DNA of 64,000 nt from Pseudomonas neustonica (GTDB taxonomy: Bacteria; Pseudomonadota; Gammaproteobacteria; Pseudomonadales; Pseudomonadaceae), in NCBI RefSeq assembly GCF_003797945.1, contig NZ_RKKU01000023.1, positions 1 to 64,000 on the forward strand, given 5' to 3'. Positions 1 through 64,000 of this stretch are shown here, piece by piece. The first letter of the stretch is position 1; each line of letters starts with the position of its first letter. The notes below the pieces were generated by a model that did no database searches, was not told the origin of the DNA, and worked only from the letters and a program-made list of their open reading frames with translations. Position numbers and translations under genes: made by a program.

Positions 1-120
1 TGACCGGTGATTCCGGGATATCACCCAAAATCGGTCACGATAAAACGGAATGAGCGGTCACGTTAGCCCGGAACAGGCGGTCACGTTCAAACGGAATGGG
101 CGGTCACGATGGGCCGGAAT
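1..120. mobile_element. Terminal repeat region of an IS21-family-like insertion sequence (partial)
   Basis: The block CGGTCACG recurs at 32, 55, 78 and 101, exactly 23 bases apart, each followed by a variable stretch and a CGGAA-like core. Multiple short direct repeats at the termini are typical of IS21-family elements, where they serve as transposase binding sites. Bases 1-38 also contain an inverted pair, TGACCG against CGGTCA. The istA/istB genes would lie to the left, outside the window. The right boundary is inferred to lie near 120-125, where the repeats stop and the neighbouring coding sequence begins. The family assignment rests on recalled resemblance, not on a search. Confidence 0.6.
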
Positions 121-432
121 ATGCAAACGCTCCGAACCGTCTTCAACCAGATAGTTTTGCACACTGTGATCGGCAGAAAATTGGCTCTTTGACTGGCTAC
201 GCAACATGTCCTTGAAGCGCTTGGAGCCATCCTCGACCAAATAGGTGTTCACGTCGCTAGGTGTAGGCAAGGCAGATAGCGATGCTCTGCTCTCAGCTGT
301 CTTTGTGCGTAATTCAATAAGACGCTGCGCACCATCCTCAGCATGAGCAACACTAAAAGCGGAGCCAATCAGCACGGCGGCTGATACCAGCCCTGCCAAG
401 ACATTAGAAGTTGGGTGATTTGAAACTTTCAT
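58..432 (-). pseudogene. Small exported protein with repeated EDGS(K/E)R motifs, 3' end replaced by IS sequence
   Basis: The reading frame starts at the ATG at 432, preceded by a strong GGAGGT ribosome site. The N-terminus is a clear signal peptide (a hydrophobic stretch after MKVSNHPTS, ending in an AHA cleavage-like site). The mature part contains three related motifs: EDGAQRL, YLVEDGSKRF and YLVEDGSERL. About the last 22 codons lie inside the 23-bp IS repeats, so the natural C-terminus is missing. Small Pseudomonas periplasmic proteins of the PtrA-like type carry similar EDGS-R starts, but that link is only a recollection. The function is unknown. The full-length ancestor probably continued past the second YLVEDGS motif. 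Confidence 0.45.
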
Positions 433-934
433 TTTGTGTACCTCCAGAACCATTTCGACTTGAGGCGGACTTCTTATATGAGCGCCTTCAAGATTCCTGC
501 AGAGCAAGCGCTTTGGCTTTCTGCTTGGTTGGTAATGTAAAGAATCGGCGAAAAACGCGGTACACACATGCTGTCGAGTGAATGCCTAATCCTGTGAGGT
601 TGGATTTTATTTGGTTCTGGTGGTGACGCGATAGCGCCGTTTTACGGGTCTTTAAGGCAAGATAAAACAATGCTCCCCAATCGTTGCCTATTTCTGGTTG
701 CCTATATGTCCCAAGAAAGCGCTCTGGTATCGCCGTGATGCAAGAGAGACTTGGCTATCCGCTGACGGAGAAAAATCAATGGGGGTTGTGCAGGTTTTAA
801 CGGTGGAATAGTGATTGGTTATGCCACAGCCGCCTGATGTAAATGGCTGAGGTAATTACGCAATGTGGCAGGTCGTTCCACATCGGTAGGCCTGAGTGAC
901 GCGGGTAGTGCCGAATAGTCTCTCTCATCCTTTA
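433..934. other. Intergenic region between the small exported protein gene and hsdR
   Basis: No intact gene is seen here. Frames in 488-670 look like chance. The right part (about 819-950) has a minus-strand open stretch without a start codon, listed separately. The promoter of the small exported protein gene should lie just above 432; no clear -35/-10 pair stands out. Confidence 0.4.
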
Positions 935-950
935 CTAGTACGAGGGCTGA
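819..950 (-). pseudogene. Possible C-terminal coding remnant after hsdR
   Basis: Downstream of hsdR, in a different minus-strand frame, about 40 codons run open to a TAA at 819-821. The translation includes RPTDVERPATLRNYLSHLHQ, which has protein-like composition and resembles the tail of a longer protein. There is no usable start codon. It could be the end of a gene deleted upstream, or chance. I could not identify the family. Confidence 0.2.
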
Positions 951-3900
951 GATGTACGGTATTTTTTAAAATTCTCCGCTTGCTCAAAGATCTCTTTATA
1001 CACTTCATCCCTATCCACCGGCGGGTAGCCATGCTTGGCCAGCAGCAGTATCAGGTCTACTTTCAACTCGGCTTTGATGTCCTCGCGTTGACTCCAGTCG
1101 GTGTACCGCACCTTGTCGTCCACCACGGTTTTGACTTCGGCGGCGAGGGTTAGCAGCTTGTCTTCTGGGTAGCTGAAGTCGTACTTGGCGGCTAGCTCTT
1201 TGAGAATGTCGTAGAAGGCTTTTTCTTCCAGATCAATGCCCAGATCGGCGTAGGAGTCGCGCTCTGATTTCAATGCTTGAATCAGGTCAACGATCTTGTT
1301 TGAAAAGTCTTCAAGCACAATGCTATCCAAGACGTCATCTTCCTTGCGCTCGTTGTAATGCTCCACCAGGGCCTTGAACTTCTTGGCAAAGTCGATGCCC
1401 TTGGTTTTATTGGTCTTTCTGAAATCCTCGATGGCCTTGGCCAGCAGTTGCTGCAAGACTTTGATCCGAGTGTGGGGTAGTTTGATTTTCTCGATCTTGG
1501 CCAGATAGTCATCATCGAAGAGATCCATCTCACCGGCACCGCTTTCACCGAGCCTGAAAATCTCCTCAACGCCGTCAGCCTTCAGCGCTTCAGCCACCAT
1601 CTCGCGCACGCGCGCGTTCATCTGGGCGATATCCGGAGCACTACCTTTGGTGAGCTTGAACACGATAGAGCGTACAGCCAGGTAAAAGTGAATCTGGTCA
1701 CGTTCGTTTTGGCTCACACCCTCCGAGCCGCAGCAAATGTCGTAGGCGGCTTTCAGGCGTTTTACCAATGCCATAAAGCGCTTTTCGATCTTATCGGTAA
1801 GCTGCGCATATTCGGCTGCCATGTTTAGACAGTTCAACTGCTGCAACGGCGTGCCGGAGTAATAGAGTTTTGCATCAAAGCGGTGAAACAGTTTGTGGAG
1901 TAAGTCCAGATGATCCCTGACCACCACGATCGACTGGTTGATCTCTTCGATATTCTGCTGGTCCGCCTTGTTGTAGTGGGCGAGGGCCAGATTCATCTGC
2001 TTTTTGATGCCGATGTAGTCGACCACCAGGCCCTTTTCCTTGCCCTCGAACTTGCGGTTGACCCGCGAGATGGTCTGGATCAGGTTATGGCGCTGGATCG
2101 GCTTGTCGATATACATGGTGTCGAGAAAAGGCACATCAAAACCGGTCAGCCACATATCCACCACGATGGCGATCTTGAAGTTGGACTTGGCGTTCTTGAA
2201 CTGGCGATCCAGTTCCTTGCGGTACTCCTGGGTGCCGAGCATGTCGTAGAGCGCTTTGGGATCATCCTTGCCGCGCGTCATGATCATCTTGATCCGCTGC
2301 ATCGGTTTTATGTCCTTGCGCTCCTGCTCGGTTAGCGCCACCCCGGCTTCAGCCGCCAGCACCTCGTTCCAATGCGGTCTTAGCTCAATCACCTGCTGCC
2401 AGAACGCATAGGCAATCTCGCGCTTGCTGCATACGAACATCGCTTTGCCCTTGAGCGTTGAGCCCTCTTCGATGCGCCGCTCATAGTGATGCACAAAGTC
2501 GATAGCCAGCGCCTTGATACGATCCGGGTCACCGAGGATCGCGGTCATGTTGGCGCTGGCCTTTTTACTTTCTTCTATCTGATATTCATTGGTGCCGTCT
2601 TCCGCGCACTTGGCGTAGTAAGCCTCTATCTCGTTGAGCTTGTCGTTATCCAGCAGCACCTTGGCAGCGCGGCCTTCGTACACGATGCGCACGGTGATCT
2701 CGTCTTTCACCGATTCGGTCATGGTGTAGCTGTCCACTACCTCACCAAACACATCCAGCGTTGCGTCGATAGGCGTGCCGGTAAAGCCCACATAGGTGGC
2801 GTTAGGCAGCGAGTCGTGCAGGTACTTGGCGAAGCCGAAGGTGCGCTTTATACCTTTGTCGGTTACTCGTACTTTCTGTTCCAGATTGACCTGGCTGCGG
2901 TGCGCCTCATCCGATATCACAATCACGTTGCTGCGCTCGGTGAGCAGCTGGGTGTCTTCGGTAAACTTGTGAATGGTGGTCAGAAACACACCGCCGCTGT
3001 TACGGCCCTTGAGTAGCTCGCGCAACTGCGCGCGGCTTTCCACGCTGGCAACCGTCTGGTCGCCGATATAGCCCTTGGCATTGGTAAATTGGCCGGCTAG
3101 CTGATCATCCAGATCGGTGCGGTCGGTAATCAGCACAATGGTGGGGCTCTCGAACGCCACGCTCTTCATCAACAGGCGGGTGAGAAACAGCATGGTGTAG
3201 CTTTTGCCACAGCCGGTGGCACCAAAATAGGTGCCGCCCTTACCATCGCCCAGCGGTTTCCGGTGCTGGAGGATGTTGTCATATAGCTTGTTGGCGGCGT
3301 AAAACTGCGGGTAGCGGCAGAGGATTTTATCCTCCTTACGCGACACATCCGGAAAGTAGATAAAGTGGCGAATAACCGCGCGCAGCCGATCCGGATGAAA
3401 CAAGCCCTCGATCATGGTGTGCAGGGCGTTGATGCCGTCCTGCTCGATGCTCTCGTTGCCGGTGACCTTGCGCCAGGTGTAGTAAAACTCGTAGGGCGCA
3501 AACAGCGAGCCCATGCGTGAATTCACGCCATCGCTGATCACGCACAGGGCGTTGTACTTCATCAACTCCGGTATATCGCGTGCGTAACGGATAGTGAGCT
3601 GTTCCCAGGCGTTATAAATGGTCGCGTCTTCGCGCACCGCGCTCTTGAACTCGAACACCACCAGCGGGAAACCATTGATGTACAGAATGGCGTCTGGGAT
3701 GCGCTTCTCTGTGCCTTCAATCACCAGCTGATTGACCAGTCGATAGATGTTGCCGGTGTGGTAAGCGGCGGCGGGTTCAGCCACCAGGGTTTCAACCTCA
3801 CCTTCGGCCGGCACGCGCTGTTGCGGCAGGCCGCTGTAATCGATCAGCTGTATATAGAGATCTTTCTGGCTTTGTTGGGAGTGCTCGCGCTTGAGCAGAA

Positions 3901-4171
3901 AGCCATCGGCCAGGCGCTTGTGAATGGTCTTATTGGAGTCGTACAGGTCCAGCGCGGGCAGGCTTTCCAGTTGCTGGATAACCGATTCGATTTCGCCGGG
4001 GGTGATGTTGTCGGCGGCATATTGCGCCGCGAGAAACTGGCGCAGATCATCCTTGAGCAGCACCTCGCTGTTGCTACCGCGCTGCAGGCTCTCACCGGTA
4101 AAGTGCGGGTAACCCTGCTGCCCCAGCAGCTCGATAATCGCCTGTTCCAGTTTGGCTTCGTTGAAACTCAT
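935..4171 (-). CDS. hsdR: Type I restriction endonuclease subunit R (HsdR)
   Basis: Motor and nuclease subunit of a type I restriction-modification system: it translocates DNA using ATP and cleaves unmodified DNA, in complex with HsdM and HsdS. The 1078-residue length fits the family. The PD-(D/E)xK nuclease site is visible as P159-D160 ... E174-F-K176. The SF2 helicase motor follows, with Walker A GATGCGKS at 317-324, DEAH at 421-424, a VGFTGTPID motif and a late arginine-finger motif QTISRVNR. The protein appears intact. The gene is transcribed in the same direction as hsdM and hsdS but lies 2.7 kb downstream of hsdS, with a Fic gene, a DUF6933 gene and an oppositely oriented toxin-antitoxin pair between them. 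It may therefore need its own promoter in 4172-4325. Confidence 0.96.
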   Translation of the reverse strand: MSFNEAKLEQAIIELLGQQGYPHFTGESLQRGSNSEVLLKDDLRQFLAAQYAADNITPGEIESVIQQLESLPALDLYDSNKTIHKRLADGFLLKREHSQQSQKDLYIQLIDYSGLPQQRVPAEGEVETLVAEPAAAYHTGNIYRLVNQLVIEGTEKRIPDAILYINGFPLVVFEFKSAVREDATIYNAWEQLTIRYARDIPELMKYNALCVISDGVNSRMGSLFAPYEFYYTWRKVTGNESIEQDGINALHTMIEGLFHPDRLRAVIRHFIYFPDVSRKEDKILCRYPQFYAANKLYDNILQHRKPLGDGKGGTYFGATGCGKSYTMLFLTRLLMKSVAFESPTIVLITDRTDLDDQLAGQFTNAKGYIGDQTVASVESRAQLRELLKGRNSGGVFLTTIHKFTEDTQLLTERSNVIVISDEAHRSQVNLEQKVRVTDKGIKRTFGFAKYLHDSLPNATYVGFTGTPIDATLDVFGEVVDSYTMTESVKDEITVRIVYEGRAAKVLLDNDKLNEIEAYYAKCAEDGTNEYQIEESKKASANMTAILGDPDRIKALAIDFVHHYERRIEEGSTLKGKAMFVCSKREIAYAFWQQVIELRPHWNEVLAAEAGVALTEQERKDIKPMQRIKMIMTRGKDDPKALYDMLGTQEYRKELDRQFKNAKSNFKIAIVVDMWLTGFDVPFLDTMYIDKPIQRHNLIQTISRVNRKFEGKEKGLVVDYIGIKKQMNLALAHYNKADQQNIEEINQSIVVVRDHLDLLHKLFHRFDAKLYYSGTPLQQLNCLNMAAEYAQLTDKIEKRFMALVKRLKAAYDICCGSEGVSQNERDQIHFYLAVRSIVFKLTKGSAPDIAQMNARVREMVAEALKADGVEEIFRLGESGAGEMDLFDDDYLAKIEKIKLPHTRIKVLQQLLAKAIEDFRKTNKTKGIDFAKKFKALVEHYNERKEDDVLDSIVLEDFSNKIVDLIQALKSERDSYADLGIDLEEKAFYDILKELAAKYDFSYPEDKLLTLAAEVKTVVDDKVRYTDWSQREDIKAELKVDLILLLAKHGYPPVDRDEVYKEIFEQAENFKKYRTSQPSY

Positions 4172-4339
4172 TGGGTACTCCCTTATCCCGTACTATCAGG
4201 TTCTTCCAGCCATCTGGTCCAATAGTGCCAGCATTGTCCTGATTGGCCAAATAAAGCCCTTGCTGCCCTTCAAGCCGCAGTAGCTGCCAAGCGTCTCTTG
4301 GGCTTGAGCGGGCCGCCTGACGAGGTTGCTACTGTTTAA

Positions 4340-4366
4340 AAAGTATAGGCAGTATGCCTATACTTT
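4340..4366. promoter_or_regulatory. Palindromic operator and promoter of the first toxin-antitoxin pair
   Basis: A perfect 12-bp inverted repeat, AAAGTATAGGCA and TGCCTATACTTT, is separated by GTA. It contains a good -10 hexamer, TATACT at 4359-4364; the -35 side (TTTAAA at 4335-4340) is weak. The toxin ATG at 4372 lies about 7 bases beyond the -10 box, so the message could be nearly leaderless. Such a palindrome is the usual autorepression site for the XRE antitoxin encoded downstream; that role is inference. Confidence 0.7.
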
Positions 4367-4371
4367 GTGCC

Positions 4372-4715
4372 ATGAAAGGACCTTTCATAGAAACCTCTAT
4401 TTTCACCGCGCGGTTGGCAACTACCTGACTGACGACCAGTATCGGCAGTTGCAGATTGAGATGCTGGCGAATCCTGAGTGCGGTGACGTGATGCCTCGCA
4501 CGGGTGGTTTTCGCAAATTGCGTTGGGCTGATAGTAGAAGAGGGAAAGGGAAGCGTGGCGGTCTGCGCGTGGTGTATTACTGGCTAATGGGTGACGGTCA
4601 ATTCTGGATGTTTTCGATCTACGACAAAGACGAAATGGAAAAGCTGACTGCCGACCAAGAGAAACAGCTCAAACAAGCGATCATGGTTGAGTTGAATAAG
4701 CGAGGTGCCAAATGA
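4372..4715 (+). pseudogene. HigB/RelE-type toxin, frameshifted near its start
   Basis: The ATG at 4372, just after the operator, begins MKGPFIETSIFTAR, a typical start for this toxin family, but the frame stops after about 18 codons. The frame one base back then continues VGNYLTDDQYRQLQIEM through to the stop at 4713-4715. The break is at GCGCGGTTGGC near 4412, where one extra G would restore a single 114-residue protein. The rest keeps the family's RGGLRVVYYW and FWMFSIYDKDE segments. Toxins of this group are translation-dependent mRNA nucleases. A TTG at 4326 keeps the second frame open, but it starts inside the promoter palindrome and is unlikely. Either the toxin is dead or the base was miscalled. 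Confidence 0.7.
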
Positions 4716-5026
4716 GCAAGCGCAATTTGTTCGACGAAATGATGCAGGGCGTCGACGAGATGGCGGCGCAGCGGGAGGGCAAGATCACCCTGCGCCAAGT
4801 GAAGGTCGAGAGCCGACCCGCGCCCGAGGTAACGGCTAATGACATCGTCGCCCTGAGGAAGAAAATGAAAATGTCACAAAAGGTCTTCGCCATGCGCGTA
4901 CGAACCAGTGTCGAAACCCTGCGCAACTGGGAACAGGATAAGGCCAAGCCTAACGCTCAGGCGGCTTTGCTGATTAAATTGGTTGAGCAGTACCCTGATA
5001 TGGTTGATCGGCTGGCTAAGGTATAG
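4712..5026 (+). CDS. XRE-family antitoxin (HigA/NadS-like)
   Basis: A 104-residue protein overlapping the toxin stop by the four bases ATGA, which implies coupled translation. The C-terminal half is a helix-turn-helix DNA-binding domain: ALRKKMKMSQKVFAMRVRTS and VETLRNWEQDK fit XRE motifs. The order toxin first, antitoxin second is characteristic of HigBA-type modules. It is expected to bind the palindrome at 4340-4366 and to neutralise the toxin. The gene itself is intact although the toxin is frameshifted, so it may now act only as an orphan repressor or protect against a related toxin. Confidence 0.85.
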   Translation: MSKRNLFDEMMQGVDEMAAQREGKITLRQVKVESRPAPEVTANDIVALRKKMKMSQKVFAMRVRTSVETLRNWEQDKAKPNAQAALLIKLVEQYPDMVDRLAKV

Positions 5027-5169
5027 GCGCTACCGCTGTGCGAATCGATCAGCCATCTGACCCTTTTTTCTACATTGGTTTGTAATATCTGAAATACCAA
5101 CCCTTTGAGTATGACTAATCTGGATAAAATAAACTGGCTGATGAAGAAAAACGCACGGCGGTGATGTTT

Positions 5170-5754
5170 TCATACTTCAGACGCGGGCAGCTGGTGCGGC
5201 TGATTGGCGCTGTCCAACAGGGCGAACATGGCGCGCTGCGGCCAGATACAGTCTTTAACGCCTTTGGCCATGCAGGGTCTTTGCGCCAGCCAGCCGCCAG
5301 CGCTATAGGGAGCGAGGTCGGTGATTTGCAGCTGGTCATACCAGAGCAGGTGATCCAGGTCCTGCTTCATGTGGTTCAGGGTGCCTTGCACCGAGCGGTC
5401 GCATTGGGTATCGCAATGCAGTGGCGTGAGGGCATTGGCAGCCGCATCCAACTGCGCCTGATTGGCGCCAACCTTGAGCAGGGTATTCATCAGGCCGTCC
5501 TGAAAATGATAATCCAGCTCGGCAAAGTCAGGCTTGGTCAGGCAGGTGAGCAGCACTGGAAAGCGCGTGGCGCTGTGCACAAAGAGCACGCAGTTGCGTC
5601 GCTGCCAGGTAATCAGGTTGGCATGCCAGCCGCTCAGCAGGCTCTCGCCTGGGTCATTGGCTGCAATCGGGCGGGCTCGGGTGTTTGGCAGCCGATCCAC
5701 GGCGTTGACCGGGAGTTTGGCGTAGAGCTTTTGCGTGCAATGTAAGTGAATCAT
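5170..5754 (-). CDS. DUF6933-like protein of unknown function
   Basis: A 194-residue soluble protein starting MIHLHCTQKLYAKLPV, which resembles the start of DUF6933 proteins; this assignment is from memory. Its ATG overlaps the stop of the upstream RhuM-Fic gene by four bases (ATGA on the minus strand), so the two are probably co-translated. It has several tryptophans and an HCDTQCD segment but no recognised catalytic motif. Proteins of this family often sit near restriction or other accessory genes, and that is the setting here. No function can be assigned. Confidence 0.6.
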   Translation of the reverse strand: MIHLHCTQKLYAKLPVNAVDRLPNTRARPIAANDPGESLLSGWHANLITWQRRNCVLFVHSATRFPVLLTCLTKPDFAELDYHFQDGLMNTLLKVGANQAQLDAAANALTPLHCDTQCDRSVQGTLNHMKQDLDHLLWYDQLQITDLAPYSAGGWLAQRPCMAKGVKDCIWPQRAMFALLDSANQPHQLPASEV

Positions 5755-6755
5755 CCATTCAGGCCCGGTGCGCTTAGCATGTTCATGATTAACCGAATCA
5801 GCGTTTCTTTCTGTTTGGGGTCAGATTCGGCGACCAGCAATGTCAGTGCGGCCAGGCCGGTGTCATTGATGATCGGCTGGTCGTTGGCATTGAGCAGCCT
5901 GCCGTTACGGTGCAGAAAATCGACAAACAGAAAAGCGCCACTGCGTTTGTTGCCATCAGAGAAGGGGTGGTTCTTTACCACAAAGTAGAGCAGATGGGCC
6001 GCCTTGCTCTCGACGGTAGGGTAGGCCGGCTCGCCAAATATGCTCTGATCCAGATTCCCGAAAATACCGGCTAGGCCAGCCTCGCGCACCTGGGCAAAGA
6101 GGGCGGTTGCCTCGCCGCGTGACATCAGTTGCTGTTTGAGTTCAGTCAATGCTGCCATCGCTTCGTCTGGGCTGGGTAGCTTGCCGCCGGACTCGCCTTC
6201 GGGCTCTTCCAGCAAGCCTTCATCGTAGCGCTGTAGCCACAGAAACGTTTGGGTGTAGCGCGATACGATATCTACCAGACCGCGCCCGGCGTCGCCGCTC
6301 AATTCAGGGCTTTGCGCGGCTTTCTGGATTAGCTTCAGCGCCTGTTCCAGTTCGGCGGCGTTTTTTTCGAAACGGGTTTGATTGAGGGTATAGCCGCGTA
6401 CCATATGCTCTTTCAACCGTTCGGTCGCCCAAATACGGAACTGCGTGCCCTGAAGCGATTTGACCCGGTAACCGACCGAGATGATCGCATTCAGGTTGTA
6501 GTGCTCTACGTGACGTTCAACGTACCGGCCACCTTCTTTTTGAACTGTCGCAAATTTTGCGACAGATGCCGCTGCATTCAGCTCGCCTTCACGAAATACA
6601 TTATTTAGGTGTTTACCGATTGTTTTAACATCCCGGCCAAACAGTTCAGCGAGCTGCTGGCGGTTGAGCCACACGGTATCGCCTGCCAGGCGCACTTCGA
6701 TTCGTGCCTGGCCGTCTCCGCTTTGAAAAATTTCGATCTGTTTGTCGTTGGTCAT
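5751..6755 (-). CDS. RhuM-Fic fusion protein
   Basis: A 334-residue two-domain protein. Residues about 10-125 match the RhuM (virulence protein) family: DTVWLNRQQLAELFGRDVKT, then YNLNAIISVGYRV and FRIWATERL. The C-terminal half is a Fic/DOC domain with the core HPFSDGNKRSG at 263-273, containing the catalytic His and the phosphate-binding loop. Fic domains transfer AMP or other phosphate-containing groups to target proteins, and many are toxin-like. The gene lies 139 bases downstream of hsdS on the same strand and overlaps the DUF6933 gene. Genes of this kind are commonly found inside type I restriction loci. The target is unknown. Confidence 0.85.
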   Translation of the reverse strand: MTNDKQIEIFQSGDGQARIEVRLAGDTVWLNRQQLAELFGRDVKTIGKHLNNVFREGELNAAASVAKFATVQKEGGRYVERHVEHYNLNAIISVGYRVKSLQGTQFRIWATERLKEHMVRGYTLNQTRFEKNAAELEQALKLIQKAAQSPELSGDAGRGLVDIVSRYTQTFLWLQRYDEGLLEEPEGESGGKLPSPDEAMAALTELKQQLMSRGEATALFAQVREAGLAGIFGNLDQSIFGEPAYPTVESKAAHLLYFVVKNHPFSDGNKRSGAFLFVDFLHRNGRLLNANDQPIINDTGLAALTLLVAESDPKQKETLIRLIMNMLSAPGLNG

Positions 6756-6894
6756 CGGTCGTTCTGCCTCATTGGCGCATGGTGATTGGGTTCGCTGTGG
6801 CGAAACCGATCACCCGCCTGAAGCGCATGAATTTGCCTTTGCAGTGGCATATCCTGCTCCCGCTCCAATCTGTCGTCCGTCACCTTGCGCAACA

Positions 6895-8298
6895 TCAAAT
6901 CACCTCAGCGACCAGCTGTTCAGCTTCGGGGATGCGTAGTTGGCCGGAGAGGAGTTTGGGGAGGAGGGTGTCTCGTACGGAAGCTAGTCTTGCAGTCTCA
7001 TGGTTGAGTGCCGTCATCTTCTTGAAAGTCGGTGAGCATTGAGCGTCAAACAGTTTCAATACTGTTTCGTCTTGCGGTACGGATACAAAGTAACTATCAA
7101 AGCATGCGTTTTGGACACGCTGGCGACCTGAAGAGCCAACCATGCTGGTTACACAGTGCAGCCTGAAGTTGGCGTCCCGAGCTAAGCAGGCGACATACGG
7201 GCTTGAGATAGCACCTTTACCTCTCATCACAATGAATTCTGTTGATCCGAAGCCCGGCTCGTTGCCTTCCAGAAAATCCACGAGCCCGGTTTTTCCATTT
7301 TCGAGACATGGGGTAATGCGGGCTAGTAAAACGTCGTTATTTAGGAACTTCGCACCACCGGCATAAGCCTTCCACTCGAATTGGTCGATTCCGTACCCGC
7401 TTGTCGGCAGCGCTTTCATATCTGCATATTTTGCTACATGTCCCTTTCGCAGGGTCACCTTAGGATTGATCTGGATTGCGCTGGAGAGATCAAGGGGCTC
7501 CCACCCCTCCGGCACCCAGCCCATGGTGTCGGTAAACACAAAACAATCCGGAAACTGCTGGCGGATGGCGGCGGGGAGGGTGTGGGTTTGTTCTGATGAT
7601 GTTTGCTGTGCGGCTTGGGCACGGCGTGCGGCGTGGGCGGCCAGTTCTGGCGGAATCTCGTTACCGGCGGCCAGGGCGTTATCGATCACCGGATCGAAAT
7701 CCACAAACCAGCTTTTGAACAACGCCTGCGCCATGGCTTCGAGCGTGGTGTTCATCTGGCGGTTGAGTTCGATTTTTTTCTCGAAACTAAACAAAAGGTC
7801 CCCAATTTTTTTTTGGGTCAGAAAGCTGGGGTATGGGACAGGCTGTGCGACTAAATCGGAAGCGGTGATGCTAGCAGCTGCAGTTTGTTTCGCGATTTTT
7901 TGTATTAGTTCGCGGCCGTAAGAGGATTTAAAAAAATAAAAGTAGAAAAGCGAATATGCTTTCTCTGAATTGAACCTTAATCGAAAGAGGTTTGACTCAA
8001 ATACTGGGGAGTCAGTCACGTCACCGACCAAAAGGCATTTGCCGACTCCATCTAGGACTAAAGATGTTCTTCCAAATAGCAGATCGCCCGGCTCGCAAGA
8101 AAAACGTCGTAATTCACTTTCAGTCACTCTCAGAAGCTCTGTCTCATGCGATAAAAAGAAATCACTTCCAAAAATGCTCGACATTTTTATCCAGCGATGA
8201 CCGGAACCTTGGAACTCCTTACTTTTATAGAGACCGTTTCTCGGAGGCTCTTTTAGCAGCGTTGAGAGTTCAACCAGCTTGTAACACTCACTCCCCAT
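6895..8298 (-). CDS. hsdS: Type I restriction-modification specificity subunit (HsdS)
   Basis: DNA-recognition subunit of the type I system. The 467-residue length fits two target recognition domains, each followed by a conserved coiled-coil spacer. The first spacer is seen near LNRQMNTTLEAMAQALFKSW and the last near the C-terminus as SVRDTLLPKLLSGQL. It starts at the ATG at 8298 and overlaps the end of hsdM by 11 bases, so translation is probably coupled. The recognition sequence cannot be read from the protein. The recognition domains are typically the most variable part of such loci. Confidence 0.93.
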   Translation of the reverse strand: MGSECYKLVELSTLLKEPPRNGLYKSKEFQGSGHRWIKMSSIFGSDFFLSHETELLRVTESELRRFSCEPGDLLFGRTSLVLDGVGKCLLVGDVTDSPVFESNLFRLRFNSEKAYSLFYFYFFKSSYGRELIQKIAKQTAAASITASDLVAQPVPYPSFLTQKKIGDLLFSFEKKIELNRQMNTTLEAMAQALFKSWFVDFDPVIDNALAAGNEIPPELAAHAARRAQAAQQTSSEQTHTLPAAIRQQFPDCFVFTDTMGWVPEGWEPLDLSSAIQINPKVTLRKGHVAKYADMKALPTSGYGIDQFEWKAYAGGAKFLNNDVLLARITPCLENGKTGLVDFLEGNEPGFGSTEFIVMRGKGAISSPYVACLARDANFRLHCVTSMVGSSGRQRVQNACFDSYFVSVPQDETVLKLFDAQCSPTFKKMTALNHETARLASVRDTLLPKLLSGQLRIPEAEQLVAEVI

Positions 8299-9892
8299 AA
8301 CCCAACCCCTCCAGATTCCGCCGAATCACCGCATCCAACTCCGCTGATTCTTTCATCTGCCGATACAGCGTCTGACTCAGCTCAGCCATCTTCTCTTCAA
8401 ACAACACGCCGTCATCTTCCACCTCAGCAGCTCCCACATAGCGGCCGGGCGTGAGCACGTAATCTTTGGCCTTGATGTCATCCAGGGTGGCGGATTTGCA
8501 GAAGCCGGGTATGTCTTCATAGGCGGTATCGCTCCCGCTTTCCCCATCAAACTCGCCACGCCAGGCGTGGTAGGTGCGGGTGATCTCGGCGAGGTCGTCG
8601 GTGGTGAGTTCCTTGTGGGTGCGGTCGATCATGCTGCCGTGGTTGCGGGCGTCGATAAACAGGGTTTCGCCACGACGGTCGCGGAAATGCTTTCGGCCAT
8701 CGGTAAACTGCTGGGCGCCTTTGCTCTTGGTGATAAACCACAGACACACGGGAATTTGCGTGGTGTAAAACAGCTGACCGGGCAGGGCGATCATGCAATC
8801 GACGTGATCGTTCTCGATCAGCTTTTGACGAATCAGGCCTTCGCCGCTGGTGTTGGTGCTCATGGAGCCGTTGGCCAGGACAAAACCGGCCACGCCGTTG
8901 GCGCTGAGCTTGGCCAGCATGTGCAGAATCCAGGCGTAGTTGGCGTTGCCGGTGGGCGGCACCTCATACCCGGCCCAGCGTGCGTCATCGGTCAGCTCGG
9001 TGCTGGCGCGCCATTCCTTCAGGTTGAAGGGTGGGTTGGCCATGATGAAGTCGGCTTTCAGGTCTGGGTGCTGGTCCTTGAAGAAGGTATCGGCGGGTAC
9101 GTCGCCCAGGTTGCTGGCGATGCCGCGAATGGCGAGGTTCATCTTCGCCAGTTTGTAGGTGGTGGCGGTTTGTTCCTGGCCGTAGATGGAGATGTCTTTC
9201 TTGTTGCCCTGGTGGTTTTCGATGAACTTGATCGACTGCACAAACATGCCGCCGGAGCCGCAGCAGGGGTCATAAATCTTGCCCTGATAGGGCTCAATCA
9301 TTTCGGCAATCAGGTTAACCACGCACTTGGGCGTATAAAACTCGCCGCCGCCCTTGCCCTCGGTGGCGGCAAAGTTGCCGAGAAAGTATTCGTATACCCG
9401 GCCGACAATATCCTGCTCGCTGGCCGCGCCGTCTTCGCGCGCGACTACGGTATCGATATTGTTGATCGAGTCGATCAGCGCGGCCAGCTTGGCGGAATCG
9501 AGCCCCAGACGGGAGAAGTAGTTATCCGGCAACGCGCCGCGCAGGGACGGGTTGTTCTTCTCTACGGTGTGCAGGGCGGTGTCGATCTTCACCGCGATGT
9601 CGTCCTGCTTGGCGTGCTTTTGAATATGCGACCAGCGCGCCTCTTCCGGTAGATAGAACAGGTTGCGCATGGTGTAAAACTCGGCTCGGTCTACATAGTC
9701 GCCCATGCTCTGATCGAGCAGCTCTTGCCTGCGTATTTCAAAGGTGTCGCTGACAAATTTGAGAAAGATCAGGCTCAGCACTACGTGTTTGTATTCCGAA
9801 GACTCAACGCTACCGCGCAGTTTGTCGGCGGTGTCCCAGAGGGTTTGTTCGAAGGATTTGGTCTTCTTGCTGGAGGCAGCTTTTTTGCTCAT
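8288..9892 (-). CDS. hsdM: Type I restriction-modification methyltransferase subunit (HsdM)
   Basis: N6-adenine DNA methyltransferase subunit, 534 residues from the ATG at 9892. This start was chosen because MSKKAASSKKTKSFEQTLWD is a typical HsdM N-terminus; an in-frame extension to 10000 exists but adds unrelated sequence. The S-adenosylmethionine motif DPCCGSGGM is at 208-216 and the catalytic NPPF at 286-289; the N-terminal region is the usual HsdM helical domain. It is the first gene of hsdM-hsdS. With HsdS it modifies host DNA, and with HsdR it forms the restriction complex. It appears intact. Confidence 0.95.
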   Translation of the reverse strand: MSKKAASSKKTKSFEQTLWDTADKLRGSVESSEYKHVVLSLIFLKFVSDTFEIRRQELLDQSMGDYVDRAEFYTMRNLFYLPEEARWSHIQKHAKQDDIAVKIDTALHTVEKNNPSLRGALPDNYFSRLGLDSAKLAALIDSINNIDTVVAREDGAASEQDIVGRVYEYFLGNFAATEGKGGGEFYTPKCVVNLIAEMIEPYQGKIYDPCCGSGGMFVQSIKFIENHQGNKKDISIYGQEQTATTYKLAKMNLAIRGIASNLGDVPADTFFKDQHPDLKADFIMANPPFNLKEWRASTELTDDARWAGYEVPPTGNANYAWILHMLAKLSANGVAGFVLANGSMSTNTSGEGLIRQKLIENDHVDCMIALPGQLFYTTQIPVCLWFITKSKGAQQFTDGRKHFRDRRGETLFIDARNHGSMIDRTHKELTTDDLAEITRTYHAWRGEFDGESGSDTAYEDIPGFCKSATLDDIKAKDYVLTPGRYVGAAEVEDDGVLFEEKMAELSQTLYRQMKESAELDAVIRRNLEGLGYGE

Positions 9893-10468
9893 GTGTTTCG
9901 GCTTTGCGAGAGGGCTAATAGTGCGGGGCAGGCAATCCATTGCTTGGCTGGCCGGGTCCCTGTTGGCACAGAGCATAAAGCAGCCGGTTAGGTGTGCCAA
10001 GCAAGGGTGGTATCGCCGGTGCAGGTGGCTTTGGTATTCAGTGCTGCGAACGTCCCCGCTGGTGCGCTTTCTCTCTCGCCGCTCCTTATTAGTGCGGTGT
10101 ATAAACCATGTGGCGCGCCTTGCACCATTTCCTTGCGCTCACCGACCACCCCTTGCTCTATTTTCACTGGCATAGGTTTTGCTGGCAGTAGTGCGCGTAT
10201 CAGGGTGAGCTGGGTTTAGGAGGACGCCTGCTTCGGTGGTCGCCGCCGAGTTATCTGCTAGCGCTTAAATGGCGTTTATGGTCCCGACTCTATTCCTTTC
10301 TGCTTTGTGCCGGGTGAGTGGGATGACGCTCACCATGGACGGCTCTTCTGCAACGCCTACCTGTATCAGCTACATTATTGAGCAAGGTGCGTTCGCTTCA
10401 GGTCAGTGTTAGCGGCTAGCGGGTGATCAATGACCTTTACTCAATAAGAAAAACCATAAGGATTCAAG
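9893..10468. other. Intergenic region between hsdM and the serine hydrolase gene
   Basis: No convincing gene. Short overlapping frames exist on both strands, for example a 61-codon minus-strand frame at 9988-10173 containing AGTFAALNTKATCTGDTT. It has no clear ribosome site, and the opposite strand is equally open. The region must hold the divergent promoters of hsdM and of the hydrolase at 10469. An AAGGA ribosome site lies just before the latter ATG. Confidence 0.4.
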
Positions 10469-11746
10469 ATGTCTATGAACATGCGAGTAGCAGGCGGTTT
10501 GTTTACCATGGCCTTCGGCCTGTTGATCAGCGGCTGTGCTCAGACTGCAAGTACGCCAACTCCGGTGGCGAGCGACTCAGCCATGCACACTAAACCCACC
10601 TATATTGGCCGCGCGCAGGACCTGTACGATTTGACGCCGCTCTACCAGCCGGACACTTACCGCAATATGGACCAGCTGTATTTCACCCGCAATGTGGCGC
10701 GGGGTGAGCAGGTCTATCCGCTCCCGCAGTTGCCCAACATGGACGTGACCTACGAGGCTGATGGCAGCGAGAAGAACGTCGATGACTTTATGCGCCGTAA
10801 CCGCGTTGGCGGTGTGCTGATCATCAAGGACGGCAATGTGGTGCTGGAAAAATACGGCCTGGGTAGCGATGCCAATACCCGCTGGACGTCCTTTAGTGTG
10901 GTCAAGTCCATCTCCTCGACGCTGGTTGGCGCCGCCGTGGAGCAGGGCTTGATCGACGTGCAGGCACCTATCACCCAGTACGTGCCGGCCCTGGCGGGCG
11001 GTGCCTACGATGGCGTGACCGTAGAGCAGGTGCTACACATGAGCTCCGGTGCGGACTGGAATGAAACCTACCGCGACCCGACCTCTGACCGCCGCGAGCT
11101 GTTCACCCGGCAGCTATCCAATACGCCGGGCTCACTGGTTGAGCAGATGAGCCAGCTGGAGCGCAAATATGAGCCCGGCACGGTGTTCAAATACAGCACG
11201 GGCGAGTCGCACCTGCAAAGTGAGCTGATTCACGCTGCCACCGGCATGACCACCAGTGATTACTTGTCTGATCGCATCTGGGCGCGCATGGGCATGGAGC
11301 AAGCGGCCTATTGGCAGCTTGATGCGCAAGCGGGTCAGGAAATCGGTAGCAGTGGTTTTTCCGCCACGCTGAAAGACTATGGTCGATTTGGCCAATTCAT
11401 CCTTAATGATGGCGTTATCGACGGTGAGCGTATTTTGCCCGAGGGCTGGATGGCTAAAGCCACTGAGGTTGATCCTGCGTCTTATCTGGCGCCGGGCAAG
11501 TTGTACGGCGGGGATTACATCCTCGGTTACGGCTACCAGTGGTGGTTATTCCCTACCGGCGAGCAGGCACGTGATCAGCACGATGGCGCGTTTGAAGCGC
11601 AGGGTATTTTTGGGCAGTTTGTTTACGTGAATCCCAAGGAAAATGTAGTGGCGGTGATCTGGAGCGCGTGGCCAGAACCTGAGATGGATAAGCAGGAAAT
11701 GGAGACCTACGACTTTATTGCAGCCGCGATCAAAGTGTTGAAATAA
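10469..11746 (+). CDS. Beta-lactamase-fold serine hydrolase lipoprotein
   Basis: A 425-residue exported lipoprotein; the signal peptide ends in the lipobox LISGC with Cys23. The catalytic Ser-x-x-Lys is SVVK at 143-146 within WTSFSVVKS, the second motif is the Tyr of KYSTGESH near 250, and the third is the HDG motif near 371. This is the class C beta-lactamase/esterase superfamily, which includes 6-aminohexanoate-dimer hydrolases and EstB-type esterases. The substrate is unknown. It is monocistronic, with a hairpin terminator at 11799-11827. It is not evidence of antibiotic resistance by itself. Confidence 0.88.
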   Translation: MSMNMRVAGGLFTMAFGLLISGCAQTASTPTPVASDSAMHTKPTYIGRAQDLYDLTPLYQPDTYRNMDQLYFTRNVARGEQVYPLPQLPNMDVTYEADGSEKNVDDFMRRNRVGGVLIIKDGNVVLEKYGLGSDANTRWTSFSVVKSISSTLVGAAVEQGLIDVQAPITQYVPALAGGAYDGVTVEQVLHMSSGADWNETYRDPTSDRRELFTRQLSNTPGSLVEQMSQLERKYEPGTVFKYSTGESHLQSELIHAATGMTTSDYLSDRIWARMGMEQAAYWQLDAQAGQEIGSSGFSATLKDYGRFGQFILNDGVIDGERILPEGWMAKATEVDPASYLAPGKLYGGDYILGYGYQWWLFPTGEQARDQHDGAFEAQGIFGQFVYVNPKENVVAVIWSAWPEPEMDKQEMETYDFIAAAIKVLK

Positions 11747-11798
11747 CGGGGCCTGCACTGCGAGGCATTCAGCCTCCCAGTCGCTAGCGGTTTGATAG

Positions 11799-11827
11799 CG
11801 CCCGATGCCTTGCGTCGGGCGTTTTCT
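11799..11827 (+). terminator. Rho-independent terminator after the serine hydrolase gene
   Basis: The stem CGCCCGA / TCGGGCG encloses a nine-base loop and is followed by TTTTC. It lies about 50 bases after the hydrolase stop. Confidence 0.8.
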
Positions 11828-12005
11828 ATTGTGGTCTCATACTCAGGCATGGAGCGGGTTCACTGACATGCCTGCCAGGGAAAATTGGCTGTTTTACGGC
11901 CAACGCTGATCTATGTCATCGAACGTTCTGCCTTAGCTGCTACACTCGTACCTCTCATCTAGACCTATCTAGCACGCGGCTTTTCATTAAATTGAAGGAA
12001 TTGGC

Positions 12006-13082
12006 ATGCAACGGGCTTCTCCCAGAATTATCCGTATTCTTGCCGCTGTGGTCATTGCGTTGCTGCTGCTGGGCTTTTATGCCTGGTTTGAGCTACGACA
12101 AACCGGCTATGGCGAGGCATTCGTCAGCGGTAACGGGCGCATCGAGGCGACCGAGATTGATATCGCGACCAAGCTGGGCGGGCGGATTGAAAGTATTACC
12201 GTCAAAGAGGGCGACTTTGTTAAGCCCGGCCAGCTGCTGGTGCAGATGGATACCACCACCTTGCAGGCGCAGTTGAATCAAGCACAGGCGCAGCAGCAGC
12301 AAGCTGAGAACGCAATCGCCACGGCGGTATCTCAAGTGCGACAGCGTGAAAGTCAGAAAACCGCAGGTGAGGCGCTGGTGACGCAGCGTGAGGCTGAGGT
12401 TAATGCGGTCAGCAAGCGCTATGAGCGCGTGCGGGTGTTGGTCGAGCGCAACGCCATGTCGCGTCAGAGTCTGGATGATGCCTTGGCCACCTTGCAGAGT
12501 GCCAGGGCGGCGCTGGCTGCAGCGCAGGCGCAGGTGCACGCCGAGGAGGCTGGTATTGCTGCGGCGCAGTCGCAGGTGTTTGGTGCGCAATCGGCAATGG
12601 CGGCAGCTGGCGCTGCGAGCAACCGGGTAAGTGCCGAGATTACCGATAGCCAGTTGCTGGCTGATCGGGTGGCGCGTGTGCAGTTCCGCACGGCTGAGCC
12701 GGGCGAGGTGCTGGCAGCGGGCGGCCGGGTAGTCAATCTGGTTGACCTGGCGGACGTCTACATGACCTTTTTCCTGCCCGAACGTGAAGCTGGGCGGGTA
12801 GCCATGGGCGCTGATGTGCGCCTGATTCTGGATGCAGTGCCGCAGTACGTGATTCCGGCCAAGGTTAGTTATGTGGCCAGCGTGGCGCAATTCACGCCGA
12901 AGACGGTAGAAACCGAAAGTGAGCGCGAAAAGATGATGTTTCGGGTCAAGGCGCGGATTGATCCCGCGCTGCTGCGCGAGCATATGGAACAGGTCAAAAC
13001 CGGCCTGCCCGGTATCGCCTGGCTCAAGCTGGATGCGGACGCGCCGTGGCCTGATGAGTTGGCAGTGAACGTGCCCCAGTGA
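12006..13082 (+). CDS. HlyD-family membrane fusion protein of an ABC exporter (YhiI-like)
   Basis: Periplasmic adaptor, 358 residues, anchored by one N-terminal transmembrane segment (about 11-28). A lipoyl/barrel-sandwich half motif follows ([20 protein letters not shown]), then a long Ala/Gln-rich coiled coil (about 90-215), then the returning lipoyl and beta-barrel parts ([19 protein letters not shown] and [10 protein letters not shown]). First gene of a three-gene operon; the ATPase/permease gene starts 10 bases after its stop. An AAGGAA ribosome site precedes the ATG. The arrangement matches the yhiI-rbbA-yhhJ operon of enterobacteria. The exported compound is unknown; drug efflux is often proposed. 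Confidence 0.9.
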
Positions 13083-13092
13083 TCGCCTGCCG

Positions 13093-15810
13093 ATGAGTGC
13101 CATCGCCGACATCAAGCAGATCACCCTGCGCTACGGCAAGACTTGCGCGCTGGATGACCTGACGCTGTCGCTGCCTAGCGGTCAGATGGTGGGCTTGATC
13201 GGGCCGGATGGCGTAGGCAAATCCAGTTTGCTGGCGCTGATCGCGGGTGCACGCAAGCTGCAGGAAGGCCAGCTACAGGTGCTGGATGGCGACATGCGTG
13301 ACGCGGCGCATCGTCGCCGCGTATGTCCGCGTATTGCCTATATGCCGCAGGGCCTGGGTAAAAACCTGTATGCCACGCTGAGCGTGCGCGAAAACCTGGA
13401 TTTTTTTGGCCGCTTGTTCAACCAGGGCAGCCAGGAGCGAGAACAACGCATTGCGTTGCTGCTGGCGAGTACCGGGCTGACCGACTTTATTGAGCGTCCG
13501 GCGGGCAAGTTGTCTGGCGGCATGAAGCAGAAACTGGGTTTGTGCTGCGCACTGATACACGACCCTGACCTGCTGATTCTGGATGAGCCCACCACCGGGG
13601 TAGACCCGCTGTCGCGCAGCCAATTCTGGGACCTGATCGGGCGTATACGTGAGGGGCGGCCGGGCATGAGTGTGCTGATCGCCAGCTCCTACATGGATGA
13701 GGCGCAGCGCTTTGATCATCTGGTGGTCATGGATGACGGCAAAGCGCTGGCTTGCGGCAGCCCCGACGAATTGCTGCAGCGCACCGGTACCAGCGATCTG
13801 GAACAGGCGTTTGTGGCCTTGCTGCCGGAAGAGAAACGCCAGAATCACGAAAAGCTGGTTATTCCACCGCGTACCGCTGATGGCGAGATTGCGATTGAAG
13901 CCCACGACCTGACTCGGCGATTCGGCGACTTCACTGCGGTAGACAAGGTCAACTTTCGTATTGAGCGCGGGGAGATTTTTGGCTTTCTGGGCTCCAACGG
14001 CTGTGGCAAATCTACCACCATGAAGATGCTGACCGGGTTGCTACCGTCCAGCTCCGGCGAGGCTTCGCTTTTTGGCAAGCCGGTGGACCCCAAGGACATC
14101 AATACCCGCAAGCGGGTGGGTTACATGTCGCAAGCCTTCTCGCTCTACAGCGAGCTGACGGTGCGGCAGAACCTCAACCTGCATGCGCGGCTGTTTCAGT
14201 TGGCGGCCGGCTACCGCGATGAGCGCGTTGCTGAACTGATCGAGACGTTCAATCTTGCAGAGGTGGCAGATAGTCTGCCCATGAGTGTGCCCCTGGGGGT
14301 CAGGCAGCGCCTGTCGCTGGCGGTCGCGGTGATCCATAAACCGGAAATTCTGATTCTGGATGAACCCACGTCTGGCGTAGACCCCATCGCCCGCGATGCG
14401 TTCTGGGCGCTGCTCGTTAAGCTATCGCGGGACGACGGCGTGACCATTTTCATCTCGACCCACTTCATGAACGAGGCTGAGCGTTGCGACCGGATGTCGT
14501 TGATGCACGCAGGCAAGGTGCTGGCCAGCGATACGCCCGAAGCGCTGCGGCTGGAGCGTGGCAAGGATACGCTTGAAGAAGCCTTTATCGATTGGCTGCG
14601 CGAAGCCAGTGACCCGCAGGCAACTCCGGATGCTGAGGCCGCCTCGCCAACACCGCAGGTGGTCAGTTCAACGGCAAGGTTGCCGCGTTTCAGCCTGCGC
14701 AGGCTGATGAGCTATGCCCGGCGCGAGACGATTGAACTGCGTCGTGATCCGATCCGCGGCCTGCTGGCGTTGTTGGGGTCGGTTTTTCTGATGTTCATCA
14801 TGGGCTATGGCATCAATCTGGATGTGGAAGATCTCACCTTCGCGGTGCTCGACAACGACCGCACCACCTACAGCGAGCGCTACATACAAAACCTCTCTGG
14901 CTCGCGCTACTTTGTTGAGCGACCGCCGCTGGTCAGTCATGCCGATCTGGAGCAGCGCATGCGCGAGGGCAGCATCAGTCTGGCGTTGGAGATTCCACCC
15001 AATTTTGGCCGCGACTTGCTGCGCGGCGACACGCCACAGGTGGCTTATTGGGTTGATGGTGCCATGCCCATGCGCGCCGATACCCTGCGTGGCTATGCGC
15101 AAGGTATTCACCTCAACTACCTGCGCAGCTTGGCAGCAGAGCAGCCGTATACGGTCAGTATGGAATTCAGCAAGGTGGCCACGCGTTACCGCTATAACCC
15201 GGATGTGAAAAGCCTGCCGGCGATGGTGCCGGCGGTTATCCCCATCCTGCTGATGCTGATTCCGGCAATGCTGACGGCGCTGGCGGTAGTGCGCGAAAAG
15301 GAGCTGGGCTCGATCATCAACTTCTACGTCACGCCGGTGACGCGTCTCGAATTTCTGCTGGGCAAGCAGTTGCCCTACATCCTGTTGGGCTTTATCAATT
15401 TTCTCACCTTGCTGCTCTTGGCGGTGCTGGTGTTCAAGGTACCGGTGAAGGGGAGTTTGCCTACGTTGCTGTTGGCGGGGCTGGTCTATATCACTTGCGC
15501 GACGGGCGTTGGCTTGTTCATGTCTTCACTGCTGAAAAGCCAGATTGCAGCGATTTTCGGTACGGCCATCGTCACTATCGTACCGGCGGTACAGTTCTCA
15601 GGGCTGTTGCACCCGGTATCCAGCATGGAGGGCTTTGGCGCCATTATCGGTGAGCTATATCCCACCACCCATTTCCTCATCATCAGCCGGGGTGTGTTCT
15701 CCAAGGCGCTGGGGTTGAGCGAGCTTTATCCGTTCTTTATTCCAATGTTGCTGGCCATACCCGCCCTGACGCTATTCAGCGTGCTGGGTCTCAACAAGCA
15801 GGAAAAATAA
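13093..15810 (+). CDS. rbbA: ABC transporter with two fused ATPase domains and a permease domain (RbbA/YhiH-like)
   Basis: A 905-residue fusion. The first ATPase has Walker [10 protein letters not shown] near 36-44, signature LSGGMKQK and Walker [14 protein letters not shown]. The second has [10 protein letters not shown] near 299, a degenerate signature ([10 protein letters not shown]) and [13 protein letters not shown]. From about 535 an ABC-2 type permease follows, with one N-terminal membrane helix, a large extracytoplasmic part and several C-terminal helices. This architecture is that of RbbA, which has been reported to associate with ribosomes in E. coli but looks like an exporter. It sits between the HlyD adaptor and a second ABC-2 permease, one base from the latter's start, so the three probably form one export complex. 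Confidence 0.9.
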
Positions 15811-15811
15811 C

Positions 15812-16927
15812 ATGCGCTCCCTCGGCAATATTATCCAGCTAGGCATCAAGGAACTGCGCAGCCTGTGGCGCGATCCGGCGCTGGTGTTGCTGATCATTTA
15901 TGCGTTCAGCGCCAATATCTACTCCAGCGCCATGGCCATTCCGGAAAGCCCGCATCGAGCCAGTATTGCGGTCGTCGACGAGGATCGCTCACAGCTCTCC
16001 GGGCGGCTGCTGGATGCCTTTCAGCTACCGTATTTTGTGCCGCCGGTGCGTATCGATCAGGCCGCCATGGACGCCGGTATGGATAGCGGTAAATACACCT
16101 TTACGCTGGATATTCCACCGAATTTTCAGCGTGACGTACTGGGGGGTAAACAGCCGACCATTCAGCTTAATGTCGATGCCACGCAGATATCCCAGGCGTT
16201 CAGCGGCGCCGGCTATATTCAGCAGATCATCCAAGACGAGACGACGACCTTCGTCAGCCGTTACCGGACAGATACCGTGTTGCCGGTCGATGCCGTTGTG
16301 CGTATGGCCTTCAACCCGAACCTGGAGCGGAGCTGGTTTGGTTCGCTGACCGCGGTAATCGATCAGATCACCATGCTGTCGATTATCCTGACCGGCGCGG
16401 CGCTGATACGCGAGCGTGAACACGGCACCATAGAGCACCTGCTGGTGATGCCGGTTACGCCGCTGGAAATCATGCTCGCCAAGGTCTGGTCGATGGGGCT
16501 GGTGGTGCTGGTCGCGTCAGCGCTGGCCCTGCGCTTTGTTGTCGAGGGGCTGTTGGCGGTGCCGGTGCAGGGCTCTATTGCGCTCTTTCTGCTGGGCGCT
16601 GCGCTGCATCTGTTTGCCACTACCTCGATTGGCATCTTCTTTGGCACTGTGGCGCGCTCCATGCCGCAACTGGGCCTGCTGATCATTCTGGCGTTGATTC
16701 CGCTGCAGATACTTTCCGGCGAAGTCACACCGCGCGAGAGCATGCCGATGCTGATTCAAGTGATCATGCTGGCCGCACCCACCACGCATTTTGTCGAGTT
16801 GGCCCAGAGCATTTTGCTGCGTGGTGCCAACCTGGCTATTGTCTGGCCGCAGCTGTTGGGGTTGCTGGCGATTGGTAGCGTCTTTTTCCTCAGCGCTTTG
16901 GCGCGGTTACGACAATCGCTCCAGTAG
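15812..16927 (+). CDS. yhhJ: ABC-2 type transporter permease (YhhJ-like)
   Basis: A 371-residue inner-membrane permease: one N-terminal helix (about 20-40), an extracytoplasmic domain, then five or so hydrophobic helices from about 180 to the end. The LIREREHGTIEHLLVMPV segment is the conserved ABC-2 cytoplasmic loop. It is the last gene of the export operon and is separated from rbbA by one base. It is homologous to the permease half of RbbA, so the exporter membrane part is presumably a heterodimer of the two. Confidence 0.9.
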   Translation: MRSLGNIIQLGIKELRSLWRDPALVLLIIYAFSANIYSSAMAIPESPHRASIAVVDEDRSQLSGRLLDAFQLPYFVPPVRIDQAAMDAGMDSGKYTFTLDIPPNFQRDVLGGKQPTIQLNVDATQISQAFSGAGYIQQIIQDETTTFVSRYRTDTVLPVDAVVRMAFNPNLERSWFGSLTAVIDQITMLSIILTGAALIREREHGTIEHLLVMPVTPLEIMLAKVWSMGLVVLVASALALRFVVEGLLAVPVQGSIALFLLGAALHLFATTSIGIFFGTVARSMPQLGLLIILALIPLQILSGEVTPRESMPMLIQVIMLAAPTTHFVELAQSILLRGANLAIVWPQLLGLLAIGSVFFLSALARLRQSLQ

Positions 16928-17322
16928 TTTTTTATCCTGACGGCCATGTGGCTGACCGCCGTACTACCGATCAACCCTGGGCAGCAACCCGATCTGCGGC
17001 GCATGCTGCTGCACCGCAGCGCCGTAACCATGGCTGATGATCTAATTGCGCCCACTCTCCCTCGAAGCGAGTTAATAATCCGGATACGGGTATTTAGCAC
17101 GGCTGGGCATGTTATGGGTGTTGGCTCTGACGGTAACGAGCCTGGGTCACGCTCGTTGAGATTCAAGTCTTCGCAGCAATTCATCAGCTCACGCTACTCT
17201 GTAGGCGCTTTGCTTGAACTATTCCACGGTTGGGCATTTGTGTTTCAGGCCGCGTGTGACAGATGACAGGATCGTCACTCGCATGAAACAATCTCGCGCC
17301 TTAATCGTTGAAGGAATTGGTT
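16928..17322. other. Intergenic region before the globin-coupled diguanylate cyclase
   Basis: Nothing gene-like is supported. No strong hairpin terminator follows the export operon here. The cyclase promoter should lie in the right-hand part; no confident -35/-10 pair was identified. Confidence 0.4.
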
Positions 17323-18690
17323 ATGCCCCGTTTGTCTACTGAGCAGCTTTCTATGGAATGGGGGGCGTTGAACCAGCGCTTCAGCGCACACAGCCGAGTA
17401 TTTATACTCGACTTTTGCCAGCGCCATGCGCAGCCGCTGGCTGAGCATTTTTATCAACAGATGCTGCAAGACCCTGGCGCTTCCCCTTTTCTGTCCCATG
17501 ACCAGGTTAGTAGTCGCCTGCATTCATCCATGCAACGCTGGGTCGCTGGGCTATTTGCTCCGCAAACCCATGAGGATCTGTTGCGGATCATCGCCGAGCA
17601 ACAAAAGATCGGCGAGGTACATGCCCGTATCGATATTCCGGTACACCTGGTTCTGCGCGGCGCACGGGCAATGAAGGTTGAGTTTATCCGACTGCTCTTG
17701 GCCGATGGCCGCCTCTGCGGCGATGAATACCTTGAAGTGGCCCGCCTGATGTCGGACACCATCGATCTGGCGATGGAGGTTATGAGCCAGGCTTATGCCA
17801 GCTCTCACGACCGCAACTCCCGCACCGAAGAAGCCTATCGACTGTTTTCTGTCACCCAGAATATTGCCAGTGAGAAAGAGCGCCAACGCGGCGCACTGCT
17901 GGATTGGGAAAACCAATTGATGTTTGGTTTGGCGACTGGTTTGAGTATTGCGCAGTTGCCGCGGATACGAACTTGCGAGTTTGGTGTGTGGTTTCGTCAC
18001 AAGGGCGCTCATGCGTTTGAAGGGACGCCGGAGGCCAGCCAGATTATCCACGGCATGGTGCAGATCGATGACGTACTGCTGCCGTTATTCGCTGAGGAGT
18101 GGCGAGACCGAGTGCCGCAGCTGCGTGAAATGCGCGATCTGGTTAGTACTATCCGGTTCAACCTTGATCATCTGTTTGAGCAGAATAGCGAGCTTGAGGC
18201 CGGACGCGATGTACTTACCCGGCTACTCAACCGCAAGTTTTTGCCGGTGGTGCTGAGCAAACAGATTACTTATGCGCGCAACCATGGAGCTGAGTTCGCC
18301 GTGCTGGTGCTGGATATTGACCACTTTAAGCGCATTAACGATGGCTACGGGCACGAGGCTGGAGATCGCGTATTGCAGCAGTTGGCCGCTTTACTGGTTA
18401 ACAATAGCCGGGCAGGGGACTACCTGTTCCGGCTTGGCGGCGAAGAGTTTCTGATGTTGCTGGTGGATACCGGACTGAATGGCGCCAGGCGTGCCGCGGA
18501 AAAGTTGCGTGCCAGCGTTGAGCGTGAGGTGTTTCGTTTGCCACAAGAGCAGACGCTCAGCGTGACGATGAGCATCGGCCTGGCCTGTTTTGATGGCCAT
18601 CCCGATTACCAGCAGATGATGCGCCGTGCAGACGAAGCACTGTATAAAGCCAAAGAGGGCGGGCGGAATCAGGTGGTTCAGGCTATCTAG
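17323..18690 (+). CDS. Globin-coupled diguanylate cyclase (DosC/DgcO-like)
   Basis: A 455-residue soluble protein. Residues about 1-155 form a sensor globin; His100 in IGEVHARIDIP matches the proximal haem ligand of DosC/YddV-type sensors. A helical linker region (about 170-290) leads to a GGDEF domain with GGEEF at 372-376 and the product-inhibition I-site RAGD at 363-366. It should therefore make cyclic di-GMP in response to oxygen or a related gas, with feedback control. The start at 17323 is chosen because GAAGGAA lies just upstream; a TTG five codons earlier overlaps that site. The gene stands alone; no partner phosphodiesterase is adjacent. Confidence 0.92.
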   Translation: MPRLSTEQLSMEWGALNQRFSAHSRVFILDFCQRHAQPLAEHFYQQMLQDPGASPFLSHDQVSSRLHSSMQRWVAGLFAPQTHEDLLRIIAEQQKIGEVHARIDIPVHLVLRGARAMKVEFIRLLLADGRLCGDEYLEVARLMSDTIDLAMEVMSQAYASSHDRNSRTEEAYRLFSVTQNIASEKERQRGALLDWENQLMFGLATGLSIAQLPRIRTCEFGVWFRHKGAHAFEGTPEASQIIHGMVQIDDVLLPLFAEEWRDRVPQLREMRDLVSTIRFNLDHLFEQNSELEAGRDVLTRLLNRKFLPVVLSKQITYARNHGAEFAVLVLDIDHFKRINDGYGHEAGDRVLQQLAALLVNNSRAGDYLFRLGGEEFLMLLVDTGLNGARRAAEKLRASVEREVFRLPQEQTLSVTMSIGLACFDGHPDYQQMMRRADEALYKAKEGGRNQVVQAI

Positions 18691-18721
18691 GTAGTTGCGC
18701 TCAGAGCGCACCAGTCCTGAT

Positions 18722-18763
18722 TTGATCAGGCGGCACGTTGCGGCTGCGCTGATACCTGATCAA
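18722..18763. repeat. Inverted repeat between the cyclase and the selenocysteine locus
   Basis: A perfect 9-bp inverted repeat, TTGATCAGG and CCTGATCAA, with 24 bases between. It lies 32 bases after the cyclase stop and about 100 before the next gene. It could be a terminator lacking a T-run or a binding site for a regulator of the selenocysteine locus. Confidence 0.5.
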
Positions 18764-18859
18764 TCAGCACGTCCATGACTCTTGGCTCTGGTTGGCATCC
18801 CTAACGGGCAGGCTTATGCTGTTTCATCTACGAGACATAAGACCTACAAAGGGCTTCTA

Positions 18860-20296
18860 ATGACAACAGCACTGCCCGATGGCCTGATTGTAGTGGCCAA
18901 GGCCGATTGCCCTACCTGCCGCTTGGTCGAACCACTGCTCGCCGAAATGGCGCAAGGCGGCCCGCTGACTGTTTACGTGCAGGACTCAGTCGATTACGCC
19001 GCAGATTTGTCCGGCTCGCTTTACGACAAGACGCTGGAACACTCCTATCGCCTGGGCATCGAGTTCGTGCCCACACTGATCCGTGTTGAAAACGGACAGG
19101 AGGTCGAGCGTACCTATGGCTGGCACAAGGAAGACTGGCGACAGCTGAGCGGCGTGGCTGAGCTGGGTGAGGCGCTGCCGGTGATGCGCCCTGGCTGCGG
19201 TTCCAAAACGCTTGAGCCGGGCATTGCCGAGGAACTGGAACTGGCCTTTGGCGACATCCAGCTACAGTCCCGTGAGATCGACATTGCGGGCGCTGATGAC
19301 CCGATGGAGGCTTGCTACGAGCGGGGCTGGAGCGACGGTTTGCCGGTGGTGCCACCAACGCCGGTGCGGGTGTTGCGGATGCTCAAGGGTACCGAGCGCA
19401 AGCCCGATGAAGTCGTGGGTTTGATGCCGCCTGATCTGGTGCCTTGCACCGTGGAGAAAGTCGCGGTAAACGCCGTGCTCGCGGGCTGCAAGCCCGAGTA
19501 CATGCCGGTACTGTTGGCCGCGCTGGAAGCCTCACTGACCGATGAATTTGGCTTGCACGGGCTGATCTGCACCACCATGTTTGGTAGCCCGATGATCATT
19601 GTGAATGGCCCGGCGGCCAAGGCCATCGGCATGAACTCGGGGGTGAACGCACTGGGGCAGGGTAATCGCGCCAATGCCACTATCGGCCGCGCGCTGCAGT
19701 TGATTATTCGCAACGTAGGCGGCGGCCGGCCCGGTGAGATCGACCGCTCCACGCTGGGTAACCCCGGCAAGTACAGTTTCTGTTTTGCTGAAGCAGAAGA
19801 CAGTGACTGGTTGCCGCTGGCGCAGGAGCGCGGCGTCGAAGCAGGCCGTTCGGCGGTGACGATCTTCCCTGGTGAAGGCGTGCAGGGCATCGTTGACCAG
19901 AAATCCCGTGATCCTGAGTCCTTGGCGCGCTCCTTTGCGCTGTCGCTGCGCACCGTTGACCACGCCAAGCTGGCGATGGCCGGTGATGCGGTGTTGGTGG
20001 TATCGCCTGAGCATGCGCGGGTCTTTATCGACGCTGGTTGGTCCAAGCAGCGTTTGCGCGAAGAGCTGGAGCAGCTGCTGATGGCGCCCGGCGCGCAGCT
20101 TGTTGCTGGCTCCGACGGCATTGCCGAAGGTATTCCGGCGCGTTTTCAGGATCAACAGGTTCCCAAGTTTCGCCCCGGCGGTCTTTTGATCGTCCGGGCA
20201 GGCGGTACAGCAGGTCTGTTTTCCGCCATTATTGCTGGCTGGGCCGCGTCTGGCCCGGTTGGATCTTCTCCGGTAACACGTGAGGTAAATACATGA
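18860..20296 (+). CDS. Thioredoxin-like CPTC protein with a large conserved C-terminal domain, partner of the UGSC selenoprotein
   Basis: A 478-residue cytoplasmic protein. Residues 1 to about 115 resemble a thioredoxin fold, with the redox motif C17-P-T-C20 in KADCPTCRLVEP and a YGWHKEDWRQLSG end. The rest (about 135-478) is a domain I recognise only by its association with UGSC-family proteins; it contains ERGWSDGLPVVPPTPVRV, the cysteines of CGSK, PCTVEK and AGCKPE, and glycine-rich GGGRPGE. The ATG at 18860 is preferred because the thioredoxin fold begins right after it; the frame is open further upstream. Its stop overlaps the selenoprotein start by ATGA, so the two are translationally coupled. 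A redox role feeding electrons to the selenocysteine is inference. Confidence 0.7.
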   Translation: MTTALPDGLIVVAKADCPTCRLVEPLLAEMAQGGPLTVYVQDSVDYAADLSGSLYDKTLEHSYRLGIEFVPTLIRVENGQEVERTYGWHKEDWRQLSGVAELGEALPVMRPGCGSKTLEPGIAEELELAFGDIQLQSREIDIAGADDPMEACYERGWSDGLPVVPPTPVRVLRMLKGTERKPDEVVGLMPPDLVPCTVEKVAVNAVLAGCKPEYMPVLLAALEASLTDEFGLHGLICTTMFGSPMIIVNGPAAKAIGMNSGVNALGQGNRANATIGRALQLIIRNVGGGRPGEIDRSTLGNPGKYSFCFAEAEDSDWLPLAQERGVEAGRSAVTIFPGEGVQGIVDQKSRDPESLARSFALSLRTVDHAKLAMAGDAVLVVSPEHARVFIDAGWSKQRLREELEQLLMAPGAQLVAGSDGIAEGIPARFQDQQVPKFRPGGLLIVRAGGTAGLFSAIIAGWAASGPVGSSPVTREVNT

Positions 20297-20832
20297 ACGA
20301 CAGCATATTGCTCGATCCGACGGCCGAGCAGGCCCCGGCTCAGCGCTCGCGGCTGGCACGACCTGCCAGCCTTGAGGGCAAGGTAGTTGGCCTGCTGGAT
20401 ATTTCCAAGCCGCGTGGCAACGTCTTCCTTGATCGTATCGAGGAGCAACTGGCGGCGATGGGGATTGAGGTCAAACGCTACAACAAGCCGACCTTTACCC
20501 GTGTGGCGCCTACCGAACTCAAACAACAGATGGCCGCCGAGGTTGATCTGCTGGTAGAAGGGCTGGCTGACTGAGGGTCTTGTACGTCGTGCTGTATGCA
20601 TGACATAGCAGACCTGGAGTCACGCCAGATCCCAGGAGTAGGGGTTGCTTCCAGTGAATTTGTACAAGCGGCTGCCTTGCAGTCCAAGGCGCTTGGTTTT
20701 GATCCGGCGATGGTTTTTGTGCCACACCCGATCCAGGACCGTACCGATGATGAAATGCGCGCGCTGGCCGACGGCGCTCTGGCGGATATTCTGCGCCTGC
20801 TGCGTGCCGATGCAGAGGATGCCAGCGACTGA
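20293..20832 (+). CDS. UGSC-family selenoprotein with in-frame TGA as selenocysteine
   Basis: Read straight through the TGA at 20572-20574, one frame of 180 codons gives a 179-residue protein. Codon 94 is the TGA, and the following codons spell G-S-C, so the motif is U94-G-S-C97, with C100 and C101 close behind. The sequence continues in frame as MHDIADLESRQIPGVGVASS, with no break in protein character. UGSC proteins are a known selenoprotein family of undetermined function. A hairpin directly after the TGA fits a bacterial SECIS element. selA, selB and the tRNA-Sec gene follow immediately. Conventional gene calling would split this into a 93-residue protein and a second piece. The real stop is also TGA (20830-20832). 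Confidence 0.92.
20575..20615 (+). promoter_or_regulatory. Bacterial SECIS hairpin downstream of the selenocysteine TGA
   Basis: An inner stem, GTCGTGC (20586-20592) with GCATGAC (20598-20604), is seven pairs including one G-T, with loop TGTAT. An outer stem pairs GGTCT (20576-20580) with AGACC (20610-20614). The loop G at 20594 is 20 bases after the TGA, within the spacing usual for bacterial SECIS elements, which SelB binds in the coding region right after the UGA. Confidence 0.75.
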
Positions 20833-20853
20833 GCCGAACGGGAGGGCAGCCGC

Positions 20854-22242
20854 ATGACCGAGGTTGCCCAACCGATGCACCGCCCGCCGGCGGTAGACAA
20901 GGCGCTGAAGTGGCCCGACATGCAGGCGCTGGTGGCTATCCATGGCCGCGCGCTGGTGCTGGAATGCCTGCGGGTGGCACTGGAATCATGGCGCCAAGGC
21001 CACATCAGTGATGAGGCTGATGTGTTGCACGCGGTGCAGCGGCAGATCGAGCAGCTATTGGCGCCGTCCATGCGGGCGGTGTTCAACCTGACCGGCACGG
21101 TACTGCACACCAATCTGGGCCGCGCGCCCTTGCCGCCAGAAGCCATTGAGGCAATGACGGCGGTAGCGGTGGGTGCCAGTAATCTTGAATTCGATCTTGA
21201 GACCGGCCAGCGCGGCGACCGTGACGATCATGTCGAACAGTGGATTTGCCGGCTGACTGGCGCTGAAGCGGCGACCGTGGTCAACAATAACGCCGCCGCC
21301 GTACTGCTGGTGCTCAACGCCTTGGCCAACCGTCGTGAAGTAGTGGTGTCGCGCGGTGAGTTGATCGAGATTGGCGGTTCTTTCCGCCTGCCAGACATTA
21401 TGGCGCGCGCTGGCTGCAAGCTGCACGAAGTTGGCGCGACCAATCGCACGCACGCCAAGGATTATGTCGAGGCCATTGGCCCGCGTACTGCCTTGCTGCT
21501 CAAGGCGCATACCAGTAATTACCGGATTGAAGGCTTCAGCACGGCGCTGAGCGAGGCGCAGCTGGCCGAGATTGCGCGTGCGCATCAGGTGCCGCTGATG
21601 GTGGATCTGGGCGCTGGCTCACTGATCGACCTGCAGGCATTGGGATTACCTGCGGAGCCGGTGGTATCGCGGGTGCTGCAGCAAGGGGTTGATGTAGTCA
21701 CCTTTAGCGGCGATAAGCTGCTAGGAGGGCCGCAAGCCGGCATTATCGCCGGGCGCGCAGACCTGATCGCGCGCATTCGCAAGAGTCCGCTCAAGCGGGC
21801 ACTGCGTTGCGACAAGATGACCCTTGCCGCGCTGGAAGCGGTATTGCGTTTGTATGCTGACCCGCAAACGCTGGTGCAGCGCATTCCGGCGCTACGTTTG
21901 TTGACGCGCAGTCAGGCTGATATTCAGAGCACCGCAGAGCAGCTGTTGCCCAGGTTACAGGCCTGGGTGGGTGAGGCGCTTGAGGTCGACGTCTGTGCGG
22001 TCAGCAGCCAGATTGGCTCGGGCTCGTTGCCACTGGAGGTGCTGCCCAGCGCCGCCTTGCGCCTGCGCAGTCGCAGCGCTAATAAACGTACCCGCAGCCG
22101 CGATCTACGCACCCTGGCCGAGCGCTTGCGCCAACTACCGCAGCCAGTGATCGGGCGCATCGCCGATGACAGCATGCTGCTTGATTGCCGTTGTCTGGAA
22201 CACCCGGAAACCCTTCTGGCGCAGTGGGTCACCGAGGCGTGA
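20854..22242 (+). CDS. selA: L-seryl-tRNA(Sec) selenium transferase SelA
   Basis: PLP enzyme that converts seryl-tRNA(Sec) to selenocysteinyl-tRNA(Sec) with selenophosphate; 462 residues, the family's usual length. Visible landmarks are NLTGTVLHTNLGRAPLP, the AATVVNNNAAAVLLVLNAL segment and the PLP-lysine motif SGDKLLGGPQAG, with the lysine near 288. A GGAGGG ribosome site precedes the ATG. It starts 21 bases after the selenoprotein stop and its own stop overlaps the selB start. Selenophosphate would come from SelD, which is not in the window. Confidence 0.96.
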   Translation: MTEVAQPMHRPPAVDKALKWPDMQALVAIHGRALVLECLRVALESWRQGHISDEADVLHAVQRQIEQLLAPSMRAVFNLTGTVLHTNLGRAPLPPEAIEAMTAVAVGASNLEFDLETGQRGDRDDHVEQWICRLTGAEAATVVNNNAAAVLLVLNALANRREVVVSRGELIEIGGSFRLPDIMARAGCKLHEVGATNRTHAKDYVEAIGPRTALLLKAHTSNYRIEGFSTALSEAQLAEIARAHQVPLMVDLGAGSLIDLQALGLPAEPVVSRVLQQGVDVVTFSGDKLLGGPQAGIIAGRADLIARIRKSPLKRALRCDKMTLAALEAVLRLYADPQTLVQRIPALRLLTRSQADIQSTAEQLLPRLQAWVGEALEVDVCAVSSQIGSGSLPLEVLPSAALRLRSRSANKRTRSRDLRTLAERLRQLPQPVIGRIADDSMLLDCRCLEHPETLLAQWVTEA

Positions 22243-24092
22243 TCATTGCCACTGCCGGGCACGTGGATCACGGTAAGACCACGCTGATCAAAGCGTTGAC
22301 CGGCGTCGATACCGACCGTTTGGCCGAAGAAAAGCGCCGTGGGCTGACCATCGAGTTAGGCTTTGCCTGGTTGCCGACCGAGTCCGGCCTGCCGTTGGGA
22401 TTTGTCGATGTGCCAGGCCATGAAGGGTTCATCAGCACCATGCTGGCGGGTGTGGCTGGCGTCGATATGGCGCTGCTGGTAGTGGCCGCTGACGACGGCG
22501 TTATGCCCCAGACCCTTGAGCACCTGAGGATTCTGCGCCTGCTTGGCGTTAGCGAACTTGAGGTGGTGCTGAGCCGCTGTGATTTGGTGGATGGCGCGCA
22601 GCAGCAACGGGTTGTCGCGCAGATTGCTGAGTTGCTGCACGAGGAGGCTTGGCCGCTTGCCCCGGTATGGCGGGTTTCCAGTCTGAGCGGGCAGGGCATC
22701 GCCGAGCTCAAAGCGCATCTGTTGGCGCGCGCCGCCGAGCAGGTTGCGCAGAAGGTAGGTGGCCATGCACGGCTGATGGTGGATCGCCGCTTCAGTATTA
22801 CTGGCGCTGGGTGCGTGGTAACCGGCACCCTGGTCAGCGGCGAGCTTAAGCCAGGGCAGCGCTTGCTGTGCGGCGACGTCGAGTTGCGCGTGCGCGGTCT
22901 GCAGATGGCCAGTAAAGAGGTGACGGCGGTTCAGGCTGGTCAGCGCTGCGCCGTCAACCTGACAGGCGCGATCACTGAGGACGTGCCACGTCGTGGCGAT
23001 TGGCTCAGCAGCGCCCTATTGCCAGCAAGCGAGCGGCTGGATGTCGCCTTGCATCGGCTACCTGATAGCCGCTGGCACCGGGGCGTATTGCAGTTGCACC
23101 TGGGCACCGGGGTTTATCCGTTACGGGTGGTGATGCTGGATGACAGTGCCGAGCCGGTCATTGCTCAACTGATGCTGGAGCAACCAGTGCAAGCGGTCTG
23201 GGGTGAGCGTTTTATCATCCGCGACCCGGCAGCCAATACTACCTTGGGCGGTGGTCAACTACTCGATCCGCAAGGTTTGCGGCGTGGCCGCAGCAAGCCA
23301 CAACGCATCGACTTGCTGCGCGCCTGGCACGCGGCGAGGGATGCAGAACAGACATTCGCTGCTGCGCTGGCGCGGGGTGAGGTGGAACTAGTGAGCTTTG
23401 CCCAGCGCTTTAATCTGAACGATACCGAGCTTGAGGCACTGCTGGAGCGCAGCGAAGCGTTGCAGCTGGCCGGCTATGCACTGAGCGCAGAGCGCAGCGA
23501 ACATGCCTGGCAGCATTTACACCTGCGTTTGAGCGACTGGCACAGCGGGCATCCGGAACAATTGGGGCCAGGGGAGGGCGAGCTGGCGCTGGTTTCTACT
23601 CTGCAGTTGCCCCTGTCACTGGGGCGCACATTGTTACGTCGCTGGCTGGATGAGGGCAGGCTGCAGCGCCAAGCCTGGGCCTGGTATCTCGCGGGCCACA
23701 AACCGCAACTGCAAGCGGGCGACCAGGTGTTGTTGGCGCAGGTCAGTGAGCAGTTGCAGCCCGCTGGGCTGAGGCCACCGATTATTGGTGAGCTGGCCAC
23801 CCAACTAGCTATGCCGCTGGATCAGCTCAAGCCGTTTTTGCAACGTATGCAGCGCGCGGGTGAGCTGATAGCAGTGGCGCCAAATCGTTACTATTTGCCA
23901 GACCAGGTTGCGGGTCTGGTGGCCGTTGCAAAGGAGTTGGCGGCGGGCTCCGCCTCTGGTAGCTTCAACGCCGCGCAATACCGGGACGCCTCGGGTATCG
24001 GCCGTAACCTGACGATTCAGGTACTGGAATATCTGGACCGCGCGGGGGTTACCCGTTTCGTACGTGAACAACGTTTTCTTGCCGCAGGCTGA
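22239..24092 (+). CDS. selB: Selenocysteine-specific elongation factor SelB
   Basis: GTPase that delivers selenocysteinyl-tRNA to UGA codons by binding the SECIS hairpin. The start is the GTG at 22239, which overlaps the selA stop (GTGA) and begins MIIATAGHVDHGKTTLIKAL with the G1 motif at 7-14; the frame is open further upstream inside selA, but the family starts here. G2/G3 follow (EKRRGLTIELGFA and DVPGHEGFI). EF-Tu-like beta-barrels span about 170-340 and winged-helix RNA-binding repeats fill the C-terminal 280 residues. 617 residues, full length. Last protein gene of the selenocysteine operon; selC begins 21 bases later. Confidence 0.96.
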   Translation: MIIATAGHVDHGKTTLIKALTGVDTDRLAEEKRRGLTIELGFAWLPTESGLPLGFVDVPGHEGFISTMLAGVAGVDMALLVVAADDGVMPQTLEHLRILRLLGVSELEVVLSRCDLVDGAQQQRVVAQIAELLHEEAWPLAPVWRVSSLSGQGIAELKAHLLARAAEQVAQKVGGHARLMVDRRFSITGAGCVVTGTLVSGELKPGQRLLCGDVELRVRGLQMASKEVTAVQAGQRCAVNLTGAITEDVPRRGDWLSSALLPASERLDVALHRLPDSRWHRGVLQLHLGTGVYPLRVVMLDDSAEPVIAQLMLEQPVQAVWGERFIIRDPAANTTLGGGQLLDPQGLRRGRSKPQRIDLLRAWHAARDAEQTFAAALARGEVELVSFAQRFNLNDTELEALLERSEALQLAGYALSAERSEHAWQHLHLRLSDWHSGHPEQLGPGEGELALVSTLQLPLSLGRTLLRRWLDEGRLQRQAWAWYLAGHKPQLQAGDQVLLAQVSEQLQPAGLRPPIIGELATQLAMPLDQLKPFLQRMQRAGELIAVAPNRYYLPDQVAGLVAVAKELAAGSASGSFNAAQYRDASGIGRNLTIQVLEYLDRAGVTRFVREQRFLAAG

Positions 24093-24113
24093 TTCTCAGG
24101 CCTGTATCGCATA

Positions 24114-24208
24114 GGAAGGACATCGTCCCCGGTGGGGCGCCCGGATTTCAACTCCGGTGAGATGCGCAACGCGTGTCTGGTGGGTTCGACTCCCATGTCC
24201 TTCCGCCA
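24114..24208 (+). tRNA. selC: tRNA-Sec (anticodon TCA)
   Basis: A 95-base tRNA with encoded CCA. The acceptor stem is eight pairs, GGAAGGAC (24114-24121) with GTCCTTCC (24197-24204), the hallmark of bacterial tRNA-Sec. The anticodon loop TTTCAAC carries TCA at 24148-24150, flanked by CCGGA/TCCGG. A long variable arm and the T-loop GGTTCGACTCC follow. It resembles E. coli selC throughout. Being 21 bases after selB it may be cotranscribed and processed from the operon message. Confidence 0.97.
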
Positions 24209-24769
24209 TTTCATTCTTTGTCTCTCAATGGGCCATTTTCTGTTTTTGTTTGGCGCGGAAATGTGCGTCATTTGTTTCATGAATATCTAATGATGGCGTA
24301 CTTTTTTACGGCTTAGCCTTGCCTGTTTTTGTCTCGTTAGGCGTCGTTCAACGACATTGGCCAGCGCCGATATTGGCTCCATAAATATGCCGTTGTACCC
24401 GCTAAAGAAGCGCCTGATTTCGTGCCTTGAGTGCACAGTTGTATACTCATTTATATCAGGCGGCAGGGTTCCCATACCTCAATCTGACCCATTGGTCATT
24501 TATTAGAAGTGTCTCCCTAATCGTGAGCTCGGCGCTGCATGCAGAACCCTGCAATAGGCGCCTTTGCGCTTTTGCGAACTGCCTAAATCGAGGTCTATGC
24601 TCTGAGCCGATTGACGGCTAACCGGTTTGATTGCGTTGGCCGTCAAGCGCTTAGCGTGGACGTGCGATAGTGGATCAGCAGTGCTGCGCCAAAGATGTGC
24701 AGCGTTGGTGAATGTCACTCGTGACGGCGCTCTGAATGACTCCATTACAACAATAAACCGGAGATCTAT
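24209..24769. other. Intergenic region between selC and the first esterase
   Basis: No supported gene. A 62-codon minus-strand frame at 24287-24475 has a plausible ending but no ribosome site and no recognised family. An 8-bp inverted repeat, TTGACGGC (24611-24618) with GCCGTCAA (24639-24646), lies upstream of the esterase and could be a regulatory site or hairpin. The esterase ribosome site (CCGGAG) is just before 24770. Confidence 0.4.
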
Positions 24770-26773
24770 ATGAACGTTTTCAGTACCCAGGTTTCGGTGC
24801 GCTCAGCCTTGTTGACCGCCTCTCTACTTCCGCTGGCCGTTGCACTGACAGCCTGTAATAGCGGCTCAGGCTCCGATGACGACGAGGAGGTATCCAGCCG
24901 CACCGGTATCTTTGTTGACAGTGCAGTAGCCGGACTGGATTACGAGGGTGATGCCAGCGGCAGCGGTACCACCAATGCCAACGGCGAATTTACTTATGCC
25001 AGTGGTGAAACCATCCGCTTTGCGTTGGGTGAGCTACAACTCGGTTCGGCCGCAGGCGCTGAAACTCTGACGCCCTTAAGCATTGTAGAGGGTGCTGCCG
25101 GGGTCACCGACCAGCGTGTGAGCAATATGTTGGTGCTGCTGCAGACGCTGGATGCGGATGGCAACCTGAATAACGGCATTCAGTTGACCGAAGCCATTCG
25201 TGATGAGGTATCGCTTAATGCTGGCAGCCTGATGCTTGATCAGGCGCCTGCTGATTTTCGTGCCGGTTTGACCACGGTCGTAGCGACGCTCGAAGCTGGC
25301 GGCGCTTTCAGCGATACCGATCCTCGGGCCCGCACGCTGGTCAGCAGCGCCGACGCTCAAGAGCACTTTGCACGGTCAACCAGCGAGCGTTTGGTGGTCT
25401 CCACCACGGGTGGCGATCTTCGTGGTTTTGCAGCAGATGAGGCTACCTGGCAATTTCTCGGCGTGCCTTACGCTAAACCCCCACTGGGCGACCTGCGCTG
25501 GCGTGCGCCAGAGCTGCCGGAGCCTTGGCAGGGCGTACGTGATGCTGTGGCCTGGAGCGATCAGGCGGCGCAGAATCCTGGCCTGGAGCGCTTTGGTGAA
25601 GGCGGTATGAGCGAAGACTCGCTGTATCTGAACGTCACCGCGCCCAAAGATGCAGAACAACTGCCGGTGATGGTCTGGTTTCATGGTGGCGGCTTCACTT
25701 CGCTGACCAGCAATACGCTGCCTTTCAATAATCCCAAGGCGGTCGCCAGCAAGGGTGTAGTCCTGGTCGCGGTTAACCAGCGGTTGGGGCCATTCGGATA
25801 TATCGCGCACCCTGAGCTAAGTGCTGAGAGTGGCTATAACGGCTCTGGCAATTACGGTCAGATGGATCTGATCATGGCGCTGCAATGGGTGCAGGACAAC
25901 ATCGAAGCCTTCGGTGGTGATCCGGATAATGTCACTATCTTTGGCGAGTCAGGCGGTGGCCGCAAAGTCCTCTCGCTGATGGCCTCGCCCAAGGCAGCAG
26001 GGTTGTTCCACCGGGCGATCAGTCAGAGCGGTACGCTCTATCCGGATACCCGCAGCCTTGAGTCCGCAGAGGCTATCGGCAGCGACCTGCAAGATAATCT
26101 GAATGCCAGCTCACTGGCAGATATGCGTGAGAAGAGCTGGTTACAGGTTGTTTCTGCCGCGGCGGCGCTGGTGCCCTACACCAATGTGGATAACAACTAC
26201 CTGCCGACCACTGAGCGAGTCAGTTTCGAGAGCGGTGTCGATAACGATGTGCCCTTCATGTTTGTGATCAACACCAACGACACCATAGACCCGATCAATA
26301 CGGTAAAAGATGTCTTCCCGTGGATGGCTCCGCTGAAAGACTCGCCGACCTACGCCACCTTGTTCAGTCAGCAGCCCTCGGGTTGGAAAGCGCGGGGCGT
26401 GCAGGCTTATCACGGGGCCGAGCTGGCGTACATGTTCAATATGCCTACCAGCGTCATTACGCATTACCTTCTGGGCTTGGTGATCGACCCCGCGACCGGC
26501 ACGTCGCTGGTCATTGGTGATCTGAACGGCAACGGCGTGTCTGGTTCGGCTGGCGATCCTGCTGATATCTACGCCTCCGCTGGTTTCGATGAAACCGATG
26601 AAGTGGTCATCGACCGCATGCTGACGATCTGGACCAACTTTGCCAAGACCGGTAATCCCAGCATCGCTGGAGAAATCGCATATCCCGAATATGACGCCCA
26701 GGCCCAGCAGTATGTAGAGCTGAGCGATGTCGCCGAAGTGAAGACGGGTATTGCTGACGAGTTTGCAGACTAA
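24770..26773 (+). CDS. Type-B carboxylesterase lipoprotein
   Basis: A 667-residue exported lipoprotein with lipobox ending LTAC and an acidic linker rich in Asp/Glu. Residues about 40-200 form an accessory domain with a TGIFVDSAVAGLDYEGDASG start, a motif found in other surface lipoproteins. The esterase domain begins near 210 ([16 protein letters not shown]), with oxyanion-hole WFHGGGF, the nucleophile elbow FGESGGG with Ser394, and a late TNFAKTGNPS segment. It belongs to the para-nitrobenzyl esterase/cholinesterase family. It is followed by a close paralogue. Hydrolysis of ester compounds at the cell surface is likely; the substrate is unknown. Confidence 0.9.
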   Translation: MNVFSTQVSVRSALLTASLLPLAVALTACNSGSGSDDDEEVSSRTGIFVDSAVAGLDYEGDASGSGTTNANGEFTYASGETIRFALGELQLGSAAGAETLTPLSIVEGAAGVTDQRVSNMLVLLQTLDADGNLNNGIQLTEAIRDEVSLNAGSLMLDQAPADFRAGLTTVVATLEAGGAFSDTDPRARTLVSSADAQEHFARSTSERLVVSTTGGDLRGFAADEATWQFLGVPYAKPPLGDLRWRAPELPEPWQGVRDAVAWSDQAAQNPGLERFGEGGMSEDSLYLNVTAPKDAEQLPVMVWFHGGGFTSLTSNTLPFNNPKAVASKGVVLVAVNQRLGPFGYIAHPELSAESGYNGSGNYGQMDLIMALQWVQDNIEAFGGDPDNVTIFGESGGGRKVLSLMASPKAAGLFHRAISQSGTLYPDTRSLESAEAIGSDLQDNLNASSLADMREKSWLQVVSAAAALVPYTNVDNNYLPTTERVSFESGVDNDVPFMFVINTNDTIDPINTVKDVFPWMAPLKDSPTYATLFSQQPSGWKARGVQAYHGAELAYMFNMPTSVITHYLLGLVIDPATGTSLVIGDLNGNGVSGSAGDPADIYASAGFDETDEVVIDRMLTIWTNFAKTGNPSIAGEIAYPEYDAQAQQYVELSDVAEVKTGIADEFAD

Positions 26774-26806
26774 GCGATTTATAACAATAAAAACCCAGGC
26801 CTGGTG

Positions 26807-26840
26807 CTCCCGTATACGGCAACGCCGCTATGTACGGGAG
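26807..26840. repeat. Hairpin between the two esterase genes
   Basis: An 8-bp stem, CTCCCGTA with TACGGGAG, encloses an inner GGC-AAC-GCC hairpin. It lies 33 bases after the first esterase and 25 before the second. There is no T-run; it may attenuate transcription or stabilise one of the messages. Confidence 0.5.
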
Positions 26841-26865
26841 TGTTAGTGTCTGGAAGGAGAAGGAC

Positions 26866-28896
26866 ATGAACAATCGCAGCAATGAGAGATTTCCCCTGCG
26901 GATGACACTGCTGAGCGCTGCTTTGCTGCCGCTGCTGTCGCTGAGTGGGTGTAACGACGGTGATGGTGACGATGACAACACCGATGCGACTCCGGCAACG
27001 GGCACCTTTGTCGACAGTCCGGTAAGCGGGCTGGATTATCAGGGCGACGAAAGTCGGCAGCGGCCAAACCGATGCGACTGGGCAATTCGATTACTTCCCG
27101 GATGAAACCATCACCTTTGCCATTGGTGATCTGGAGCTGGGTGCGGCAGCCGGCGCGGAGCAATTGACGCCGCTGAGCATTACAGAAGGTGCAACAGAAG
27201 CAGGTGATCCACGCGTAAGCAACATGCTGGTACTGCTGCAGAGCCTGGATGCCGACGGCAATTTGAACAACGGTATTCAAATTACGCAGCAGATCAGTGA
27301 TGAAGTCTCCTTTAGCGCTGCCGAACTTGATCTGAGCCAAGCGGCTGCTGATTTCAACAGCAAGCTGGCTAAAGTGCTGGACACCCTGGAAACCGCTGGT
27401 GCCTTCAGTGATACCGATCCGCGTGCTCGCACGGTCACCAGCGCAGCTGACGCGCGCGCGCACTTTGACCGCTCGACCAGCGAACGTATTGTGGTTGCTA
27501 CTGAGGGGGGAGAGCTGCGCGGTTTTGCGGCCAGCGAAGATACCTGGCAGTTTCTCGGTGTGCCCTATGCCAAACCGCCGGTGGCCGAGTTGCGCTGGGC
27601 ACCGCCCCAGCCTGCTGAGCCTTGGGATGGCATCCGCGATGCTGAGCCTGGGCTGACCAGTCGGCACAGGATACTAACCTGGAAGGTGTCAACGAAGGAG
27701 GCATGAGCGAAGACTCGCTTTATCTGAATATTACGGCGCCCAAGGATGCGGAAAACTTGCCGGTCATGGTCTGGTTCCATGGTGGTGCTTTCGCCATTCT
27801 CTCGGCTAACTCGCAGCAGTACAACAACCCGGATGGGCTGACCGAGAAAGGCGTAGTGCTGGTGACGGTAAACCATCGCCTAGGGCCGTTTGGCTATATT
27901 GCTCATCCTCTGCTGACCGCAGAGAGTGGTTACGGCGGTTCCGGCAATTACGGGCAGATGGATCTGGTGATGGCGCTGGAGTGGGTGCGTGACAACATTG
28001 CGGCCTTCGGGGGTAATCCGAGCAATGTCACGCTGTTCGGCCAATCCGGCGGCGGTGGTAAAACCTATTCACTGATGAACTCGCCTCAGGCCACCGGCCT
28101 GTTCCATAAGGCGATAGTACAGAGTGGCGTAGCACCAATGGACGAAGAGGGCGGGCCAGAGGTATCGCTGGCTGCGTCCGAAGCGGTCGGTGAGGCAATG
28201 TTCGCTCGCGCAGGCGTGAGTACTCTGGAAGCGGCGCGAGCACTTCCCTGGAATGAGCTGATCAGGTCTGAGCAGCAAAATAAAATTCCGCGCGAGATCT
28301 ACCGGCCCAATTCTGACAATTACTATCAGCCCAATACCTATTACCAGAACGTGGTTAATGGCATGCCGAGCGATGTACCGCTGATGTCGGGCGTAACCTC
28401 GGGTGACTACACCACCATTCGCGCAGCCTTGCCTATCTGGCTTGAACAGCGCTGCGCGCAGTATCAGTCTGAACAGTTTATCTACAAGTTCAGCCGCGTG
28501 CCGCCGGGTTGGAGTGCCATGGGTTTGGCCAGTTGTCACGGTTGTGAACTGCCGTATTTGTTCAACTATCCGGCAGCTATGGTGCAGAATTACCTGCTGG
28601 GGCTGGTGTTGACACCAGAGGGCAAACGGCCGCCGATTGGTGATCTAAACAACAACGGCGTGAGTGGCTCGCAGGGTGATGCGGCGGACGTGTTTACCTC
28701 AATGCAATACGGTGCCACAGACGTAGCCATTGCGGATCAAACCATGACCATGTGGACCAACTTTGCCAAAACCGGTAATCCGAGTAGCGCCGGCTTTGAT
28801 TGGCCAGCCTACACCCTGGCCAACGATACGTTTGTAGAGATAGGTCCGGAGGGTGACGCGACCGTGGAAACGGGTCTGGCTGACGCCATAAAGTAG
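26866..28896 (+). pseudogene. Second type-B carboxylesterase lipoprotein, two compensating frameshifts
   Basis: Paralogue of the preceding esterase along its whole length, starting at the ATG at 26866 after GGAGAAGG, with lipobox LSGC. Frame one runs to about 27052, where GAAAGTCGGCAGC has one base more than the paralogue implies; frame two then covers the accessory domain and the start of the esterase domain. Near 27645, GAGCCTGGG lacks one G relative to the expected GAGGCCTGGG, and the first frame resumes to the stop. The total length is divisible by three (676 residues if corrected). The nucleophile elbow reads FGQSGGG, with Gln where the paralogue has Glu. It is either a decaying duplicate or affected by two base errors. 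Confidence 0.75.
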
Positions 28897-28915
28897 GCTG
28901 TTAGGTTTGCTGCAG

Positions 28916-28949
28916 CCCCGCCCGCGATGTTTCGCGTGCGGGGTTTTTT
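28916..28949 (+). terminator. Rho-independent terminator after the second esterase
   Basis: The stem CCCCGCCCGCGA / TTCGCGTGCGGGG, with one mismatch, is followed by six T residues. Confidence 0.85.
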
Positions 28950-28965
28950 ATTTCACCATGACTCC

Positions 28966-29049
28966 AGCACCGTACTTCGCTGGACTACGCCTAAGCTCGC
29001 TACAGCAGGTTTATCAATAACTTAGGCTAATTCATCATATGCCGGTGCT
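28966..29049. repeat. Nested inverted repeats upstream of the integrase
   Basis: The outer pair AGCACCG (28966-28972) and CGGTGCT (29043-29049) surrounds the inner pair GCCTAAG (28989-28995) and CTTAGGC (29021-29027). The two intervals between outer and inner arms are nearly equal (16 and 15 bases). This could be a recombinase or excisionase binding region, since the integrase starts 78 bases later; that is inference. Confidence 0.4.
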
Positions 29050-29126
29050 TTCCGAAACTTGACCCGGCTTCCATCCGCTTGGCTCCTAACAGGCTCCTGG
29101 AAACGGGTCTTTCCAAGGAGTCAGCT

Positions 29127-30325
29127 ATGGCCAAGATCAAGCTCACCAAGTCCGCAATCGATGCGGCAAAACCCCAAGCACAGCCCGTCGAGCTGCGTGA
29201 CACCCTCGTTCCCGGCTTCCTGTGCAAGATTACACCTGCCGGTCGCAAAGTCTTCATGCTCCAGTATCGGACGAACGCCGGCGAGCGGCGCAAGCCTGCA
29301 TTGGGTTTGTACGGAGAATTGACCGTTGAGCAAGCCCGATCATTGGCACAGAGTTGGTTGGCTGAGGTACGCCGGGGTGGCGATCCCGGAGCTGCCAAGG
29401 CCGAAGCGCGCAAAGCGCCGACGGTCAAGGAACTGTGTGTGAAGTTCATGGAGGACTACTCCAGGCACCGCAACAAACCCAGCACTCAGAGAGGCTACCA
29501 AGGCAATATTGACCGCAACATCATTCCAATCCTGGGTCGTATGAAGGTACAGGATGTGAAGCGCGCTGACGTGGCGGCGATGATGAAGAAGCTTGACTAT
29601 AAGCCAGGCGAGGCCAATAAAGCTCTGTCCGTCCTGCGTAAGATGTTCAACCTTGCTGAGATTTGGGGCTACCGCACGGATGGCTCTAACCCGTGCCGAC
29701 ACATTCCGCTGTACACCGGCGGCAAGACAACCCGCCTCATTACTGACGAAGAGATGGTCAAGCTGTTCAAGTATCTTGACCAAGTCGAGGCTGAACGCCT
29801 AGTGCCTTAGTCATCCCGTTGGCTATTCGTCTGCAATTCGAGTTCGCAGCCCGACGTTCCGAAATCGTATTGCTCGAATGGGAGTGGATCGACCTAGAGA
29901 AACGCCGGGTAGTTTGGCCGGATAGCAAAACCGGTGGCATGTCTAAGCCCATGAGTGAGGAAGCCTATCGACTGCTTTCCACGGCACCTCGACAGGTAGG
30001 CGCACGCTATGTACTGCCATCGCCGCGCAACCCGCTCACCCACTTGACCTATGGGGAGTATTACGGCGGTTGGACTCGTACGCTCAAGGCGGCTGGCGTC
30101 ACGCACGTCGGTACGCATGGCATCCGACACCGCTCGGCCACAGACATCGCCAACTCTGGCATTCCGGTCAAGGTAGGCATGGTTCTGACGGCGCACAAGA
30201 CCGTGACCATGTTCATGCGCTATATCCACACCGAGGACGATCCGGTGCGCCAAGCAGCTGAACTGGTGGCGAACCGGCGCAAGACGATTACAGGAGCCTC
30301 ATGCGTGAAGGAAACCGCAGTATGA
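29127..30325 (+). pseudogene. Tyrosine recombinase (phage-type integrase), frameshifted
   Basis: The ATG at 29127 follows AAGGAG. The N-terminal arm-binding domain begins MAKIKLTKSAIDAAKP; a SAM-like core-binding domain follows (PTVKELCVKFMEDYSRHRNK). The frame stops at 29808-29810, and the frame one base back continues as LAIRLQFEFAARRSEIVLL to the end, so one base is missing near 29800-29810. The catalytic residues are in the second part: Arg of AARRSE, HGIRHR box, and Tyr of MFMRYIHTEDD. Corrected, it would be about 399 residues. It probably once mobilised the cassette to its right. Whether an active enzyme is made depends on whether the shift is real. Confidence 0.85.
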
Positions 30326-30489
30326 GCAGGCTCAATATCGCGGCGTTTCGGTTTGCCGATCCAATAGTCGCAACGCTGTTGCGGCTATTGGGCATGGACG
30401 ACCTCTGGGGGCGAGTGGCAGCCTGCCACTTGCAAGGGCTAGACAATCATGCCCGTTACGGGTATAGTTTTGATGGTGGACGAGTATGA
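30322..30489 (+). CDS. Possible small protein downstream of the integrase
   Basis: A 55-codon frame starting with an ATG that overlaps the integrase stop (ATGA). The product, MSRLNIAAFRFADPIVATLL and onwards, has no recognised domain. Against it, its 3' third contains the promoter of the next toxin gene and it overlaps that gene by four bases. It may be spurious. Confidence 0.25.
   Translation: MSRLNIAAFRFADPIVATLLRLLGMDDLWGRVAACHLQGLDNHARYGYSFDGGRV
30440..30468 (+). promoter_or_regulatory. Promoter and palindrome of the second toxin-antitoxin pair
   Basis: A -35 box TAGACA (30440-30445) and a -10 box TATAGT (30463-30468) are separated by 17 bases. The palindrome CCCGT-T-ACGGG (30452-30462) fills the end of the spacer, a good position for autorepression by the XRE antitoxin. 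The toxin ATG is at 30486. Confidence 0.7.
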
Positions 30490-30869
30490 ACATCTTGAAG
30501 CGAAAAGACTTTGCGCGGTGGCAGACAGGCGAGAAACTGTCCGATGCGGCTCTATGCAAGGCGGTCCAAGAAATGGAAAGTGGACTGATTGATGCCGACT
30601 TGGGCGGCCACCTCTACAAAAAACGAGTCGCCCGTCCAGGTGCAGGTAAGAGCGGTGGCTACCGCACATTATTGTCGGCCCGTGTTGGCCACCGTTATGT
30701 ATTTCTGCATGGGTTCCCGAAAAGCGACAAGGCGAACATCACGCGCGACGAGAGAAAAGCGCTGCAATATGCGGGCAAGGTATTTCTGGAGCTATCAGCC
30801 AAGGGGTTGGTAAAGGCATTGCAGGCGGGTGTTTTACTGGAGGTGTGTTGTGACGAGCAAAATCATTGA
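30486..30869 (+). CDS. RelE/HigB-like toxin (type II toxin-antitoxin)
   Basis: A 127-residue protein. The central GGHLYKKRVARPGAGKSGGY and YVFLHGFPKSDKANI are characteristic of a RelE-superfamily group (COG4737-like) whose members act as ribosome-dependent mRNA interferases. The module has the toxin gene first, with an XRE antitoxin overlapping its 3' end by 20 bases. It is intact, unlike the toxin of the first pair. It lies directly behind the integrase, so it may stabilise the island. Confidence 0.8.
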   Translation: MNILKRKDFARWQTGEKLSDAALCKAVQEMESGLIDADLGGHLYKKRVARPGAGKSGGYRTLLSARVGHRYVFLHGFPKSDKANITRDERKALQYAGKVFLELSAKGLVKALQAGVLLEVCCDEQNH

Positions 30870-31155
30870 ATCCCTGCGCGGTGACCTGGACGCATTGCAC
30901 AACGCTGGCGCTATCAGCAAGGTGACGATGCGCGAGTTTGACGAGATCTGTCCGCCGCCAGTACGCGAGTTCAGTGCTGACGACATTAAACGTCTGCGTG
31001 AGGGACTGCACTTCAGTCAGCCAGTGTTCGCTCATCATCTGCACACCACCGCCTCGACGGTGCGCAAGTGGGAACAAGGCGAAACGCGTCCAGCCGGTCC
31101 TGCGCTCAAGCTGCTTAATGTCATCGCCGACAAAGGCTTGCAGGCCATTATCTGA
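30850..31155 (+). CDS. XRE-family antitoxin
   Basis: A 101-residue protein from the GTG at 30850, inside the toxin gene; no ATG is available in frame. An N-terminal helical region is followed by a helix-turn-helix: DDIKRLREGLHFSQPVFAHH and STVRKWEQGE. It pairs with the toxin just upstream and should bind the CCCGTTACGGG palindrome at 30452-30462. The sequence shares the order and layout of the first toxin-antitoxin pair but the two are not close copies. Confidence 0.8.
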   Translation: MTSKIIESLRGDLDALHNAGAISKVTMREFDEICPPPVREFSADDIKRLREGLHFSQPVFAHHLHTTASTVRKWEQGETRPAGPALKLLNVIADKGLQAII

Positions 31156-31180
31156 TGAGTGTGCGATGGAGATGTAGATA

Positions 31181-31999
31181 GTGGCGTCACAAATTGCCCC
31201 ATTCAGTTCTCAGCACCTGGAAGCTGCCTGCCGCGTTCTTGCCGATACGGCACAAGGTCTGACCGGCACGCAAATCGGGCGTTTGTTGCAAGAAACCCAG
31301 GTAGCCGACCCCTCACCAGATATGACCAAGTGGAAACGGCTGTTCAATGCGTTGGCAGGCGCTCAGAACCAGCATCAGGTTGGCAACCATCTCATCATGT
31401 TCATCAATCGCGCGATGAATCCGGTGAGTTACGCAAGCGATCCCGGAACATTTGCTTGGCGCCGTGATGAACTCAATGTTGTTTTGGCTTTCTCGGGTTT
31501 CTACGTGCGTGAAGATGGCAAAGTCGGATATGCCGATAAGGCCAATACGCTGGACGAAGCCCGTGCGCGAGCCGGGCGACTCAAGGCGGCGCTGGAAAGT
31601 CGCGCTGTGCATGTAGAAGTCCTGAACTACTGTCGCGCAGAACTCATGGACGAGAACTATTTTCACGCGGTATTTGAAGCGACCAAGGGCGTTGCCGAGC
31701 GGATTCGCCAGCTCTCGGGTCTGAGTGGCGATGGTGCTGACCTTGTGAATAGAGCATTTGGCGGTCAGCAACCTGTACTTGTCTTGAAGACACTGAGTAC
31801 GGAGTCTGAAAAAAGCGAGCAGAAAGGCTTTGTGAACCTGCTGATCGGTCTGTTTGGAGCGGTACGCAATCCGCTTGCCCATGCCGCGAAAACGAATTGG
31901 CCTATGTCCGAACAGGACGCCTTGGACATCCTGACGCTGGTATCGCTGATTCATCGTAAGTTGGATGGTGCCACGAGACTAACTGCCGTATCGGCGTAA
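31181..31999 (+). CDS. TIGR02391 (Ymh-like) protein with HEPN RNase motif
   Basis: A 272-residue soluble protein starting at the GTG at 31181. The C-terminal part contains R229-N-P-L-A-H234, the RφX3H signature of HEPN ribonucleases, in the context LFGAVRNPLAHAAK; the TIGR02391 family ends with such a segment. The N-terminal half (GLTGTQIGRLLQ and NHLIMFINRAMNP) looks like a helical sensor or scaffold domain. The nuclease-like gene follows after 13 bases with a strong ribosome site, so the two are probably one operon. HEPN proteins commonly act as RNA-cutting effectors in toxin-antitoxin and anti-phage systems. Whether this one does is inference. Confidence 0.75.
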   Translation: MASQIAPFSSQHLEAACRVLADTAQGLTGTQIGRLLQETQVADPSPDMTKWKRLFNALAGAQNQHQVGNHLIMFINRAMNPVSYASDPGTFAWRRDELNVVLAFSGFYVREDGKVGYADKANTLDEARARAGRLKAALESRAVHVEVLNYCRAELMDENYFHAVFEATKGVAERIRQLSGLSGDGADLVNRAFGGQQPVLVLKTLSTESEKSEQKGFVNLLIGLFGAVRNPLAHAAKTNWPMSEQDALDILTLVSLIHRKLDGATRLTAVSA

Positions 32000-32012
32000 C
32001 CGGGGAGAGAAA

Positions 32013-33296
32013 ATGGACGAGGCGATTGTAGTTTTCTCCCGGAAAGGAATTTTCCAAACCACAATCTTGGCACGTGGTGTACGAAGCCGTGAACATGCGC
32101 GCAAGCTTTGGCCATTAGTCTCTCCCGACGGATCGCGACAGATGGTGACGTGGGTCAGCCCCTCTTTTGAAAATGGGAAATTGCGTCGGCGATCCCACTT
32201 TCGGGTACTCCCTGCCCAACACACCTTTAACCCTAAAGCGCACTTCGATGATGAAGAGGCCAGCCGGGGGCGTGTTGTGCAAGAAAGCCCTGAACACCGG
32301 CGGGCGAAAGAACTTGTCGCGGACGAACTCTCAAGGCGTTTGCGTGCTGGGCTTGCTATGCCCTGGGCGTTCAAGGATGTGGACTCATCGGATTATTCGC
32401 TGGAGGGGAACTTGCTGCTTGGCGCCGACCGAGTGGCAACAGAGCATCCCCTGGAGACGCCTTTCGGCAGCAAGTTCCGGCTCGATGTGGCTGTGCTTGG
32501 GCCGCCGGTCCAGGCTGAGCCGATGGTGCTTGGCGGTGTTGAAATCGAACTTGGCCACGCCTTTGACGGCCGCAAGGCGCTGATCGGAAAGTCTCTCGGC
32601 TTTCCACTCATCTCCATCGATATCACCGAAATGACCCTGCCCGAACTTACGCCGGAATGGGCACAGCGGGTATTGACTGCGACCACACGCAGCCATGAGC
32701 AAGGGCGCCGGCAAACCTACATCTATCTCCATGACTTGCTATACCCACTCTATGCGCAATTGCCGGCGTTTCTCGACGACGAGCAGCGCCATCAGTTTCT
32801 GGTGTTTGTCGACGATAAAACGCTGAACAAATTGGTGAGCTGGATGAATCTGCTGGCTGAAAAGCTGGAGTATCCGAAAGGAACGGTTGCTGTGGCGATA
32901 GTCAATGGTAAGAACGACCAGGCCCGTAAGATGCTGGAGCGTGCCGGACAGGTTGTCGGGCCTGACTGGAGGGACTTCAATGATCAGAAATGTCTCCGCT
33001 TGACTCTCCCTCGTCCCAAGGGACCAGCAGACCTTCAGGCGCACCGTTTCCACATGACCATGGCGCGTATCTTGCTATCGCATACTGATGCACTTGTTGG
33101 CTATAAGTATTGCAACGGTGTGGACAACAATCACCCCGAAGACGATATATGGGTTGCGAAGCGCTGGATTGCCAGTGAAAAAATATTTTCCGAGCATCGT
33201 GTATTACCGAAACGATTGGCCGAGCCGGTCAATAGATTGATCGCCGTAGTTTCGGATCTCAGACGTAATTACACAGCAGCCCGCCACGAGGTGTGA
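32013..33296 (+). CDS. Uncharacterised protein with a CoiA-like PD-(D/E)xK pattern
   Basis: A 427-residue soluble protein with start fixed by GGGGAGAG just before the ATG. I do not recognise a named family with certainty. A zone at 153-205 has the layout of a CoiA-type nuclease core: FRLDVAV with D158, then GGVEIELGHAF with E177 and E179, K188/K193, then FPLISIDIT. Before it, a helix with SPEHRRAKELVADEL (92-106) is also reminiscent of CoiA, where a helical region precedes the core. The C-terminal 200 residues are without recognised motif. It is coupled with the HEPN gene and bounded by a mobile element on the right. Confidence 0.6.
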   Translation: MDEAIVVFSRKGIFQTTILARGVRSREHARKLWPLVSPDGSRQMVTWVSPSFENGKLRRRSHFRVLPAQHTFNPKAHFDDEEASRGRVVQESPEHRRAKELVADELSRRLRAGLAMPWAFKDVDSSDYSLEGNLLLGADRVATEHPLETPFGSKFRLDVAVLGPPVQAEPMVLGGVEIELGHAFDGRKALIGKSLGFPLISIDITEMTLPELTPEWAQRVLTATTRSHEQGRRQTYIYLHDLLYPLYAQLPAFLDDEQRHQFLVFVDDKTLNKLVSWMNLLAEKLEYPKGTVAVAIVNGKNDQARKMLERAGQVVGPDWRDFNDQKCLRLTLPRPKGPADLQAHRFHMTMARILLSHTDALVGYKYCNGVDNNHPEDDIWVAKRWIASEKIFSEHRVLPKRLAEPVNRLIAVVSDLRRNYTAARHEV

Positions 33297-33352
33297 AACC
33301 CCTTAATAAGCACTCCGGCGTAGCCAGGCCAGGCTTCCCTACGTGACTGACG

Positions 33353-33377
33353 TTGCATGGTGCTTGGCACTATGCAA
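33353..33377. repeat. Imperfect palindrome after the nuclease-like gene
   Basis: TTGCATGGTGC and GCACTATGCAA match in 10 of 11 positions around a TTG loop. It lies 57 bases after the stop. It could end transcription (no T-run) or be related to the IS end next to it. Confidence 0.45.
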
Positions 33378-33403
33378 GCTTGGCATACAGAACGCTATTT
33401 AAA

Positions 33404-34098
33404 GGTTCATCGCGGGTTAGCGTGAAAAAGTAGGAGGCGGCGGTAAAACCGGTTAGTTTTGAGTTCGCCAAAACAACAATCCAAACCGACTCACCGCCGC
33501 CGCTATGAATGCTAATCCTCTTGCCCTGTTCTGGGAAGGATTCACGATAGAATCCTATAGTCAGCCCGATGCTCAATCCTTGCTCATACGGTTGCAACCT
33601 GCCGATGGCTACCTGCCTTGCTGCAGTGGCTGTCACCAGCACACGCATGCCATCCATGACTCTAGTATCCGACGCGTTCGCGAGCGCGACCTGCTTCACT
33701 ACCGTGTTTGGCTGGAAGTCCCTGTCCGTCGAGTCCGCTGCGCCACGTGCGGCCCCAAGCTTGAGCAGATTCGCTGGCTACCCGGACGTCAGCATCTGAC
33801 TGCAGGCATGATCCAGTGGGTTGAGTCGCTCGTGCGCCTGATGCCGATTCAGCACGTGGCCCACCTGCTCGGGTTGCACTGGCATACGGTCAAGGCCATT
33901 GACCATCAACGCCTGAAACGGGAAGTGACAGAGCCCGATAAGTGCCGGATTCGACGGCTGGTCATGGATGAGCTTGCTCTGTTCAAGGGCCACCGCTACG
34001 CCACCGTTGTGATCGATGCCGATACCCAGCAAGTGCTTTGGGTAGGAGAAGGCCGCAGCCGAGCGGCGGTGCGGCCCTTCTTCGAATGGTTGGGGTGA
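33404..34098 (+). mobile_element. Truncated ISL3-family insertion sequence
   Basis: The left end is placed near GGTTCATCGCGGG by position relative to the transposase gene; no second inverted repeat was found to confirm it. The right part of the element, including the transposase C-terminus and right repeat, is missing. It separates the island from the frameshifted hydrolase gene. Confidence 0.5.
33505..34098 (+). pseudogene. ISL3-family transposase, C-terminally truncated
   Basis: 197 codons remain of a protein that normally has about 400. The N-terminal zinc-binding region is visible (CCSGCHQH and later CATCGPK), followed by the helix-turn-helix region (HVAHLLGLHWHTVKAI) and the first part of the DDE catalytic domain (RRLVMDELALFKGHRYATVV, with the first Asp). 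The frame ends at TTGGGGTGA and the remaining catalytic residues are absent, so it is inactive. Confidence 0.85.
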
Positions 34099-34155
34099 GG
34101 GGGAGTGAGATAAGTAATACAGGAAAGGCTAGATAATTGCGGGATATTGGGAGCG

Positions 34156-35318
34156 TTAACGGGTAATAGCGGGATGGGAATTGAAAAAGGATTTCAAAAA
34201 TGGGCAGTCAAAATAACTTTGGCTGCCGGTAGTCCAGGTCGCGTTTGCGAAGTTGTTCTCATCTATGGTGAGAGGATGGCCCAGCTCGCTTCGATACCGG
34301 TAGGTAATGTTGTTCGTGTCTACTATGTTGTCTAGAAGCACTCCGTCCACAGTGCCATCCGAGCCGGCAAAGCCTTGCAGTAGCCCTTGAAACAAGCCAA
34401 AGCTAACCTTATACATCGGGCGTTCACCGCCACTCAGGTTTTTGAGTGCCTGGTAGAAAATGTCGCCTCGCGCAGTTAGCCCAGTCTTGCCGGGATTGCT
34501 TGCGTAGTTGGTCCATAGGGTAGATCTGGCCAGCTCTAGCTTTGCTTCAACGTCGGTAGGGGGGATTGGAAAGGGACGTTTGCGGCTGAATCGGTAGTGA
34601 AGGCCAGTAGCGAGATAGTGTAGCCCGCAAAAAAGTTAAATAGCTCGGTATCGCCGACAACGCCGCACATTGGCGCTGCGCCAGCATAATTCACGACGTG
34701 ATTTGCTGTTTCCTTGGTTTCTTTTTCAACTGCTGCGGCAGTCACATGGCCACCCATGGATACGCCGGTGATGTAGTACTTGTCCGGGGCATCGAGTACT
34801 CGGTCATTTTCAGCAGCAATATCGTTGAATGCCAAAGCCAGGGCATTGGTGTCTTCTACACCGGCACGTACATCATAAAAGTTGGTGCTGTAGCTGGATG
34901 CGGCCCAAGCGTAGCCATTATCAAGCAGATAGCGCCGCATTGGCGGGTTGTCTACGCGTAGCTCTTTAGGCGCCGAAGTACGGAAACCGTGCGCATACAT
35001 GACCAGCATGCCGTTCCAATTCGTAGGCACTTCTATGCGGTACCCTGCGCCATTCAATACACCGCTCCAGCGACTGGTGTCTTCATAGGATACTACGCTT
35101 GGCGCGAATGAGGCCGTTGGACTTTCCAGGGCATCAAATGGCAGTTCATCTTCTTGGACAACGAAAAATCCTTCATTCATGCGCTGTTGCTGCACCCGCA
35201 CTCGGGTGTCTTGCTCGGCGTCGTCATTGCCGCCGCCCCCGCCTCCGCTGAGACACCCAGAAAGGGTAAGACTGCTGATAGCTAAACCGATCAGCGCGGT
35301 TTTCTTGAATTCAAACAT
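34156..35318 (-). pseudogene. Alpha/beta-hydrolase lipoprotein, frameshifted
   Basis: The ATG at 35318 follows GGAGAA. The signal peptide ends in LSGC with a poly-Gly linker after it. The nucleophile elbow is GVSMGGH, and an upstream VMYAHGF segment gives the oxyanion region, as in secreted lipases and esterases. The frame stops at 34536, but another frame continues seamlessly (PPTDVEAKLELARSTLW onward) to a TAA at 34156-34158. One missing C in TTCCAATCCCCCC near 34570 explains this. Corrected length would be about 387 residues. The remainder includes a late TWTTGSQSYFDCPF end. With the two esterases at 24770-28896 this makes three surface ester hydrolases near the secretion operon. Confidence 0.75.
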
Positions 35319-35731
35319 TATTGTTGTTCTCCGTAGCGCAAGCCTTGTTGTTATGTTCCCCGTCCTGGGGTTTGGCATTGCTTGCCGAAGTAAAGCGGTG
35401 TTCTGATTGTCTCGCAAGTTATTGTTGACTCATTATGAGACGGTTTCGCTTTCCGGCATGATGGTCCATAGGGTTCAGTGATGTGTGTAACTAAAAAGAC
35501 ACCCATTTGGGTGATGTGGCAGCATGATCTCTCCCGATAGCGTCTTATCTTTGAAGAAAAGCCTCTGGAATAACCTATTCAGGGGTTGCTGCTAGATGGC
35601 AAAATCGTGACAATCGAAACAAATGCGCAGTCTGTTTCAAACTTATAACAATAATTTTGCAAAGAAAGGTCAGTATCCTTCTGCTCACTGGCCCGGCCGC
35701 CGTCCCCCGGCCGCTTTGCTATGGAGAACGC
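35319..35731. other. Divergent intergenic region between the hydrolase and the secretion operon
   Basis: No gene is supported. It must carry promoters for the hydrolase (left) and for gspC and the secretion operon (right). A short hairpin, CACCC-ATTT-GGGTG, lies near 35503-35516. The gspC ATG is preceded by GGAGA. Confidence 0.4.
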
Positions 35732-36598
35732 ATGCCTTTGGTCGCTCGCTTTTCAGCGGATATCGTCATCAGGCTGACGACCGCTATTGTGGTGCTGTTC
35801 AGCGCATGGCTGTTGGCCCACATCACATGGATGTTGGTTGAGCCTGATAGCGTATTGCCGGCACCTGCGGTGCTCGGTTACCCCACCTCCAGTAACGAGC
35901 CAAGTGAAGGCCGCCCCGGCTTTCGTGAGCTCGCCGTACTGTCTGTTTTAGGCCGCGCGCCTGCGGCCGATGGTCCAGTCGTGGTCAATGCACCGGATAC
36001 CAAACTTAGTTGGACCCTTAAGGGTGTCTTGTCTGATCCTGATCCGAAACGCAGCGCTGCGATTCTGGCTACTCAGGGCCAACCCGAAAAACTCTACCGT
36101 GTGGGCGCCGAACTGCCAGGTCAGGTTCGTCTTGATCAGGTCCTGTCTGACCGCGTCATGCTGGTGCGTGATGGTCAGCTTGAAACCCTGCGGCTCAAGC
36201 GTCACGACGCAGGTAGTAGCGTGCGCAGTGCCGGCCGCCAGGCGGCGCTGCCGACTACGAACTCTAATCTTACTCTGGCCCCCGATGGCGGTGTGGCGCG
36301 TATTGATCGCAGCGCCTGGCTTAACGACCCTCAGCGTTTTATGGAGGTTATCAGTGCAACGCCGGTAATGGTTGATGGCGGCATGTATGGCCTTGAGGTT
36401 TCTCCGTCGCGCAACGTACGCGAGTTTGAGGCGGCCGGCTTACAGTCGGGTGACGTGATCACCGATGTGGACGGAACACCTATCTCAGATATCGAGGATT
36501 ATCGCGACATTCTCAAAGAGTTGTCTGACGCCAGTTCGGTGTCGATTTCGCTTGAGCGCGATGGCGAGCCTATGAACATTACGATAACAATGGATTGA
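35732..36598 (+). CDS. gspC: Type II secretion protein GspC
   Basis: Inner-membrane clamp protein linking the secretin to the inner-membrane platform; 288 residues. One transmembrane helix (about 10-32), an HR domain around LSWTLKGVLSDPDPKRSAAI, and a C-terminal PDZ-like domain (GLQSGDVITDVDGTPISD). The start at 35732 was chosen for its GGAGA site and position before the membrane helix; the frame is open further upstream. First gene of a 12-gene operon, six bases before gspD. Confidence 0.93.
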   Translation: MPLVARFSADIVIRLTTAIVVLFSAWLLAHITWMLVEPDSVLPAPAVLGYPTSSNEPSEGRPGFRELAVLSVLGRAPAADGPVVVNAPDTKLSWTLKGVLSDPDPKRSAAILATQGQPEKLYRVGAELPGQVRLDQVLSDRVMLVRDGQLETLRLKRHDAGSSVRSAGRQAALPTTNSNLTLAPDGGVARIDRSAWLNDPQRFMEVISATPVMVDGGMYGLEVSPSRNVREFEAAGLQSGDVITDVDGTPISDIEDYRDILKELSDASSVSISLERDGEPMNITITMD

Positions 36599-36604
36599 TA
36601 TACG

Positions 36605-38641
36605 ATGCCCATGCAGTTTCGTCTTAACCGTTTTACCCTTTCGTTGGCATTGAGCCTGTGTTTGAGCACTACGCCGCTGGCGGCGCAGGCGCTGATTGAG
36701 CCACAGGGGGATGGTTCCGAAGATCTGGTGCTAAACCTGCGCGGAGCCGACATCAATGGCTTGATTGAAATCGTTAGTCAGGAAACCGGCATCAACTTTA
36801 TTGTTGATCCGCGGGTGCGTGGCGAGGTCAATGTGGTGTCGGGTAAGCCAATCCCGCGTGATGAGCTTTATCCGCTGTTTCTCGGCGTGCTCAAGTCCTA
36901 CGGTTTTGCTGCTGTGCGTGGCTCTGATGGAGTCGTGCGCATCGTGCCTGAGGTGCAGGCCAAGGAAAACGAGCTGGCCGGGCTAACCAGCAGTACGCCG
37001 GGCGATGAGGTCATCACTCATGTGATCAACGTGAAGAATATCAACGCCGGTCAGTTGGTGCGTATTCTGCGTCCGCTGGTACCCAAGGGCGGCCATCTCG
37101 CCGCGGCAGCGGAATCCAATACCCTGGTGATTGCCGATACGGCGGCCAATGTGCGCCGTATCCAGTCCCTGGTTGAACGTATCGATCAGGAGTCCATGGA
37201 AGACTTTGAAGTGTTGCCGTTGGAGCATGCTTCAGCCCTGGACGTGGTTCGGATAGTTCAAGGTCTGGAAAGCAATTCTCCCAGCGAAGAGTTCACCAAG
37301 GGGCCGCGCTTGATCGCCGACGAGCGCACTAATACGGTGATCCTGCGCGGCGATCCGCAGAGCCGCATTGCCCTGCGTAGTGTGGTTCGCCAGTTGGATG
37401 TGCCCGGACAGGATGGCAATACTCAGGTGCATTATTTGCGTTACGCCAATGCTGAAGAGGTGGCAGAGGTGCTACGCGGTATCGCCGAGGGGCGCGAGCA
37501 AAACGCTGGCACCTCATCGCAAGCGGGCGGCGCACCTACGACCAGCAGTATGAGCAATCAGACACGGGTACGCGTCGAGGCGCATGAAAGTACCAATTCG
37601 GTTGTGGTCTATGGCCCGGCTGAGTTATCCCGCGAGCTATCCAGCATCATTCGTCAGTTGGACATCCGTCGCGCGCAGGTACTGGTCGAGGCCGTTATCG
37701 CCGAGGTGTCTTACGAGCGGGCCAAGGAGCTGGGCGTGCAGTGGGGTTTTGGTAGTGAAAACTCGAGCGTGGGTATCATTAATTTCAACCGCAACGGTCG
37801 TGGCATTGTTGATCTGGCCGCAGGTCTCAATGGGTTTCTGGAGGGTGATCTGGCCTCACCGCCTTCGCTGGGAAGCGGTCTGAGTTTGGGCGGCGTAGGT
37901 AGCATCGGCGGCGCGCAAATTGCGCTGCTGATCAATGCACTGCAGGGCGACACCGCCAGCAATATTCTGTCTACTCCCAGTCTGCTTACGCTGGATAATG
38001 AAGAAGCCGAAATCGTCGTCGGTCAGAATGTTCCCTTTATTACCGGCCGCTCGGTTGAAGATTCAGGGCAGGCGTTCGATACCATCGAGCGTGAAGACGT
38101 GGGTATCAAACTGAAGATTCGTCCGCAGATCAACGAGGGCAACGCAGTGCGTCTGGAGATCGCGCAGGAGGTCTCGCAGATTGCACCCGGCACCAGCGGT
38201 GCGGCCGATATCATTACCAATAAGCGCAGCCTGACCACGCATGTCATGGTCGATGATAATCAGTTGATCGTGCTCGGTGGTCTGATTGACGATCAACTGG
38301 TTGAGACTGCCGATAAAGTGCCTTTGCTCGGTGATATTCCCGGTTTGGGGCGTCTTTTTCGTTATGACACCTCAAACGTGCAGAAGCGCAATCTGATGGT
38401 CTTTCTGCGTCCCGTGATCATTCGCGATACGGCCGTTGCTGAAAGCCTGACCCACAGCAAATACAGCTACATCCGCGATCAGCAACTGGCCGAGCAGAAT
38501 CGTCGGGGCCGCGCGTCGGATGTAGTGGTGCCAGTATTGCCCGATTGGAACTATCTGCTGACTTTGCCTGCGCCATTTGAGAATGCCATGCAGGGCGCCG
38601 CCAGACCGTCTGCTATTTCTGCACCGCCGTCAGCGCTTTAG
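36605..38641 (+). CDS. gspD: Type II secretion outer-membrane secretin GspD
   Basis: Forms the outer-membrane channel. 678 residues with a signal peptide (ends AQA). The N0 domain begins LVLNLRGADINGLIEIVSQE, N1-N3 repeats follow (HVINVKNINAGQLVRILRPL and later), and the C-terminal secretin domain contains VPLLGDIPGLGRLFRYD, the strongest family signature. A Ser/Thr/Gly-rich insertion in N3 (about 300-320) is usual. The C-terminal S-domain that a pilotin would bind is short here. It precedes gspE by nine bases. Confidence 0.96.
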   Translation: MPMQFRLNRFTLSLALSLCLSTTPLAAQALIEPQGDGSEDLVLNLRGADINGLIEIVSQETGINFIVDPRVRGEVNVVSGKPIPRDELYPLFLGVLKSYGFAAVRGSDGVVRIVPEVQAKENELAGLTSSTPGDEVITHVINVKNINAGQLVRILRPLVPKGGHLAAAAESNTLVIADTAANVRRIQSLVERIDQESMEDFEVLPLEHASALDVVRIVQGLESNSPSEEFTKGPRLIADERTNTVILRGDPQSRIALRSVVRQLDVPGQDGNTQVHYLRYANAEEVAEVLRGIAEGREQNAGTSSQAGGAPTTSSMSNQTRVRVEAHESTNSVVVYGPAELSRELSSIIRQLDIRRAQVLVEAVIAEVSYERAKELGVQWGFGSENSSVGIINFNRNGRGIVDLAAGLNGFLEGDLASPPSLGSGLSLGGVGSIGGAQIALLINALQGDTASNILSTPSLLTLDNEEAEIVVGQNVPFITGRSVEDSGQAFDTIEREDVGIKLKIRPQINEGNAVRLEIAQEVSQIAPGTSGAADIITNKRSLTTHVMVDDNQLIVLGGLIDDQLVETADKVPLLGDIPGLGRLFRYDTSNVQKRNLMVFLRPVIIRDTAVAESLTHSKYSYIRDQQLAEQNRRGRASDVVVPVLPDWNYLLTLPAPFENAMQGAARPSAISAPPSAL

Positions 38642-38650
38642 GAGCAGGTC

Positions 38651-40165
38651 ATGAGTGAGACCGAATTCAGCCCTGGGGCAACGCTCGCCAATGCGCCCGC
38701 GGAAACCGGTTATCGTTTTGCTCGCCGCTTTGGCGTGCTGCCGGGCAATGTGCGTGAGGATGGTCAGCTGGAAGTGTTCGTGCGCGCGGATTGCGATCCG
38801 CAAGGTCTGCTGGAGCTGCGACGTCACAGCAGTCATCCGCTCAGCCCGACCTTGCTGGACGACGACACCTTTGCCGCGCATCTGCGCAACAAGTACGAGC
38901 GCTCGGCGAATGACGCCATGCAGTTTGTTGAAGGCCTGGGTGATGATGCTGACTTGATGTCGGTTGCCCAGTCGCTTGCCGAGCCGGAAGACCTGCTGGA
39001 GTCGCAGGATGAAGCGCCGATCATTCGCCTGATCAATGCTTTGCTGTCCGAGGCAGTGAAGGAAAACGCGTCGGATATTCATATTGAGCCGTTTGAAAAT
39101 AGATTGTCTATCCGCTTGCGGGTCGATGGCGTGCTGCGTGAAGTACTTGAGCCACCGCGTGCCTTGGCACCGGTCATCGTTTCGCGCATCAAGGTAATGG
39201 CAAAACTGGATATCGCCGAGAAGCGCCTGCCGCAGGATGGCCGTATTGGTTTGCGACTGGTTGGCCGTGCAGTGGATGTGCGCGTGTCTACCTTGCCTTC
39301 GGGGCATGGCGAGCGTGTGGTGTTGCGTCTGCTCGACAAGCAGGCCGGACGGCTGGAGCTGCGTCAGCTGGGCATGTGCAGCGAACACTACGATGCCATG
39401 GAACGCGTGATCAGCCGGCCGCACGGCATTGTGCTGGTTACCGGGCCAACCGGCTCGGGTAAAACCACTACGCTATATTCCGCACTGATGCGGCTGAATG
39501 ACCGCACGCGCAATATTCTCACCGTCGAAGATCCGATCGAATATTACCTCGATGGTATCGGCCAGACGCAGATCAACAACAAGGTCGATATGACCTTCGC
39601 CCGTGGTCTGCGGGCGATTCTGCGGCAAGACCCGGATGTGGTCATGGTCGGCGAAATTCGTGACGTGGATACGGTGCAGATCGCGATTCAGGCCAGCTTG
39701 ACCGGTCACCTGGTGTTTTCCACGCTGCACACCAATACCGCTGTGGGCGCCATTACTCGTCTGCGCGATATGGGAATAGAGCCCTTTCTATTGTCGTCCA
39801 CGCTCAATGGTGTGCTGGCGCAGCGACTGGTGCGCACGCTCTGTCCTGAGTGTCGCGCGCCGCATGAAGCGACAGCCAGTGAATGTCGGCTGATCGGCGT
39901 TGCACCTGAACAGGCGCCTACGCTGTATAGCGCCGTAGGTTGTGATGCCTGCAATGGTGGGGGATATCGCGGCCGTACCGGCATTTATGAACTGATTGAA
40001 ATCGACGATACCCTGCGCGGCCTGATTCACGATGGTGCCAGCGAACAAGCCATGGTCAAGCACGCTCGACTCGGGCAAATGGGTATTCGGCAGGATGGTT
40101 TGCGGCGTGTTCTGGCGGGTGATACCACGCTGGAAGAAGTCCTTCGCGTTACCCGGGAGGACTGA
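38651..40165 (+). CDS. gspE: Type II secretion ATPase GspE
   Basis: Cytoplasmic ATPase powering pseudopilus assembly; 504 residues. Walker A is [10 protein letters not shown] near 264-273, with Asp box [10 protein letters not shown], Walker [10 protein letters not shown] and His box STLHTNTA. The zinc-binding tetracysteine is present as CPECRAPH and CDACNGGG. The N-terminal domain that docks on GspL comprises the first 110 residues. It overlaps nothing and is followed two bases later by gspF. Confidence 0.96.
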
Positions 40166-40167
40166 CC

Positions 40168-41379
40168 GTGCCCGCTTTCGAATATGTCGCTCTGGACAAT
40201 GCCGGGCATACCCGCAAGGGCGTGGAGGAGGGTGACTCCCCACGGCAGGTACGCGGGCGACTGCGTGATCAGGGCCTTACGCCTATGTCGGTCAATCAGG
40301 TCGCCGAAAGCACCTCGCGCCTGCGCATGCCTAGCATGCAAAAACGTATCAAGCCGCTGGAATTGTCGCTGGCGACTCGTCAAATGGCGACCTTGGCAGG
40401 TGCTGGGCTGCCGATTGAAGAGGTATTGGGTACCGTCGCCCGGCAGAGCGAGTCACCGCGCGTGAAGTCGGCACTGTCCGCCGTGCGCACGCGCGTAATG
40501 GAAGGTTTGCCGCTGGCCCATGCGCTGAGCGAGTTCCCCTCGGTGTTTCCGCCGATTTATCGCACTACCATTGCTGCAGGTGAGCAGGCTGGGCGCTTGG
40601 ACATCGTATTGGAGCGCCTGGCTGATAACGTGGAAGCGCAAAACGCCATGCGCCAGAAAATCCAGCTGGCGATGTTCTATCCCGCCATTCTGACCTGCGT
40701 GGCCCTGTTGGTGACGGTGGCATTGCTCACCTATGTGGTACCCGAGGTGGTGCAGGTGTTTGATGGCATGAACAAGGAACTGCCGCTACTCACGCGCTCG
40801 CTGATTGCGGTCAGTGACACGCTGCGTGAGTGGGGTTGGCTGATGTTGCTGGTGATGGTTGCCATGGGCTTTGGTGCCAAGACGTTACTGAAAAAAGACA
40901 GTAATCGGCGCCGTTGGCATGAGCTATTGCTCAAGCTGCCGCTGCTTGGCCGGCTGAACCGCGGCCTGAATACCGCCCGCTTTGCACGGACGCTGAATAT
41001 CCTGGCTGGCAGCGGCGTGCCATTGCTGGACGCGCTCAATATGAGTGCCAGTGTGATTAGCAACCTGCCCATGCGGGAAGCGGTCTCCGAGGCGGCGCAG
41101 CGGGTGCGCGAGGGCGCGGGGATTGGTTACTCGCTGGAGCGCAGCGGCTACTTTCCGGCAATGACGCTCAGCCTGATCAAGAGCGGGGAAAGCAGCGGCA
41201 CCCTGGACCAGATGCTGGAACGCGCCGCCGAAACCCAGGAGCGAGAACTGGAAGCACGCATTGCCATGGTCATGGGGGTTTTTGAACCCTTGTTGATTCT
41301 CGCCATGGGGGGCGTGGTACTGCTTATTGTGCTGGCAATTCTGTTGCCTATCTTTGAACTCAACCAATTGGTGAACTGA
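40168..41379 (+). CDS. gspF: Type II secretion inner-membrane platform protein GspF
   Basis: Polytopic inner-membrane protein, 403 residues, starting with GTG at 40168. Two T2SSF domains, each near a membrane region: LATRQMATLAGAGLPIEEVL in the first and FARTLNILAGSGVPLLDAL in the second. Transmembrane segments lie around 170-195, 225-240 and 375-397. It is the platform around which the pseudopilus is assembled. Its stop overlaps the gspG start. Confidence 0.95.
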   Translation: MPAFEYVALDNAGHTRKGVEEGDSPRQVRGRLRDQGLTPMSVNQVAESTSRLRMPSMQKRIKPLELSLATRQMATLAGAGLPIEEVLGTVARQSESPRVKSALSAVRTRVMEGLPLAHALSEFPSVFPPIYRTTIAAGEQAGRLDIVLERLADNVEAQNAMRQKIQLAMFYPAILTCVALLVTVALLTYVVPEVVQVFDGMNKELPLLTRSLIAVSDTLREWGWLMLLVMVAMGFGAKTLLKKDSNRRRWHELLLKLPLLGRLNRGLNTARFARTLNILAGSGVPLLDALNMSASVISNLPMREAVSEAAQRVREGAGIGYSLERSGYFPAMTLSLIKSGESSGTLDQMLERAAETQERELEARIAMVMGVFEPLLILAMGGVVLLIVLAILLPIFELNQLVN

Positions 41380-41849
41380 TGATGTGTATTGCAAACAAGC
41401 CGGCGCGCGCTGCTCAGCGCGGTTTTACCCTGATTGAGATCATGGTGGTAGTAGTTATCCTGGGCATTCTTGCTGCAGTGGTGGTGCCGCGCGTTATGGA
41501 TCGTCCGGATCAGGCCCGCATCACCAAGGCGCAGAGCGACATTCGAGCGCTGGAAAGCGCCCTTAATCTGTATCGTCTCGACAACTTCAACTACCCGACC
41601 ACCGAGCAGGGGCTGAATGCGCTCGTGCGCTTGCCGACGGGCCAGAACGCGCCGCGTAACTGGCGTACCGGCGGGTACCTTGATCGCTTGCAGAAAGATC
41701 CTTGGGGCAACGACTACCAGTATCAGACCCCAGGTCGCGATGGCCGTCAGTTCGATATTTATAGCCTGGGGGCCGATGGTCGTCCGGGCGGTACCGAAGC
41801 CAATATGGATATTGGTAACTGGGATCTGGATCAGACGAATCAACCCTGA
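41379..41849 (+). CDS. gspG: Type II secretion major pseudopilin GspG
   Basis: Major pseudopilin, 156 residues. The prepilin peptidase site is QRG|FTLIEIMVVV, with Glu at +5, followed by the usual hydrophobic helix. The mature part has the conserved calcium-binding and C-terminal segments: LDRLQKDPWGNDYQYQTPG and FDIYSLGADGRPGG. No prepilin peptidase gene is in the operon, so PilD elsewhere in the genome must process it. It overlaps gspH by one base. Confidence 0.96.
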   Translation: MMCIANKPARAAQRGFTLIEIMVVVVILGILAAVVVPRVMDRPDQARITKAQSDIRALESALNLYRLDNFNYPTTEQGLNALVRLPTGQNAPRNWRTGGYLDRLQKDPWGNDYQYQTPGRDGRQFDIYSLGADGRPGGTEANMDIGNWDLDQTNQP

Positions 41850-42385
41850 TGAAACAACGGCGGCTATCTCGCGGGAGCGCGCAGACGGGGTTTACCCTGA
41901 TCGAGCTGCTGGTCGTGATGGTGCTGATTGGCGTGATTGCTGGGCTGGCAACGCTGGCCATTGGTGATGGTGCTGATCGTGAACTACGCCAGGAGGCGCA
42001 GCGGCTGGCCGGTGTGCTGCAATTGGCCCATGACGAATTGCTTATTACCGGTGGCGCTGATCGCGCGCTAGGGTTGCGCAAAGAGGGTTACAGCATGCTT
42101 GATCTGGTGTTGCTCGATGACGCTACCCGTGAATGGCAAGCGCTGCAGGACCCGCAGCTAGGGCCGCACTACTTCACTGAAGGCGTGGTGGAACTTGAGT
42201 ATGAGACTGACGGCGCGCGGCAGAGTCTGTCACAAACCGACAGCTGGAAGCCGCATGTACGACTGAGTAATACCGGAGAGCTGACACCGGGGCTGATTGT
42301 GTTGCGGGTGCCAGGCAAGGACCTGGTGCAGTACCTGAGTATCAGCCTGGAGGGGAGTATTGAGGTGAGTAATGAGCGCCCGTAA
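41849..42385 (+). CDS. gspH: Type II secretion minor pseudopilin GspH
   Basis: Minor pseudopilin, 178 residues, with cleavage site QTG|FTLIELLVVM and one hydrophobic helix. The globular part (LRQEAQRLAGVLQLAHDEL) fits the GspH family. It overlaps gspI by 14 bases, and belongs to the tip complex with GspI, GspJ and GspK or connects it to the GspG fibre. Confidence 0.93.
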   Translation: MKQRRLSRGSAQTGFTLIELLVVMVLIGVIAGLATLAIGDGADRELRQEAQRLAGVLQLAHDELLITGGADRALGLRKEGYSMLDLVLLDDATREWQALQDPQLGPHYFTEGVVELEYETDGARQSLSQTDSWKPHVRLSNTGELTPGLIVLRVPGKDLVQYLSISLEGSIEVSNERP

Positions 42386-42761
42386 ATCCGGCGGCTTTAC
42401 CCTGCTTGAAGTCATGGTTGCGTTGACCATCCTGGCGGTAGCGCTCGCAGCGCTGGTCAAGTCCGGCAGTGATCATGCGCGCAATACCATCTATCTTCAG
42501 GAGCGCACCATGGCGCATTGGGCCGGAGAAAATCTGCTGGCGGAATATCAGTCCGGCATGCGGCCAGCGGCGGTGGGCGATCTGAATGGGCAGACCGAGA
42601 TGGGACCTTATCGCTTTGGCTATAAGGCTCAGGTCAGCGACTACAGTGCCACCTCGCCATTTCCATTGCCTGCGGTACGCCGAATCGATATCCGGCTCTG
42701 GTTGTTACCGGGCGATGAAAGCGGACAACGGGCTGTTGTCAGCGGCTTTGTGCTGCCATGA
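42372..42761 (+). CDS. gspI: Type II secretion minor pseudopilin GspI
   Basis: Minor pseudopilin, 129 residues, cleavage site SGG|FTLLEVMVAL. WAGENLLAEYQSG is a recognisable GspI segment. It initiates the tip complex with GspJ and GspK in characterised systems. It overlaps gspJ by four bases (ATGA). Confidence 0.94.
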   Translation: MSARKSGGFTLLEVMVALTILAVALAALVKSGSDHARNTIYLQERTMAHWAGENLLAEYQSGMRPAAVGDLNGQTEMGPYRFGYKAQVSDYSATSPFPLPAVRRIDIRLWLLPGDESGQRAVVSGFVLP

Positions 42762-43384
42762 AAACGCAACAATCCCGAGGGTTTACCCTGCTCGAACTGC
42801 TGATTGCCATGGCGGTATTCGCGATCATGAGTGTGGTGGCCTATTCCGGTCTGCGCGCGGTGCTGGATGCGGATCATGTGACGCGTGCCAGTTCCAGTCA
42901 ACTGGCAGATTTGCAGGTTAGTCTGAGTGTGCTGGAGCGAGATTTGGCGCAGATGGTTGATATTCAGGTGCGCGATGAATTTGGCGACCGGTTACCGCCA
43001 TTGCGTTTGCTGGCCGGTACCGAGCAGCCGCTGCTGGAAATTGTGCGCGCCGGTTCCGGCGGAGATCAGCGCTTGCGACGCACTGCCTGGCGACTCACGG
43101 AAGCCGGGCTGGAGCGCGAGCTTTGGCCCGGTGTTGATATTACCGATGCCGAGCAGCGGCGTATTCAGCCCTTTGCTGATCTGGTGGAAGAGGGCGAGCG
43201 CTTGGGTGTTGAGACGGGCTTTGCTTTCGTGGTACGCGGTCCCAGCGGCCTGGAGCGGGTCAATAATTGGCCACCGGAAGGGCTTGATCCCAGCAGCAGT
43301 CAATTGCCCTTGGCGGTTGAGCTTGTGCTGGATGTGCCGCGCCTGGGGCTGATTCGACGCCTGATTCCGGTAGGCACGCTATGA
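42758..43384 (+). CDS. gspJ: Type II secretion minor pseudopilin GspJ
   Basis: Minor pseudopilin, 208 residues, cleavage site SRG|FTLLELLIAM. Conserved segment VLERDLAQMVDIQVRDEFGD near 50-70 and a hydrophobic strand-rich C-terminus are typical. It overlaps gspI and gspK by four bases each. Confidence 0.94.
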   Translation: MKTQQSRGFTLLELLIAMAVFAIMSVVAYSGLRAVLDADHVTRASSSQLADLQVSLSVLERDLAQMVDIQVRDEFGDRLPPLRLLAGTEQPLLEIVRAGSGGDQRLRRTAWRLTEAGLERELWPGVDITDAEQRRIQPFADLVEEGERLGVETGFAFVVRGPSGLERVNNWPPEGLDPSSSQLPLAVELVLDVPRLGLIRRLIPVGTL

Positions 43385-44184
43385 AGCCGCAGGCGCAGCA
43401 GCGCGGTGTGGCGCTGATTACCGCTTTGCTGGTGGTGGCGCTGGCGGTGACAGCGGCCGTGGGTATGGTTTTGCGCGGGCAGGCCGATATTCGCCGCAGC
43501 AGCGCGGTATTCGAGCGTGATCTGTCACGGCACATAGCGCTAGGCGCGGAAAAAATGGTGCTGCAGGTGTTGGAACAGGCAGATGGACCTGATGATTTGC
43601 TATGGGATACCTGTCTATCACCTGTTTTGCCCTTCGAGGTTGACCAGGTAAAGCTCCAGGCCACGTTGGATAACATGCGGTGTCGCTACAACCTGAATGC
43701 GCTAGCGGGCGGTGACGAACAGCAGCAAGCCGATTTCGCGCGACTGGTTGATCGGGTGGCGCAGGATTCAGGTGTGACTATGCCATCAGGGGCGCAGCTG
43801 GCCGTGGCGGTCAGCGACTGGATGGATCCCGAGACCGATGACCCGCTATACCGCCTGCAGGATCCACCGAGGTTATCCGCCAATCGCACCATGCTGGTTG
43901 CCTCTGAATTGAACTCGGTGGCGGGTATGACCAGCGAAGCCTGGCAAGCGCTGGCACCCTATGTGACGGCTTACCCCGCACAGGAAAGTCCGATCGACCT
44001 GGAGCGAAGCCCGGATCTGATGAAAGAGGTCTTTGCTGACCGCGCATCAGGTGATGATGCGGCCTGGTTTATGCGCCTGCAAATAGTCGCTGAGTTTGGT
44101 GAGCGGCGCTTTTTTCAATGCACCTTGCTGGATGCGCCCAACGGCAAAGTGGTCCTGCGAGAACAAACGGCTTGTGAGCCATGA
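43381..44184 (+). CDS. gspK: Type II secretion minor pseudopilin GspK
   Basis: Tip pseudopilin, 267 residues, shorter than many GspK proteins (often 300 or more). The processing region QQRGVALITALLVVALAV lacks Glu at +5, as expected for GspK. The alpha-domain segments SDWMDPETDDP and ANRTMLVASELNSVAGM are family signatures. It is followed after 22 bases by gspL. Confidence 0.92.
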   Translation: MKPQAQQRGVALITALLVVALAVTAAVGMVLRGQADIRRSSAVFERDLSRHIALGAEKMVLQVLEQADGPDDLLWDTCLSPVLPFEVDQVKLQATLDNMRCRYNLNALAGGDEQQQADFARLVDRVAQDSGVTMPSGAQLAVAVSDWMDPETDDPLYRLQDPPRLSANRTMLVASELNSVAGMTSEAWQALAPYVTAYPAQESPIDLERSPDLMKEVFADRASGDDAAWFMRLQIVAEFGERRFFQCTLLDAPNGKVVLREQTACEP

Positions 44185-44206
44185 TAATAATTGGATCAGA
44201 CAATCT

Positions 44207-45445
44207 ATGTTGATAGTGCTTTTACCTGAACAACCGCTGCTGGCGGACGATGCTGATCCGGCGCTGTACTGGTGGCGTTGTGATCGCGATGGTAGCCAGC
44301 TGGACAACGGTCTGGACGGGCTGGGTGCGCTGCGCCAACGCTTTGGCAATGAGCGTATTCGGGCGTTGGCGCCAGCCTCGTCGGTTAACCTGTTCCGGGT
44401 GCGACTGCCCACACAGCGCGCCGCTGCGGCGCGCGCCGCATTGCCCTATGCGCTGGAAGAGCTGGTCAGCCAGGAGCTGGATGAGCTGCATATTGTCATG
44501 GGGCCGCGTCGTGCCGACGGCCAGACCAGTGCGGCGGTTGTCTCGCACACGCCCATGCAAAGCTGGCTTGAGCGTTTTCGCCAAGCCGGCTGGCGGCTCG
44601 AAGGGCTCTTGCCGCAGGCTACGCTGCATACGGATGAGAGTGCGCAGCAGGCACTTTTGGTTGCCGCGTCACCGTGGCCCCAGCAAACAGAGCAAGTATT
44701 GGTGCTGTCGGCCACAGAGGAGCCAGTGCTGCTGGACCGCAGCCTGGCAGGCATCTGGATTACACGCCGCTTGGCTGCGCTGGAAGCTGGCGCCCAACAG
44801 CTTGGTTTGTCGGGGTTGACGCTGGCAGAACTCAATCTTTCGTTGCCCGAGACGGTACAGATAACGCAGCTTCCGGTTAGCGACCGCCTTGCTCCAGCCT
44901 TGCATCAGGCCGTGCGCAACCAACCACCATTCAACCTGCTTTGTGGGACCTATGCCGTCAGTATGGCCGCACCGCCCTGGCGCAAGTTGCGGCCGTTGAT
45001 GATCGCCAGCGGGGTCTCGTTGTTGTTGGCCTTGGGGTGGCTCGCTGGAGAGCACATGATTCTCAGCCAGGAGCGCGACAGTCTGCGGGCCGATATTGAC
45101 CGTCTGTTTGATCGCGGCATGCCGAACAGTCGGCGTAGTGATCCGGTCATGCAGTTTCGCCAAACCCTGCAGGGGGGCGCGCAGATTAGCTCGGATAGCG
45201 GTATGGGGCCCCTGTTGCATGCGTTCTTCACGGTGCTGGCAGAGCACCCGAATGCTGAGGTGGTGAAGATTCGCGGTAACCAGGATAGCACTGAAATTGA
45301 GCTGCGCGTGGCCTCTTTCTCGGACCTTGAGGCTATCAGGGCGGAGCTGTCAGCGTTACCGGGCATAAGCGAGAACCTGGAAGGAGCTGATTCGGAGAAT
45401 GACGGCGTTTCCGCGCGCGTGAAAGTACAAAGGAGTGGCTCATGA
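44207..45445 (+). CDS. gspL: Type II secretion protein GspL
   Basis: Inner-membrane protein of 412 residues that recruits GspE. The N-terminal cytoplasmic actin-like domain starts MLIVLLPEQPLLADD and contains ALPYALEELVSQELDELHIV. A single transmembrane helix near 267-283 (MIASGVSLLLALGWLAG) leads to a periplasmic ferredoxin-like domain. The start at 44207 was chosen since the family begins there; the frame is open upstream in gspK. It overlaps gspM by four bases. Confidence 0.92.
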   Translation: MLIVLLPEQPLLADDADPALYWWRCDRDGSQLDNGLDGLGALRQRFGNERIRALAPASSVNLFRVRLPTQRAAAARAALPYALEELVSQELDELHIVMGPRRADGQTSAAVVSHTPMQSWLERFRQAGWRLEGLLPQATLHTDESAQQALLVAASPWPQQTEQVLVLSATEEPVLLDRSLAGIWITRRLAALEAGAQQLGLSGLTLAELNLSLPETVQITQLPVSDRLAPALHQAVRNQPPFNLLCGTYAVSMAAPPWRKLRPLMIASGVSLLLALGWLAGEHMILSQERDSLRADIDRLFDRGMPNSRRSDPVMQFRQTLQGGAQISSDSGMGPLLHAFFTVLAEHPNAEVVKIRGNQDSTEIELRVASFSDLEAIRAELSALPGISENLEGADSENDGVSARVKVQRSGS

Positions 45446-45918
45446 AAAGCTGGTGGGCAGGACTGGCCCCGCGTGAACGACTGATTTTGCTGGCAGGATC
45501 GGTGTTTTTGCTGGTTATGGCTTTCTGGCTGGTTATCTGGGAGCCGCTGATTGCCGGGCGTGCAGAGCTCAGGCAGGAAGTGCGGACGCTGTCAGCCGAG
45601 CGTCTCTGGATGGAGCAGGTAGTGGACGACGTTAGGCGTCGGGCGCGGATGTCACAGGGCGAAACCAGTTCGAGTGGCTCAGTGTTGACGCTGGTTGAAG
45701 TGTCGGCTCATGCGGCTGGTTTGAAGGAGGCGCTGTCGCGGGTGCAGCCGGAAGGTCAGGGCGCGCGGTTGAGCTTTGATCAGGTTGGTATGGACGCGTT
45801 ATTGAGTTGGCTGGCCGACCTCGAGCAGCGCCAGGGATTGCAGGTCACACAGTTGGCGCTGGACGTAACAGAAGCCAAGGGCATCGTCTCTGCCAGATTG
45901 CTTGTGGAGCGTCCCTGA
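45442..45918 (+). CDS. gspM: Type II secretion protein GspM
   Basis: Bitopic inner-membrane protein, 158 residues, partner of GspL. LAPRERLILLAGSVFLLVMA is the typical start with the membrane helix at about 15-35. The C-terminal ferredoxin-like domain includes LLSWLADLEQRQGLQVTQL. It overlaps gspN by one base. Confidence 0.92.
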   Translation: MKSWWAGLAPRERLILLAGSVFLLVMAFWLVIWEPLIAGRAELRQEVRTLSAERLWMEQVVDDVRRRARMSQGETSSSGSVLTLVEVSAHAAGLKEALSRVQPEGQGARLSFDQVGMDALLSWLADLEQRQGLQVTQLALDVTEAKGIVSARLLVERP

Positions 45919-46676
45919 TGCAGCGTCTTTTGCGACTCAGAACCCTTTTGGTGTTGTCCTTGCTGGTGTTTGTATTGACTCTGCTGAGTAATTTGCCAGC
46001 GAGTCTGGTCTGGCGCCAGGTGGCGCCGAGCTTGCCGGCGGAGGTAGAACTGCAGGGTATTTCCGGCAGTTTGTGGCAGGGAAATGTTGCCAATATGCGG
46101 GTAGATGGAATAGACCAGGGTGCCTTGCGCTGGGATTGGTTGCCGGCGGCCATGCTCAAGGGTCAGTTGGCGCTTGATCTGGATTGGCGTCCGCGAAATG
46201 GCCAGGTATACGCCACCTTGCGCCTCGGGCTGGATACGCTGGTACTGGAGCAGGTTCATGGCCGGCTGGATGCGCGCAGTATGGCGGCGGTGAACAAGGC
46301 GCCTTTTATCCTGACCGGCGACTGGCTACTCGATGTTCCCGAGCTTAGGCTGGAGGGGTTTGAGCGTGTAGCCCAGGCGCAGGGACGTATTGTTTGGCAA
46401 CAGGCGGGCGGCGGCCTGCCGGAACCACTGGCGCTGGGGCATCTGGCTGCAGATCTGAGCAGTGAAAACGATTGGTTGATGATGACGCTTTCCTCTGACC
46501 TGGATGGGCCGTTGGCGCTCGATGGAACGGCAAAATGGCGTCCGGCGCAGGCCATGCAACTGGATACCCGGCTAAAGGCTCGCCAGCAGGCTGATCCAGG
46601 CTTGATTCAGGGCCTGACGATGTTGGGACGACCCGATGCTGATGGTTGGGTACACTGGCGCGCAAGGCTGCAATGA
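45918..46676 (+). CDS. gspN: Type II secretion protein GspN
   Basis: A 252-residue protein with one N-terminal transmembrane helix (about 10-28) and a periplasmic domain. The segment GISGSLWQGNVANMRVDG is a family signature. GspN is absent from many type II systems, and its role is uncertain. The start ATG overlaps the gspM stop, and its own stop overlaps the start of the next gene (ATGA). Confidence 0.9.
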   Translation: MQRLLRLRTLLVLSLLVFVLTLLSNLPASLVWRQVAPSLPAEVELQGISGSLWQGNVANMRVDGIDQGALRWDWLPAAMLKGQLALDLDWRPRNGQVYATLRLGLDTLVLEQVHGRLDARSMAAVNKAPFILTGDWLLDVPELRLEGFERVAQAQGRIVWQQAGGGLPEPLALGHLAADLSSENDWLMMTLSSDLDGPLALDGTAKWRPAQAMQLDTRLKARQQADPGLIQGLTMLGRPDADGWVHWRARLQ

Positions 46677-47338
46677 CAATGTTAACGCAACAGCATAATA
46701 GGATGGGCGCGATGCGCGGAGTATGGTTACTGGCAGTGCTTTTGGGATTAGCAGGTTGTGCCAGCTCAACGGTAAAGCAGCAGGAACAGAGTTCGGCCGT
46801 TGCCGATGCGCGAGCGCGCCTGGGTATGGGGCAATGCAATATGAATCTGGCGCAGCAGGTACATCAACTTAGTGACCCACAGCTCGACCTGGAGGCGGCC
46901 TATCTATGTTTGCAGCAGGGTCAGCTGCCGCCGCTTGAATTGGTGTTGGAGGATTTTGCCAAGCGCCACCCGGATGCGCCGTATCAGGATTACGCCTCGT
47001 ACCTGCAGGCGATGGTGCCCTTCGCGCGCTTTGAAATGGCAGCCGGTGATGACCAGGAGCGCTTACGAGTGGGTCGCGAGGCCCATGCCCAACTGACTGG
47101 CTTCATTCGGCACTACCCGGAGTCTGCTTATCGCAGTGAGATTGTGCCGCGCCTGGAGACCCTGCTGGAAGGTATGGCGCAAGCTGAATACGACCTGGCC
47201 ATGCTGGATGTGGAAACCGGACAACGCGAGCGAGGCGAGGCGCGCTTGCGTTACTTGACGCAATATTACCCACGAAGCAAGGCTGCCGTTGAGGCGCAAC
47301 ACTGGTTGGGTACGGCGCCATCGTCGACGTCAGATTAG
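46673..47338 (+). CDS. TPR-like outer-membrane lipoprotein, candidate secretin pilotin
   Basis: A 221-residue lipoprotein with lipobox LAGC. The start at 46673 overlaps the gspN stop (ATGA); an alternative ATG at 46712 after AGGA gives the more usual signal peptide length. The mature part is helical with repeats resembling BamD/YfiO tetratricopeptides: FIRHYPESAYRSEIVPRLET and ARLRYLTQYYPRSKAAVEAQ. As last gene of the secretion operon it may assist the secretin, like the TPR pilotin PilF of type IV pili. That is inference; it could also be an unrelated BamD-like protein. It is not bamD itself (wrong context). Confidence 0.7.
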   Translation: MTMLTQQHNRMGAMRGVWLLAVLLGLAGCASSTVKQQEQSSAVADARARLGMGQCNMNLAQQVHQLSDPQLDLEAAYLCLQQGQLPPLELVLEDFAKRHPDAPYQDYASYLQAMVPFARFEMAAGDDQERLRVGREAHAQLTGFIRHYPESAYRSEIVPRLETLLEGMAQAEYDLAMLDVETGQRERGEARLRYLTQYYPRSKAAVEAQHWLGTAPSSTSD

Positions 47339-47673
47339 TTACTGCTAGGTCAGAGTGTGGGGTCAGGTCAAGCGATTTTGTAGCGATTCGGCCGGCTTTT
47401 TTTGCGCTTATTCGGGGCGCCTCGGGTTGACATTGTGCACAGATATGGGGCGGGCTGTCATTGAACCGTAAGATAACTCTGTAAGTGCTTGAATTTGGGT
47501 GTTGAATTTGTAAGTTGTTGATTTTATTGGATAAAAAATAGGTTAAAAAATAACCATTTTGCAGCGTCGCCCCAGCTACCCTAGCTCGGCGCGCTGTTCA
47601 AACAAGCTATCCACAAAGTTATGCACAGATTTTGTGGATAGCTTTTCGCAGGCCGGGCCAGTTACGCGTCGTT
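47339..47673. other. AT-rich convergent intergenic region
   Basis: Lies between the convergent lipoprotein and rdgC genes. It is markedly AT-rich from about 47470 to 47565, with GGTTA-AAAAA-TAACC near 47551. It ends in the 14-bp inverted repeat with DnaA-box-like sequences listed separately. No gene is seen. Confidence 0.5.
47604..47644. repeat. 14-bp inverted repeat with three DnaA-box-like 9-mers
   Basis: AAGCTATCCACAAA (47604-47617) and TTTGTGGATAGCTT (47631-47644) form a perfect inverted repeat. Each arm carries CTATCCACA, and the 13-base spacer carries TTATGCACA; all three differ from the consensus TTATCCACA at one position. It lies 29 bases after the rdgC stop, so it may simply be its terminator hairpin. 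Confidence 0.6.
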
Positions 47674-48591
47674 TCAGATCCCCTGCGGGATATCCTCGCC
47701 ACCGAGGGCGTTGGTAAGCGCGGGAATAAGTTCACTGAGGGTGCTGGACATGATGCTGAAGCTGGCGTCCAGCTGGCTTGCCATGTCATCCCCGGCGTTA
47801 TCATCAGCTTCATCACGCAGCAGGTCTTCAAACTTCAGGCGCTTGACGGTGAGCTTGTCGTCCAGGCTGAAGCTGAGTTTCTCCTGCCATTGCAGCGCCA
47901 GTTGACTGACTTGCTTACCGGCTGAGAGGTGCAGCTGAATTTCATCGCTGGCCAGATCCTGACGCTTGCAGCGCACTACGCCGCCATCCTCACTGGTGTC
48001 GCGTAATTCACATTCGTCGCCGATCACCATCTGCTCGGGTGCGCTGCCATCTTTCACCCACTGGGTCATGCAGGCAGCGGGAGCCATCTTAACGTTCAGC
48101 GGACGAACCGGCAGAGTCCCGGTGCATTCGCGCAGCAGGCTCAGAAGGTCCTCAGCGCGCTTGTGGCTGGAGCTATCGACCGCGACCCAGCCCTCACCCG
48201 GGCAAATGCAGGCATAGGTCGTCTGCGTGCGCGTGAAGGCCCTTGGCAGCAATGACATGATGATGTCGTCTTTCAGGGTGTCGCGCTCTTTCTTGTAAAC
48301 CTTGCGCGAATCACGGTTCTCGATTTCCTCGACTTTCTCAGCCAGCGCTTCCTTGACCACGCTACCGGGCAAGATGCGTTCTTCTTTGCGCATAGCGATC
48401 AGCCAATAACCGTTGCTGGTTTCCAGTCGGTTCTCTGAGTGACGGCCATAGGGGGTAGTCCAGCCCAGTGTATGGGTTTCCTGGCTGGCGCAGGGACGTG
48501 ATGGCTTTTCCTCAAGCGCATCGAGCAGCTCGGTTTCGCTGAAAGGAATCGGTTGACTGAAGCGATAGAGAAGCAAATTACGAAACCACAT
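47674..48591 (-). CDS. rdgC: Recombination-associated protein RdgC
   Basis: A 305-residue DNA-binding ring protein that modulates RecA-dependent recombination. [18 protein letters not shown] and the [32 protein letters not shown] segments are family signatures. The start at 48591 matches the family; the frame extends upstream without homology. Single gene, with tRNA genes beyond its promoter. Confidence 0.96.
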
Positions 48592-48783
48592 TGTGCTGTC
48601 CTTCTGTTGTTGCCTTGGGGCAGTGCGCCCGAGAAAGCGAGCAATTTTGCCTGAGCCCATGCGTCACGACCAGTATTTACGGGGCTGATGAATAAGATAT
48701 TGAAATAGTCTGATTTTTTTTTGAAAAAGGTGTTGCCATAATCGAAAAAGCTGCCTAGAATGCGCCCCACTTCGAGAGCAAAC

Positions 48784-48859
48784 GGGTGATTAGCTCAGCT
48801 GGGAGAGCATCTGCCTTACAAGCAGAGGGTCGGCGGTTCGATCCCGTCATCACCCACCA
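48784..48859 (+). tRNA. tRNA-Val (anticodon TAC)
   Basis: A 76-base tRNA with encoded CCA. The acceptor stem is GGGTGAT / ATCACCC, the anticodon TAC is at 48817-48819, and the T arm contains GGTTCGATCC. It is nearly identical to the E. coli tRNA-Val(UAC). It is followed 15 bases later by tRNA-Asp, probably in one transcript. Confidence 0.97.
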
Positions 48860-48874
48860 CTCGAGGTATATAGC

Positions 48875-48951
48875 GCAGCGGTAGTTCAGTTGGTTAGAAT
48901 ACCGGCCTGTCACGCCGGGGGTCGCGGGTTCGAGTCCCGTCCGCTGCGCCA
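48875..48951 (+). tRNA. tRNA-Asp (anticodon GTC)
   Basis: A 77-base tRNA with encoded CCA. The acceptor stem is GCAGCGG / CCGCTGC, the anticodon GTC is at 48909-48911, and the T arm contains GGGTTCGAGTCCC. Confidence 0.97.
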
Positions 48952-49116
48952 TTTCCCCCTCAGATGTAAATCCTGTTTATCCCCTGAATCGTGTAGCAGT
49001 TATCACTGCGCTGATTCGCCTGTCCGTTTATCTCTGATCCTGTAGCCTGCCCCTTCAAGCCCTGTTAAGCTGATTGCTTTATTTCGCCCTGTGTGGGCCT
49101 GTCTATTGAGGTAAGC

Positions 49117-49815
49117 ATGAAGCGTAATCTGCTGGCAGTCAGTGTTGCAGTCGGTGTCTTGATATTGTCCGGTTGCGAGAAGGAACCAGAACTTACTACC
49201 CCTATCCAGCAAGCCTCCTATGGCATTGGTTTGAACATGGGGCAGAGCCTGTTGCAGGATGGCCTGGATGATATTGATGCTCAGGCATTGGCGCTCGGTC
49301 TGGAAGATGCGCTATCCAAGGCTGATCATCGGGTAGGTGATGAGGAGCTGACTGCTGCTTTCACCACGTTGCAGGAGCGCGCGCAAGAGCGTGCCAAAAA
49401 CCTGGCTGACAAATCCCTGGAAGCCAATAAGAAGTATCTGGAAGAAAATGCCGCGAAAGACGATGTGGTAACCACCGAGTCTGGCTTGCAGTATGAAGTC
49501 TTGACTGCTGGCGATCAGGATTCTGCGCAGCCTGCTGCGGATGACGTGGTTGTCGTGCATTACGAAGGTCGCTTGGTTGATGGTACTGTTTTCGACAGCT
49601 CTGTCGAGCGCGGTGAGCCAGCAGAGCTGCCGGTCAATGGTGTTATTCCTGGCTGGATGGAAGCACTGCAGCTAATGCACGTGGGTGATAAGTGGAAAGT
49701 GACCTTGCCGAGTGAGCTGGCCTACGGTGAGCGCAGTCCTAGCCCGGTTATTCCGCCTAACTCTGTCCTGGTGTTTGAAATGGAGCTGATCTCCATTGCT
49801 CCCACAGAAGAATAA
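49117..49815 (+). CDS. FKBP-type peptidyl-prolyl isomerase lipoprotein (FkpA/Mip-like)
   Basis: A 232-residue envelope lipoprotein with lipobox LSGC. Residues about 30-115 form the helical dimerisation domain with a long helix (TLQERAQERAKNLADKSLEA). The FKBP domain covers about 120-226, with VVVVHYEGRLVDGTVFDSS, VIPGWMEALQLMHVGDKWKV and LAYGERSPSPVIPPNSVLVF, containing the usual active-site aromatics. It acts as an isomerase/chaperone for periplasmic or outer-membrane proteins. The start at 49117 is chosen for its GAGGT site. Confidence 0.94.
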   Translation: MKRNLLAVSVAVGVLILSGCEKEPELTTPIQQASYGIGLNMGQSLLQDGLDDIDAQALALGLEDALSKADHRVGDEELTAAFTTLQERAQERAKNLADKSLEANKKYLEENAAKDDVVTTESGLQYEVLTAGDQDSAQPAADDVVVVHYEGRLVDGTVFDSSVERGEPAELPVNGVIPGWMEALQLMHVGDKWKVTLPSELAYGERSPSPVIPPNSVLVFEMELISIAPTEE

Positions 49816-49817
49816 GC

Positions 49818-49869
49818 GGTAACACGTAGGAATGCCCGAGGCAAGGCCTTCGGGCATTCAAGTGTTACC
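49818..49869 (+). terminator. Nested hairpin after the FKBP gene
   Basis: An inner stem, AATGCCCGAGGC with GCCTTCGGGCATT around AAG (49831-49857), lies within an outer pair GGTAACAC (49818-49825) and GTGTTACC (49862-49869). There is no long T-run. It is probably a terminator. Confidence 0.65.
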
Positions 49870-50047
49870 CTTATGCACAATTTCCGGTAACACTTTCTGT
49901 TTACTTCCTACTTATTTTCTGATCCTTTCCTTCCTTTGTAACTGGCTGAAAAATATCGCTTTTTTCTCTGGTTAAAATATACCCTTTTTGACTGCAAGCG
50001 CTTTCTAACGGGCGTTTGAAGCACTTTTCCAGTTTTTTTACACAGAG

Positions 50048-50056
50048 TTATCCACA
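50048..50056 (+). other. Perfect DnaA-box match
   Basis: TTATCCACA, the DnaA consensus, is flanked by CACAGA and TTCTGTG so that a small inverted repeat surrounds it. An AT-rich stretch (about 49905-49995) lies just to the left. A single box has little predictive value. Confidence 0.4.
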
Positions 50057-50102
50057 GGTTCTGTGGGTAACCGATCAAGATGCACCAGGTGTAAGGGGTT
50101 GC

Positions 50103-50837
50103 TCAGTCGAAGCGCTGGACTATGCGTTGCATTCGGCCATCTTCAATCATCTGATCAATGCTTTGGGCCAGTCTTTGGCTGTTGTCTTCAGTGGGGTTGG
50201 TAATGGCGCATTGCAGTGAGAAGGTTTCTACCGCCCAGTTACTGATACGAAATGATGTTTGGCCGGTCGGTAGCAGGTGTTTTACTGCGCGACGCAGGTC
50301 GATGGCGGCATCCAGTCGACCTCGTTCAAGCATCTTTAGTCTGGTTGGCAGATCACGTACGTCGTGTCGCGTGATGAGCTGCTGTTCAAAGGCAAGGGTT
50401 GCCTGGGGGGAGTAGTGGTAGCCCTGCGTGGTCCCGACTATTGCCCCTTTGAGCTGGCCGAGTGATGCGGGGGCAGGAGTATCCAGCCGCGTTATTATCA
50501 CGTCCGCATCCTCATAGAGGCTTTTCGTCCACAGCAGGGATGTCGGTGAACCCAGCCACGTTGGTTGCGTATTGCAGATGATATTAATCCGGCCGTTTGC
50601 CAGGGATTCTTCAATTCGGTTATTTGGGGTCGCAACAAAGATAACGTCGCGCTCGACTACGGCGGCGACTTCGATACCAATGTCGTGCGTCAGGCCTGCT
50701 TGCAAGTCGTTATTCTGGACAATCACATAAGGAGCCGGGTCTGCTGGGGAGTATCCCCATAGCAGCGGCTGAGCCTGACTAAGCTGCGTTGTAAGGGCCA
50801 GTCCAGCCAAAGCCAGACCAGAGGTGAAATTGGACAC
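50103..50837 (-). CDS. Periplasmic solute-binding-like protein
   Basis: A 244-residue exported protein with a signal peptide ending in SQA. It has the two-lobe layout of family 3 solute-binding proteins: LTHDIGIEVAAVVERDVIFV, then GQLKGAIVGTTQGYHYSPQA, then MLERGRLDAAIDLRRAV. No permease or ATPase gene is adjacent, so it may be a stand-alone sensor or binding protein. It lies next to a cyclic di-GMP gene on the same strand, 49 bases downstream of it in transcription order; a link is possible but unproven. Confidence 0.8.
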   Translation of the reverse strand: MSNFTSGLALAGLALTTQLSQAQPLLWGYSPADPAPYVIVQNNDLQAGLTHDIGIEVAAVVERDVIFVATPNNRIEESLANGRINIICNTQPTWLGSPTSLLWTKSLYEDADVIITRLDTPAPASLGQLKGAIVGTTQGYHYSPQATLAFEQQLITRHDVRDLPTRLKMLERGRLDAAIDLRRAVKHLLPTGQTSFRISNWAVETFSLQCAITNPTEDNSQRLAQSIDQMIEDGRMQRIVQRFD

Positions 50838-50886
50838 AGTTAACCCGCTATCAGTGATACCGCTTTAATCTTAGCTCATTGGCGAG

Positions 50887-52692
50887 CTAAATAATCTGAC
50901 AGTGATGATCTTCTTTTTGCTCGGGCGCCTGCTCAGTGCTCGCTAGCTGCAGTGCGTTCGACAGTGCAATACTGAAGCCGCGTATCTTTTTTGCATCGTG
51001 CTTGGCGCGGGAGGCGTGCTCTGCCAGATAGGCTGGGTCTATCTTCTCGGCGTGTTGTCCCCTTAGTTGAAGTACGCCGATGGAGAGGTTGAGTAGGTCG
51101 TGTTTGCGCCAATTACCTTCCCTGTCTGGCGCGCTGAAGCCTTGATCTTCTATATGCTCGGGGCGATAAAGGGTCAGGCATAATTGCTGGAAGCGCTGAT
51201 CTAGTTGATTAAGCCTTTGGCGCCAGTCTTTGCTGCGCATGACCAGCATGAAGTCATCACCGCCGATGTGCCCGACGAAGTCTTTCTGTGGGTCGCATAG
51301 CTCGCGTAATAGTTGGGCCAGGGCTAGTAGCACTTCGTCACCTTTGCCATAACCATAGAGGTCGTTAAAGGGCTTGAAGTTGTCCAGGTCGACGTAGCAT
51401 AGCTGTGCGTCTTCCTGCTGCTCCAGCAGGCGCTCCAGGCACTGCTGGATAGGGATGTTCCCGGGCAGCAGGGTTAGCGGGTTGGCGTGTCGCGCTTGTT
51501 GTAGCTTGAGTTCGGTGATTTGTCGCAGTACGTCAATGCCGCGTCCCAGCCCTTTATAAACGCCTTGGTCGATAATTATAAAGTCGTCTTCCAGGCGCTG
51601 GCGCGCTCGGCTGGTAAGCAGCCGGCTCACACGCTGCAGGCTTTGCCGTATATCTACCAGCAAGCAATCGGTATCCATTAATTTACGGATGGGTTTGCGA
51701 CTGTAAATTTCCTGCGCAAAGGGCTTGAGCATGGTTTGGCTTAACGCATGGCGTTGCACCGCGCCGATCGGGCGCTGATGGTCGTCCAATATGGCTAGTG
51801 TGTTTAGCGTGGGTTGTTGCTGAAAAAAAGCCAGTACGTTCTGTACCAGCGTATTTTCGTTCAGCCCGGCTACGGGCAGCAGCAGGCTGTGGATTGGGGC
51901 GTCGTCGCTGCTGGTCGATTTACGCTGATTCAATCGCTCTGCCAGCAGCTCGGGATTTATCTCTGGCACACTCGCAGGACGACCCAGCCAATACCCTTGA
52001 ACCCAGTCGATACCGATTTCTTCCAGAACGGCAAGTTCTTCGGGTTGTTCAATGCCTTCGGCGATGACTTGAGCTCTTGAGGCGTTGGCCATTTGCAGAA
52101 TGGATACGACGAACTCGCGCTTGATAGGGTCCTGATGTATGCCATCAACAAAGTGCCGGTCTATCTTGACGTACTCTGGGTGTAATTCGGACCACAGGCG
52201 CAGGCTGGAGTAGCCCGCACCAAGATCGTCCAGCGCAATGGAAAACCCCATGTCGCGGTAGTGGTGGAGCGCAGTCTGGAGCAGGTTCAGGTCTTCTATG
52301 GGGGCTTGCTCGGTCAGCTCGATCACTACACGATCAGGCGTTAACCCCTTGGCTTCAAGCATTGCCAGTGTGCCGCCGGAGTAATGCTGCTGCTCGAGCA
52401 GACTTTCCGGTGAGACGTTGAGAAACAGCTTGCCAGGCAGCCTTAAGGCACAAAATCGGTCGATGGCGTGGCTGCGGCAGAGCATTTCCAGCTCGGTTAG
52501 CATGCCGTGGTAGCGAGCGGCAGCAAACAGGGTAAGAGGGGAGTGCAGGGGGCTGTTGGAAGGGCCTCGGCTCAGCGCCTCATAGCCTATGACGCGTTGT
52601 TCCAGGCTGGATACGATGGGCTGAAACAGGCTGGATATAGCGCCTCTGTTGAGGATGTTCAGCAGCGCTTGGCGTTGTTCGGAGACGGTCAT
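50887..52692 (-). CDS. EAL-CBS-GGDEF cyclic di-GMP protein
   Basis: A 601-residue protein without membrane segments. The EAL phosphodiesterase domain occupies about 15-250 with E38-A-L40, NVSPES, ELTEQ at 125-129, DDLGAGYSS at 155-163, K176, AEGIEQ and the QGYWLGRP end; all main metal and catalytic positions appear present. A pair of CBS-like segments spans about 265-395 (LNTLAILDDHQRPIGAVQRH). The C-terminal GGDEF domain has GGDDF near 478, a variant signature, and CYVDLDNFKPFNDLYGYGKG. It most likely hydrolyses cyclic di-GMP, with the CBS pair and GGDDF domain as nucleotide-sensing parts. Confidence 0.92.
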   Translation of the reverse strand: MTVSEQRQALLNILNRGAISSLFQPIVSSLEQRVIGYEALSRGPSNSPLHSPLTLFAAARYHGMLTELEMLCRSHAIDRFCALRLPGKLFLNVSPESLLEQQHYSGGTLAMLEAKGLTPDRVVIELTEQAPIEDLNLLQTALHHYRDMGFSIALDDLGAGYSSLRLWSELHPEYVKIDRHFVDGIHQDPIKREFVVSILQMANASRAQVIAEGIEQPEELAVLEEIGIDWVQGYWLGRPASVPEINPELLAERLNQRKSTSSDDAPIHSLLLPVAGLNENTLVQNVLAFFQQQPTLNTLAILDDHQRPIGAVQRHALSQTMLKPFAQEIYSRKPIRKLMDTDCLLVDIRQSLQRVSRLLTSRARQRLEDDFIIIDQGVYKGLGRGIDVLRQITELKLQQARHANPLTLLPGNIPIQQCLERLLEQQEDAQLCYVDLDNFKPFNDLYGYGKGDEVLLALAQLLRELCDPQKDFVGHIGGDDFMLVMRSKDWRQRLNQLDQRFQQLCLTLYRPEHIEDQGFSAPDREGNWRKHDLLNLSIGVLQLRGQHAEKIDPAYLAEHASRAKHDAKKIRGFSIALSNALQLASTEQAPEQKEDHHCQII

Positions 52693-52749
52693 TGGCGATC
52701 CCGGGCGAATGGATTTTACTTTGCCCGGCAGCCTGAGAGGCTCTGGATA

Positions 52750-52791
52750 GGCACACTGACGGGCAATTGTACTGACCCGAGGCAGTGTGCC
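52750..52791 (-). terminator. Stem-loop downstream of prc
   Basis: A perfect 9-bp inverted repeat, GGCACACTG (52750-52758) and CAGTGTGCC (52783-52791), lies between the prc stop and the start of the EAL gene. There is no T-run on either side; it may end prc transcription or lie in the leader of the next gene. Confidence 0.5.
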
Positions 52792-52833
52792 ATCACTATA
52801 TTACAGAAAAGTTACAGTTGTTGGCCGCGCAAC

Positions 52834-54927
52834 TTAGTTGGCCTTGGCCACCTGATGCTCCAGTTGCAGGAGATCCACCAGAATTTGCCCCGTTTCGACC
52901 AGAAAGGCATCGGGCTCTTCGTCCGATGTGCTACTGTGCAAAGCTACCTCGTCTGCAGGATCTTCTTTTTCCAGAGAGGCTAGCGGCTCCTCACCGTTTG
53001 CCGTACGCCGCGTATTTTCCATGACCAACAGACGTGACTCGTAGTCGTTCAGCTGTTGCTTACGCTTGTCCTCATTCAACGGCAAGGTTTTGCGCGCCTT
53101 GATTTCGTCGTCCAGGCCCAAGCGGGCCAGAGTGTAGACAAAGTCAGGGTCGTTTGCCGCGCGCGCTTCATGGTCGATCAGCAGTTGCTGGACGAAGGGT
53201 TTGAGCTGCTGGCTGCTGCTGTAGCGCGCAGGCGGAATGGTATCCCACGGCATGGCATGAGGCAGGGCGCTTTCGCCTATTTCCTTACTGTCCAGCAATG
53301 ATGGATAGCTGATGTCGGGTACCACGCCGCGATGCTGAGTGCTCTGACCGGAAACACGATAGAACTTGGCCAGGGTCAATTTCAATTCGCCATGATTGAG
53401 CGGTTGAATCGACTGCACCGTGCCTTTGCCAAAGGTTGGCTCACCAATGATGAGCGCGCGGCCATAGTCCTGCATGGCGCCAGCAAAGATCTCCGATGCG
53501 GAGGCGGATAGGCGGTTTACCAGCACGGCCATGGGGCCGTTGTAGGTGACACCTGACTCGGGGTCGTCAAGCACCTGTACATCGCCTTCAGTATTGCGGA
53601 CCAGTACGGTAGGTCCTTGGTCGATGAACAGGCCGGTCAATTCGGTGGCTTCTTGCAGGGAGCCGCCGCCATTGTCACGCAGATCAAGGACCACGCCATC
53701 AACGTTCTCTGCTTTCAGCTCTTCGAGCAAGCGACGTACGTCACGCGTAGTGCTGCGGTAATCCGGATCGCCCTGACGGTAGGCTTTGAAGTCGAGGTAA
53801 AAACCGGGTAGATCAATGACGCCGATGCGGTAGTCATGGCCCTGGTTGTTTAGCTCGATCACACGTGACTTGGCTGCCTGGTCTTCCAGCTTGATCGCTT
53901 CGCGAGTCAGGTTGACCACTTTGCTGGCCATATCGCCGGGTGGGTTGCTGGCAGGGATGACTTCCAGGCGGACGTTCGAGCCTTTGGGGCCGCGTATCAA
54001 CTTGACCACTTCGTCCAGGCGCCAGCCGATAACGTCGACCATTTCTCCATCAGCCTGGGCAACACCGACGATACGGTCGGCCGCGGCAAGTTGCTGGCTG
54101 CGCTGGGCCGGTCCGGCGGGGACCAGGCGCATTATCTTGGTGTATTCATTATCGCTCTGCAGGACGGCACCGATACCTTCCAGAGACAGGCTCATGTTGA
54201 TATCGAAGTTTTCTGCATTTTCCGGTGACAGGTACTGGGTGTGGGGATCGTACACCTGCGCCAGTGCGTTGATGTAATTTTGGAAAATATCTTCCGAGCG
54301 GGTCTGGCTGATGCGTATCTGCTGTCCCTTGTAGCGCTTCACCAGCTGGGTCTGGATGTCATCCAACGTTTTGCCGGACAGCTTCAGGCGCAACACCTCA
54401 TCTTTGATTTGGTCGCGCCAGAGTTGGTGCAGCGCGTCATCATCTCTGGCCCAGGCAGCGTCTTCGCGATCAACCAGTATCTCTTTGTCGGTGGAGAAGT
54501 CGAGAGTTGATAGCTGATTTTCCAGCAGACCCAGGGTGAATTCCAGCCGTTGCTCCAAACGCTCCAGCTGGCGCTTGTGCATATCAAAGCCAACACTCAG
54601 ATCGCCGCTGAGCAGCAGGTCATCCATGCGCAGACGGTTTTTGGCAAAACCATCGATGTCCTGCTGACTGAACAAGCTGCGCTGACTATCCAGGTGCGTC
54701 AGGTAGGTGTCGTATACCTGCGCTGAAAGAGCATCGTCCAGGCGTGTACGGTTGTAGTGATGGCGGCGTAGCAGCTCTACTGTGTTTAGGCTGGCGATGA
54801 CTTGATCACGAGTGGGCTGCAGCTGATCAAGGTCGAGCGGCTCGGCCTTCTCTGCGGCAAAAACGGTGGCGCTGATTGACATAAAAGCAATCAGGCATGA
54901 CTGGCGCAGGGTGTTGGAACCTTTCAT
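52834..54927 (-). CDS. prc: Tail-specific (C-terminal processing) protease Prc
   Basis: A 697-residue periplasmic serine protease with a signal peptide ending in VFA. A long N-terminal helical domain (DPHTQYLSPENAENFDINMS near its end) precedes a PDZ domain (about 235-330). The S41 catalytic domain contains VVLDLRDNGGGSLQEA, nucleophile Ser in RLSASASEIFAGAMQDYGRA and the catalytic Lys in GEPTFGKGTVQSI. It degrades proteins with exposed C-termini and trims envelope proteins. The start at 54927 matches the signal peptide; the long frame upstream of it is not homologous. Confidence 0.95.
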   Translation of the reverse strand: MKGSNTLRQSCLIAFMSISATVFAAEKAEPLDLDQLQPTRDQVIASLNTVELLRRHHYNRTRLDDALSAQVYDTYLTHLDSQRSLFSQQDIDGFAKNRLRMDDLLLSGDLSVGFDMHKRQLERLEQRLEFTLGLLENQLSTLDFSTDKEILVDREDAAWARDDDALHQLWRDQIKDEVLRLKLSGKTLDDIQTQLVKRYKGQQIRISQTRSEDIFQNYINALAQVYDPHTQYLSPENAENFDINMSLSLEGIGAVLQSDNEYTKIMRLVPAGPAQRSQQLAAADRIVGVAQADGEMVDVIGWRLDEVVKLIRGPKGSNVRLEVIPASNPPGDMASKVVNLTREAIKLEDQAAKSRVIELNNQGHDYRIGVIDLPGFYLDFKAYRQGDPDYRSTTRDVRRLLEELKAENVDGVVLDLRDNGGGSLQEATELTGLFIDQGPTVLVRNTEGDVQVLDDPESGVTYNGPMAVLVNRLSASASEIFAGAMQDYGRALIIGEPTFGKGTVQSIQPLNHGELKLTLAKFYRVSGQSTQHRGVVPDISYPSLLDSKEIGESALPHAMPWDTIPPARYSSSQQLKPFVQQLLIDHEARAANDPDFVYTLARLGLDDEIKARKTLPLNEDKRKQQLNDYESRLLVMENTRRTANGEEPLASLEKEDPADEVALHSSTSDEEPDAFLVETGQILVDLLQLEHQVAKAN

Positions 54928-55029
54928 CTGGGGTATCGTATCCGGAGAGAGTATGCTTTTATAGAGGTTGTGTGGGAGCCTGAGTTCCCGACTGTATTTA
55001 CCTATTAGTAGATGAACTATGGAGGCAGC

Positions 55030-55983
55030 GTGAGAGGATTGCAAGCCGAGGGCGGAGCACTGGTTTGGCAGGAACAGGCAGCAGAAACACTGCAACCTGG
55101 CCAAGTTCGCGTGAAGGTCATGGCCGCGGGGTTGAACCGCGCCGACCTGTTGCAAAAGGCGGGTATGTATCCGCCACCCGCTGGCGTGACCAGCGTGCTG
55201 GGGCTGGAGTGTGCCGGTCAGGTGGTGGAAGTCGCCGAGGGCACGCGCTGGAAAGTGGGTGATCGGGTCTGTGCGCTGCTGGCCGGCGGCGGTATGGCTG
55301 ATGAAGTCGTGGTTGATGAGCGTCACTTGCTTACCGTACCCGCTAATCTCGACTGGGCTGAAGCCGCTGCCATTCCGGAGGTGTTCAGTACTGCCTGGTT
55401 GAATATCTTTGAGCTGGCGAACGCACGGCCGGGCGAAAAGGTATTGATCCACGCGGGTGCTAGTGGTGTGGGTACTGCAGCCATTCAGCTGTGCAAGGCG
55501 CAGGGTAATCCTTGCTGGGTGACTGTCGGCAGCCAGGAAAAACTGGACGCCTGTATCAAGCTCGGCGCTGAAGGCGGCGTATTGCGTCAGGGTGGTATTG
55601 CTGCATTAGCCGACCAAGGTCCGTTTGATGTGGTGTTGGATCCGGTTGGTGCTAACTACGCTGCTGATCACCTTGATCTGCTGGCTGTTGATGGCCGCTG
55701 GGTGCTGATTGGTCTTATGGGTGGCCGTGAGGCGACACTGGACCTGGGCAAGATGCTGGTCAAGCGTGCGCGCCTGATCGGCTCAACGTTGCGCACCCGC
55801 GATGCTGGCTTTAAGGCAACCTTGCTGGCTGATATGGAACAACGCCTGATGCCGTTGTTTGCCAAGGGCGATCTGCATCCGTTGGTCGCCAAGACATTTG
55901 CTTTTGAGGATGCCGAGGCGGCGTTTGCCGAGCTGGCAAGTGACAAGATCGTTGGTAAAGTGATACTGCTGCGCGAGGCTTGA
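55030..55983 (+). CDS. NAD(P)H quinone oxidoreductase, zeta-crystallin/PIG3 type
   Basis: A 317-residue MDR-superfamily reductase. The GroES-like N-terminal domain has GLNRADLLQKAGMYPPP and GLECAGQVVE; the Rossmann fold has VLIHAGASGVGTAAIQLCKA. No zinc-ligand cysteines are seen, as expected. The GTG at 55030, four bases after GGAGG, fits the family start; an ATG six codons earlier (55012) lacks a ribosome site but cannot be excluded. It is divergent from prc and ends in the bidirectional terminator at 55995-56029. Confidence 0.92.
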   Translation: MRGLQAEGGALVWQEQAAETLQPGQVRVKVMAAGLNRADLLQKAGMYPPPAGVTSVLGLECAGQVVEVAEGTRWKVGDRVCALLAGGGMADEVVVDERHLLTVPANLDWAEAAAIPEVFSTAWLNIFELANARPGEKVLIHAGASGVGTAAIQLCKAQGNPCWVTVGSQEKLDACIKLGAEGGVLRQGGIAALADQGPFDVVLDPVGANYAADHLDLLAVDGRWVLIGLMGGREATLDLGKMLVKRARLIGSTLRTRDAGFKATLLADMEQRLMPLFAKGDLHPLVAKTFAFEDAEAAFAELASDKIVGKVILLREA

Positions 55984-55994
55984 TCGAGCAGACT

Positions 55995-56029
55995 AAAACC
56001 CCGCTGTGCAACATGCGCAGCGGGGTTTT
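55995..56029. terminator. Bidirectional terminator between the oxidoreductase and apeB
   Basis: A 12-bp stem, AAAACCCCGCTG with CAGCGGGGTTTT, is followed by T on the plus strand and by TTTTAG on the minus strand. It serves the two convergent genes. Confidence 0.9.
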
Positions 56030-56038
56030 TTGTGCTCG

Positions 56039-57334
56039 CTAAATGAGCTGCGCGCAGTTGTAGAAGTGACGCAACACGCTGGTTAGATAACCTGGATCGC
56101 GGCTGCCAGCCAGCTCCCTGATGGAATGCATGGCAAAGGTGGGCGCGCCTATATCGACGGTGCGCACGCCCAGGCGGCTCGCGGTAATTGGGCCGATGGT
56201 GCTGCCGCAGCCCATGTCGCTGCGCACAACAAAGCTTTGCACCGGAATGTTCGCGGCCTCGCAGAGGGAGCGGAAAAAGGCCGCTGTCTCGCTGTTGGTG
56301 GCATAGCGCTGGTTACTGTTGATCTTGATAACCGGCCCGGCGTTCAGCTTGGGGCCGTGATTGTCGTCGTGTTTTGCTGCGTAGTTGGGGTGTACTGCAT
56401 GCGCGTTGTCCGCGGACACCAGCAGTGAGCGCTGAAGTACCTGAACGCGCTGAGCGGCGTCCGGTACTATGCGGCTGAGTACGTCTTCCAGGAAGGGGCC
56501 GTCGGCGCCGCAGCTGGAGCTTGAGCCTATCTCTTCATGGTCGGTGCAGACCAGCAAGCAAGCCTGTTCGGACTCTGCACTCAATAGTGCGGTTAGGCCG
56601 ACGTGGCAGGACAGCAGATTGTCCAGTCGAGCAGCGCTGAAGAAGTCATTGTCCAGGCCGATAGTAGCTGGCGGCTGGGTGTCATAGAAGCTCAGCTCGT
56701 AATCGAGGATGTCCAGGTTGGCGCAATCGGCATGCTCGCGCTGCAATTGCTCAGACAGCAAGGCGCGCAGGTCGCGTGCCGGGTCCAGGCTGTGGGCCAG
56801 CAACGGTGGCAGATCGGTTTGTGGGTTGATCGGCAGGCCGTCGTTGACGCCGCGATTGAGGTGGATAGCCAGACTGGGGATTATTGCAATGGGTCGTTTG
56901 AAGTTGATCAAGCGACTGGCTATGCGTCCTTCTGCGGTACGAAAGCTGACGCGGCCGGCCAGGGACAGGTCGCGGTCGAACCAGGGTGCGAGCAGGGCGC
57001 CGCCATACACTTCTACGCCTAGCTGCCACATGCCTTGCTGATTGAGTTCCGGTTGCGGCTTGACCTTAAGGCACGGGCTGTCGGTATGCGCGCCGACTAG
57101 GCGAATTCCGCGCTGCAGGCTATCAGCGCCCCCCATCTGAAAGGCAATCAATGACGAGTCGTTGCGCGTCACCAGATATTTGCCGCCGCTTTCAAGCTGC
57201 CAGTCTGCGCGCTCATCCAGTGCCTGGTAGCCGGCATCGAGCAGGCGGCTGCGCAATGTCGCGGTGGCGTGAAATGGAGTAGGTGACTGACTGATAAAGT
57301 CAGCCAGGTCCTGATTCAAGTCGGTATGCGACAT
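56039..57334 (-). CDS. apeB: M18-family aminopeptidase
   Basis: A zinc aminopeptidase of 431 residues, cytoplasmic. Family M18 landmarks: [14 protein letters not shown] with the first metal His and Asp, [19 protein letters not shown] with the catalytic Glu pair, and [20 protein letters not shown] and [12 protein letters not shown] at the end. The start at 57334 is chosen for its GAGGAA site. It lies 26 bases after rluA, likely as its operon partner, as in other pseudomonads. Confidence 0.95.
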
Positions 57335-57360
57335 GCCGTATTCCTCGCGGGCAGTGTGAT

Positions 57361-57996
57361 TCAAAAAGGGCAGGGGCACTCAAAGGACAAGCGTTCGGCT
57401 GTCTCTGGATGACTTATCACTAGCTTGGCGGCATGCAGTGCCAGTCGTGGGCAAGCTGCCAGCGCCTGCTCGTGCGCATACAGGCGATCACCTAGCAAGG
57501 GATGCCCGATCGCCAGCATGTGAACGCGCAATTGATGTGAGCGGCCGGTAATCGGAGTTAGCTCTACTCGACAGTAGTCACCGTGTCGCTCTAGTATCCG
57601 CCAAAAGGTTTGCGCGTGCTTGCCTTGCTCATGGTCGACTATGTGCCTCGGTTTGTTGGGCGGGTCATAGCGCAGTGGCAGGTCAATATGGCCGGAGTCG
57701 GTAGCGGGCTGTCCCCAGCATAACGCAATGTAGGCCTTTTCTGTTTCACGGTCATGAAACTGACGTGACAGCTCGCGGTGAGCATCGGGGTTGCGGGCGA
57801 TGACCAGTAGTCCGGACGTTTCCCAGTCCAGGCGGTGCACAATACGGGCTTCAGGATAGCCGTTATCTTGCAGGCGGGTGATCAGGCAATCCTTGTTATC
57901 CTCGGCGCGGCCGGGTACGGATAGCAAAAGAGTGGGCTTGTTGACGATGAGAAAGGCCGGATCCTGATGCAGGATGCCGATATCGGTCAGGGGCAT
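57361..57996 (-). CDS. rluA: RluA-family pseudouridine synthase
   Basis: A 211-residue synthase modifying 23S rRNA and tRNA uridines. The catalytic Asp is in [27 protein letters not shown] and [14 protein letters not shown] are further signatures. There is no S4 domain, as in RluA. Position between minE and apeB matches the Pseudomonas order. Confidence 0.93.
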
Positions 57997-58039
57997 GATG
58001 ATTCCGCTGCGCCGCCCTGATGCAGGCGGCGCATAGTCT

Positions 58040-58297
58040 TCAGGGGCGTTCGGGCAGGGTGATGTTCAGCTCCAGGATCGAGCAATCGTCCTGGTTGTCG
58101 AGGGCGACATGCACCTGTTCGCGATCAATCTGAACATACTTGCTGATCACGTCGATAATTTCCTGCTGCAGCTGCGGCAGGTAATCGGGCTGGTTACGTT
58201 GGCCACGTTCGTGGGCGACTATGATCTGCAAACGCTCTTTGGCAATAGATGCAGTCGCCGGTTTTTTGCGGTCGCGGAAGTAGTCGAAAATGCTCAT
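58040..58297 (-). CDS. minE: Cell division topological specificity factor MinE
   Basis: An 85-residue protein, complete. The N-terminal membrane/MinD-binding region ([20 protein letters not shown]) and the topological domain ([18 protein letters not shown]) are present. It follows minD without a gap. It stimulates MinD ATPase and drives the oscillation that keeps division at mid-cell. Confidence 0.97.
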
Positions 58298-59107
58298 TTA
58301 CCGACCTCCAAACAGGCGCTGCAGCAGCCCCTTCTTTTGTAATTCCAAAAAGCGGTGCGGCATATCTTTGCCAAGCAAGCGCTCAACCGCGTCGGCGTAA
58401 GCCTGACCCGCGTCGCTCTTGTCGTCCATAATGACGGGTACGCCCTGGTTGGACGCCTTGAGCACGGCCTGCGACTCGGGGATAACGCCCAGCAATGGAA
58501 TTGACAGGATGTCTTCAACGTCGCTGACCGAGAGCATTTCGCCGTTCTCGACGCGCTCCGGGTTGTAGCGGGTCAGTAGCAGGTGTTCCTTGATTTTCTC
58601 ACCGGCTTCCGCATGCTTCGATTTGCTTGCCAGTAGGCCCAGCATACGGTCGGAGTCACGCACCGAGGATACTTCCGGGTTGGTAACAACCACGGCTTCA
58701 TCGGCAAAGTACATCGCCAGGTGGGCACCTTTCTCGATACCGGCAGGCGAGTCGCATACGATATAGTCGAAGGTTTCTTTCAGTTCATTCAGTACGCGCT
58801 CGACGCCTTCCGGAGTCAGGGCGTCTTTGTCACGGGTTTGTGACGCGGGGAGAATGAACAGATTATCGGAGCGCTTGTCCTTGATCAGGGTCTGATTAAG
58901 GTTGGAGTCGCCGTTGATAACGTTGACGAAGTCATAGACTACGCGCCGCTCACAGCCCATGATCAGGTCCAGATTACGCAGCCCGACGTCGAAGTCGACG
59001 ATGACTGTCTTGTACCCGCGCAGTGCCAAACCGGTACCGATGGCAGCGCTGGTAGTGGTTTTGCCTACCCCGCCTTTGCCTGATGTGACGACGATGATCT
59101 TAGCCAA
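58298..59107 (-). CDS. minD: Septum site-determining ATPase MinD
   Basis: A 269-residue ParA-family ATPase. The deviant Walker A KGGVGKTTT is at 11-19, with DFDVGLRNLDLIMGCERRVV and CDSPAGIEKGA. The C-terminal membrane-targeting helix is present as LELQKKGLLQRLFG. It recruits MinC to the membrane and is displaced by MinE. Middle gene of minCDE. Confidence 0.98.
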   Translation of the reverse strand: MAKIIVVTSGKGGVGKTTTSAAIGTGLALRGYKTVIVDFDVGLRNLDLIMGCERRVVYDFVNVINGDSNLNQTLIKDKRSDNLFILPASQTRDKDALTPEGVERVLNELKETFDYIVCDSPAGIEKGAHLAMYFADEAVVVTNPEVSSVRDSDRMLGLLASKSKHAEAGEKIKEHLLLTRYNPERVENGEMLSVSDVEDILSIPLLGVIPESQAVLKASNQGVPVIMDDKSDAGQAYADAVERLLGKDMPHRFLELQKKGLLQRLFGGR

Positions 59108-59256
59108 GATGACCTTCCTGTCGAATTTCTCTAATGGTGGAATGTCGCGCTGAAAAAATGCGGTTATCAGCGCGAAAAAATGATGTTCTGGTGGGGCCCA
59201 TCGGTTGGCCAGAGGCCACGCAGTACGGGCGCCCCCGAATGGCTCAACAGTATCGG

Positions 59257-60009
59257 TTAAAGGGCGCTTATCTTCAAGCTGTCACCTGCCAAACTGATAT
59301 GTACTGCCTGTTTCCAGTGCTGTTCCTTGCGCAAATCCTCTGCGACTTTGTATTGCCCGGCAATGGACACCAGCTCGGCCTCAAGGTTCTGACAGAAAAT
59401 CCGCGCTTCGGTATTGCCTTGAACCCCTGCCAGTGCGCGGCCGCGCAGCGGGCCGTAGACATGGATATGTCCGTCGGCGAGCAGCTCTGCCCCGGCGCTG
59501 ACGGGCGCCATGACGATCAGGTCGCCGCCGCGTGCATACACCTGCTGGCCTGAGCGGACCGGCTCGGTGATGAGTCTGCCGCCGCTGGGCATGGCTGCCG
59601 CCGGTGGTGCGCTGGTGACCGGTTCTGGTGTCGGTTGCGGAGCCGGCGCTTCAATGATCTTTTCGCGCTGCCGGCCTACCGGTATCAAAACCATGCCAGC
59701 GCTTTGCGCCAAGGCGCGGAAGTCTTCGCCGCCGCGTAGGGCGACCGGCTGCAGGCTATGCTCGCGACAAGTCGCCAGCAGTTTAGTCAGACCGGCAGCG
59801 TTGATTGGGTCTGTGAGTTTGTCGAGCGCAATGACAACAGGCGTATCGACGAAGAAGTTGGGTGCCTGCTCGACCTTTTCTGCCAGTTGTCGCGCAAAAT
59901 GGTCGTGGGACAGGCGCACCAGTTCGACAACGGTCATGGTCAGCATGCCGCCCTTGAGATGAAACACGGGGTCGTTGTCGAGCAAGTCCAAAGTAGTGTC
60001 AGCAGTCAT
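59257..60009 (-). CDS. minC: Septum formation inhibitor MinC
   Basis: A 250-residue FtsZ antagonist. The N-terminal FtsZ-binding domain is about 1-115, a Pro/Ala-rich linker about 120-150, and the C-terminal beta-helix domain holds VRSGQQVYARGGDLIVMAP, GAELLADGHIHVYGPLRGRA and the late IAGQYKV segment. The start at 60009 is preferred over 60039 by family length. First gene of minCDE; 149 bases separate it from minD. Divergent from lpxL. Confidence 0.95.
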   Translation of the reverse strand: MTADTTLDLLDNDPVFHLKGGMLTMTVVELVRLSHDHFARQLAEKVEQAPNFFVDTPVVIALDKLTDPINAAGLTKLLATCREHSLQPVALRGGEDFRALAQSAGMVLIPVGRQREKIIEAPAPQPTPEPVTSAPPAAAMPSGGRLITEPVRSGQQVYARGGDLIVMAPVSAGAELLADGHIHVYGPLRGRALAGVQGNTEARIFCQNLEAELVSIAGQYKVAEDLRKEQHWKQAVHISLAGDSLKISAL

Positions 60010-60117
60010 GGTGGGTCCGTTTCGCTTTAATGCGCACACTTATATAGATTGACTACGCTGATCGCAAGCCGCGCGCGGCTTGGGTAGAATGTGGTTTTTG
60101 CGCAAATGGATATCCGA

Positions 60118-61068
60118 ATGGATCACGCGGTTTTTTCCCGAACTCTGTTGCACCCCCGCTATTGGTTGTTATGGCTGGGTTTGGGCGTGCTGTGGCTGGT
60201 TGTTCAGTTGCCCTATTCGTTGCTGCTGGGGCTCGGACGGCTGGTGGGTAAATTCATGTACTACTTTATGGCGGAACGCCGTGAAGTGGCTCGTATTAAC
60301 CTGGAGCTGTGTTTTCCGCACATGAGCCAGCAGGAGCGCGAGGCGTTGCTGCGGGAAAATTTTGCCTCCAACGGGATTGCGTTGTTTGAAATGGCTATGG
60401 CCTGGTGGTGGCCCAAGCGACGTTTGGCGCGCCTGGCAAAAATAGAGGGTATTGAGCACCTGCACAATGCCGCAGCAAAAGGGCAGGGTGTGGTGTTGAT
60501 GTCACTGCATTTCACGACGCTGGAAATTGGTGCTGCGCTGCTGGGGCAGGTAGTCACCATTGATGGCATGTATCGTGAGCATCGCAACGCTGCATTCGAC
60601 TTTGTCCAGCGCCATGGTCGTGAACGGCATAATCGCGATGCCAAGGCAGTGGAGCGTGAGGACGTACGAAGCATGATGCGCTCACTACGCAGTGGCAGAG
60701 CGATATGGTACGCACCTGATCAGGACTATGGTCGCAAGGCGAGTGTGTTTGTGCCTTTGTTTGGTGTGCCGGCGGCAACTGTCACGGCCACCAGTACCTT
60801 TGCCCGCCTGGGTAAGGCGCAGGTTGTGCCCTTTACTCAGAGCCGTTTGCCCGGAGCCCAGGGTTACCAGTTGACCATTCATCCGCCGTTGCAGGATTTC
60901 CCCAGTGGTGACGACATGGCAGATGCGCTGCGAATCAACCAGTGGGTAGAGCAGTCGATAGCACAACAGCCGGAGCAATACATGTGGGTGCATAGGCGTT
61001 TCAAAACGCGGCCCGAAGGCGTGGCCAGGCCCTATGCCAAGCGCGCGCGCCGGCGTAGCCGTCGCTGA
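60118..61068 (+). CDS. lpxL: Lipid A biosynthesis acyltransferase (LpxL/HtrB family)
   Basis: A 316-residue inner-membrane acyltransferase. One N-terminal membrane helix (about 12-35), the catalytic H-x4-E type motif in SLHFTTLEIGAALL, then YREHRNAAFD and IWYAPDQDYGR, all typical of the family that adds secondary acyl chains to lipid A. ATG codons at 60106 and 60118 both fit; the latter was chosen. The stop overlaps the start of the patatin gene by one base. Confidence 0.92.
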   Translation: MDHAVFSRTLLHPRYWLLWLGLGVLWLVVQLPYSLLLGLGRLVGKFMYYFMAERREVARINLELCFPHMSQQEREALLRENFASNGIALFEMAMAWWWPKRRLARLAKIEGIEHLHNAAAKGQGVVLMSLHFTTLEIGAALLGQVVTIDGMYREHRNAAFDFVQRHGRERHNRDAKAVEREDVRSMMRSLRSGRAIWYAPDQDYGRKASVFVPLFGVPAATVTATSTFARLGKAQVVPFTQSRLPGAQGYQLTIHPPLQDFPSGDDMADALRINQWVEQSIAQQPEQYMWVHRRFKTRPEGVARPYAKRARRRSRR

Positions 61069-62279
61069 TGGGTATGCAGCGCCCCGCTGATTGTACCGGA
61101 TTGATACTGTCGGGCGGCGGCGCGCGTGCGGCTTATCAGGTTGGCGTGCTGTCGGTGATCGCCGAGCTGCTGCCAGCAGGTGCAGCCAATCCTTTTCCGG
61201 TTATCTGCGGAACTTCTGCAGGCGCTATCAATGCGGTCGCACTGGCCAGTCACGCACGCACCTTTTCTGACGGTGTAGAGCGGCTACAGGAGGTGTGGTC
61301 GCAGTTTCGTTGTGAACAGGTATATCGTAGTGACTGGCCGGGCGTTACTGCGCAGGCATGGCGGTGGGCGCGCGCCAATTTGCTCGGTTTTCCAAGTAAA
61401 AAACCAACCGCTTTGCTGGATAACGAGCCTTTGCGGCAGTTACTTGATCGGACGCTGAAATTTGGTCAGATAGACGACAGCCTGATGAGCGGGCATCTGC
61501 GCGCCATATCGGTCAGTGCTTTTGGCTATCAGTCGGCCGACTCGGTTAATTTCTATCAGGGTGAGGCGCGTATTTCGCCTTGGGCGCGGCACCGCCGAGT
61601 AGGCGTGCAAACCAGGCTGGGTCTTGAGCATTTAATGGCGTCGTCTGCCATTCCCTTGGTATTCCCTCCGGTGTTGCTTAATCGCGAGTGGTTTGGTGAT
61701 GGCGCGGTGCGGCAGCGGGCGCCAATCAGCCCGGCATTGCATCTGGGCGCTAACCGGGTGTTGGTAATTGGTGTTTCTGATAACTTCGCGGGGCAGCCTG
61801 CTGGCGGGCGCCGCGGGCCGAGGTTACGCACTGCTTTGCCGCCGACGCTAGCGCAGATTGGTGGGCATCTGTTGAATAGTACTTTTGTTGATAATCTGGA
61901 AACGGATGTCGAGTTGCTGGAGCGCATGAACCGCCTGGCTGGCTACATGCCTGCGGGCTCGCGGTATTCCGGTCGGGGAGTGCGTCAGGTTGAGGTGCAG
62001 ATTATCTCGCCCAGTGAGCCACTGAATCTGATTGCTGCACGTCACCGCAAGGCTCTGCCGCGAAGCTTACGTGTTTTCCTGCGTGGCAGCGGCGCAACCC
62101 GCGCTTCAGGTGGCAGCGTGCTCAGTTACCTGTTGTTTGAGGCGGAGTATTGCCAGGAGTTGATCGAGCTGGGGAGGCGTGATGCGCTGGCTAAGGCGGA
62201 GTCTCTGCAGCGATTTTTGGGTTTATTGTGTCCGTTGCAGGAGTCGACCGAAGTCGACTCCTGCGCAGGTGGGGCCTGA
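61068..62279 (+). CDS. Patatin-like phospholipase
   Basis: A 403-residue cytoplasmic or peripheral phospholipase. The oxyanion loop is SGGGARAAYQVGVL, the nucleophile GTSAGA and the catalytic Asp in FGDGAVRQ (DGA). The ATG overlaps the stop of lpxL, so the two are co-translated, which suggests a role in envelope lipid metabolism. A perfect hairpin lies within its last codons (62237-62264). Confidence 0.92.
   Translation: MGMQRPADCTGLILSGGGARAAYQVGVLSVIAELLPAGAANPFPVICGTSAGAINAVALASHARTFSDGVERLQEVWSQFRCEQVYRSDWPGVTAQAWRWARANLLGFPSKKPTALLDNEPLRQLLDRTLKFGQIDDSLMSGHLRAISVSAFGYQSADSVNFYQGEARISPWARHRRVGVQTRLGLEHLMASSAIPLVFPPVLLNREWFGDGAVRQRAPISPALHLGANRVLVIGVSDNFAGQPAGGRRGPRLRTALPPTLAQIGGHLLNSTFVDNLETDVELLERMNRLAGYMPAGSRYSGRGVRQVEVQIISPSEPLNLIAARHRKALPRSLRVFLRGSGATRASGGSVLSYLLFEAEYCQELIELGRRDALAKAESLQRFLGLLCPLQESTEVDSCAGGA
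62237..62264. terminator. Perfect 12-bp hairpin in the 3' end of the patatin gene
   Basis: GCAGGAGTCGAC and GTCGACTCCTGC pair perfectly around CGAA. It is inside the coding region, 16 bases before the stop, and 26 bases past the rapA stop on the other strand. There is no T-run. It probably stops or stabilises transcripts of the convergent pair. Confidence 0.6.
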
Positions 62280-62289
62280 GGTTGCCGAG

Positions 62290-64000
62290 TTAACCAACAA
62301 CCAATACACGAATGGCGTCCAGTCTGAGCTTGGCCTGTTGTAGCACATGGTTGCCTTGCTCATGCTGGCGCTCGAGAGCAGTGATCTCGTCCTCGCGTAC
62401 CAGTGGGTTGACCGCCTTTAGCGCCTTCAAACGTTGAATCTCTTCCTCTAGTTCGCTGCTGAAGCGTGCGCGCGCGTCGGCGATTACTTGCAGGTGTTGA
62501 GCCTCGACAGCGCTTTCGGCGTGCTTGAGGAGTGATTCAACCGGCTCTCGCTGGGTTTTGGCAATTTTGGTGGCGAGCTGGCGCGGCAAGGATTCAACCT
62601 GGGCGTCAAGGGTATCGAAGCTGACCTTGGCTGCCAGATTGTTGCCATTGGCATCCAGCAGGCAGCGAATCGGCGTGGGTGGCAGGTAGCGTTGCAGTTG
62701 CAGGGCACGCGGCGCGATGGCTTCGCATACATAGACGCATTCCACCAGCATGGTGCCGGGTTTGAGCGCCTTATTCTTCAGCAAGCCAACCGAGCTGTTG
62801 CCCATGCTGCCAGAGAGGACCAGATCCATGCCGCCTTGCAGCATGGGATGCTCCCAGGTCAGGAACTGCATGTCTTCGCGTGACAGCGCCGTGTCGCGGT
62901 CATAGGTGATGGTAACGCCTTCGTCGTCGCCCAGCGGGAAGCCAGCATCGAGCATGCGCTCGCCGGGCCGCAATACCAGTGCGTTGTCGGAGTGGTCGTC
63001 GCTATCGATGCCGAACACGTCGAACAGGCGTTCCATGTAAATGGGTAGCTGAAAGTCGTTGTCCTGTTGTTCGATGACATCAATCATCTGGACGGAATCC
63101 TGATGGCCTCGCGAATGCAGCTCTAGCAGCCGATCACGGCCGTTGTGCAGTTCCTGCTCCAGCTCCAGCCGCTGGTTGCGTGCCTGCTCAATCAGTTTTT
63201 CCCATGCATCGGCATCGGGATGATCGAGTTGAGTGAGCAGTTCGCCGCCAAACTGGTGCTGCAGGGCGTTACCGGCCGGGCAGGTGCTCTGGAATGCATT
63301 GAGCGCCAGGTGATACCACTCGAACAGGCGTTGTTGTGCAGTTCCTTCGATGTAAGGCACGTGCAGCTGAATGATTTCGCGCTGACCAATGCGGTCGAGG
63401 CGACCGATACGCTGCTCCAGCAAATCCGGGTGTGCCGGCAGGTCAAACATGACCAGGTGGTGAGCAAACTGGAAATTACGGCCCTCACTGCCGATTTCCG
63501 AGCAGATCATGACTTGTGCGCCAAATTCTTCATCGGCGAAGAACGCAGCGGCGCGGTCGCGTTCGATGATGCTCATGCCCTCATGGAAAACGGTTGCCGG
63601 TACGCCGCTGCGCACGCGCAGAGCGTCTTCCAGATCCAGTGCGGTTTCGGCGTGTGCGCAGATCACCAGCACCTTGCTGCGTTTAAGTACCTTGAGGGTG
63701 TCGATAAGCCACTCGACACGGGGATCTTCCAGCCACCACATGGTTTCAGCGGCATCAAAATCAGCCTGCAAGGGTTGCTCAGGATATAACGCAACTCGGC
63801 CTTCCTGGTCTTGATAGAGCTCAGGGCAGGGTAGTGGATAGGCATGCAGCTCCCGTTCCGGGAAGCCAGAAATGGCCGCGCGAGTGTTGCGGTACAGAAC
63901 GCGACCCGTGCCGTGGCGGTCCAGCAGTTGGCGTACCAGACTGTCGCGTGCATGGTTTGCCGCTTCGCCGGGTTGGTTCAGTGCCGCCAGTTGCGGTTCG
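62290..64000 (-). CDS. rapA: RNA polymerase-associated ATPase RapA (C-terminal part, runs off the window)
   Basis: SWI2/SNF2-family remodeler that recycles RNA polymerase. The gene continues beyond 64000, so the N-terminal ATPase lobe is missing from view. The visible 570 codons start with [20 protein letters not shown] and contain [16 protein letters not shown], then the helicase motifs [36 protein letters not shown] and [11 protein letters not shown]. The RapA C-terminal region follows ([20 protein letters not shown]). An ATG at 63771 is internal. It is convergent with the patatin gene, 10 bases apart. Confidence 0.95.

Follow-up and report, generated by a model that had tools for sequence, protein, structure and literature searches.

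A probable UGSC-family selenoprotein of Pseudomonas neustonica, its apparent UNK1 partner, and a putative distant relation to glycine and proline reductases

What is known about UGSC, a family that made up 8.2% of selenoprotein genes in a 2021 survey, going by the part of that survey accessible to us? Earlier papers, among them the Global Ocean Sampling survey of 2008 (PMC2398784), place UGSC among redox selenoproteins of the thioredoxin fold, and the accessible text of that survey also reports UGSC fused to a domain called "Unknown_1." The preliminary description of the present locus, made from the DNA alone, held that the biochemical role of UGSC proteins is not established, which agrees with the accessible literature on UGSC. 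A second described system is glycine reductase, whose selenoprotein B (GrdB) carries the motif UxxCxxC according to the accessible text of a review. No link between UGSC and GrdB was found in the open-access literature on UGSC as far as it was accessible, nor was any mention of the family accession PF24696 found in open-access full text; the accession NF041046 turned up there in one paper.

Here, we describe a UGSC gene of Pseudomonas neustonica that lies between an upstream partner gene and the genes selA, selB, and selC. Coordinates refer to the window—the whole 64-kb (64,000-nucleotide) stretch of DNA that was analysed—and "UNK1" is our own name for an unnamed domain of the partner protein. 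The features are as follows:

18860..20296, forward strand: partner gene, encoding a thioredoxin-like domain (weak thioredoxin matches) plus UNK1 (without a family)
20293..20832, forward strand: UGSC-family selenoprotein gene, 179 residues including Sec94 (family profiles and homologues)
20572..20574, forward strand: in-frame TGA, putative selenocysteine codon 94 in the motif U-G-S-C-T-S-C (comparative evidence)
20575..20615, forward strand: SECIS-like hairpin, upper stem-loop at 20586-20604, G23/U24 at 20594-20595 (U of UGA = 1)
20854..22242, forward strand: selA, selenocysteine synthase (TIGR00474, 587 bits)
22239..24092, forward strand: selB, Sec-specific elongation factor (TIGR00475, 351 bits for a scan beginning at 22242; the GTG start is taken from the sequence)
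24114..24208, forward strand: selC, tRNA-Sec with anticodon UCA (RF01852, 76.1 bits)

The UGSC frame runs from the ATG at 20293 to a terminal TGA at 20830-20832, and its sole internal stop is the TGA at 20572-20574, directly followed by GGG TCT TGT (G-S-C). The preliminary description had joined two adjacent frames into one across this codon, and its coordinates are exact. Read with the TGA as selenocysteine (Sec), the product has a mass of 19.3 kDa (computed with Cys substituted for Sec), carries the U/C-G-S-C motif with its Sec at the in-frame UGA, and scores above the curated cut-offs of both family models (NF041046, 147.7 bits vs. 125; PF24696, 142.2 bits vs. 25), which upholds the assignment to UGSC made in that description. 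The gene adds one more member to a family known in the literature since 2008.

The window is GC-rich, and a frame broken by a lone TGA is not unusual in it. Seventeen frames, that of UGSC included, have a single TGA flanked by at least 80 open codons on each side, and a mechanical list of open reading frames with an 80-residue limit holds only the first 93 codons of the gene. Both observations would suit a TGA that is a true stop, whether the gene yields a product of 93 residues, has decayed into a pseudogene, or owes the TGA to a sequencing error. Because the pattern is not rare, it proves nothing alone; homology across the TGA and comparative evidence are what raise the UGSC frame above chance.

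How consistently is this codon kept among homologues? We drew on 37 genomes of the same genus and 369 of the same class (the P. neustonica genome included in both), as well as 80 wider loci in a named genome collection that were found by the UNK1 partner domain only; these 80 rank highest among at least 585 confirmed places and are therefore skewed toward close relatives. A UGSC match occurs in 27 of the 37 genus genomes, P. neustonica among them, and every one of the 27 has exactly one TGA inside it. In the class, 15 matches are spread over six genomes (again with our own); 14 of them contain one TGA and one has no stop. The latter, in genome G373 (locus L047), has Cys at the Sec position (CGLC) and lies beside UNK1. 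All 80 wider loci contain a UGSC frame: 77 have TGA, 2 have TAG, and 1 is ended by a contig edge before the codon; TAA was found in none of the 79 that reach it. Alignment of homologues across the TGA, which the preliminary description had named as a check, thus holds in the genus and in the wider loci. Both TAG-type loci belong to Blastococcus, and in both of these genomes the top-scoring tRNA-Sec hit carries the anticodon CUA (RF01852, 69.5 and 64.2 bits), as against UCA in all three TGA-type genomes searched alongside them. A CUA-anticodon tRNA-Sec together with UGSC-motif selenoproteins has already been reported for the Geodermatophilaceae, in the accessible text of PMC5330540. ARAGORN labels the CUA-anticodon Blastococcus tRNA as tRNA-Pyl.

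Is there also a signal in the RNA behind the codon? For the 48 bases from the Sec codon onward, we set the folding energy against that of 100 synonymous re-codings per sequence, using 98 one-stop sequences reduced to 68 nonredundant ones (88% identity limit), of which 62 form a core set; 6 divergent sequences were excluded from core counts. The mean z was -1.76 at the Sec codon (n = 68), and values at 18 other offsets lay between -0.69 and +0.56. In the window, the hairpin has a minimum free energy of -20.5 kcal/mol and a z of -3.9 against synonymous shuffles. As in a bacterial SECIS, the hairpin stands directly 3' of the UGA and is more stable than its synonymous alternatives. G23 and U24 of the apical loop are invariant in the core (62/62), and the loop codon is NGT in all 62, whichever residue it encodes: Ser is AGT in 43/43 loop codons vs. 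50/601 elsewhere in the same genes, Cys is TGT in 15/15 vs. 37/174, and Gly is GGT in 4/4 vs. 68/646. In 61 of the 62 core sequences, every one of the six inner pairs (16-32 to 21-27) forms, although most of these pairs are invariant; two variable stem pairs beat shuffled pairing (P = 0.049 and 0.017, uncorrected for the seven pairs tested), pair 15-33 is formed in 36/62, no better than shuffled, and the minimum-energy fold closes the loop in 59/62. We regard the codon evidence for this putative element as strong and the pair evidence as supportive but thin. The E. coli SECIS is described in the accessible text of PMC8659212 as having a bulged U17 and G23/U24 in its apical loop. Like the E. 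coli fdhF-type element, the UGSC hairpin follows the UGA directly and has G23/U24 in the apical loop; unlike it, the UGSC hairpin lacks the bulged U17, with C17 in 62/62 core sequences, and its upper stem pairs positions ∼15-21 with 27-33.

A true stop at codon 94 is scarcely credible in view of the homology across the codon, the match between TGA or TAG and the tRNA-Sec anticodon, the missing TAA, and the RNA-level selection just described. The recoding that the preliminary description proposed is instead borne out by the conserved TGA, the TAG/CUA pairing in Blastococcus, and the hairpin after the codon, and 20293-20832 very probably encodes a UGSC-family selenoprotein in which UGA codon 94 is read as Sec.

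What accompanies UGSC? The stop of the upstream partner gene overlaps the UGSC start (ATGA). Its thioredoxin-like domain spans approximately residues 1-105, with CPTC at 17-20, and UNK1 approximately residues 142-478 (∼340 residues). The thioredoxin matches are weak, and neither reaches its curated cut-off (TIGR01068, E = 0.0016; PF13098, E = 0.0024); UNK1 has no family match in Pfam or NCBIfam, nor any match to GrdE/PrdA-type families at E up to 1. In a structure model of the partner (pLDDT 85.4), the first domain matches thioredoxins. The only long PDB matches to the UNK1 part of this model, among the best 50 of 508 for the partner, are fumarate hydratases (E ∼1e-3, TM ∼0.2), a likeness set aside as too weak, and no solved relatives of UNK1 were found by sequence.

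The linkage between UNK1 and UGSC holds across all three samples. UNK1 occurs in exactly the 6 UGSC-holding genomes of the 369 in the class and in 26 of the 37 genus genomes, all of which have UGSC; just one UGSC genome of the genus lacks it, G026, whose UGSC gene abuts the edge of a 3004-base contig, so that a partner gene in front of it would not be captured, and in G008 the UNK1 gene is broken and UGSC intact. Among the wider loci (the best 80 of at least 585), which were found with UNK1 alone, UGSC is near UNK1 in 80/80 and a thioredoxin domain is detected in 80/80. UGSC lies directly downstream of the UNK1 gene with a gap of 0-265 bases in 77 of them; it is on the opposite strand at the other side of UNK1 in L111 and L116 and 3.9 kb downstream in L110. 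The gammaproteobacterium G368 carries nine divergent UGSC copies, each a single-chain fusion with UNK1 in which UGSC comes first (the UNK1 profile search listed six of the nine, only six candidates being scored). Six of the nine have an export-type leader, as judged by eye, and one of the fused copies, which has no thioredoxin domain, is ≤20 bases from a thioredoxin-reductase-type gene with CASC. From this co-occurrence, the trx-UNK1 gene is apparently an obligate partner of UGSC. UNK1 is probably the Unknown_1 of PMC2398784, to go by the accessible text of that survey.

How is UGSC related to the Sec machinery next to it? As the preliminary description had noted, selA, selB, and selC stand directly behind UGSC: selA begins at 20854, selB is next, its start overlapping the selA stop, and tRNA-Sec follows. 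Across the genus, the 27 genomes (of 37) with a selA match above the cut-off are exactly those with UGSC; G030, which is 79% complete, has a partial selA match and no UGSC. By comparison, 34 of the 37 genomes have a selD match above the cut-off, including some without UGSC or selA, and thus it is selA, not selD, that is tied to UGSC. Against the expected pattern, G031 (91% complete) has both UGSC and selA, yet no selD match reaches the cut-off there. In 23 of the 27 genomes, at most ∼330 bases separate the UGSC match from the selA match. In G012, both are at contig ends, and in G016, G020, and G029, UGSC is apart from selA, with selB following UGSC in all three. A TGA-containing formate dehydrogenase over the TIGR01553 cut-off is found in exactly these last three genomes and is absent from the other 24 UGSC genomes of the genus. 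UGSC may therefore be the main reason why the genus keeps Sec decoding, formate dehydrogenase being the only selenoprotein searched for systematically. The TIGR03309 (yqeB) model had no match in the P. neustonica genome.

The partner gene, UGSC, selA, selB, and selC form a cassette that is also present in other bacteria. Eight of the 80 wider loci have trx-UNK1, UGSC, selA, selB, and tRNA-Sec in the same fetched stretch (L048, L049, L050, L052, L056, L057, L058, and L062, in the last of which selB precedes selA). They are labeled as Halopseudomonas (three), Pseudohongiella, Rhodoferax, Aquabacterium, Burkholderiales, and an unclassified gammaproteobacterium; the closest named relatives of the window, among the best 80 of at least 585 loci, are Halopseudomonas. 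Seven further wider loci have selA and/or selB, and some of these end at contig edges.

Such a shared cassette would be explained if the UGSC/partner pair served selenium metabolism itself (e.g., selenium delivery or sensing for SelA/SelB). The short UGSC-selA distance in most genus genomes, the adjacency of UGSC to selA/selB in several other bacteria, and the agreement between UGSC and full selA presence in 37/37 genus genomes are all consistent with this role. However, the fetched flanks of most wider loci show no sel gene: selA was found in at least 12 and selB in at least 14 of the 80, many of which have short flanks, and two of the 14 (L063 and L064) are only weak SelB matches (28% identity). 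The three genomes with a Sec formate dehydrogenase carry UGSC away from selA, among the 14 control genomes, selA exceeds its cut-off in at least one whereas UGSC is in none, and the nine G368 copies, six with an export-type leader, fit poorly. We therefore consider a role in selenium supply very improbable.

To what, then, is the UGSC protein itself related? Its AlphaFold2 model (pLDDT 91.8) predicts a (beta-alpha)5 fold with Sec94 between strand 3 and helix 3. The best Foldseek matches of the model in the PDB are largely flavodoxin-like and weak: the best E is 1.1e-4, and the 24 with E ≤ 0.001 all have TM < 0.5. No reductase of the GrdB/PrdB kind is among the best 50 of 1,886 such matches, and by sequence the only match to a solved structure is at chance level (E = 0.46). 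When 43 UGSC proteins were scanned against NCBIfam with E up to 1, 40 matched TIGR01917, glycine reductase selenoprotein B (best E = 1.7e-4), 37 matched sarcosine GrdF (8.3e-5), 18 matched TIGR01918, and 13 matched betaine GrdH, and no other family was matched by more than two proteins. These are distant matches—the window protein reaches 15.5 bits with TIGR01917, far below the curated cut-off of 602.2. The PF07355 model has no match within E 0.01 to the window UGSC protein and none in its own genome; across 398 genomes of the phylum, it gave weak matches without a TGA in 7 genomes.

UGSC genomes also hold GrdB-like proteins, with which a direct comparison could be made. We searched the UGSC genomes behind 42 of the 80 wider loci, and 24 of these 42 contain TIGR01918-like proteins at E ≤ 1e-3, none over the curated cut-off and most with one TGA. 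All 25 of these loci that were read have the TGA in a motif such as PVUPxC, and hence they are not the UGSC genes themselves. We compared a profile of 23 of these 25 proteins (two of more than 520 residues were dropped) with one of 68 UGSC sequences. In hhalign, Sec falls on Sec over 96 columns with a probability of 87.7 and a score of 48.9, whereas 100 column shuffles gave a score of at most 18.2 and a probability of at most 0.7. With the motif masked on both sides, the comparison keeps a probability of 74.0 and a score of 42.8. The partner's thioredoxin domain, compared with UGSC in the same way, reaches a probability of only 0.8. On the strength of the profile comparison, the shuffles, and the motif-masked score, we take UGSC to be distantly homologous to the Sec domain at the C terminus of GrdB/PrdB and not to thioredoxin.

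These results also bear on whether UGSC could be a generic thiol or peroxide oxidoreductase, in which Sec94 and Cys97 act as a UxxC pair recharged by the thioredoxin domain of the partner chain and UNK1 has a docking or regulatory function. Such a mode of action has been put forward for many selenoproteins of the Prx/Trx-like type. The UxxC motif, the attached thioredoxin domain, and the grouping of UGSC with redox selenoproteins of the thioredoxin fold in the accessible literature speak for such an enzyme. However, we reject a thioredoxin fold for UGSC in view of the predicted (beta-alpha)5 model together with the profile comparison (0.8 vs. 87.7), and the large, co-occurring UNK1 and the nine divergent copies in G368 suggest a specific substrate site. 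A generic oxidoreductase thus seems unlikely to us.

The reading we prefer, with a probability of roughly 60%, is that the UGSC selenoprotein and trx-UNK1 make up a two-part enzyme with GrdB-like reductive action. The pair is most likely a thioredoxin-fed, Sec-dependent reductase, as suggested at the sequence level by the Sec with its two following cysteines (UGSCTSC), the thioredoxin-like partner domain, and the co-occurrence of the two genes. UGA codon 94 would be read as Sec by SelA, SelB, and tRNA-Sec encoded directly downstream, guided by the hairpin after the UGA. Trx-UNK1, whose linkage to UGSC is observed, would join it in a complex as the second subunit, with UNK1 holding a small substrate. 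Through its selenolate, Sec94 (located where strand 3 of the predicted (beta-alpha)5 sheet ends) would attack the substrate held by UNK1, and a C-X bond would be cleaved reductively. A Se-S bridge would then form with Cys97 or Cys100 and be reduced by the CPTC thioredoxin domain. Because UNK1 has no GrdE/PrdA-type match, nothing here speaks for the pyruvoyl chemistry that those enzymes use. The CASC thioredoxin-reductase-type gene near the fused copy in G368 would fit reductive chemistry.

Which substrate might be cleaved? Gene neighbors in the 80 wider loci are mixed, with LivK/LivH/LivG-type transporter parts near 25, thiolases near 12, and alpha/beta hydrolases near 12, and give no consistent hint. 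Since such genes are common and come without a background rate, we draw no substrate from them.

More tentatively, UGSC/UNK1 could form its own class of enzymes that cleave substrates reductively by means of Sec. It would be a branch of the glycine/proline reductase superfamily without a recognizable pyruvoyl subunit and with an unrelated, new-fold UNK1, occurring in bacteria far outside the clostridia used to study those reductases, expanded to nine copies (six with leaders) in one genome and mobile with selA/selB/selC. We see this as possible but would not yet favor it.

The preliminary description contained neither the partner gene upstream nor the relation to GrdB/PrdB; together with the cassette, these two make the role of UGSC testable. 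An orphan family would thereby become a candidate enzyme for which one can name the two subunits, the source of electrons, the chemistry, and a genus that hosts it.

How does the locus compare with the known systems overall? Within the UGSC family (NF041046/PF24696), the window gene is an ordinary member, here in one cassette with selA, selB, and selC. As in the UGSC/Unknown_1 proteins of the Global Ocean Sampling survey, going by its accessible text, a conserved domain is linked to UGSC; unlike the fusion reported there, the two are encoded here by separate overlapping genes, UNK1 carries a thioredoxin-like domain, and their co-occurrence has been counted. Like GrdB, GrdF, GrdH, and PrdB, UGSC appears to have a homologous Sec domain, with Sec aligned to Sec and a UxxC motif. 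Unlike GrdB, UGSC is 179 residues long, and its match to the 431-position model is confined to the C-terminal part, and unlike the reductases partnered by GrdE or PrdA, it is paired with UNK1, which matches no pyruvoyl family of the GrdE/PrdA type.

Which selenoproteins are encoded in genomes with UGSC? A single gammaproteobacterium from the 369-genome class sample (G368; loci L044, L045 and L172-L177) carries nine selenoproteins in which UGSC is fused to UNK1, the unnamed domain of the UGSC partner, with the motifs UGSC, USTC, USSC and USLC. Judged by eye, six of these nine fusions have a hydrophobic N-terminal leader that resembles those of exported proteins, as if they were destined for export. 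GrdB/PrdB-like proteins containing a TGA, with motifs such as PVUPxC, were also found in UGSC genomes (loci L135-L159), and matches to TIGR01918, an NCBIfam model for this reductase type, occurred in 24 of the 42 UGSC genomes searched (maximum of nine per genome).

Three observations concern the 37 genomes of the same genus. The UNK1 gene of G008 is broken by a TAG and a frame change (G008:C1:740472-741442), while its adjoining UGSC frame is intact; in G011, with an equal UGSC score, the UNK1 gene is unbroken. Genome G021 has a below-cut-off match to TIGR01553, the formate dehydrogenase model, with one TGA in frame (G021:C1:2363326-2364072), and selA was not found in this genome. No selD scored above the cut-off in G031 despite the presence of UGSC and selA, which may reflect either incompleteness (the genome is given as 91% complete) or another selenium donor.

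Downstream of selC, the window contains a tandem pair of carboxylesterase-like frames (24770-28896) and, approximately 5 kb from selC, a tyrosine-recombinase-like frame.

Reading frames downstream of selC (families judged from translation alone)
24770-26773: carboxylesterase-like, first copy, single open frame
26830-27105, 27164-27706, 27703-28896: carboxylesterase-like, second copy, a relative of the first, three frames
29079-29810 and 29819-30325: tyrosine-recombinase-like, two pieces

The split second copy (26830-28896) looks as if it were decayed or misread.

In Blastococcus (loci L180 and L181), a tRNA-Sec with anticodon CUA is called tRNA-Pyl by ARAGORN, a pitfall for automatic annotation.
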